From the IMG/VR virus record IMGVR_UViG_3300030085_000321, positions 1-28,033 of that record: a stretch of 28,033 nt of DNA; one strand, 5' to 3'. Under the pieces are notes generated by a model. The model was given only the letters and a program-made list of their open reading frames with translations. It ran no database searches and had not been told where the DNA came from. The DNA comes from a virus. This document shows positions 1 to 28,033 of this stretch, one piece after another (the stretch's first letter is position 1; the number at the start of each line of letters is the position of its first letter). A program made the position numbers and the translations under genes.

Positions 1-1433
1 AATAAACCACCCAATGCGCCACCAACAAGTCCTGATAGCTTTGGGTTATCTATAATTTTGTCAAAGATGTTAAATCCAGTTGAACCACTCGAACCACTCG
101 AACCACCTGCACTACCACTTAAGCCACTAGGCGTATCGTAAGAATAAGCTCCTACGCTTTTAAGGTAATCGTCTTTTACGTCACCACCCGGATTAAATTT
201 TTTCACTTTTCCACCATTTGCATAAATAAAGTTTCTAAGGTCTTCCTCATCTTCGTCCTTTATAAAAGGTTGAGCTAAACTTCCTGCCATATCGTAGAAA
301 TATGGTATCTCAACTACATCTCCGGGGCCACCAGAAACAGTACGTACTCCACTACCTGTGGGCATTTGCCCGATACCACCAACGCCACCAGCAGCAGCGG
401 GAGTAGAACTTACTGCTTCTGATTCTCCACTAGCTTTTACTGTTTCCCTTTCGCCCTTAAAAGGGTTATCTATAGGTGTAAGCCCTGCTTCAACAATTTC
501 CGGTTCAGGTATACCAACTCCACCTATTTTTGGTGCTTCCGGTTCAGGTATACCAACTCCACCTGTTTTTGGTGGTTCTGGTTGAGGTGTATCAACTCCA
601 CCTATTTTTGGCCCTTCTGGTTCGGGTGTATCAGCTCCACCACCTGTTTTATCATCTTGTGTTTTTATTATTGTGGGGTCTACACCAAGACTTACTAAAG
701 TATCTTTATCTTTTTCATCAAACAACAACCCTGCTGATGCTACTCCTGCTAACACCTCAGTAGGATTATTAACTAACGTCCCCGGTATGCTTGCAATTAC
801 GTCAGCGAGTGTACCACCTTGTTTGTATACATTTACTGCGCCTTGTATGATGGGGCCGAGGACAGGAACATTTGCTCCTACTACTGTACCTGCTCCAACT
901 CCTGATTTACCTGCACCAATCACAGGAACAGGGGTTTGCCCACCACCAAATACTAAAGTACCGCCGACTTTACCTGTAACTAAGTCAAATATATTAGGTA
1001 TAACCGCTTCTAATTTTGGGCCTTGTCCTAAAGTAACTGCTTGGATTATCAAATTACCCAAATCAGCAGTGCCTTCTACAACTCTACCTCCAGCCTCTTC
1101 GATAATGTTTTTTACTTGATCTGCAATCCCTTGATTAACTTGGTTTTGTATATTTGTGCCAGTTAAATTTAACGTGTTTGTGGGAATACTTGCTAAATTT
1201 GGGTTACCCGCAACAGGATTTAAACCCATCATACGGTAAAGCATATCGAGGTCTCTACCTGTTGCATAATCTCCTACAATACCTGCAAGACCGGGAATAA
1301 AAGACTGTATTGGACTATAACCTTCTTCTGGTATGGCACTTCCTTTACGAGAAAGTGATCCGCTGTATGGCGCATCAGAAGCTCCTATGTAGTCTAGGAT
1401 TTTGTTTAAGCGGTCATTAGCTTCTATGTCCAT
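1..1433 (-). CDS. Large Pro/Gly-rich virion-associated protein (3' part cut off by window edge)
   Basis: An open frame starts at ATG 1433 and stays open to base 1, so at least 477 residues are present and the C-terminus lies outside the window. The start has an AGGT ribosome site 6-7 bases upstream, in the gap after the stop of the preceding gene at 1440. The N-terminal third is ordinary and mixed (begins MDIEANDRLNKIL). The middle is rich in Gly/Val/Pro (hydrophobic stretches such as VPVIGAGK and GALVNV-like segments). It is followed by about 3.5 copies of a 13-residue Pro-Glu-Pro repeat, then an acidic stretch (KDEDEEDLRNF), a short 'NGGKVKKFNPGG' motif of a kind common in marine phage structural proteins, and a Gly/Ser linker near the edge. 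I do not recognise a domain. Its place last in the structural block suggests an internal or distal tail protein. Function is inferred from position only. Confidence 0.8.
   Translation of the reverse strand, partial: MDIEANDRLNKILDYIGASDAPYSGSLSRKGSAIPEEGYSPIQSFIPGLAGIVGDYATGRDLDMLYRMMGLNPVAGNPNLASIPTNTLNLTGTNIQNQVNQGIADQVKNIIEEAGGRVVEGTADLGNLIIQAVTLGQGPKLEAVIPNIFDLVTGKVGGTLVFGGGQTPVPVIGAGKSGVGAGTVVGANVPVLGPIIQGAVNVYKQGGTLADVIASIPGTLVNNPTEVLAGVASAGLLFDEKDKDTLVSLGVDPTIIKTQDDKTGGGADTPEPEGPKIGGVDTPQPEPPKTGGVGIPEPEAPKIGGVGIPEPEIVEAGLTPIDNPFKGERETVKASGESEAVSSTPAAAGGVGGIGQMPTGSGVRTVSGGPGDVVEIPYFYDMAGSLAQPFIKDEDEEDLRNFIYANGGKVKKFNPGGDVKDDYLKSVGAYSYDTPSGLSGSAGGSSGSSGSTGFNIFDKIIDNPKLSGLVGGALGGL
502..653 (-). 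repeat. 39-bp tandem repeat (about 3.9 copies) inside the Pro-rich virion gene
   Basis: Units begin at 502, 541, 580 and 619 (the last is shorter and diverged). Each 39-bp unit encodes 13 residues of the form (T/I)-P-(E/Q)-P-E-x-P-K-(I/T)-G-G-V-(D/G). The two units nearest base 502 are almost identical in DNA and the other two have diverged, as expected from recent unit duplication. The repeat keeps frame and probably forms a flexible, extended Pro-rich spacer. Confidence 0.85.
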
Positions 1434-1439
1434 ATCTAC

Positions 1440-2078
1440 CTACGGTAAAGTTTCTGGGAGTGCTGAAATCAAAAATGCACTCACAATCGCTGATGGCACT
1501 ACAGGTCTTGGGCTTGAAGCGGCCTGATGGTTAAGGCTTACGTCTGTATCACTAGTTGCCCACATAATCTCTATGTATTGCCCTGCTTGCACATCAATCG
1601 TAAAGTTATAGTTAATTGCATCTATACTGCCTGACCCAGACAACACATGCTGTTTGGCAGTATTAGTAACATCTGTACCACTTCTTTTTACCCAAACGTC
1701 AACTGTTTTAGAGGCGGCTGAACTACTGGTTAACTGAGCCGACACTTCAAAGTTGTAAACCCCTGAATAGGTTGGGGTTATTCGGGTGTTAGACGCTACG
1801 CTCATGGCTTCGCCAAGATACGTGTTTTCAAACTGTATGGCGTATGCAGTGCCCGTAGACCCTGCATTTTGATCGACTGTGGAGAAGAACTTACCATTTG
1901 GGGTGCTAATAAAACGACCCCCGTAATCTCCAGACAACAAGTTTACAGTATTTGTTAGACCATTGAAAAACAAACGTAAAATGTTGTTTAAATCATCTAG
2001 GTAAGTACTTAGAGAGGTTTCCCTTGGAGCAACGGGGAGAGCTGGGTTAGTAACCTGATTTATAAGGTCGTTAGCCAC
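1440..2078 (-). CDS. Virion structural protein with a C-terminal beta-sandwich-like region
   Basis: 212 residues. The start is GTG at 2078, whose first base is the last base of the TAG stop of the upstream gene (TAGTG). It is preceded by a strong AGGAGGGG ribosome site, which fixes the start. The first 50 residues look helical (YLDDLNNILRLFFNGLTNTVNLL), and residues 55-212 alternate short Ser/Thr-rich strands. The pattern 'TYSGVYNFEVSAQL ... QYIEIMW' resembles C1q/TNF-like jelly-roll virion domains found in phage tail and fibre proteins. It follows directly after the stabilisation/hub gene, so a tail-tip or fibre-attachment role is plausible. Fold assignment is by sequence pattern only. Confidence 0.75.
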   Translation of the reverse strand: MANDLINQVTNPALPVAPRETSLSTYLDDLNNILRLFFNGLTNTVNLLSGDYGGRFISTPNGKFFSTVDQNAGSTGTAYAIQFENTYLGEAMSVASNTRITPTYSGVYNFEVSAQLTSSSAASKTVDVWVKRSGTDVTNTAKQHVLSGSGSIDAINYNFTIDVQAGQYIEIMWATSDTDVSLNHQAASSPRPVVPSAIVSAFLISALPETLP

Positions 2079-3967
2079 TAGCCCCTCCTACCATCAGGAC
2101 GCATCTGTAAACGTGGTATACCTAGCTTCCAAGTAACCCCAGCCGCCGTAGACTCTAGCTTAAACGACATTTGCCTACCCCGTACTCGTGTATCCACTAT
2201 GCCAGTAAAAGCCTCTATCGGTGCTGTAGCTGTACGGGTAACAGCCGCACTGTCGCTACCCCCTACTGAAGCAGGGCTATAATAACCAGACCCAGAATCC
2301 TGTAACGGCAGTAAACTAACCGTGGCACTGGGAGAACCTGTGGTAGAACCTTCAAAGGTCAAGTCAGGTAACATCTTGTTTATTAACATAAATCTGTCAC
2401 CGTCATCCAAATCAAACTGAGAAGAAGTAATACTGGCTGTTATGGCTGCTGGAGTACCTGTTTCGTTATCATCCACGCCTTTCTCTTGGTTGATTAATTT
2501 GCCATCAAACGTAGCAGCCATTGGGAAATCCCGTAAGTCGGAGTCTATCCACGCTGAACGTGATAACGTACCGTAATACCAGATGTTTTCCACATAGTTA
2601 TACACAACATAGCGGTCATTACGAGTCACCCCAGAGGAGCAGTAAAACCACCATATTTCATCAAACTCTTCGTTTGACCCACATACAATTTGCTCTGCCT
2701 GTTCGCTATTAAAATCGTCAAATACATAACTACGTACCGAACAAGGCAATGTTTTAACTGTACCATCGTAGTAATAGAACTTACTTGTACCCATCCAGTA
2801 GGCGATATTATTGGAATAAACGGCTGCATTAGGGCTGGCTATGGTAATGTTAGACCCCAGTAAGGTCGCACCCCATACCACAGGCGCACCTAAATACTGT
2901 AGCCCGTACATAGCTGAATCAGTCCATACCAATATTTCTTGACGTGCTTGTACAGCCTGAATGATTTCTGTGCCTTCAGAAAGACTAAGACTTCCCGCTT
3001 GATTAGTAGCGGTAGGGTTCCAATCAGAAATATCTTCTTGGTCAGACCACCGTAAAAGCATAGGGTCTAAAGCAGAACTACCTACAGCATTTACACCAAA
3101 ACAAAAGGCAAACCTGAATACATCTGATACAAAGGCAATGTTAGCTACAGTAGGCACTTGCGCTGCACCACCTAGAGAACTTACTAACACTCCTCTTGTG
3201 GTAACGCCACTGCTTGCATCCCAGTAGTATAAAGCACCGTTTCTATGGACAAAGAACAAGTCTTCCCCAAAGTTAGCTTGACTCCAAAGGCGCATTCCAG
3301 CAAGGGTAGTGCCGCCTGTACCCCATGTACCTGAACTCCATGTACCTGCACCCCAACCAGTAAACGGAACTTCTATTTCGTTTCCAGTATTAATCTGATA
3401 AGTACCTACAGTGCTAGACCCTCCATTGCCCGTGTCAGAAGAGTTTGCTGTAACTGTACTACCAGAGGTATCTTTAGCTTCTATGGTATAGGAATTGTCA
3501 TTTACTTTAGTTGCTATCTGGTACTCTTGGTTTAGAACAGCAGCCGTAATATTTCCACCCAGAGAAGCAGCACCGCTAAAAGTAACAAAATCGTTAACAA
3601 TCGCTCCATGTGCAGTATCCGTAACAGTAATAGTTGCATCGCCGTTTACAGCCGCAAAAGTAACATCTCCTGCCGCTGTGGTAGCTCTAATAGGAGTAAT
3701 GTCGTTGTAAGCACCGCCTCTTTCAATGTAATACTTAAGGTTAGTACCTACAGAAACAAGATTCTGAAGACTCAAAGTAGCCCAGTTATGCAAAGAACGC
3801 GCTACTCCTAGATAAGTATTAGCAGACAATCGCTCCCAACCACCTATCTTTTGAGGCAATCCCCTTCTAAACCGCACCTTTTCAGTTTCGTACCAAGAAC
3901 CTTCAGCCGCATAACGAGTGTTTTCTCGGTCTACTCCTGCTTTAAACTGTACTTTTTTGTAAGGCAT
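2078..3967 (-). CDS. Tail hub / packaged-DNA stabilisation protein (P22 gp10-like)
   Basis: 629 residues, start ATG at 3967 in a TAATG overlap with the endolysin stop. The N-terminus (KVQFKAGVDRENTRYAAEGSWYETEK... 'RFRRGLPQKIGGW') and the long series of Trp/Tyr-rich propeller-like strands match the P22 gp10-like family that plugs the portal and adaptor and holds packaged DNA in short-tailed phages. Residues about 95-195 form a separate Thr/Ser/Val-rich beta insert (NDFVTFSGAASLGGNITAAV) typical of marine versions. The protein likely forms the hexameric nozzle at the base of the tail. The position between lysis and distal structural genes is unusual compared with P22 but common in compact marine phages. 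The family call is from remembered sequence patterns. Confidence 0.82.
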   Translation of the reverse strand: MPYKKVQFKAGVDRENTRYAAEGSWYETEKVRFRRGLPQKIGGWERLSANTYLGVARSLHNWATLSLQNLVSVGTNLKYYIERGGAYNDITPIRATTAAGDVTFAAVNGDATITVTDTAHGAIVNDFVTFSGAASLGGNITAAVLNQEYQIATKVNDNSYTIEAKDTSGSTVTANSSDTGNGGSSTVGTYQINTGNEIEVPFTGWGAGTWSSGTWGTGGTTLAGMRLWSQANFGEDLFFVHRNGALYYWDASSGVTTRGVLVSSLGGAAQVPTVANIAFVSDVFRFAFCFGVNAVGSSALDPMLLRWSDQEDISDWNPTATNQAGSLSLSEGTEIIQAVQARQEILVWTDSAMYGLQYLGAPVVWGATLLGSNITIASPNAAVYSNNIAYWMGTSKFYYYDGTVKTLPCSVRSYVFDDFNSEQAEQIVCGSNEEFDEIWWFYCSSGVTRNDRYVVYNYVENIWYYGTLSRSAWIDSDLRDFPMAATFDGKLINQEKGVDDNETGTPAAITASITSSQFDLDDGDRFMLINKMLPDLTFEGSTTGSPSATVSLLPLQDSGSGYYSPASVGGSDSAAVTRTATAPIEAFTGIVDTRVRGRQMSFKLESTAAGVTWKLGIPRLQMRPDGRRG

Positions 3968-4401
3968 TACTCTACATACTCGCCTGTTTTAATTAAGTCC
4001 GTAAGCTCTAATGCTCTACCACCCACTTGTTTAGCCCAACGTGAGTCTAAGAACTCGGTAGCAGCTACCTTGTAGTTCCCTTCTTCCATAGCAGCCAGAG
4101 CACGTTTAAAGCCTCTCAATCTTGTTGCTCCAAGATTAAAGCTAATATCAATCATTGCATCTTTTCGCACATCATCTAGTGCATTAAACCATGAGTATTC
4201 TTCTGCTAACTCCTTGATAACACGTTCAATATCGTTCTCAAGCAAATATTCTACTTCATCTTCAGACAAACCCATGCCGCCCCGTTGGTCGATATTCCTA
4301 CCTACCCCAACAGTAATCTTTCCTTCAGAACACTCATAAGCATGAGTTTCCACACCTTCATGGCGCTTTAACATGGCGATTAATTTTTTCATGTTACTCA
4401 T
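3967..4401 (-). CDS. Endolysin, T4-type lysozyme (GH24 muramidase)
   Basis: 144 residues, close to T4 lysozyme in size. It cleaves the MurNAc-GlcNAc bond of peptidoglycan. The catalytic region shows Glu15 (RHEG), Cys24 and Thr30 (KITVGVG) with exactly the spacing of T4 Glu11, Asp20 and Thr26, so the usual Asp is replaced by Cys. A Cys at this place is known to support activity in T4 lysozyme mutants and occurs in natural relatives. The C-terminal half (DISFNLGATRLRGFKRALAAM) matches the GH24 helical lobe. No signal peptide or signal anchor is seen, so release should depend on the holin. The start at 4401 overlaps the holin stop by 4 bases (ATGA). An in-frame ATG three codons later (4392) is possible. 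Confidence 0.93.
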   Translation of the reverse strand: MSNMKKLIAMLKRHEGVETHAYECSEGKITVGVGRNIDQRGGMGLSEDEVEYLLENDIERVIKELAEEYSWFNALDDVRKDAMIDISFNLGATRLRGFKRALAAMEEGNYKVAATEFLDSRWAKQVGGRALELTDLIKTGEYVE

Positions 4402-4865
4402 TTCGTACTAGACCCAGAGAACCAAAATGCCGCCATAGTCCCCAGAATACCGCTTAATTGGCCTAACACCAGTGAGATAATAGTCTCGTCATTCTGATCG
4501 TGAGGCATAATAGTTACAGCCATTACATAGGCTCCGTATAACAGTAACGCCAGTATCCCAAACACTTTGGGTGTCCAATCGTTTTTGAAAGTTTCTCTCG
4601 CATGTTGTCTGTCTTCTACTTCGGTTTTAAACGACTCCAGATCAATTTCCATCTCTCGGATACGGTCTTTAAAATCCTTGTCTGCTTCCTTAAGAAGCAC
4701 CGCTTTCTCTGGCTCTCGCTCGATAATGTCCTCTATCTCGTTAGCCGTAGCATCTGGTACACCTAACTTTTGTGCGGCCATCTTGACCGCCATACCCGCC
4801 ATTGGCCCACCTGCTGCACTGGCTATAGTAGGGGCAAGAGATTTAAGTAGTCCACCTAGTTTCAT
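4398..4865 (-). CDS. Holin of the 3TM / gene-transfer-agent holin type
   Basis: 155 residues. The N-terminal helix is Ala/Gly/Met-rich (residues 1-35), the middle is a charged helical region (DKDFKDRIREMEIDLESF) and two hydrophobic segments follow at about 97-119 (VFGILALLLYGAYVMAV) and 129-151 (IISLVLGQLSGILGTMAAFW). The DRQHAR...W motif before the first membrane helix and the C-terminal GQLSG...AAFWFSGSS are characteristic of the 3TM holin family also found in gene transfer agents. It would permeabilise the inner membrane to let the endolysin out. It overlaps the endolysin by 4 bases, as lysis pairs usually do. The ribosome site is weak, and a short hairpin lies just upstream. Confidence 0.85.
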   Translation of the reverse strand: MKLGGLLKSLAPTIASAAGGPMAGMAVKMAAQKLGVPDATANEIEDIIEREPEKAVLLKEADKDFKDRIREMEIDLESFKTEVEDRQHARETFKNDWTPKVFGILALLLYGAYVMAVTIMPHDQNDETIISLVLGQLSGILGTMAAFWFSGSSTK

Positions 4866-4879
4866 TGTAGTAGTAAATA

Positions 4880-4893
4880 CACTTTTATAAGTG
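4880..4893 (-). promoter_or_regulatory. Small hairpin in the leader of the holin gene
   Basis: On the minus strand the sequence CACTT-ATAA-AAGTG forms a perfect 5-bp stem with a 4-base loop. It lies in the 43-base gap between the lipoprotein stop and the holin ATG, ending 15 bases before that ATG. The holin has no clear Shine-Dalgarno sequence. The structure could tune holin translation or mark an RNA processing site. The stem is short and could be chance. Confidence 0.3.
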
Positions 4894-4908
4894 CCTCTAG
4901 TTCGTTAA

Positions 4909-5118
4909 TTACTTTCCCGTGGAGTCTTCCTCCACGATCTCGTCAATCGTATCACAAACGTCTGGGATTCGGATGCCTGTCGTAACCTCAGTGGTCACGC
5001 GGCCTACAGCTCGTATGCCTTTGTAGACACCAGAGCAGTACAGTTCCTTGTTGGCTATCATTTCCTCGGATACAGAGCATCCCGCCATTAGTACACACAG
5101 CGCAGCGATTCTAAGCAT
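4909..5118 (-). CDS. Small outer-membrane-type lipoprotein of the lysis region
   Basis: 69 residues from ATG 5118, preferred over an upstream TTG at 5133 because AGG sits 7 bases ahead of this ATG (GAGGTTGAAAATG). The start overlaps the lipase stop by 8 bases. The N-terminus is a short basic plus hydrophobic signal ending in a lipobox (LMAGC), so Cys14 should be lipidated and the mature protein is about 56 residues. The mature part holds two more Cys and the motif 'IPDVCDTIDEIVEE'. The location among lysis genes suggests an o-spanin-like (Rz1) or lysis-regulating role, but it lacks the Pro-rich body of classical Rz1, so the function stays open. Confidence 0.8.
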   Translation of the reverse strand: MLRIAALCVLMAGCSVSEEMIANKELYCSGVYKGIRAVGRVTTEVTTGIRIPDVCDTIDEIVEEDSTGK

Positions 5119-5851
5119 TTTCAACCTCGTCAATCATTTTGTTGAGTTCTTTAATTTCTTCTGGATTAAGTATTTTATCTTGAGCATCTAAGAATACACC
5201 TAGTCGTTCTTTGTACCCTTCCATAAAATGGTCAGAGATAGCATCTTTCAGGCTTCTGTCTTCCTTCCTAACTTCTTTTGAAGGGTTTATGTAGTCTTGC
5301 ATGGAGTTAGCAAAGTACAACATAGTCTGCGACCTAGAAGGCCCATAGCAAAGGCGTGGTATGCGTGCCACCATATCGGAACCTTGCACACAAGAAATCT
5401 GGTTATCCAGTTTCATAGGACGCTTGAACCCTTTGAAGAACACATTAGGTTTACCAAAGGTTACCAGATTGATATTAGGGTGTTTTTTCCACAGTTTAGC
5501 TGCGCTTAATTCTGCTAACGCTCCACCAAGACTGTGCCCACATATTAAAGTACGCTTCTTCATGTCTAGGTGCTTCTTTACTTTACCCCAAACAGAGGCA
5601 TGAGCTGCGGTAAACCCACCGTGGCACAACCTGCCTACGTAAGGTACTGGGACTACTAGCGCATCGGTAAGCCAATCACGCCCCTGTTGCGTCCCACGAA
5701 ACGCTATGATGTCTATGGATTTGCGTTTTGCTACATAAACTGTAGTAGAGGTAAGTTTACTTTCTATTTTTATAGAGTCTTTATTTTCATCGTTGTAGGC
5801 TTTCATCGCCCAACTACACGCCATATTAAGTAAAACGGGGTCTAGTTTCAT
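5111..5851 (-). CDS. Class 3 lipase (alpha/beta hydrolase)
   Basis: 246 residues, start ATG 5851 in a TAATG overlap with the upstream gene. The hallmark blocks of the class 3 lipase family appear in order: IIAFRGT (48-54, oxyanion region), CHGGF (76-80), the nucleophile elbow GHSLGG with Ser107, TFGKPNV (131-137), Asp159 (GSDMVARIP) and His208 (SDHFMEGY). All three catalytic residues are therefore present. The family hydrolyses acylglycerols or phospholipids. There is no signal peptide, so the enzyme would start in the cytoplasm. It is flanked by a membrane protein, a lipoprotein, a holin and an endolysin, so attack on host membrane lipids at lysis is a reasonable inference. A C-terminal charged tail (about 225-246) extends beyond the catalytic domain. 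Confidence 0.9.
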   Translation of the reverse strand: MKLDPVLLNMACSWAMKAYNDENKDSIKIESKLTSTTVYVAKRKSIDIIAFRGTQQGRDWLTDALVVPVPYVGRLCHGGFTAAHASVWGKVKKHLDMKKRTLICGHSLGGALAELSAAKLWKKHPNINLVTFGKPNVFFKGFKRPMKLDNQISCVQGSDMVARIPRLCYGPSRSQTMLYFANSMQDYINPSKEVRKEDRSLKDAISDHFMEGYKERLGVFLDAQDKILNPEEIKELNKMIDEVENA

Positions 5852-6339
5852 TACTCACCACCTAATCCAAAAATTAAAAATACCGCACCAAAGATAAAAA
5901 TAACTGTACCCACTAACCATGCGAACATTACTGCTAAGTCACGTACCAAGGCATCTTCTGCTTTTTCTGCGGCAGCTTTTTGTTTTCTTTTAACTTCGCG
6001 TTTCTTCTCTATTTTAACCGCTTCTTTCTTTATTTTTACCCATCTATGGGTCTGCCCTTTGCGGGAGTAATAGTCCCCCACTTTCTTCATCATTCGCTCA
6101 ATACGCTCTTCTTGCTGATCTATCGTAATGGCTTCTTCAAGCGCAGAACCTACCATCAGGTCATCAGTACCAGCCTGACGAGCTTTTTGTATATGCTCTT
6201 CAACTTTTTTCTTGGCGGTAAAAAATCGGCCTACTTCACCTGCCATGTCTTCGACTTCTTTTTTCTTGGCAATAGCTGTCTGTACAACGACAAAGGCGCT
6301 GTCCAAGGCTTTTATTGCGAGTAGAGCTTCACCGATCAT
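5851..6339 (-). CDS. Coiled-coil protein with one C-terminal membrane helix
   Basis: 162 residues. I chose ATG 6339, which overlaps the previous stop in an ATGA arrangement and has AGGTGG 6 bases upstream. A GTG three codons earlier lacks such a site. Residues 1-130 are strongly helical and charged, with Lys/Glu-rich coiled-coil character (EERIERMMKKVGDYYSRK, KKREVKRKQKAAAEKAED). A single hydrophobic helix near the C-terminus (AVMFAWLVGTVIFIFGAV) is followed by only a few residues. Tail-anchored topology with a cytoplasmic coiled coil is predicted. Similar genes recur in marine phages without known function. Its place at the head of the lysis group suggests a membrane-associated role in lysis or assembly, but it has the opposite topology to a classical i-spanin. 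Confidence 0.8.
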   Translation of the reverse strand: MIGEALLAIKALDSAFVVVQTAIAKKKEVEDMAGEVGRFFTAKKKVEEHIQKARQAGTDDLMVGSALEEAITIDQQEERIERMMKKVGDYYSRKGQTHRWVKIKKEAVKIEKKREVKRKQKAAAEKAEDALVRDLAVMFAWLVGTVIFIFGAVFLIFGLGGE

Positions 6340-6530
6340 TTGTACCACCTGCTGTCTTCATCTGCATTTATTGGCTGGCAATATGCGTTAATATCAGGGG
6401 TGTCTGGTTGTTGTTTTATTTTTTCAGCAAAATATAGACACCTGTTTATATCCTGAAAGCATAAGGCTTGCTCACATGAGCGTGATACGTCTTGCCCTCC
6501 TATGCTTATAATTAATATGAATAAAACCAT
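6336..6530 (-). CDS. Small Cys-rich protein with hydrophobic N-terminus
   Basis: 64 residues from ATG 6530, 9 bases after the stop of the glycosyltransferase at 6540. The first 10 residues are hydrophobic (MVLFILIISI) and the rest holds four cysteines in the pattern CEQALCFQDINRC followed by AYCQP. That pattern looks like an exported, disulfide-bonded small protein. The ribosome site is weak (GGTAAG). The stop overlaps the start of the next gene by 4 bases, which supports that it is translated. I recognise no function. It resembles small proteins I recall near lysis genes of marine phages. Confidence 0.65.
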   Translation of the reverse strand: MVLFILIISIGGQDVSRSCEQALCFQDINRCLYFAEKIKQQPDTPDINAYCQPINADEDSRWYK

Positions 6531-6539
6531 GACTCATAC

Positions 6540-7250
6540 TTACCAATCACCTGTCCAATGTTTTAACCCAAACTCTTTGTAAAGGTTACGTTTTTCTGTT
6601 TCCCAATCTAGCTTCAACGCACCATTTTTATAAATAACAGTATCATAGGGCGGCTTTTCATCATAAACTTTTATAAACCCGCTAGTACTGGCTTGTTGTT
6701 TAATTCTTTCAAAAACCTCTGACTCTGGGTTTGGGTCAATCATTTCCCCACAAAATGTTTGCGTAACAGCGTGCATATAAGTTTGTGGCCCTAAAAAATA
6801 AATATTATCGTGTCCTTCTATTAACCTTTGCACGTACAAAGAAGCCGCATAGTTATACGCTGGGTTTTCAGGCGCTGTCATCATAAAATCATGTGAAAAA
6901 TCATAATTTCTACATATAGGTAAAACCCACTTATCCCCTTCTTCTAACAAGCTGTCAAAGCTGGTATTACAAAAACGATCTATATCCATATAAACACCAC
7001 CTTCGATAAACAGTTTGACTAAACGCCAAAGGTCTGTTTTCTGGACTATGTGCTTATCTTGGATCAATTCATAATGCTGTGGTTCTAATTGTTCTTTTAA
7101 ATAATCGTCTACTTCTGCATCATCATAAATAGTAACTTGCCAATTTGGGTTTAGCTCAATAACTTTTTTGACCCCCTCTACCACTAAGGGATTTGTACTT
7201 TCAAGAATACTTTTGTCTTTCCATGACATGTGTACTGTTTTAGGAATCAT
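6540..7250 (-). CDS. GT32-type glycosyltransferase (DXD sugar-binding family)
   Basis: 236 residues. The N-terminus IPKTVHMSW is the signature 'IPKxxHxxW' of the DXD-containing glycosyltransferase family (capsular polysaccharide and OCH1-like enzymes). Residues 72-92 (KTDLWRLVKLFIEGGVYMDI) lead into the DXD motif Asp89-Ile-Asp91 that binds the metal and nucleotide sugar. The C-terminus HWTGDW fits the family's final His/Trp motif. It should transfer a sugar from a nucleotide-sugar donor, with substrate unknown and no membrane segment visible. It overlaps the APS-kinase-like gene by 11 bases and is last in the glycan/sulfate cassette. Length is typical of a minimal family member. Confidence 0.88.
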   Translation of the reverse strand: MIPKTVHMSWKDKSILESTNPLVVEGVKKVIELNPNWQVTIYDDAEVDDYLKEQLEPQHYELIQDKHIVQKTDLWRLVKLFIEGGVYMDIDRFCNTSFDSLLEEGDKWVLPICRNYDFSHDFMMTAPENPAYNYAASLYVQRLIEGHDNIYFLGPQTYMHAVTQTFCGEMIDPNPESEVFERIKQQASTSGFIKVYDEKPPYDTVIYKNGALKLDWETEKRNLYKEFGLKHWTGDW

Positions 7251-7671
7251 AAGCTCTTAAATTTTTTCCTATATGCAAAAGTAATTCATGTTCTACTTTA
7301 GCTAAAGTATCTATATTAGTAACACGCACATCATACTGAGAAGGACGCTCAAACATTTTGTTAGTATCTGTGTATTCAGAAATTTGCACCGTGTCCATCC
7401 AAACCACCAAATCAGCGTTTAGTTTTTTACGCCATGCGTCTATAGGACAAATGAAATCTAAAAAGACTAGCCCTTTTTTATAATTAGCCGCTTCTTTCAT
7501 CCGGTTAAACTGTCTAAACCTTCCCTCCATAGAAAAGTCCCAATCGTGCAAAGCCGCTCTAACTTCGTCTGCGTTAATGTGGCAACCTCCATGCTTTGCT
7601 ACAAGCGATTTAGCCAGCGTTGTTTTTCCGCTATTGGGTAAACCAGTAAGTAACACCACACACTTTCTCAT
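7240..7671 (-). CDS. cysC: Adenylylsulfate (APS) kinase-like protein
   Basis: 143 residues. The P-loop GLPNSGKTT (10-18) is followed by HINADEVRAAL (31-41), DFSMEGR (45-51), RMKEAA (57-62), LDFICP (71-76) and WMDT (91-94). This is the order of APS kinase: ATP site, the D-x-V-R substrate motif and the FI(S/C)P loop. The later 'DTNKMFERPSQYDVRVT' matches phage-borne members of this family. The enzyme would phosphorylate APS to PAPS. It is shorter than cellular CysC (about 200 residues), and I see no ATP sulfurylase gene, so APS would come from the host. The start overlaps the upstream GT25 stop by 4 bases. A related small kinase of unknown substrate cannot be excluded. Confidence 0.8.
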   Translation of the reverse strand: MRKCVVLLTGLPNSGKTTLAKSLVAKHGGCHINADEVRAALHDWDFSMEGRFRQFNRMKEAANYKKGLVFLDFICPIDAWRKKLNADLVVWMDTVQISEYTDTNKMFERPSQYDVRVTNIDTLAKVEHELLLHIGKNLRAYDS

Positions 7672-8366
7672 ATTTTTAAATCATCGTTACGGGTAGTGCT
7701 TCGGCCTTCTAATGGCCTCCCTTTAATGGTCGTATTTAATTTATCACCATCCCATTCGTTGTAAGCGTAAACACCCATTTGATGGATAGGGAATAAATCA
7801 GCCCTTAATAAAATATCTAACGGCCCTGTAAGTCCGTATTTAATAACGTAAGCCAACATACTTTTAGCTACCGCAGGGTCAATAGCATAGGCATGAGCGC
7901 GACAAATAAAATGATAATTTGGGCCTTCGCTTGCATGAGGTGGCGTTGGTTGCACCGCCCACCCTTCTTTAACTTGCTCATGGCTACCTAAATAACAAAT
8001 AGAGTTATAGACTGCGTGTTGTGTATACGGCTGAACCATAATGCTATCGTGCTCTAACACTATTAACGGTTTATCTTCGGTTACACATTTAGCCCATAAT
8101 GAGATATGAGAAAGAGCGCAAGCAACTTCTCCCCTTGTCATGTAATGGTCTATAATTTTAACGCAATCCATAATTGGATTGTGATGACTTGGGGCTTTTA
8201 ACTCATCGCCAATGCCGTTGTAAGCATCCCAATATTCGTATTGTTGTCCTACCTGTTCACAAGAAGCTGCACAATTTGCGGATTTGTGTTCAGAATCCTC
8301 AAGCCCCTTGACTCGAATAATATAAGCGCAATCCACACCTAAATCGTAAGAGAAGAAAAGATTCAC
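7668..8366 (-). CDS. GT25-type glycosyltransferase (LPS biosynthesis family)
   Basis: 232 residues, GTG start at 8366 sharing its first base with the TAG stop upstream (TAGTG). The family pattern is visible: AYIIRVKGLEDSE near the N-terminus, YWDAYNG (45-51), then TRGEVACALSHISLW (77-91) and LIVLEHD (101-107), which is the donor-metal site with 'LEHD' in place of the more common LEDD. Later 'HFICRAHAYAIDPAVAK' matches the family's second conserved block. Members add galactose or similar sugars to lipooligosaccharide. It is translationally coupled to the APS-kinase-like gene. The LEDD to LEHD change keeps the last acidic residue, so activity remains plausible. Confidence 0.82.
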   Translation of the reverse strand: MNLFFSYDLGVDCAYIIRVKGLEDSEHKSANCAASCEQVGQQYEYWDAYNGIGDELKAPSHHNPIMDCVKIIDHYMTRGEVACALSHISLWAKCVTEDKPLIVLEHDSIMVQPYTQHAVYNSICYLGSHEQVKEGWAVQPTPPHASEGPNYHFICRAHAYAIDPAVAKSMLAYVIKYGLTGPLDILLRADLFPIHQMGVYAYNEWDGDKLNTTIKGRPLEGRSTTRNDDLKI

Positions 8367-8779
8367 TATAAACCATCCACATCATCATGTGTTTCGGCAG
8401 CATTAATAGCATCTATACGGGATTCATAAGTTGCTTGTGCAGTAGCTACGGCTGAAGCGTCATACTGAGTTGTAGGGTAGTTATCTATTTCTTTTGCCAA
8501 CTCCCTTCTTACTACCACCTCAAAATCAGCGTTTGCTGAAGCAACTAAACTGTCTTTACGTTCACTAACTGTAAGGTCTCTTTTGGCCCACACAATTTGT
8601 GCTGGAGTAGCATCAAGGTCAAAAGAATGTGTTGTAAACATTTCTCGGTTAGCAACAAGGTCTGGATAAACCTCTACTGCTTCGCGCCACCCTTCTTGAT
8701 TGCTAGGCGGCGTGGTGTCCCAAACTTCTTTCACTTGACCTTCTACAACTTGAATCCAATATCCTGTTTTTGTAGCCAT
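8366..8779 (-). CDS. Small protein resembling tail-fibre-assembly or fibre-associated proteins
   Basis: 137 residues, start ATG 8779 with a strong AGGAG site 8 bases ahead. The N-terminus (GYWIQVVEGQVKEVWDTTPP) has the strand-turn form of small phage tail-fibre-associated proteins, and the C-terminal half (residues 80-137) is a helical Ala/Asp-rich region similar in style to assembly chaperones. The first 77 bases lie inside the 3' end of the upstream sulfotransferase/GT gene in another frame. Its own strong ribosome site makes it a convincing gene. It separates the sulfotransferase fusion from the other cassette genes. The function is a guess from shape and place. Confidence 0.65.
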   Translation of the reverse strand: MATKTGYWIQVVEGQVKEVWDTTPPSNQEGWREAVEVYPDLVANREMFTTHSFDLDATPAQIVWAKRDLTVSERKDSLVASANADFEVVVRRELAKEIDNYPTTQYDASAVATAQATYESRIDAINAAETHDDVDGL

Positions 8780-10526
8780 TTGTATCTCCTAAATTTTCTT
8801 TTACTCTTTTAAAAGGCTCATCCCAATTTCCATAAGTCGTTTGCCTAAACAAAGTAACACTGTCGTACCACTCCGACTTATTTCCCGGTTTTGCCCACAA
8901 ATAATAAGGAAGAATAGGGATTATTATCCAAGTATTTACCCCCATTGCCGCTGATAGGTGAGCTACGGAAGTGCAAGAAGTAATCACTAAATCACAAGTT
9001 GCAATGGCGTGTCGAGTGTCGCCCCAATGTTGAAGTGGAACTTCCTTTACCCATTCTGGTTTATGCTGCGAACCTTCGTCACGTTGTAAAGATATAAAAT
9101 CTGCCTCTATATCTTTTACTGCATCAAACAACTTACTGCTTGGAAATAACCTATGCTGCTCGTGTTCAAACTTTGGATTGCCTTGCCATCTAAGCCCTAT
9201 TCGTAATTTTTTATTTAGAGGAGTTAGCGGCTTAGAAATATAAGGTGACCCATCAACATCAGCATACTGTAACTCAAGAGGTATTACAGCAGACATAGCA
9301 GGAACCCAAAAATCGTGTAGAACACCACCCGCAGCTCCCGTTACAACCACGGCACTGACACCGGGAATATCTCGGAAAAGGCCCATTAACTCTGGAGAAC
9401 AAGCCACAACCACATCACAGCCTTTGTTCACAATGTAGCGCACCATTCCTGCACCGTGAATTTGATCCCCTAAACCACCCTCAAGGTTAAGCAAGACTGT
9501 ACCTTTGCTTTTCCCATCCCAAAGAGGCATGGGCGAACCGGGATTGGGGTTACCAAATACATCTTCGTTCCTACCCCGTACAAGAAGGCGGTGTCCGTCT
9601 AAAAGTTTTCCTTTGCGTAACTCATACCATCCACGGTTAAAAGCGGCTCGGTCATTACGGGGTTCTTCTCTACCAAGCTCGTCTCCTAATCTTGCTGCCT
9701 CGTCTAACTTGCCAAGCAGTCCTGCCCCTAACATCATATCTAGCTTTTGTATGGGAAGACGTGGGTTTGTCTCACCTTGCCAAAAACGAGGTTGAACAAA
9801 ATCTCTGTACAGATGTTGTAAAACGCTTTGTGCTGGAGGGACGATAGCTTGTTTTAATTGTTTACGGACATCATGTAGTCCTTTAATGCCCCAAATCTCT
9901 TCATCTTTTTCGTGAAGGCCCGTAGCATCAATATTGTCCGTATCATAGGTATGGGGAGAAAGTTCTAAAAAACGCTCTACCCCTCGTAAAGTTTCTTCTG
10001 GATTATTGTTTAACTCATCGTAATCCACATAATAAATATGCTCTCTCATCCAGTGATGAGCTTTTAACAAATTTACATAAGATTCTTGAATGTCTTTAAC
10101 GTAGGGAGATTCTCGTAAAAAAGAAGAAAGTTCATTAGGTTTTGCAATGCGTACCATAGACGCTACACAATCTTCTACATTGCGAACAGTAGCAATAATT
10201 TTGGGTGAGTACCCTAAAGAAGATTTCATTGTACTAATGTTTTTAGGTTTTACCCACGATCTGTTTTTATCTAAAACAACTTTTTTTTCTACAGATTTAT
10301 ATTTAACTTTACACACGGCTTTGATTGCATCACAAATTTCTTGAGGGATTTTGTCAGTGTCCACTCTCGCTGCTTCATGTTCTTCCCATCCTTGTAACAT
10401 CCCCACTAAAATCCCTATTAGCCCAGACGTTGCAGTAGTATGTAACTCAGGATGTTGGTTTAGGAGTGCAGCAAGTACGGTGGAACCTGACCGAGGTAAT
10501 CCTGCTAAGAAGTAAAGTTTTTCCAT
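8703..10526 (-). CDS. PAPS-dependent sulfotransferase fused to TPR-like and GT9-like glycosyltransferase domains
   Basis: 607 residues. Residues 1-250 are a sulfotransferase: GLPRSGSTVL (9-18) is the 5'-phosphosulfate-binding loop, and Arg115 with Ser123 (R-x7-S in VRNVEDCVASM) is the 3'-phosphate site for PAPS. Residues about 262-325 look like one or two TPR-type helical pairs. Residues 343-579 resemble the heptosyltransferase (GT9) type: NLEGGLGDQI (347-356), GLRWQGNPKFEHEQHR (444-459), CDLVITSCTSVAHL (511-524) and a final WDEPFKRVKENL. The protein would thus attach a sugar and a sulfate to a glycan. From about residue 582 the frame runs through the start of the next gene, so the last 26 residues are probably a nonconserved read-through tail. 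The start at 10526 is 3 bases after the RCC1 stop. Confidence 0.87.
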   Translation of the reverse strand: MEKLYFLAGLPRSGSTVLAALLNQHPELHTTATSGLIGILVGMLQGWEEHEAARVDTDKIPQEICDAIKAVCKVKYKSVEKKVVLDKNRSWVKPKNISTMKSSLGYSPKIIATVRNVEDCVASMVRIAKPNELSSFLRESPYVKDIQESYVNLLKAHHWMREHIYYVDYDELNNNPEETLRGVERFLELSPHTYDTDNIDATGLHEKDEEIWGIKGLHDVRKQLKQAIVPPAQSVLQHLYRDFVQPRFWQGETNPRLPIQKLDMMLGAGLLGKLDEAARLGDELGREEPRNDRAAFNRGWYELRKGKLLDGHRLLVRGRNEDVFGNPNPGSPMPLWDGKSKGTVLLNLEGGLGDQIHGAGMVRYIVNKGCDVVVACSPELMGLFRDIPGVSAVVVTGAAGGVLHDFWVPAMSAVIPLELQYADVDGSPYISKPLTPLNKKLRIGLRWQGNPKFEHEQHRLFPSSKLFDAVKDIEADFISLQRDEGSQHKPEWVKEVPLQHWGDTRHAIATCDLVITSCTSVAHLSAAMGVNTWIIIPILPYYLWAKPGNKSEWYDSVTLFRQTTYGNWDEPFKRVKENLGDTNGYKNRILDSSCRRSSERSLGHHAA

Positions 10527-10529
10527 GCT

Positions 10530-11678
10530 TTATCTTTGCGCCCAACAGGTAATACCACTAAAAGAACCTAAATGTATGCGTAGCCAATCCGTTTGAGAAC
10601 CTATTTGGACAGGAGAAGAATACTTTACGTGTTCCACGTTTATCCCCATTTGACCTTCATAGTTAGCACCCCAAGCCCAAAGCGTTCCATTAGTTTTTAA
10701 CGCAAGAACCATAGCGTTTCCGGGCCTAACGTCTTGCCAATTAGTCAACGATCCTATTTGGACAGGGGCGTTTCTCTGCGTTGTCGAATTGTCGCCCACT
10801 TCTCCGTTGCCGTTTCTACCCCACATATACAATTTACCAGCGTCAATGCCTCCTGATTGTTGATAACCTGCGCCCACAGCCGTCCAACCCGTGCTTGAAC
10901 CTACTTGAACAGGACTATTCCTTAGAGATGTATCATTAAGCCCCAACTGTCCATAATTATTATTTCCCCACGACCATAAGGTGCCATCTGTTTTAATATG
11001 TAATTGATGATTTTCACCGCCAGTAGCTCCTTTTAGCCAGTTGGTTAAAGAACCAAGTTGCACAGGGGATGAAATATTACCGGAGGTTGTGCCGTTACCT
11101 AAACCTCCTTGAGTAGCTGCCCCCCACACCCAGAGAGAGCCATCTGTTTTGACTGCTTGACACGCCGTGTTACCCCCTCCAGTGGTAGAAGCCCACGTTG
11201 TGAGTGATCCAACTTGCACAGGGGATGAATAGCGATCTTTACCTACTCTAACGCCCGTTCCAACCGCTCCATTCTCATTATTTCCCCAGCCCCAAAGCGA
11301 TCCATCTTTTTTAATAATGTGACAAGTAGTGGCTTCTTGCATCAGAACTCCACCCGTCCAATTAGTTAAAGAACCAATTTGAACAGGAGAAGAATTATTA
11401 AGTGATCCATTGTTCCAAGCACCAAATCGATTATCTCCACAGTTATACAAATAACCACTTGAGCGAGTTCCAACAAAGTTATAGGCGCCCGAAACTTGTA
11501 ACCAATCAGCAGCCGAACCAAGTTGGACAGGAGAGGACTTCCGAGCACCCGACTCTGTTTCACCTAAGTTCCATCCACCAGCTCCGTTATAGTTATCACC
11601 CCAACCAAAAAGCCTAGCAGGAGTAACACTTTCAGCTAACGCAAAGTTGCCTAGCATCATTAAAGTTATTCCAGACAT
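10530..11678 (-). CDS. RCC1-type seven-bladed beta-propeller tail protein
   Basis: 382 residues made almost wholly of about 50-residue repeats with the RCC1 signature: LFGWGDN, LYNCGDN, LWGWGNN, LWVWGAA, LWSWGNN, LYMWGRN and LWAWGAN. Each is followed by a Gly-rich turn and a recurring SSPVQ(I/V/L)GSLTNW segment. That gives seven blades, a full propeller, with short capping strands at both ends. Cellular RCC1 proteins bind chromatin, GTPases or peptidoglycan-associated partners. In phages such proteins usually sit on the tail, and the neighbours here are tail-fibre-like genes. The first 16 residues are hydrophobic (GITLMMLGNFALA), either a blade strand or a weak signal. The ribosome site is weak. 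Confidence 0.85.
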   Translation of the reverse strand: MSGITLMMLGNFALAESVTPARLFGWGDNYNGAGGWNLGETESGARKSSPVQLGSAADWLQVSGAYNFVGTRSSGYLYNCGDNRFGAWNNGSLNNSSPVQIGSLTNWTGGVLMQEATTCHIIKKDGSLWGWGNNENGAVGTGVRVGKDRYSSPVQVGSLTTWASTTGGGNTACQAVKTDGSLWVWGAATQGGLGNGTTSGNISSPVQLGSLTNWLKGATGGENHQLHIKTDGTLWSWGNNNYGQLGLNDTSLRNSPVQVGSSTGWTAVGAGYQQSGGIDAGKLYMWGRNGNGEVGDNSTTQRNAPVQIGSLTNWQDVRPGNAMVLALKTNGTLWAWGANYEGQMGINVEHVKYSSPVQIGSQTDWLRIHLGSFSGITCWAQR

Positions 11679-11690
11679 AAGTAATTACCC

Positions 11691-12683
11691 TTATATGTTT
11701 CCAGTAATGACACACACAGTTGCGCTAATAAATAAAATAGTGGCAACCCCTCTCGTGGCTAAAGTTGCCGTAGCAATGTCAGCGTCCTCACCTGCTTTGT
11801 AAGCAGTAGTGATTGTACAAGTTATGGTCACATCACCTGTTGTGTTATTAAAAATAGAAATTACATCGCCTTCTGCAAAAGTAGAATCAGGTATTACAAT
11901 AGAACCACTACTACCGACTTGAACATACTTGCCAACATCTCCCACAGCTAACGTATAGGCTGATGTTTTTGTTCCTACAGCAGGGGCGTTTCTAAAACCA
12001 ACCTCATCCGTACCATCTGCGGTACAACTTTGGAGATTACCTGAAGCAGGTGTCCCTAAAACAGGCGTAACAAGAGTTGGACTTGTAGCAAAAACTAAAG
12101 CTCCTGTGCCAGTTTCATCAGTAACCGCAGAGCGCAAATTAGCACTAGAAGGTGTCCCTATCCACGTTGCTACCCCAGTGCCGAAAGATGTAATTCCAGT
12201 ACCGCCATTTGCTACAGGTAGTGTCCCAGTAACTTGACTTGTTAGGCTTAAATTAAAATTAGCTAAAGCATCTACAACAGCAGCTCCAGACCCAGCTCCA
12301 TCTAAATAAACTATTTTAGTTTCCCCAGTGCCGATATTAACAGTGCCACCTGAACCTTGTTTAATAGTTATGGTCTGACTACCTGTAGTGGCATTTTCTA
12401 TCCACATCAAACGGGATAATGTGTTAGGAGCTATTGTAAGTTCTCTAGTGGTGCTTAAAGTAGCACCTGAAGTAACTTTAAAATAAAGTGCTCTTGCTGG
12501 GTCTGCCGCGCCGTCAGCAACAGTTGTAGTAGCGTTACCGTCTGAAGCAAAAGAGGCTTGTGTGTTGTACCCAAGCGAGTCAGCAATAAGTTCTAAATTA
12601 GTATTAGTACTAGTACCCCAAGTGCCGTCTTCATCACCAGTGGTAATTTCTTTAAGTCTTAAATTGTTTACGTAAGTAGCCAT
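11691..12683 (-). CDS. Tail-fibre-like virion protein
   Basis: 330 residues, ATG 12683 with AGGA 7-8 bases upstream. The N-terminus (TYVNNLRLKEITTGDEDGTW) and the following Thr/Ser/Gly-rich strands are typical of the shaft-attachment part of phage tail fibres. The segment LPVANGGTGITSFGTG and the repeated 'TPVLGTPASGNLQS' are well-known fibre motifs. The C-terminal third (SGSIVIPDSTFAEGDVISIFNN) looks like a small beta-domain. It likely forms part of a trimeric fibre or baseplate-type decoration that contacts the host. It starts a three-gene group (with the Gly/Val repeat protein and the propeller) probably devoted to host recognition. Confidence 0.8.
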   Translation of the reverse strand: MATYVNNLRLKEITTGDEDGTWGTSTNTNLELIADSLGYNTQASFASDGNATTTVADGAADPARALYFKVTSGATLSTTRELTIAPNTLSRLMWIENATTGSQTITIKQGSGGTVNIGTGETKIVYLDGAGSGAAVVDALANFNLSLTSQVTGTLPVANGGTGITSFGTGVATWIGTPSSANLRSAVTDETGTGALVFATSPTLVTPVLGTPASGNLQSCTADGTDEVGFRNAPAVGTKTSAYTLAVGDVGKYVQVGSSGSIVIPDSTFAEGDVISIFNNTTGDVTITCTITTAYKAGEDADIATATLATRGVATILFISATVCVITGNI

Positions 12684-12692
12684 AATATATTC

Positions 12693-13460
12693 CTATGCCG
12701 CTTTGTTTATATCTACCCAGCTAGGTGTTTGTGAATCATTTATTGTTGTCCAACCACCCCTAACTACCGTTCCTATTGCACCCGTACCGCTTACACCCGT
12801 AGGCACTATTGAGCCACTAAACGTTAACCCTACAGTTCCTACTGCTCCTGCTCCTGCCACACCTGTAGCTGTTGGTAGTACAGTGGCTGTGCCTGTCCCT
12901 ACTGCGCCTGTTCCTGCTACGCCTGTTGGAACAATCGTTTCTGCAAAAGAAACGACTACAGTCCCTACTGCGCCTGTTCCTGCTACACCTGCTGGGATTA
13001 CTGTATCATCTCTGATAATCCCTACACTACCTATTGCGCCTGTTCCTGCTACGCCTGTCGGTACAATAGCGTCTGAAAGAGCTATACTTACAGTACCTAT
13101 CGCGCCTGTTCCTGCTACAGAGACATTCCCATTGTCTCCCCAAGCGCCATCACCCCAACCATTTTTACCCCATACAGCACCGAGATATACAATGTTGTTA
13201 TAGGATAAACCTAATGTCCCTACCGCGCCTGTTCCTGCTACACCTGTTGGAACTACAACTCCAGTTCGGCTTATGGTAACCGTGCCTACTGCACTTGTAC
13301 CTGCTACACCTGTCGGTACGATATTTTCATCCAGAACAAAACTTACTGTCCCTATTGCACCTGTCCCTACAACAGATACATTTCCATTAGCACCCCAAGC
13401 ACCGTCACCCCAACCGTCTTTACCCCATACAGCGCCAAGATATACAGTTTTATCTGCCAC
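12693..13460 (-). CDS. Gly/Val/Ala-rich repeat protein, probable tail or fibre component
   Basis: 255 residues, GTG start at 13460 with GAGG 7 bases ahead. Most of the protein is a degenerate repeat of about 21 residues with core VPTGVAGTGAVGTV, seen about nine times. A longer block (YLGAVWGK-GWGDGAWG-NGNVSV) occurs twice, near residues 7-33 and 93-119. The C-terminus (GGWTTINDSQTPSWVDI) resembles a short terminal motif that I recall in many marine phage structural proteins. The composition suggests a fibrous or beta-rich extended protein. Opposite-strand open frames in this region are an effect of the repeat composition. No catalytic motif is present. Confidence 0.75.
   Translation of the reverse strand: MADKTVYLGAVWGKDGWGDGAWGANGNVSVVGTGAIGTVSFVLDENIVPTGVAGTSAVGTVTISRTGVVVPTGVAGTGAVGTLGLSYNNIVYLGAVWGKNGWGDGAWGDNGNVSVAGTGAIGTVSIALSDAIVPTGVAGTGAIGSVGIIRDDTVIPAGVAGTGAVGTVVVSFAETIVPTGVAGTGAVGTGTATVLPTATGVAGAGAVGTVGLTFSGSIVPTGVSGTGAIGTVVRGGWTTINDSQTPSWVDINKAA
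12750..13430 (-). repeat. Degenerate ~63-bp tandem repeats with a duplicated ~100-bp Trp/Gly block
   Basis: The plus strand shows repeated 'cctactgcgcctgttcctgc' type segments spaced about 60-63 bases apart, and two copies of the block around 13115-13200 and 13370-13455 containing 'caagcgccatcaccccaacc' or a close variant. The repeats keep reading frame and encode the VPTGVAGTGAVGTV units. They offer sites for recombination and copy-number change. Confidence 0.75.
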
Positions 13461-13469
13461 TGTTCAGCC

Positions 13470-13925
13470 TCAAGCGATACGAATAATCGCAGTAGAAGCA
13501 CCCGCAGCAGGGAACTGAATGGTAAAGTCGCCAGTACTAACAGTTTGGTCACCACTAAAACTTAAGACCGCACAAGCAGAATTAGAGTTGTTAGTGTTGT
13601 AAATCATCGCTCCACAAGTAGTAAAAGAAGCACTTGACCAAGTAGTGTCATTGAAATCACAAACTGCCGTAGTACTAGAAGCAACTGGAGTTACGTTAGT
13701 AAGAGTATTACCCCCTGCACTATAACCTGAACCACTTGTTTCATCACTGTTACCAGTAATATCACTGTAGTTAGTGCTTGCTGCACCGTAAGTGCCACTA
13801 CCAGAAGCGGTTGCTTTTAATAACGCAATCTTCAAGGTATCCGCACCGTTTTGTAAGTCATGTAGCCCTTTAAGTAGTTCCACTTTAAAACTTGTGGGCA
13901 TCGCTGTTCCTACTGTTATTGCCAT
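13470..13925 (-). CDS. Conserved small virion protein
   Basis: 151 residues, start ATG 13925 one base after the stop of the upstream gene, with GGAG 7 bases ahead. It begins with a helix (TSFKVELLKGLHDL) and then a run of Thr/Ser/Asn-rich beta strands with 'SGSGYSAGGNTLTNVTP', 'DFNDTTWSSASFTTCGAMIYN' and 'FSGDQTVSTGDFTIQFPAA'. This pattern is common in marine phage genomes next to fibre and neck genes. It is likely a decoration or tail protein. Its exact role is unknown, and no enzymatic motif is visible. Confidence 0.78.
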   Translation of the reverse strand: MAITVGTAMPTSFKVELLKGLHDLQNGADTLKIALLKATASGSGTYGAASTNYSDITGNSDETSGSGYSAGGNTLTNVTPVASSTTAVCDFNDTTWSSASFTTCGAMIYNTNNSNSACAVLSFSGDQTVSTGDFTIQFPAAGASTAIIRIA

Positions 13926-13926
13926 G

Positions 13927-14214
13927 TTATATCTCCAATAGTTTTACAAGTTCCGAATGCCCAGCATCACGGAATTGGTTTGCCAAAGTTGTGCGGTCTG
14001 AACGAATAGCTTGTTTCATATACTCAATCAACACCCCACGGATTTGCTTTTTAAACGCTTCTGCCTGTTCTACAATCAAAGGATGGCTATTGCCACCCAC
14101 GTAAATTATTTTATCTAACGCTTGTTCAGCTAACTCTTCTACAGTAAACCCTCGCTTAGATACGGTAGTAACCTTTACGTTACCTATTTCTACAACACTT
14201 TCAGAACTTATCAT
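13927..14214 (-). CDS. Conserved small helical protein of the neck/tail region
   Basis: 95 residues, ATG 14214, abutting the upstream gene. It opens with a short beta hairpin (VVEIGNVKVTTVSKRGFTVEEL) followed by helices (AEQALDKIIYVGG, AEAFKKQIRGVLIEYMKQAIRSDRTTL, LVKLLEI). I recall the 'MKQAIRSDRTT' segment in many phages with similar gene order, always beside structural genes. It has no membrane segment and no known domain. A neck, connector or chaperone role is possible, and nothing in the sequence decides between them. Confidence 0.75.
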   Translation of the reverse strand: MISSESVVEIGNVKVTTVSKRGFTVEELAEQALDKIIYVGGNSHPLIVEQAEAFKKQIRGVLIEYMKQAIRSDRTTLANQFRDAGHSELVKLLEI

Positions 14215-14840
14215 TAGACTGAATCTGCCCTAGTTTGACCGCTACGATACGCATCTTCTCGTAGCTTGCCATCTCCAAGATTTTTAAGTAACGCTATAGA
14301 TTGTACATACATCTTTTCATAAGTAGCTATCATATCAGGCTCTCCTTTTTGGAACCTAATAGCTTCCATCAAGGCTCCATTCAAAAGAGCAGAATCAAAC
14401 TCCGTACCTAACCATGTAGTGCCAGCAGTGACTATAGACTCTGGATAATAAGCAAAGTGTATTTCTGCATCAAAGTTAGCATTAGGAGTTGGACCTACTA
14501 TAAAACTAGTTTGGTCAAAAACAGCATAGTGCACAGGCACTCCTGTGGTAGCAGGGTTGGGATACGCTTCACGCATAAAATTAGAATCTTTATCTAACAA
14601 ATAAATGTAATCGCTTCCGCTAACAATCGCTAAAGAATAAGCGTACAAAAAACCAGAAGGCATTGTTAAATACTTATTACCACTAGTTAATGAACCTGTT
14701 TGATTCTTCCGCAACGCAGGTAAAGACACCGTAGTGTATATTTTTTGCTCTGCCTGTTTAGTAAACATAGCAAGCTGGTCATCTGTGAACGTTTGCTCAC
14801 AAATGTCATTAACGTTTGTTTTAAGCTCTGTGTAGTTCAC
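14214..14840 (-). CDS. Head-tail adaptor-like protein (second neck protein)
   Basis: 208 residues, GTG start at 14840 in a TAGTG overlap with the small gene upstream and an AGAGG site ahead. The layout is an N-terminal helical part (CEQTFTDDQLAMFTKQAEQKI), a beta segment (GNKYLTMPSGFLYAYSLAIV), a second strand region (VPVHYAVFDQTSFIVGPTP...AEIHFAYYP) and C-terminal helices (LLNGALMEAIRFQKGEP). This is the same order of elements as in the larger adaptor at 15696-16400 and in phage adaptor proteins that join the portal to the tail. It probably forms a ring in the neck. Confidence 0.72.
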   Translation of the reverse strand: MNYTELKTNVNDICEQTFTDDQLAMFTKQAEQKIYTTVSLPALRKNQTGSLTSGNKYLTMPSGFLYAYSLAIVSGSDYIYLLDKDSNFMREAYPNPATTGVPVHYAVFDQTSFIVGPTPNANFDAEIHFAYYPESIVTAGTTWLGTEFDSALLNGALMEAIRFQKGEPDMIATYEKMYVQSIALLKNLGDGKLREDAYRSGQTRADSV

Positions 14841-15013
14841 TACGCCATTGGTCCTCTTGCTTTAGTACCCTTAGTGGCTGCACCGTTACCACGAGTCTCT
14901 ATACCGCTTGTCTTCATATTTATAGGTTGGTTAACTTGTGTGCCGGGACTATAAACTGTAGGTTCGTTTGGAAGCTCTGTAATCTTAGGTGCTTTTTTAC
15001 TTTCTTTTTTCAT
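14840..15013 (-). CDS. Small basic hypothetical protein (57 residues)
   Basis: An open frame from ATG 15013 to TAG at 14840-14842 gives 57 residues, beginning MKKESKKAPKITELPNEP and ending KGTKARGPMA. It has an AGAGG site 9 bases upstream, fills the whole gap between its neighbours, and shares its stop with the GTG start of the next gene, so it is very probably real. It is rich in Lys, Pro and Gly and likely unstructured. It fits with the other short basic proteins in this structural block, but I recognise no family. Confidence 0.7.
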   Translation of the reverse strand: MKKESKKAPKITELPNEPTVYSPGTQVNQPINMKTSGIETRGNGAATKGTKARGPMA

Positions 15014-15025
15014 TTTAAATACCTC

Positions 15026-15688
15026 TTACGGTGTATTAGCTTGACCGCCCATACCACTATGAGCAGAGCAATAATAGTATAAAGTAGGGGCTGAACCAGC
15101 GACTGTTATTTGTGTATACGCTCCTGCATTACCGGGAACTCCACTAGTGGTAACTCCAGTAGTGTATTCTGATCCCCCGTTCCATGTGCCATTAGGCGTA
15201 GTTGAAAACCGTAATGGATGCGTTCCGTTTGTACCGTCTGATTGGTCAAACTTGTAAGTTAGTCCTTCTGTTAGTTCTATTGTAGGACTCACCACGCCTC
15301 CCAAATAAAATTTATTACCCGTCCCATACGAGTTTGTACCTGTTGCAACTGTTACTATAAAAGTATTAGCTACTGCTCCCGAAATAGTTACAACTCCAAC
15401 TTTACCAAATCCAACTACTATAGAGGGGTCGATTGGCTCTATATGCGCCCTGCTTGCAGGTATTTCTGCAAAATCCGGTCTGGGATTTCTAAGAGCTTGC
15501 GGATCATCTACCGGAAACTCCCCTAACCTGTTTTGAGGCTGGTCAGGATTCCAACACTCAGGACACGCTTTTATTTCAGTTACATTCCCTCTTTGAACTA
15601 AATTTCTTAACTCTCGCAATCGGTACTGAAACCCGCATACATCACATATTGCAAGTGCCTGTTGTCCCGATGCAAACCTCTGCGACAT
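15026..15688 (-). CDS. Zinc-ribbon plus cupredoxin-like virion protein
   Basis: 220 residues, ATG 15688 with GAGG ahead. Residues 1-50 are a zinc ribbon: Cys15-x2-Cys18 (CDVCGF) and Cys42-x2-Cys45 (ACPECWNP). Residues about 95-220 form a beta-sandwich ending in YYYCSAHSGMGG. His157, Cys207, His210 and Met213 reproduce the His...Cys-x2-His-x2-Met ligand set and spacing of type-1 copper proteins such as amicyanin. The block 'KFYLGGVVSPTIELTEG...KFDQSDGTN-THPLRFS' is known to recur in marine phage virion proteins. The first part may bind zinc and contact DNA or protein at the neck, since the gene sits between the two adaptors. Copper binding is inferred and has not been demonstrated. Confidence 0.8.
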   Translation of the reverse strand: MSQRFASGQQALAICDVCGFQYRLRELRNLVQRGNVTEIKACPECWNPDQPQNRLGEFPVDDPQALRNPRPDFAEIPASRAHIEPIDPSIVVGFGKVGVVTISGAVANTFIVTVATGTNSYGTGNKFYLGGVVSPTIELTEGLTYKFDQSDGTNGTHPLRFSTTPNGTWNGGSEYTTGVTTSGVPGNAGAYTQITVAGSAPTLYYYCSAHSGMGGQANTP

Positions 15689-15695
15689 ACTTACC

Positions 15696-16400
15696 TCATA
15701 CCTTATTACGTATTAACGGCACTAAGTTAATAGACGCTTTTTCTCTGTCCTCTTTCGCAGCCAAATCAAACTGACGTTCGTATTCTGTCTGTAGCATGGG
15801 TACTCTTGTAGCTAATTCAGGGTCTTTCATAGCTACATAATAAGCTAACCCCGCTACTAAACAAGGCAAAAACCTAAAATTAACATCCGAAGTTTGTACA
15901 CCGCTTCCCGCATCTTGAATCCTTCTCATACGGTAGTATTTTAGTATGTACGTAGGAGAGTCGGCAGTACCTTTATCTGGCACAGGCCACAAGGTTGCTT
16001 TTGGATTATCCCGTGCTCTATCTATATAGATTTGTATGGGACGACCCTGACTTAGTTTATTTGGTATGGTTGCATAAGTAGAAACACTTATACGAGAAAC
16101 GGTAAGATCAGCCTGTGTAGACACGCTACCACTTCCAGTACGAATAACATGTTCCAATAAGTCAATAGTGTCAGCGGGTAAATCATAAGTTGCAGTTCCA
16201 GCAACTAAGTTAACCGTGCCTTCATCTATCGTCCACATATTGATTCCACGGTTTTGCCACTCAATAGTAAGCAAATTCATAGACCGCCTTGCGGTGCGTA
16301 GGTCATAGCCAGAACGCATTTCGCGCCCAGCTCGTTCCCACGCCTCTTCAGCGATTTCAGTGAAATCCATGTTAAACGCAGTAGTACCGGAAGTGGCCAT
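15696..16400 (-). CDS. Head-tail adaptor (neck) protein
   Basis: 234 residues, ATG 16400. The N-terminal helices (FTEIAEEAWERAGREMRSG, LRTARRSMNLLTIEWQNRG) are followed by 'GTVNLVAGTATYDLPADTIDLLEHV', then 'GRPIQIYIDRARDNPKATLWPVPD' and 'YILKYYRMRRI', and C-terminal helices (LPCLVAGLAYYVAMK). This is a highly recognisable pattern of the adaptor (gp4 or tail-tubular-A-like) proteins of short-tailed marine phages. It should form a dodecameric ring under the portal. It is followed directly by the zinc-ribbon/cupredoxin gene and the second adaptor. The ribosome site is an AAGAAG stretch within the Lys-rich end of the previous gene. Confidence 0.82.
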   Translation of the reverse strand: MATSGTTAFNMDFTEIAEEAWERAGREMRSGYDLRTARRSMNLLTIEWQNRGINMWTIDEGTVNLVAGTATYDLPADTIDLLEHVIRTGSGSVSTQADLTVSRISVSTYATIPNKLSQGRPIQIYIDRARDNPKATLWPVPDKGTADSPTYILKYYRMRRIQDAGSGVQTSDVNFRFLPCLVAGLAYYVAMKDPELATRVPMLQTEYERQFDLAAKEDREKASINLVPLIRNKV

Positions 16401-16403
16401 AAT

Positions 16404-16571
16404 TTACTTCTTCTTCTTTTTAGTCTTCTTAGTCTTTCTTTTAACTGGGCCTTTCTTTTTAGCACCCGCTTTGCCGCCACCTTTCATACCCATGACTTTC
16501 TTAGTAGTCACACCACCACCGCCACGCATTCCTCTACGTCTAACTGGTCCTGCTTTCTTTGCTCCGGGCAT
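16404..16571 (-). CDS. Very basic small protein (55 residues, Lys/Arg/Gly)
   Basis: Start ATG 16571 is fixed by a perfect AGGAGGT 7 bases ahead. A longer reading frame exists upstream but has no such site. The product begins MPGAKKAGPVRRRGMRGGGG and ends in a run of Lys and Thr-Lys (KRKTKKTKKKKK). About half of the residues are Lys or Arg with no acidic residue visible, as in DNA-condensing or nucleic-acid-binding peptides. It overlaps the end of the upstream gene by 32 bases. A role in neutralising packaged DNA or binding the capsid lumen is inferred from composition only. Confidence 0.75.
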   Translation of the reverse strand: MPGAKKAGPVRRRGMRGGGGVTTKKVMGMKGGGKAGAKKKGPVKRKTKKTKKKKK

Positions 16572-17130
16572 TTTGTAACCTCCTATAAAATTTAGTACGT
16601 AATTTGTACATTGCTTCTGTATCGTATTCTTGGAAACTTCTATCGTAGTACCCAAGAGGTCTTAACTTCTCAGCAGCTTTCTCTAACTTAGATAATCGCT
16701 GCACAAATAACAAAGCATATTCAATATCTGTTTCTGGTTCAAACGCTTCGCTATCTAATAATTCTTGCTCTCCATCATCAGGATGAAAGCCCATTACCCA
16801 CATATCTCTATCTCTAAAAACATTGTCTGCAATGGCTTTGTTAACGTTATCTACAAACTGATGAAACTCGTCATTGTCCCTTATAAATTCTGTATCAACT
16901 ATAATTGTTAAGTCTTTTAAATCACTCCAATTATGAAGTGCCATGTATAACTGCTTGTAATCTTCTTTCTCAAACTTAAAAACTATTTTTACTTTATGCT
17001 CTTGCCATGCTGCTTTTGCATAAGGGCAAGCTGGTAAATCGTTAAACTCTGGATTACTTGGTTCTAGTACCTGTTCAGACCAATCTTTTATTTCCTTGAT
17101 TATTCCTGTTCGTTCGTCCCAAGTAATCAT
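16540..17130 (-). CDS. Conserved hypothetical phage protein (196 residues)
   Basis: ATG 17130 overlaps the previous stop by 4 bases. The sequence is soluble, acidic and Trp-rich, with elements 'WSEQVLEPSNPEFNDLPACPYAKAAW', 'MWVMGFHPDD' and 'ALLFVQRLSKLEKAAEKL', and a C-terminal 'LGYYDRSF' with helix (YKLRTKFYRRL). The 'PACPYAKAA' segment with its Cys and Pro residues is reminiscent of proteins I recall in marine phages, without assigned function. It stands out because it is the only acidic, globular product among a run of basic peptides. A regulatory or enzymatic role not tied to the virion is possible. Confidence 0.75.
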   Translation of the reverse strand: MITWDERTGIIKEIKDWSEQVLEPSNPEFNDLPACPYAKAAWQEHKVKIVFKFEKEDYKQLYMALHNWSDLKDLTIIVDTEFIRDNDEFHQFVDNVNKAIADNVFRDRDMWVMGFHPDDGEQELLDSEAFEPETDIEYALLFVQRLSKLEKAAEKLRPLGYYDRSFQEYDTEAMYKLRTKFYRRLQNARSKESRTS

Positions 17131-17420
17131 TTCTTTTTCTTAGCAGGTTTCTTCCGTCTAGCCGCTTGAACTCTTCTTGGCTTACCTGCTGGTTGTCCTA
17201 ACCTCTTCTTCTGTGCAACTCTTTTTCTTTTCTCTGAAGTAGTCATTTCAGAAGAAGTCTTAGGTGTTTTACTTGACACCCTTTTTGTCGGTCTACAGTA
17301 AGGAGTACCCCTTTTCTCTCCTTTCTGCCGTCCACAAGCCTTGCCTGTTCGCACATCTTTCCAATCTTCCTTGAACCAACGTTTTAACGCAGCTCCCTTT
17401 TTCGTTTTACGAACGGCCAC
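17127..17420 (-). CDS. Basic small protein with 'WFKEDW...CGRQKGEKRG' motif
   Basis: 97 residues, GTG start at 17420 in a TAGTG overlap with the stop upstream. The conserved core is LKRWFKEDWKDVRTGKACGR (9-28), QKGEKRGTPYCRP (29-41) and KRVSSKTPKTSSEM. A Lys/Arg tail ends in RRKKPAKKKK. I recall close matches in marine phages and in large algal viruses with no proven function. Two Cys and Trp residues suggest a compact zinc- or disulfide-stabilised core. It belongs to a block of basic peptides following the capsid gene and is likely a nucleic-acid-binding or virion protein. Confidence 0.75.
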   Translation of the reverse strand: MAVRKTKKGAALKRWFKEDWKDVRTGKACGRQKGEKRGTPYCRPTKRVSSKTPKTSSEMTTSEKRKRVAQKKRLGQPAGKPRRVQAARRKKPAKKKK

Positions 17421-17602
17421 TAAGACTTATTTCCCCAGTTTTTTGCGCCTTTTTTACGGCACTTGGCAATAGCTCCAGAAGCATAAGCAGATGGAAATAC
17501 TTTATACCGAGCCTTTACCTTATGGTAACAAGCGTCTTTAGTAGAACCGCCTTTCTTAAAAGTAATAGGCTTTATCCTGCCCATCCCTCTTGATCTCATC
17601 AT
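17420..17602 (-). CDS. Small basic protein with 'CYHKVKARYKVFPSAYASGAI' motif
   Basis: 60 residues, ATG 17602 overlapping the upstream stop by 4 bases (ATGA). A second ATG follows immediately, so the start could be one codon later. The core ACYHKVKARYKVFPSAYAS, then GAIAKCRKKGAKNWG, contains two Cys and is strongly basic. I know this motif as a widespread stand-alone small protein or domain in phages and algal viruses, without a described function. It is sandwiched between other basic peptides in the same transcript, which suggests they act together in the virion or during DNA packaging. Confidence 0.75.
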   Translation of the reverse strand: MMRSRGMGRIKPITFKKGGSTKDACYHKVKARYKVFPSAYASGAIAKCRKKGAKNWGNKS

Positions 17603-17889
17603 GCTCTTGTTTTCCCTCTTTGCGCTATACCATCACGAGGGCATTTATGTACATTACCCCCTCGGTTAAATCCTTTTACTCCACGACCTTTTAGCACATC
17701 CGCTTGGGTAACTTTCCCGTCTTTGTTTAGGTCAGGAAAAGTTTCTCCACCTTCCTTAAACTTTTTACCTTCGTCTGCTTTCATATACTCTTTTCCTACA
17801 CTTTGTGGTACACCCGTTTCTTTGGCAAATTTAGGGTTGTTAGCCACTGCTGCCATGAATTTGTGTTGTGCCTTAGATTTACTAGGCAC
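17599..17889 (-). CDS. Small protein with SKAQ helix and single EF-hand-like loop
   Basis: 96 residues. I prefer GTG 17889, which shares its base with the TAG stop upstream, gives the family-like start MPSKSKAQHKFM and has GGTGGA ahead. An ATG four codons earlier is the alternative. Residues 1-38 are basic and helical. Residues 53-64 form a canonical EF-hand loop, D-x-N-x-D-G-x-V-x-x-x-D (DLNKDGKVTQAD), which would bind calcium. The C-terminus (KCPRDGIAQRGKTRA) is basic. One EF-hand in such a small protein suggests dimerisation or a dockerin-like half. Nothing shows what it contacts. Confidence 0.75.
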   Translation of the reverse strand: MPSKSKAQHKFMAAVANNPKFAKETGVPQSVGKEYMKADEGKKFKEGGETFPDLNKDGKVTQADVLKGRGVKGFNRGGNVHKCPRDGIAQRGKTRA

Positions 17890-18158
17890 TAACACTTCCA
17901 CCGTTTTCTAGCTTGACGCAGCCTAGAATTAGGGTTCTTAGCTGCTTTTGGAAACTTTTTCATCTGACCAGCAGAACGTGCACAGAACGACTTACGCCGC
18001 TTTGCTGCCTTGCTGCCCTTCTTTACTTTACCAGTAACGGCTGTCTTGAGCTTAGAGCCGGGATTGTCCCTACGGTACTTAGCCACACCCTTCTTGGTCA
18101 TACCTGCGCCAGATTTAGTCGGACGCTTATGACCACCTTTAATGGTGTGGCCTTTCAT
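17889..18158 (-). CDS. Histone-like basic protein with NPGSKLKTAV and KKGSKAAKRRKSFCAR motifs
   Basis: 89 residues from ATG 18158 with AAGG 5 bases ahead. A GTG at 18179 would add seven residues and overlap the upstream stop by 8 bases. The sequence is about one third Lys/Arg: HTIKGGHKRPTKSG, GVAKYRRDNPGSKLKTAV, GKVKKGSKAAKRRKSFCARS, KFPKAAKNPNSRLRQARKRW. I recall these blocks in marine phages and algal giant viruses as a small conserved basic module. Nucleic-acid binding, for example in the head, is the natural inference. One Cys in FCARS and a terminal Cys might bind metal or form a disulfide. Confidence 0.78.
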   Translation of the reverse strand: MKGHTIKGGHKRPTKSGAGMTKKGVAKYRRDNPGSKLKTAVTGKVKKGSKAAKRRKSFCARSAGQMKKFPKAAKNPNSRLRQARKRWKC

Positions 18159-18171
18159 AGTTCCCTTTTTC

Positions 18172-18771
18172 TTAACCACAGAACACCGTTACATTAGTAA
18201 TGTTGCTTAGAGTCAGTATTGTAAAGTCACTACTACTATTACTGCGCTGAGTAAGAATACCCTCGTCAGGTATAGTTACACTGTCAGCAAACGAGGAAGA
18301 AGACGCAGGAGTATCAACCTGTAAAAGAAGAGTTCCACTGGCGCTGTTAAGATTAAACTTTAACGACCCCGCAGAACCTGCACCTACATAATAGACACTC
18401 TTAATCCTAGTGCGACCAAACGCTAACGAACCTGTAGTCCCGATGCTTACATTACCCGCAGAAGCACCACTAGCTACTATACTAGTTACCACCGTATAGA
18501 AATTAGTAGAAGAAGCAGTACTAGCGTTAGCGCCCGTTACTACTTCAGTAGTAGCTTCACCAGTAAGACTACCCACTTTAATTCCTGTGATGGTAAAAGT
18601 TATACCCCTATCGTCACCCGCAGAGGTAAACAAAAGGTTATAACCAGTACCAAAAGGACTAACGTCATTAGTAAGCAACGTAACAGCTCCAGCCCCACTA
18701 ATACCTGCCGCTGCTTTTAACAACGTAGCACTAGTGGAGGGAGTTATGGCGAAAATATCACCTTTGGACAT
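18172..18771 (-). CDS. Conserved virion protein, Ser/Thr/Ala-rich beta-structure
   Basis: 199 residues, ATG 18771 with AAGGAG 6 bases upstream, located in the last codons of the small Lys/Ala gene before it. The product is almost all short beta strands: 'GYNLLFTSAGDDRGITFTITG', 'NFYTVVTSIVAS', 'RIKSVYYVGAGSAGSLKFNL', 'ILTLSNITNVTVFCG'. There is no charge clustering, membrane helix or catalytic motif. This type of protein sits near the capsid gene in many marine phages and is likely a decoration or head-surface protein. The start is secure. The function is by analogy only. Confidence 0.75.
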   Translation of the reverse strand: MSKGDIFAITPSTSATLLKAAAGISGAGAVTLLTNDVSPFGTGYNLLFTSAGDDRGITFTITGIKVGSLTGEATTEVVTGANASTASSTNFYTVVTSIVASGASAGNVSIGTTGSLAFGRTRIKSVYYVGAGSAGSLKFNLNSASGTLLLQVDTPASSSSFADSVTIPDEGILTQRSNSSSDFTILTLSNITNVTVFCG

Positions 18772-18774
18772 AAC

Positions 18775-18903
18775 TTACTCCTTAATTTCACCCCGCAATA
18801 AAGCGGCTTTATACTCAGCAGTGCCGGGTACAAGGCCACCTTTTGCAGCTTTTTTGGGGGCCGCTTTCTTTTTAGCGGGTGCTTTTTTCTTAGCCGTAGC
18901 CAT
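18775..18903 (-). CDS. Very small Lys/Ala-rich protein (42 residues)
   Basis: A reading frame from ATG 18903 to TAA at 18775-18777 gives a 42-residue product. The first 21 residues are MATAKKKAPAKKKAAPKKAA-like, the same AKKKAP/KKAAP repeats found in histone H1-type tails. The last 20 (LVPGTAEYKAALLRGEIKE) look like a short helix. A GGGGGT site lies ahead of the start, and its last codons hold the ribosome site for the next gene, which argues for coupled translation. It is 12 bases after the jelly-roll-type gene upstream. A DNA-binding role is plausible from composition. Confidence 0.75.
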   Translation of the reverse strand: MATAKKKAPAKKKAAPKKAAKGGLVPGTAEYKAALLRGEIKE

Positions 18904-18915
18904 AATTACCCCCTA

Positions 18916-19617
18916 TTAACGAGTTCCAGCGCCCATTAGATAATCAATAGTAGTTGCACGAGTACCTGATGCGCTACCAGATAGGCTCATGGCTGCTATA
19001 GCCAGATTTTCGTCATCAGGGATATTTGCACTGTGGGTAGCAACAAGTTTATCGTTGATAAAAAACTCAACTTTGCCAGTACCTTCTACTGCAATACCTA
19101 GTTTGACATAAGTATTATCAGCCATGTCTATACCGGAATCAGTAGAAGTTTCAGTGCCATCTTTCTCTGTCTTACACAGAATAGAAGCATCTCCGTCATC
19201 TACTTGAAATACGATACGGTCTGTTGCAGTCAACATGTTTTCTGGGTTAGTAGCAAAATTAACGGTAAAACCAACACAAATGTCAGATTGGTCTACATCG
19301 TTATTTTTAATACGTGTCTGAAAAAACATATTCTTGTTTGCTGCAACGGCAAAAATTTCATTACCCTGTACAGAACCACCGTCATTATCGGTAGTACCTG
19401 CGGAAGTAATCGCAAGCTCTCCACCTACAGTGTCAGCTACGATAGCTACAGTTGCACCGGAGTCTTTGACAACTACCCAGCCAGTGTCTAGCTCGTAGAC
19501 GAAATCGTCTTCTATACAAAAATAATCAGGGTTAATTGACATTGGCATTTCGCGAAGGTCTTTGTAACCAGCCGCATAGCCGCTGTACAACACGGGGGTA
19601 TTGTGATGAGTAGCCAT
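18916..19617 (-). CDS. LamG/lectin-like or jelly-roll virion protein
   Basis: 233 residues, ATG 19617 with AGGAGA 7 bases ahead. After a 30-residue lead it is nearly all beta strands: 'FVYELDTGWVVVKDSGATVAIV', 'GGELAITSAGTTDNDGGSVQG', 'FAVAANKNMFFQTRIKNNDVDQ', 'DRIVFQVDDGDASILCKTEKDG', 'VKLGIAVEGTGKVEFFINDKLV'. The pattern, in particular 'GKVEFFINDKLVATHSANIP', is typical of concanavalin/LamG-like sandwich domains. It is the first gene after the capsid terminator and its 5' leader has a promoter-like box, so its level may be set apart from the head genes. A surface decoration role is suggested. Confidence 0.75.
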   Translation of the reverse strand: MATHHNTPVLYSGYAAGYKDLREMPMSINPDYFCIEDDFVYELDTGWVVVKDSGATVAIVADTVGGELAITSAGTTDNDGGSVQGNEIFAVAANKNMFFQTRIKNNDVDQSDICVGFTVNFATNPENMLTATDRIVFQVDDGDASILCKTEKDGTETSTDSGIDMADNTYVKLGIAVEGTGKVEFFINDKLVATHSANIPDDENLAIAAMSLSGSASGTRATTIDYLMGAGTR

Positions 19618-19680
19618 ATATTTCTCCTGTCGTGGCTAAAGTCTGCCGCCTCCCCAATGGAGCGCAGTCAGGATGGATTT

Positions 19681-19709
19681 ATAGTATACCAAAGAAAAAG
19701 GGGCAACAA
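19681..19709 (-). promoter_or_regulatory. Possible weak promoter downstream of the capsid terminator
   Basis: On the minus strand TTGTTG (19709-19704) is followed 17 bases later by TACTAT (19686-19681), or 15 bases later by TATACT (19688-19683). Both hexamers match sigma-70 boxes only partly, and the -35 half lies in the terminator hairpin. It would restart transcription for the gene at 19617. This is a weak match and may be chance. Confidence 0.25.
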
Positions 19710-19717
19710 GTGCCCCT
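19691..19717 (-). terminator. Rho-independent terminator after the major capsid gene
   Basis: On the minus strand, the capsid stop (19731-19733) is followed 14 bases later by GGGGCA-CTTGT-TGCCCC, a perfect 6-bp GC-rich stem with a 5-base loop, then TTTTTCTTT. This is the standard form of an intrinsic terminator and is the clearest one in the window. Reads through it would continue into the tail block, so it probably gives partial termination, yielding more capsid than distal message. Confidence 0.88.
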
Positions 19718-19730
19718 CTCTCAACTAGCT

Positions 19731-20642
19731 TTAACTAGCTCCGGGCGAACCGAAGATACCTAGTGGGTCAGATACGCCAAAGCTATAACGCTCACGAGCT
19801 TTATATCGACTGTTACCAGTATCGAAATCAGCATCCATTGAGGTTTGCATTGGTGTACGCACGAAGTGCTTAAGACCGTTTGGAACGTCAGTCAACAAGA
19901 ACCAAGCATTGGTATCAGTCAGATAATGGTTAACTGTGTAACCTTCTGGGATTGAACCGTTATGCCGTAGGGCGTTGATGTCGTTGTCAGCAGTATTTGT
20001 GCGAAGTTCAGTGTCTAGCAAACGAGTTGCCACAAACTGAAGATCAGCAGGAACCACCAACTTGCGAGGCTTGGCTGCTATTAACAGACCACGCTCGTCA
20101 GTCCAACCAGCAATCTGAATGACCGCAGCTTCTAAAGAAGTTTCGTTCAAATCAGCGCCAGTAGCTGGCTCATTAGAGTTAGTACCACCAGACACCAAAG
20201 GGTGTGCAGTAGAACAAAGCTCTACACCATCGCCATAAGTAGTTCCCGAATCGAACGCACTGTTCAATATCGTAGCTGCCTTAACCTGCTTAGTGTAAGC
20301 CATTGCGCGTGCTAATGCTTTGGTATACCGCGCAGACAGAGAATCATACAGGTTGTCCTCAATAGCTTCTTCAGTTACTGAGAATCCCATAGAAATCGTC
20401 TCGTGGTTATACCGAGCAGTAAACGCTTCTTGGGCGTTATCGTAAGCTATAGCAGCGCCTTCGTTTTTAACTGGGGCAGCTCCAAAGCCAGATAACTTGG
20501 TTTCTTCTTCAAAAGAACGCTCTGAGCTTTCAGTCTCGAAAATCTCAGCATGTTCTTCACCATACTTTTGATACTCCATACCAAATAAGGCATTTAGGCC
20601 CGGAAGGAGTTCTTTGAGTAGTTGTGCTCTTGAAATAGCCAT
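19731..20642 (-). CDS. Major capsid protein (HK97-fold type)
   Basis: 303 residues, ATG 20642 with AAGGAG 10 bases ahead. The N-terminal helical part (LLPGLNALFGMEYQKYGEEH) is followed by a core with 'ETISMGFSVTEEAIEDNLYDSL', 'SARYTKALARAMAYTKQVKAA', the conserved 'STAHPLV' segment, 'KPRKLVVPADLQFVATRLL' and the C-terminal 'KARERYSFGVSDPLGIFG'. These are the typical landmarks of Mu gpT-like/HK97-fold coat proteins of marine podoviruses. It builds the icosahedral shell with the scaffold and portal encoded upstream. It is followed by a strong terminator, in keeping with a highly expressed gene. Confidence 0.9.
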   Translation of the reverse strand: MAISRAQLLKELLPGLNALFGMEYQKYGEEHAEIFETESSERSFEEETKLSGFGAAPVKNEGAAIAYDNAQEAFTARYNHETISMGFSVTEEAIEDNLYDSLSARYTKALARAMAYTKQVKAATILNSAFDSGTTYGDGVELCSTAHPLVSGGTNSNEPATGADLNETSLEAAVIQIAGWTDERGLLIAAKPRKLVVPADLQFVATRLLDTELRTNTADNDINALRHNGSIPEGYTVNHYLTDTNAWFLLTDVPNGLKHFVRTPMQTSMDADFDTGNSRYKARERYSFGVSDPLGIFGSPGAS

Positions 20643-20655
20643 GTCTCAATGCTCC

Positions 20656-21261
20656 TTAGATTCCGGTCTTATTAGTGTATGAATGCGAATCTGGGTTAAA
20701 TTTAACCAACAAATCCGTAAAATCATCACCAACAGATGAGTCTGGACTGTCAACAAAGTCAATGATTCTGAAGGCAAAACCAGAGGTTGAGGCCGTTGTA
20801 GCCGAAACAGCACTAGTAGAATTACCAGTAGTGGTACTTCCAGTGTTGGTAGACTGAACTGCCGCCAAGTGAACATTTTGACCCAAATCTGCCTGAGTAA
20901 CAGCGCCATCGGCCTGTACTTGGAAGACCACATCAGGGTCATCAACAATATACGCCATAGCGTCAGAGGCTACAGTGCTGGCGGGCCAGTACTGACTGAA
21001 CTGCTTTTGGCTATTGTTGGGGTCTGTGTAGGTACAACCGACAAATACGCCGACAGTACCTGCGGGAAACCCAGTTGAGTTATCTCCATTAGTCGTCACG
21101 ATTTCAATAGTGCCGCCAGCTACAATGGATACAATAGACCCATTGAAGATATTAGTACCATAACCGGACGCTATCTTTATCTGACGGGTGGAACCAGCGT
21201 AAGGCTGTCCTCCTATCAGATTTACGGCTTTTAGACCGTAAGGGGTAGCAGAAGATGCCAT
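20656..21261 (-). CDS. Head decoration or accessory head protein
   Basis: 201 residues, ATG 21261 with AGGAG 8 bases ahead, 13 bases before the capsid start. It opens with 'ATPYGLKAVNLIGGQPYAGSTRQIKI', a lead I recall in numerous marine phages directly upstream of the capsid gene. Then comes 'NGSIVSIVAGGTIEIVTT' and 'PAGTVGVFVGCTYTDP', a barrel-like beta region, and the C-terminus 'FAFRIIDFVDSPDSSVGDDFTDLLVKF'. No enzymatic motif is present. Position and the short Gly/Ser/Thr linker at 134-158 fit a capsid-stabilising or decorating protein. Confidence 0.75.
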   Translation of the reverse strand: MASSATPYGLKAVNLIGGQPYAGSTRQIKIASGYGTNIFNGSIVSIVAGGTIEIVTTNGDNSTGFPAGTVGVFVGCTYTDPNNSQKQFSQYWPASTVASDAMAYIVDDPDVVFQVQADGAVTQADLGQNVHLAAVQSTNTGSTTTGNSTSAVSATTASTSGFAFRIIDFVDSPDSSVGDDFTDLLVKFNPDSHSYTNKTGI

Positions 21262-21274
21262 GATAGACTCCTAA

Positions 21275-21727
21275 TTAATCTTTACGAAAGGAGACCGTTG
21301 ATTTCCTATCATTAAATATAGGCATACGAGGGTCACTTTCGCGCATTAAGTTGTTGTCAACAGAACGCATTTGAGCAGCAGTTTGCTGCTTGTAATAATC
21401 ATTACGTTCGTTGACAAGTTCTTCAGGAGCTTTGCAAAGCATTAGCCCACCTATAATGATATTGTCTTTAAACCTGTCATCAACGACAGCATCAGAAAAT
21501 ATCTCAGGGTGAGCGTCTGTTTTTACTGGCTCCCAACCTTCACGTAATTTGGAAGAAACATTAGTAGCGTCTGGAACGCCTCTTGTGGCAATACGTATCC
21601 AGCGATAGGCATACCCTTCTTCAGGTATTGGGTTAGGCAATGTATCGGGCCTGTTCCAAGCCTGTTTACGAGTATCCTTTTCTCTCTTTTCGCTATCTCT
21701 GGACTTCTGTAGTTTGTTATCAGCCAT
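21275..21727 (-). CDS. Conserved head-region protein of unknown function
   Basis: 150 residues, ATG 21727 with AGGA 7-8 bases ahead and an 8-base overlap with the scaffold gene. The first 30 residues are charged and probably disordered. The core 'YAYRWIRIATRGVPDATNVSSKLREGWEPV' is a compact, well-conserved motif also present in other phages. The rest is helical (EELVNERNDYYKQQTAAQMRSV), ending 'DRKSTVSFRKD'. I have seen this family only beside scaffold and capsid genes, but I cannot name its role. A capsid assembly or head completion partner is the best inference. Confidence 0.72.
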   Translation of the reverse strand: MADNKLQKSRDSEKREKDTRKQAWNRPDTLPNPIPEEGYAYRWIRIATRGVPDATNVSSKLREGWEPVKTDAHPEIFSDAVVDDRFKDNIIIGGLMLCKAPEELVNERNDYYKQQTAAQMRSVDNNLMRESDPRMPIFNDRKSTVSFRKD

Positions 21728-22787
21728 TTTGTTTCCTCGCTAATTCAGCAACCTGTTTGGCGTATTGTTCCAAGGGAACCCCAAGTCTTTTCGCAACAGC
21801 TATCTGTGACTGCTTTAATTTCACCTTTTTAGGTGAAGTGCTCCGCGTAGCGGGTGCAACCACATTGCTTGGTTTTTGCTTGGGAGCCTCCTCTGGCTCA
21901 TCTTCTATCCCTTCATCAAATTGATCGGGGAATATTTGTCGCATACGAGAGTTTATCCTCTCGTAGTATTCGTCTGATTGAGGACTTACACCCTCTTTCG
22001 TCAATTTCGTATGCAAACCTAGAGCAAACGCGGTCATTTCATCGTCAGACCCAAACCAAGGATTTTTAGTCCTCCATGCTTCAGCCTTTTCGTCTCGCTG
22101 CGGTTGTTCTGGCGCAAGTTGTTGTGATTGAACATTATTTTCATTATTTTGTAAAGTAGTTTGGTTATTTGCAGGTATTTCCCGCTGTTTCATACCATTA
22201 ACTTTATCTAAACGTATTTGAGCAGCGTTTAGCAGTGTTTGTGCCTGTAGTACCGCATCTGGCTCTCCTGCTTCATACGCTTCTTTGTATTGCTTTTGGG
22301 CGACAGCAAGCTCAGATTCAACCTGTTTCTTAGCAGACTCAATCAAAGCATTGTGGTTCTGTGCTCCTTTAGCGTTAAGTTCTTGATTTTGTTCAATAAG
22401 TTTTTGGGCATACGCTATCGCTTCTTCGCGTTCACGAACAGCTTGTTCTTTAGCCCTTCGCTCATCATGGTATCCCTTACTAAAATGTTGGATACGTTTT
22501 TTAACTTTATCCGAATAGTTTTCTAACTCTTCGTTGGTCACCTCTTCAGGAGGTTCAGAAGGTTTGCGCCCTCTGTCAGCGGGAGGTGTATCGTCCTCCA
22601 CCTCTATTTCAACCTCGCTCTTTTCGGCTGCTTCCTTTTTATCGGGCTTCCCTATGGTTTCACGCCCTACCGCATCTTCTACTTCTATATTGGTATCTAC
22701 CACTTCTTCTTCCTTTACCTCTACTTCCTGTAGTTTTTCATCCTTTTCTGGGTCAGGAAACTCAAATTCTACTTGTTGCATTGGCAT
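21720..22787 (-). CDS. Scaffold protein
   Basis: 355 residues, ATG 22787 with GAGGAG 9 bases ahead. The protein is acidic at the N-terminus (1-100, Glu/Asp/Pro-rich), followed by a long coiled coil (about 100-240: YSDKVKKRIQHFSKGYHDERR, EREEAIAYAQKLIEQNQEL). After a Gln/Asn-rich linker it ends in a Lys-rich helical segment (KKVKLKQSQIAVAKRLG...LARKQNG). An acidic coiled-coil body with a basic C-terminal helix that docks on the coat protein is the classical layout of phage scaffolds such as P22's. Location between portal and capsid supports this. It would guide procapsid assembly and then leave. Confidence 0.85.
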   Translation of the reverse strand: MPMQQVEFEFPDPEKDEKLQEVEVKEEEVVDTNIEVEDAVGRETIGKPDKKEAAEKSEVEIEVEDDTPPADRGRKPSEPPEEVTNEELENYSDKVKKRIQHFSKGYHDERRAKEQAVREREEAIAYAQKLIEQNQELNAKGAQNHNALIESAKKQVESELAVAQKQYKEAYEAGEPDAVLQAQTLLNAAQIRLDKVNGMKQREIPANNQTTLQNNENNVQSQQLAPEQPQRDEKAEAWRTKNPWFGSDDEMTAFALGLHTKLTKEGVSPQSDEYYERINSRMRQIFPDQFDEGIEDEPEEAPKQKPSNVVAPATRSTSPKKVKLKQSQIAVAKRLGVPLEQYAKQVAELARKQNG

Positions 22788-22797
22788 AATTTACTCC

Positions 22798-23223
22798 TCA
22801 CGCACGAGTCAGTTTACTCGGATCGTCAATTACGGCTTCAATCGAGTCGTCATTCATAATGCGATACTCAACATCACCCACTCTAAGTCTAGTGCCTGTG
22901 TTTGCTCGGAATACTACGTAATCTCCTTCCTTACACCACGGGCCATTAGGAAAACGTTCTTTATCCTTATAGGCTTCATCCCCCATATCACAGACAACAC
23001 CTGTCATCTGGAGAATGTTTTCTTCCCTTATGGTTTGAGTAGCTTTCGCAATACCACTATCAAACGTATCTTCTGCGTTAGATAAGGCCACCATAACCCT
23101 ATAACCAACAGGCTTGGGAACATGTTTGTCTAAGACTACTTCTTTCTGCTTTTCAAACTCTTGTTCCGCTATCTTCTTCTTTCGCTTGGCTTCAATAGCC
23201 GTCATTTCAATCGCTTCAGGCAT
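22798..23223 (-). CDS. GroES-like co-chaperonin
   Basis: 141 residues from ATG 23223, 6 bases after GGAAG and overlapping the upstream stop by 8 bases. The ATG at 23229 is too close to that site. After a basic 35-residue N-terminal helix (AKRKKKIAEQEFEKQK) comes the co-chaperonin pattern: PKPVGYRVMVAL, a mobile-loop region with SGIAKATQTIRE, TGVVCDMGDEAY, CKEGDYVVFRANTGTRLRVGDVEYRIMNDDSIEAVI. This mirrors GroES (RPL.DRV, GVVVAVG, VKVGD, EYLI...DILAVI). It likely caps host GroEL to fold the coat protein, as T4 gp31 does. The N-terminal extension is longer than in GroES. Confidence 0.85.
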   Translation of the reverse strand: MPEAIEMTAIEAKRKKKIAEQEFEKQKEVVLDKHVPKPVGYRVMVALSNAEDTFDSGIAKATQTIREENILQMTGVVCDMGDEAYKDKERFPNGPWCKEGDYVVFRANTGTRLRVGDVEYRIMNDDSIEAVIDDPSKLTRA

Positions 23224-23413
23224 CGTCATCTTCCATATAAGTACGCGAGAGGTCTTGTATTTCTCTGCGTGCGGTGGCTAGACCCCGTATCACCCCGCAC
23301 GATTCCTTATATTCGGCGTAGTCTTGAGCACTACCACCGCTAACGAATTCTTCCTGTTGTTTCTGTAACTCAGTTAATTTTTCTTCTAGCACGTCAAAGA
23401 CGGTCTTTGTCAT
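23216..23413 (-). CDS. Small coiled-coil protein between portal and co-chaperonin
   Basis: 65 residues, ATG 23413, 6 bases after the portal stop, overlapping the GroES gene by 8 bases. The product is a single helical coil (VFDVLEEKLTELQKQQEEF, SCGVIRGLATARREIQDL) with an acidic end (MEDDDA). A similar short gene follows the portal in many podoviruses of marine origin. No function is known. It may be a portal or scaffold-associated assembly factor. The start lacks a good ribosome site, so it may depend on coupling with the portal gene. Confidence 0.72.
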   Translation of the reverse strand: MTKTVFDVLEEKLTELQKQQEEFVSGGSAQDYAEYKESCGVIRGLATARREIQDLSRTYMEDDDA

Positions 23414-23419
23414 TAGTTA

Positions 23420-25840
23420 TTACTCTTTTTTAGTTTTGTCCGTTTTGGCGAGGTCAATTATAGTTTTAGCCTCTTCTAAGTTCTGTTTTGCATCAGCCTG
23501 TTCTGTCATAGACGCAATACGAGAGGCTTCGATAGCCGCAGTATTCTTAGCTTTCTGCGTATCTAACTCTAATCTTGCCGCGTCAAGCATAGTATCTGCT
23601 TCATCTTTAGCCGCTTTGCGTTGTTGTTCCTGTGCTTTAAGCTGCAATTCGGCTTGCTTCATCTGGAATACAGGGTCTTGTGCCTGTTGCTGTTGAGCCG
23701 CTTGTGCCGCTTGCTGTTGTTTCTGAGCAGTAAGCTGTGAACTTGCTGAAGCCATAGCCTGTGAAAGAAGTTTCTCTGCCTGTTCTGGCATTTCATCTTC
23801 CATGTCAGGTAGTTCCACACCGAGTTGCGCTTCCATCTGTTGCCTATAACTAAACGCAATATGTTCCGCAATGTGTGCCTGTAACGCCGCTATAACCTGT
23901 TGTGCTGCGGGGTTCTGTTGGATAAACCCACCAATCTGTGGGTCTTGCAGGAACGCTTGGTGTGTTGCTATGTGTGCGTCATGGTCTTGATAAATAAAGG
24001 CTTTTATTGGTTTGCCTACCAAGACATCCATGTTTTCAGATACCGGATCAGTAGGTTCTATATCGTCAGCAGTTGGCACTAACTTATCTGCGTTCTTAAT
24101 ACCCAACACTTCGATCATCTGCCTGTGTAACTGAGGCAAGTCATAGATTTGAGGTGTAGCTTGTGCTAGTTGCATGACCGTTTGGTACTGCACCACACGC
24201 TGTGCCATTGTGCTGCTATTAGGATCGCTGACAGGAATAACTTCCACAGTGTCGTAATCCGCACGTCTAGCACGAGGCTCTGCACGATTGGGTACATACA
24301 TGTACTCTTCAGGAGCATACTCAGCAATCAAAGCTCTGAGTAATTTAAACTCCTGTTTCATCGCATAGTGCACACGGGACTGCACGGCTGCCATTGGCTT
24401 TAACGTGCGTTCCAAAATAGCTAGTGTAGTTCCAACCGGAGCGTTAGCACTCATGTCCGATATGTTCATATCAGAGATAGCGCCAAGTCTCCTACCTTCT
24501 TCTGTTATCTGTTGTAATAAAGCAAGCAGTGTTTGACTTGGCTCCTTATAAGGAAGCGTCATTAAATTGTCTTTTATACTGCCACTTGGCACGTCTACGT
24601 CACGAAACTCTCCCGGCCCTATCGGAGTATCGTCTCCTTTAACCCTTAGACCGCGAGACTTTAACCCTCCGGGCAAGTTTGCCAATGTACCAGCGTCAAC
24701 TAATTGACGGATAATTGAAGTTCCTGCTTTGGCATAACCACCAATAATATGAATTAAACCAAGACCATAGAAGCCAAATCCGGGCACATAAGAGTAATGG
24801 ACAAAATGTTGACGCTTGAGTGTCAAAGGATCGTCAGGGTTCCAGTTACGCCTTATAGACAGTACTTCTCCTGTTCCTTGTTCTATACTAACCACATAAG
24901 GTTTAGCTATCTGTAGAGAGTCTTCGTCTTCCTGATCCACTCCATCAATAACAAGATCAGCATGAATCTCTAATATAGTGTACCGATCATCTGTATTAAG
25001 TGTATAACCGCCTTCTTCCGCTTTCTTCTCTTCAATATCAGTGTGGTAGTAAACAGGCTCACCCAATTCTAGTTCTCGGTAGAAGCCAGCCGCTTGCAAC
25101 TTGATAAGTTCGTTTTTGGTTTTACGCATTACGTGTGTAACACGTTCAGCAGTCTCTATGTTAGAAGCGCCATAAGGCACAATTACATCCTCCGCAGGAA
25201 TGTACATAGCGACCTGTCGCCCAAGATTGGGGTCATAGTACACTTTTTTAAATGCAGACCCTGCAAGACCAAGACTGTAAAGTAGACGTTCGTGCTCCGG
25301 GCGATATTCCATCATCACCTCAGTAAGCTCGTAGTTCATGTCTGTTTGGACACGCGATGCTGCATCCTCTTTTTCCTTGGTGACTTCACCAAGTATCTTG
25401 GTCTTGACAGGGCCAGCAGCGGGAAACGTTTCACTCATCGCTTCGGCTTGGAAACGAATAGCGGCTTCTGCCAATACATTACTGTAGACTCCACAGGCTT
25501 CTTCCCACGGTTCTACACGTTCTTCATACTTAAAACCTAATACATCCAACCCTTTGACAAAAGTATCTGCCCATTCCTTACGGCTTGATGTGTCTCCTTC
25601 AACATGACCCACAAGTTCAGAAGATATATCTACTAAATCAGAATCATCCAAGTATTCGGCAAGGTTGGCATCAAATGGCGCTCCCATAGTCTCTTGAAGA
25701 CCTTCTTCAGGAACCAATGTAATTTCGACAGACCCATCATCTAAAGTCACCATATCAGGGTTTACAATCCCAATCTCCATCGTTGACTCTTCAGCCTCTA
25801 TTCCTTCAGGGGTCTGATATAAACTTTTCTCAATAGCCAT
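23420..25840 (-). CDS. Portal protein (P22-like)
   Basis: 806 residues, ATG 25840 in a TAATG overlap with the terminase stop. The body shows the portal landmarks: WEEACGVYSNVLAEAAIRFQ, the wing and stem area (LLYSLGLAGSAFKKVYYDP), HYSYVPGFGFYGLGLIHIIG, LVDAGTLANLPGGLKSRG and 'GTTLAILERTLKPMAAVQSRVHYAM'. The last 170 residues are a Gln/Ala-rich coiled coil (QQQAAQAAQQQQAQ) like the helical barrel of the P22 portal, which reaches into the capsid. P22 portal is about 725 residues, so this one is a little longer. It forms the dodecameric DNA entry channel and docks terminase. Confidence 0.92.
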   Translation of the reverse strand: MAIEKSLYQTPEGIEAEESTMEIGIVNPDMVTLDDGSVEITLVPEEGLQETMGAPFDANLAEYLDDSDLVDISSELVGHVEGDTSSRKEWADTFVKGLDVLGFKYEERVEPWEEACGVYSNVLAEAAIRFQAEAMSETFPAAGPVKTKILGEVTKEKEDAASRVQTDMNYELTEVMMEYRPEHERLLYSLGLAGSAFKKVYYDPNLGRQVAMYIPAEDVIVPYGASNIETAERVTHVMRKTKNELIKLQAAGFYRELELGEPVYYHTDIEEKKAEEGGYTLNTDDRYTILEIHADLVIDGVDQEDEDSLQIAKPYVVSIEQGTGEVLSIRRNWNPDDPLTLKRQHFVHYSYVPGFGFYGLGLIHIIGGYAKAGTSIIRQLVDAGTLANLPGGLKSRGLRVKGDDTPIGPGEFRDVDVPSGSIKDNLMTLPYKEPSQTLLALLQQITEEGRRLGAISDMNISDMSANAPVGTTLAILERTLKPMAAVQSRVHYAMKQEFKLLRALIAEYAPEEYMYVPNRAEPRARRADYDTVEVIPVSDPNSSTMAQRVVQYQTVMQLAQATPQIYDLPQLHRQMIEVLGIKNADKLVPTADDIEPTDPVSENMDVLVGKPIKAFIYQDHDAHIATHQAFLQDPQIGGFIQQNPAAQQVIAALQAHIAEHIAFSYRQQMEAQLGVELPDMEDEMPEQAEKLLSQAMASASSQLTAQKQQQAAQAAQQQQAQDPVFQMKQAELQLKAQEQQRKAAKDEADTMLDAARLELDTQKAKNTAAIEASRIASMTEQADAKQNLEEAKTIIDLAKTDKTKKE

Positions 25841-27432
25841 TAGTAGTACCCGCCTCTACGTTGCTTAAAGTATTGCACTTCATCCGGTTCATCTGAGGGT
25901 AATCGTATGAACCCACCCTGCCTAAACCGCATAAGCGCCATTACAGTCGAGTCCACCAAGTCATCATTAGGCATGAACGGGAACCCCGCTACTTCTTCCA
26001 CAAGTTCTTCTGCCCAACGTGTTTGAGGAACCCACGTTAATCCTGACTTTATTATATCGGCAACAGAGTTCAATCGCGCCATTTTATCGCCCGAACCTCT
26101 GTGAGGTGTGTATTCTTGCACAACCAGCCCCATTCTGCGAAATTCTTGGTATAAAGGTGTGCCACTTCCCTTCTTCTCCACAATAAACGCATCCGGTTCC
26201 CACTCCATGTACTCGTTATAAGACAACTCTTTGAGTTCAGGAAACTCTAACCGTTCCTTGATGGAGTTCAACAGGATTATCTCGTACCTGCCTTCCTCAT
26301 CGTTATGGAACACGCCCCACGTAGTTATCGCTGTATAGTCAGCACGGTTATGTTTCTCGGCTGCGGCATCCAGAGACATAATCAAATACTCACACTGCGG
26401 CGGGTTCTCATCTTTCCATTCCTTCCACCACTCCCGTTTTACCAGAGCAGCCTCTTCTGCGGTGGGCGTTTGCTGATACTGGGCGTTCCACTGGAACAGC
26501 GGCATGGAAGCCTTGGTACGGTGAAGTGCGTCAAGGTTAAAGAACTCAGGCCACAAGGGTTTCTCTTGGTCATTGACATCCAGTATCGCAGGAAACTCCA
26601 CTATCTCGTATTTGTCAGACAGCTCATTCTGCGTCATGTCCCGCACTACCCGACCTGTTAGGTCATCCATGTGCCACCGTGTCTGTATGATAGCCACGCG
26701 ACCTCCGGGCATCAGACGAGTTCGAGCACCAAAGGTAAACCACTCGTAGGCTTTATCGAACACATCAAGGTTTCCGTTGATGATGTCCTGCTCATTATGC
26801 GGGTCATCTACCAGAAGCAGGTGTGCACCACGACCTGCAAGGGCTGAACCCACACCACAAGCGAAATACTCACCCCCTTCGCTGGTGTTCCATCGCCCTG
26901 CCGACTTACTATCCACCGCCAGTTTGGTATCAGGGAATATCTCTTGGTACTGAGGCGTGCTTATGAGGTTTCTCACCTTACGTCCAAAGTCCACCGCAAG
27001 GTCTGTGGTGTGTGAGACCATCAATACCTTCTTATCGGGGTTCCTACCCAAGAACCATGCGGGAAAATAGATGGAAACCAACTGGGATTTACCGTGTCTG
27101 GGGGGCATATTGACACAAATACGGTCTTTCCCCGTTTCAGGGAGGGGTTTGCCAGCATAGTCGTACTCTCGACCTTGTTCTATCTCCATTAGAAGGTCAC
27201 CCAGTATGCGATGATGCTTGCCCACCTTGTAATCTGGCTGCATACGCTGACAAAACTGGATTAAATCACGCCGAGAGGCTTCAACACGCTGTTTTTGCTT
27301 GTAATTTTCGACTATTTCAAATAATCGTTGTACTTCTTCGTCCGAATAGTTGTCTGCATCGGCTAAAAGGGCTTCAAGTTCGGCTTCACTGACTATTTCT
27401 TCGGATTCAACGGACTGTAGCACAGCACTCAT
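25840..27432 (-). CDS. terL: Terminase large subunit (ATPase and nuclease)
   Basis: 530 residues from ATG 27432, one base after the small-subunit stop, with AGGTGG 9 bases ahead. An in-frame ATG at 27450 lacks such a site. In this numbering the Walker A is PPRHGKS (110-116), Walker B LLLVDD (205-210) and a coupling motif IIQTRWH (248-254). The RNase H-type nuclease follows with Asp355 (MSLDAAA), Glu419 (FIVEKKGSG) and Asp491/Asp494 (NDDLVDS). The protein pumps DNA into the procapsid and cuts it. The motif order and 'PRHGKS' fit P22-like/headful-type terminases in the Terminase_6 group. The packaging mode cannot be proved from this alone. Confidence 0.95.
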   Translation of the reverse strand: MSAVLQSVESEEIVSEAELEALLADADNYSDEEVQRLFEIVENYKQKQRVEASRRDLIQFCQRMQPDYKVGKHHRILGDLLMEIEQGREYDYAGKPLPETGKDRICVNMPPRHGKSQLVSIYFPAWFLGRNPDKKVLMVSHTTDLAVDFGRKVRNLISTPQYQEIFPDTKLAVDSKSAGRWNTSEGGEYFACGVGSALAGRGAHLLLVDDPHNEQDIINGNLDVFDKAYEWFTFGARTRLMPGGRVAIIQTRWHMDDLTGRVVRDMTQNELSDKYEIVEFPAILDVNDQEKPLWPEFFNLDALHRTKASMPLFQWNAQYQQTPTAEEAALVKREWWKEWKDENPPQCEYLIMSLDAAAEKHNRADYTAITTWGVFHNDEEGRYEIILLNSIKERLEFPELKELSYNEYMEWEPDAFIVEKKGSGTPLYQEFRRMGLVVQEYTPHRGSGDKMARLNSVADIIKSGLTWVPQTRWAEELVEEVAGFPFMPNDDLVDSTVMALMRFRQGGFIRLPSDEPDEVQYFKQRRGGYY

Positions 27433-27433
27433 G

Positions 27434-27922
27434 CTACTTACCCACCTCATAAATACCGTCTTTGTTCTCTTTTAGCTCTAAAAGGCTCTCTTTTAGCTTT
27501 TGCCGTAGCTCTTGGGCGTTTTGATGCGTTATTTTGACTTCTTTTTTGTCTGCAAACAGTCCAACTTCGCTAATCCTGCCGATATTAACTAAAGCAGAGA
27601 TACGTTCAGAGGCTTTATCGTTCTGTGTCTCCAGAATAAGACTGTTAATTACAAAGTCACGGAGCTTGGCAGGGGTGGCATTTAGCGAATTACCATGTTC
27701 TTTCAGAATATTCACCGCTTGGAGCTGCGATACAGTAACTCCTTCGGCGCGATCTGGTTTGGTAGTAGCTTTTTTGTCAGAAGTTGTGGGGGTAACAAGT
27801 TGTAAATCGTGTTCTTCTAGCAGTTCTTTGTTGCGACAAGCAGCCTCTGCGGTTTCGCGCACGTCTACATACTTGAGATTAACTGGCAACTCAATAGGAG
27901 TGGCCGTGTCAGAAGAATCCAT
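27434..27922 (-). CDS. terS: Probable terminase small subunit
   Basis: 162 residues, start ATG 27922 with a weak ribosome site. It is the gene just before terL with only 1 base between. A disordered lead with Thr/Lys (TPTTSDKKATTKPDR) precedes helices 'VSQLQAVNILKEHGNSL', 'AKLRDFVINSLILETQND' and 'SERISALVNIGRISEVGLF', and a charged coiled coil at the end (AQELRQKLKESLLELKEN). A central oligomerising helix bundle with an N-terminal DNA-binding part and a C-terminal tail is the usual TerS design. The assignment rests mainly on position and shape, because TerS sequences diverge quickly. Confidence 0.65.
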   Translation of the reverse strand: MDSSDTATPIELPVNLKYVDVRETAEAACRNKELLEEHDLQLVTPTTSDKKATTKPDRAEGVTVSQLQAVNILKEHGNSLNATPAKLRDFVINSLILETQNDKASERISALVNIGRISEVGLFADKKEVKITHQNAQELRQKLKESLLELKENKDGIYEVGK

Positions 27923-28033
27923 AGCGTTACCATCGCAGACTTAGTGTCGTAAGGCGTAAGTATAGGAACTTATTGAGAAAAGTAAAGGGAGGTTAAAGGT
28001 TCCATAAGGGGGTGGTTTCTAGTTTGGCGCATT
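27923..28033. other. Non-coding leader upstream of the terminase operon
   Basis: This 111-base stretch has no convincing gene. It holds the promoter-like boxes described at 27959-27986. On the minus strand, counted from the right edge, it reads AAT GCG CCA AAC TAG, which might be the end of another gene lying outside the window, but five codons cannot prove this. Confidence 0.5.
27959..27986 (-). promoter_or_regulatory. Sigma-70-type promoter ahead of the packaging/head operon
   Basis: On the minus strand TTTACT (27986-27981, a 4/6 match to TTGACA) is separated by 16 bases from TATACT (27964-27959, 5/6 match to TATAAT). It lies 36 bases before the terS ATG at 27922, a normal distance for a promoter. 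No other such pair is nearby, and the genes downstream for 27 kb have no better candidate, so it may start the main late message. This is a pattern match only. Confidence 0.5.

Follow-up and report, generated by a model that had tools for sequence, protein, structure and literature searches.

The window analysed here is the whole of the linear virus record IMGVR_UViG_3300030085_000321 (28,033 bases), whose terminase is about 45% identical to those of phage 023Pt_psg01 and of the Pelagibacter phages HTVC023P and HTVC027P. Five minus-strand open reading frames, the fifth lying between a GT25-type glycosyltransferase (GT) gene and a gene for a sulfotransferase–glycosyltransferase (ST-GT) fusion, form a run next to an RCC1-repeat gene and a tail-fibre-like gene. 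The features, in the coordinates of the window, are:

6540..7250, minus strand: GT32-type glycosyltransferase (236 aa) with a DxD motif (GGVYMDIDRF); Pfam Gly_transf_sug, 7.8e-12
7240..7671, minus strand: P-loop kinase of the APS-kinase superfamily (143 aa), shortened, without the C-terminal adenylyltransferase domain; Pfam and family alignment
7668..8366, minus strand: GT25-type glycosyltransferase (232 aa); Pfam Glyco_transf_25, 2.7e-14
8366..8779, minus strand: 137-aa protein, possible assembly factor; conserved beside RCC1 and ST-GT
8703..10526, minus strand: sulfotransferase-TPR-glycosyltransferase fusion (607 aa); Pfam, alignment of 11 homologues and AlphaFold models
9777..10526, minus strand: sulfotransferase domain of the fusion (aa 1-250); phmmer, human TPST2, 1.2e-6, and Foldseek, 3ap3
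10479..10496, minus strand: PRSGST, 5'-phosphosulfate-binding (5'-PSB) loop (aa 11-16)
10158..10184, minus strand: R115-x7-S123, 3'-phosphate-binding (3'-PB) motif
9567..9746, minus strand: TPR-like helices (aa 261-320); profile matches to consensus TPR proteins, and helices in the model
8757..9776, minus strand: TPR and GT-B domain as modelled (aa 251-590); pLDDT 92.1, pTM 0.91
9465..9467, minus strand: Asp354 of GGLGDQIH, proposed catalytic base; conserved in 52 of 52 sequences
10530..11678, minus strand: seven-repeat RCC1 protein (382 aa); putative receptor-binding propeller carried on the virion, and proposed substrate
11691..12683, minus strand: probable tail-fibre component, upstream of RCC1; phrog_31104, 5.5e-16 (function unknown), a position often held elsewhere by tail-fibre families

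Neighbouring genes abut or overlap by a few bases, making this a coupled run, flanked by virion genes (RCC1, tail-fibre-like) on one side and on the other by lysis genes with Pfam matches to lipase (7.6e-19) and lysozyme (2.1e-15). The initial annotation had placed the kinase, the two smaller glycosyltransferases and the fusion in a single minus-strand run between tail-fibre and lysis genes, and all of these reading frames are present in that setting; it had overlooked the RCC1 partner gene, the conserved 137-aa gene and the C-terminal shortening of the kinase. Given the protein-family E-values and the purifying selection on the kinase, GT25 and GT32 genes, the run is not a chance assembly of reading frames. 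A search with PADLOC returned no match, and a defence-system reading of the run was rejected on that basis.

The N-terminal half of the fusion matches Sulfotransfer_3 (2.3e-17, aa 6-190) and Sulfotransfer_1 (9e-12) in Pfam. Both the 5'-PSB P-loop and the 3'-PB R-x7-S motif of PAPS-dependent sulfotransferases are present, as had been noted in the initial annotation, and PRSGST, R115 and S123 are invariant in the 11 homologues. The predicted structure has a sulfotransferase fold, and the nearest solved folds identified with Foldseek are PAP-bound, the first of them being the TPST2-PAP complex 3ap3 (1e-7, probability 1.0). The intact binding signature and the PAP-binding nearest folds thus support this half as a predicted PAPS-dependent sulfotransferase. 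Protein-tyrosine sulfotransferases (TPSTs) are its nearest relatives in both sequence and fold, but the phage domain is fused to a glycosyltransferase and does not conserve the region of the catalytic glutamate; in TPSTs a glutamate of the GEETR region that follows the P-loop has a catalytic role, and GEETR is aligned to TATSG in the phage protein.

Of the three glycosyltransferase domains originally proposed, GT25 and GT32 are recovered by Pfam, while the third, described as GT9-like, has no Pfam match and is recognized as GT-B from its structural model. Foldseek relates this model to bacterial O-GlcNAc transferase (OGT; 5.3e-5), TibC (6e-5), WaaF (6.7e-5), WaaC (1.3e-4) and plant SPY, with TM-scores that are low throughout, about 0.3-0.5. 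The layout of TPR helices preceding a GT-B domain is that of O-GlcNAc transferase, the top match, and of SPY, although the TPR helices of the phage protein are few and identity is only about 12%. To the ADP-heptose:LPS heptosyltransferases WaaC and WaaF of family GT9 it is similar in its modelled GT-B fold and in an invariant aspartate in GGLGD, but it has no Pfam family match and adjoins a tail-region gene; Asp354 may be equivalent to the catalytic aspartate of WaaC and TibC. TibC and AAH, bacterial autotransporter heptosyltransferases (BAHTs) that modify an adhesin, are likewise GT-B-like (PMC4358343), and the resemblance extends to the ADP-heptose genes that adjoin some of the phage relatives. 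In the phage, however, the partner is an RCC1 propeller rather than an autotransporter, and the enzyme carries TPR helices and a fused sulfotransferase. With only three cysteines in its GT domain as modelled, the protein encoded in the window has no four-cysteine iron finger of the BAHT type, and membership in that family was rejected.

The constant partner of the enzyme run is the RCC1 propeller. The window gene (Pfam RCC1, 1.1e-36; phrog_4219, 4e-31) encodes seven blades, each with the motif (S/A)PVQxGS; the first 15 residues are conserved among close relatives and the propeller part is variable. In loci retrieved by the GT profile alone, RCC1 lies directly upstream of GT in 63 of 71, with a median intergenic gap of 31 nt; because some loci share contigs we also give the count after dereplication at 90% identity, which is 53 of 67. 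Both counts are probably low, since the regular expression used to recognize RCC1 misses some of the genes. Loci retrieved by the fusion likewise have RCC1 upstream of GT. Conversely, when loci were retrieved by RCC1 alone, the next gene was GT in 27 of 40, fused to ST in 21 of those, and was something else in the other 13, whereas 80 control loci retrieved by terminase contained no RCC1, GT or ST. The order RCC1-GT-ST is also found unfused in other phages. Tail-fibre or tail-fibre-assembly PHROGs occupy the position upstream of RCC1 in many of 36 loci. RCC1 proteins of phrog_4219 occur in the virions of coliphage W70, where the authors suspected a role in DNA packaging rather than in the tail (PMC11370258). 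The 137-aa gene adjoins the fusion in fusion loci and adjoins RCC1 without a fusion in three others (L377, L382, L392); its product has no convincing family in PHROGs or the PDB.

Such adjacency could also reflect a hypervariable insertion site behind the tail-fibre genes, where genes merely share a recombination hot spot and have no joint function. Many phage RCC1 genes also sit in records without a GT. The corresponding region is indeed hypervariable in marine T4-like phages (PMC7029224), and the accessory genes vary among our loci. We nevertheless hold this to be highly unlikely, as the RCC1-GT order is preserved across diverse phages in fused and unfused form, the ST-GT fusion itself exists, and the cassette and RCC1 move together. 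The last point is seen in the related locus L089, in which identity to the window is 71-97% across the cassette with RCC1 counted in, only 40-46% for genes g151 and g208, and the kinase is missing; the cassette therefore moves as a unit that leaves out the kinase.

The kinase was proposed in the initial annotation to make PAPS for the sulfotransferase. While the PAPS motifs of the latter stand, this part of the pathway is weak, because the kinase falls below the curated cut-offs and is absent from relatives that keep the sulfotransferase. Like APS kinase (CysC) it has the P-loop and N-terminal motifs, and it retains the conserved kinase residues of its own family, but its matches to AAA_33 (1.1e-7) and APS_kinase (1.2e-7) cover the N-terminal 86 aa only; it passes the Pfam APS_kinase threshold as a partial match (32.4 versus 21.1) but reaches 26.3 bits where the NCBIfam model apsK, TIGR00455, requires 138.7. 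Its full-length relatives, in which the P-loop kinase is fused to an NMNAT-like HxGH adenylyltransferase, are common in viral contigs and in SAR11 and SAR86 genomes. As regards linkage, ST-GT, GT25 and GT32 are retained together in the close relatives L088 and L089, both of which lack the kinase, and none of 18 virus records that carry the fusion, a good number of these being fragments, yielded a kinase. Among 80 kinase-bearing viral loci, a sulfotransferase lies within about 6 kb in 29, directly adjacent in several, and not in the remaining 51; in 40 whole records, mostly without a nearby sulfotransferase, matches above the cut-off occur in 6. On these linkage tests and the score below the curated cut-off, the kinase was rejected as a proven PAPS supplier; given the association that persists in 29 of the 80 loci, it is a possible PAPS source for the fusion.

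The kinase on its own may instead be a nucleotide or cofactor enzyme, acting on an NMN-like or other adenylyl compound separately from the sulfotransferase. This is quite plausible, if somewhat short of an even chance: the full-length relatives bear the NMNAT-like HxGH domain, relatives sit among nucleic-acid and nucleotide genes in other phages, and the SAR11 and SAR86 copies have no homologue of the window sulfotransferase domain nearby (tblastn). Against it, APS kinase is the top sequence match, and a short kinase lies beside RCC1 in locus L427 as well. The genome context of the family in bacteria indicates no clear substrate.

Genes for ADP-heptose synthesis offer a hint as to the sugar donor. 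A pair consisting of a heptose kinase-like pfkB gene and an adenylyltransferase gene is present in 10 of 25 fusion loci and 18 of 80 GT loci, compared with 1 of 62 kinase loci without GT and none of the 80 terminase loci. This neighbourhood in relatives suggests a heptose-type sugar as the donor for the fusion GT; no ADP-heptose genes were recognized within the 28 kb window fragment.

ADP-heptose is a precursor of the LPS core, and the enzymes could instead act on the LPS or capsule of the infected host, either to exclude superinfecting phages or as a disguise, PAPS then coming from the kinase. The GT25 family is LPS-associated, the first ~85 aa of the kinase are APS-kinase-like, and the kinase loci with a sulfotransferase nearby fit the same idea. 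In a host recognition cluster of pelagimyophages, tail fibres are accompanied by glycosyltransferases and rfaE, and the authors propose that the glycosyltransferases modify host LPS; the main text of that paper mentions neither RCC1 nor a sulfotransferase (PMC7029224). The constant adjacency to RCC1, the protein glycosyltransferases among the nearest GT folds, and the separate occurrence of kinase and sulfotransferase in both directions make a host-surface target unlikely. The initial annotation had named the host LPS or capsule and the phage's own tail as candidate targets; the linkage to RCC1 favours the latter, and the host surface is less well supported than RCC1.

Rates of evolution set RCC1 apart. 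In pairwise comparison with the relative L086, its dN/dS of 0.52 is the maximum of the neighbourhood, followed by the 137-aa gene (0.27), ST (0.20) and GT (0.15), while the kinase (0.067), GT25 and GT32 fall in the range 0.07-0.09, indicating purifying selection, and most other genes lie at 0.03-0.11, g196 being an exception at 0.22. In partial Mantel tests the divergence of RCC1 follows that of ST given GT (0.31, p 0.004) and not that of GT given ST (-0.06), although such tests are anti-conservative on related sequences and faster evolution of ST could mimic the signal. Taken at face value, the divergence of RCC1 with ST beyond GT, together with the nearness of the TPSTs, would fit a sulfotransferase that acts on the RCC1 polypeptide itself, at tyrosine or another residue, independently of any sugar. 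We regard this as quite unlikely, in view of the unconserved TPST glutamate region and because polyketide sulfotransferases have profile scores against the phage domain comparable to those of TPSTs and heparan sulfotransferases come next in the fold search.

Our preferred reading, to which we give somewhat better than an even chance, is that these genes supply the enzymes of a module with which the phage modifies its own RCC1 protein. The RCC1 protein would be produced along with the tail-fibre genes, and the fusion enzyme, made from the next gene, would dock on it via the TPR helices. The GT-B domain would then glycosylate serine or threonine residues of the propeller, the sugar donor probably being of the ADP-heptose type, after which the sulfotransferase domain would transfer sulfate from PAPS to that sugar or straight to the protein. 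GT25 and GT32 might extend the glycan, the 137-aa protein might aid assembly, and the kinase would be an accessory. Carried on the virion, the modified propeller may alter receptor binding, stability or masking. With the propeller as the likeliest target, the phage would therefore decorate its own host-recognition part. We put at about even the chance that such modules are widespread among phages, with a dedicated TPR-GT and a sulfotransferase, sometimes fused and sometimes accompanied by phage-borne ADP-heptose synthesis, that modify and co-evolve with the phage's own RCC1 host-recognition propeller.

We know of no sulfotransferase or RCC1 module in the virion glycosylation of mycobacteriophages. 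That phage particles can carry glycans is reported for these phages by Freeman 2023, as cited in PMC10955285. A literature search, with most subscription journals outside its scope, found no description of an RCC1-GT-sulfotransferase module. Should the RCC1 propeller be what these enzymes act on, phages would be altering the chemistry of their own recognition protein, and its binding would not be predictable from sequence alone. The RCC1 genes of phages, for which chromosome condensation regulator is a frequent annotation, would then have to be re-read as encoding virion recognition parts. The question is testable, since the named phages S-SRM01 and BUCT-ZZ01, deposited with named Synechococcus hosts, both have RCC1 followed by GT; in the S-SRM01 record RCC1 is at 224026-225243, the TPR-GT at 225280-226629 and a sulfotransferase at 230774-231556.

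The family in which an APS-kinase-like domain is joined to an adenylyltransferase domain, represented by the related loci L170, L172 and L201 and their relatives, is frequent in phages as well as in the bacterial groups SAR11 and SAR86, and a gene for a DUF2061 membrane protein recurs downstream of the kinase–adenylyltransferase gene in 12 of 80 viral loci. An independent kinase-only gene (142 aa) is encoded at 6552-6980 (+) of the related locus L427, close to the propeller gene RCC1, and no sulfotransferase is present among the next five genes. In three further loci (L377, L382 and L392), RCC1 is directly followed by a 137-aa-type gene, without the glycosyltransferase.

The lysis region of the window includes a class 3 lipase (5111-5851, -; Pfam, 7.6e-19). 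A GroES-like chaperonin-10 gene (22798-23229, -; Pfam Cpn10, 3.4e-9) lies between a probable portal gene and a probable capsid gene, and two genes (14214-14840, - and 15696-16400, -) match the SU10 adaptor family, possibly reflecting a duplication.
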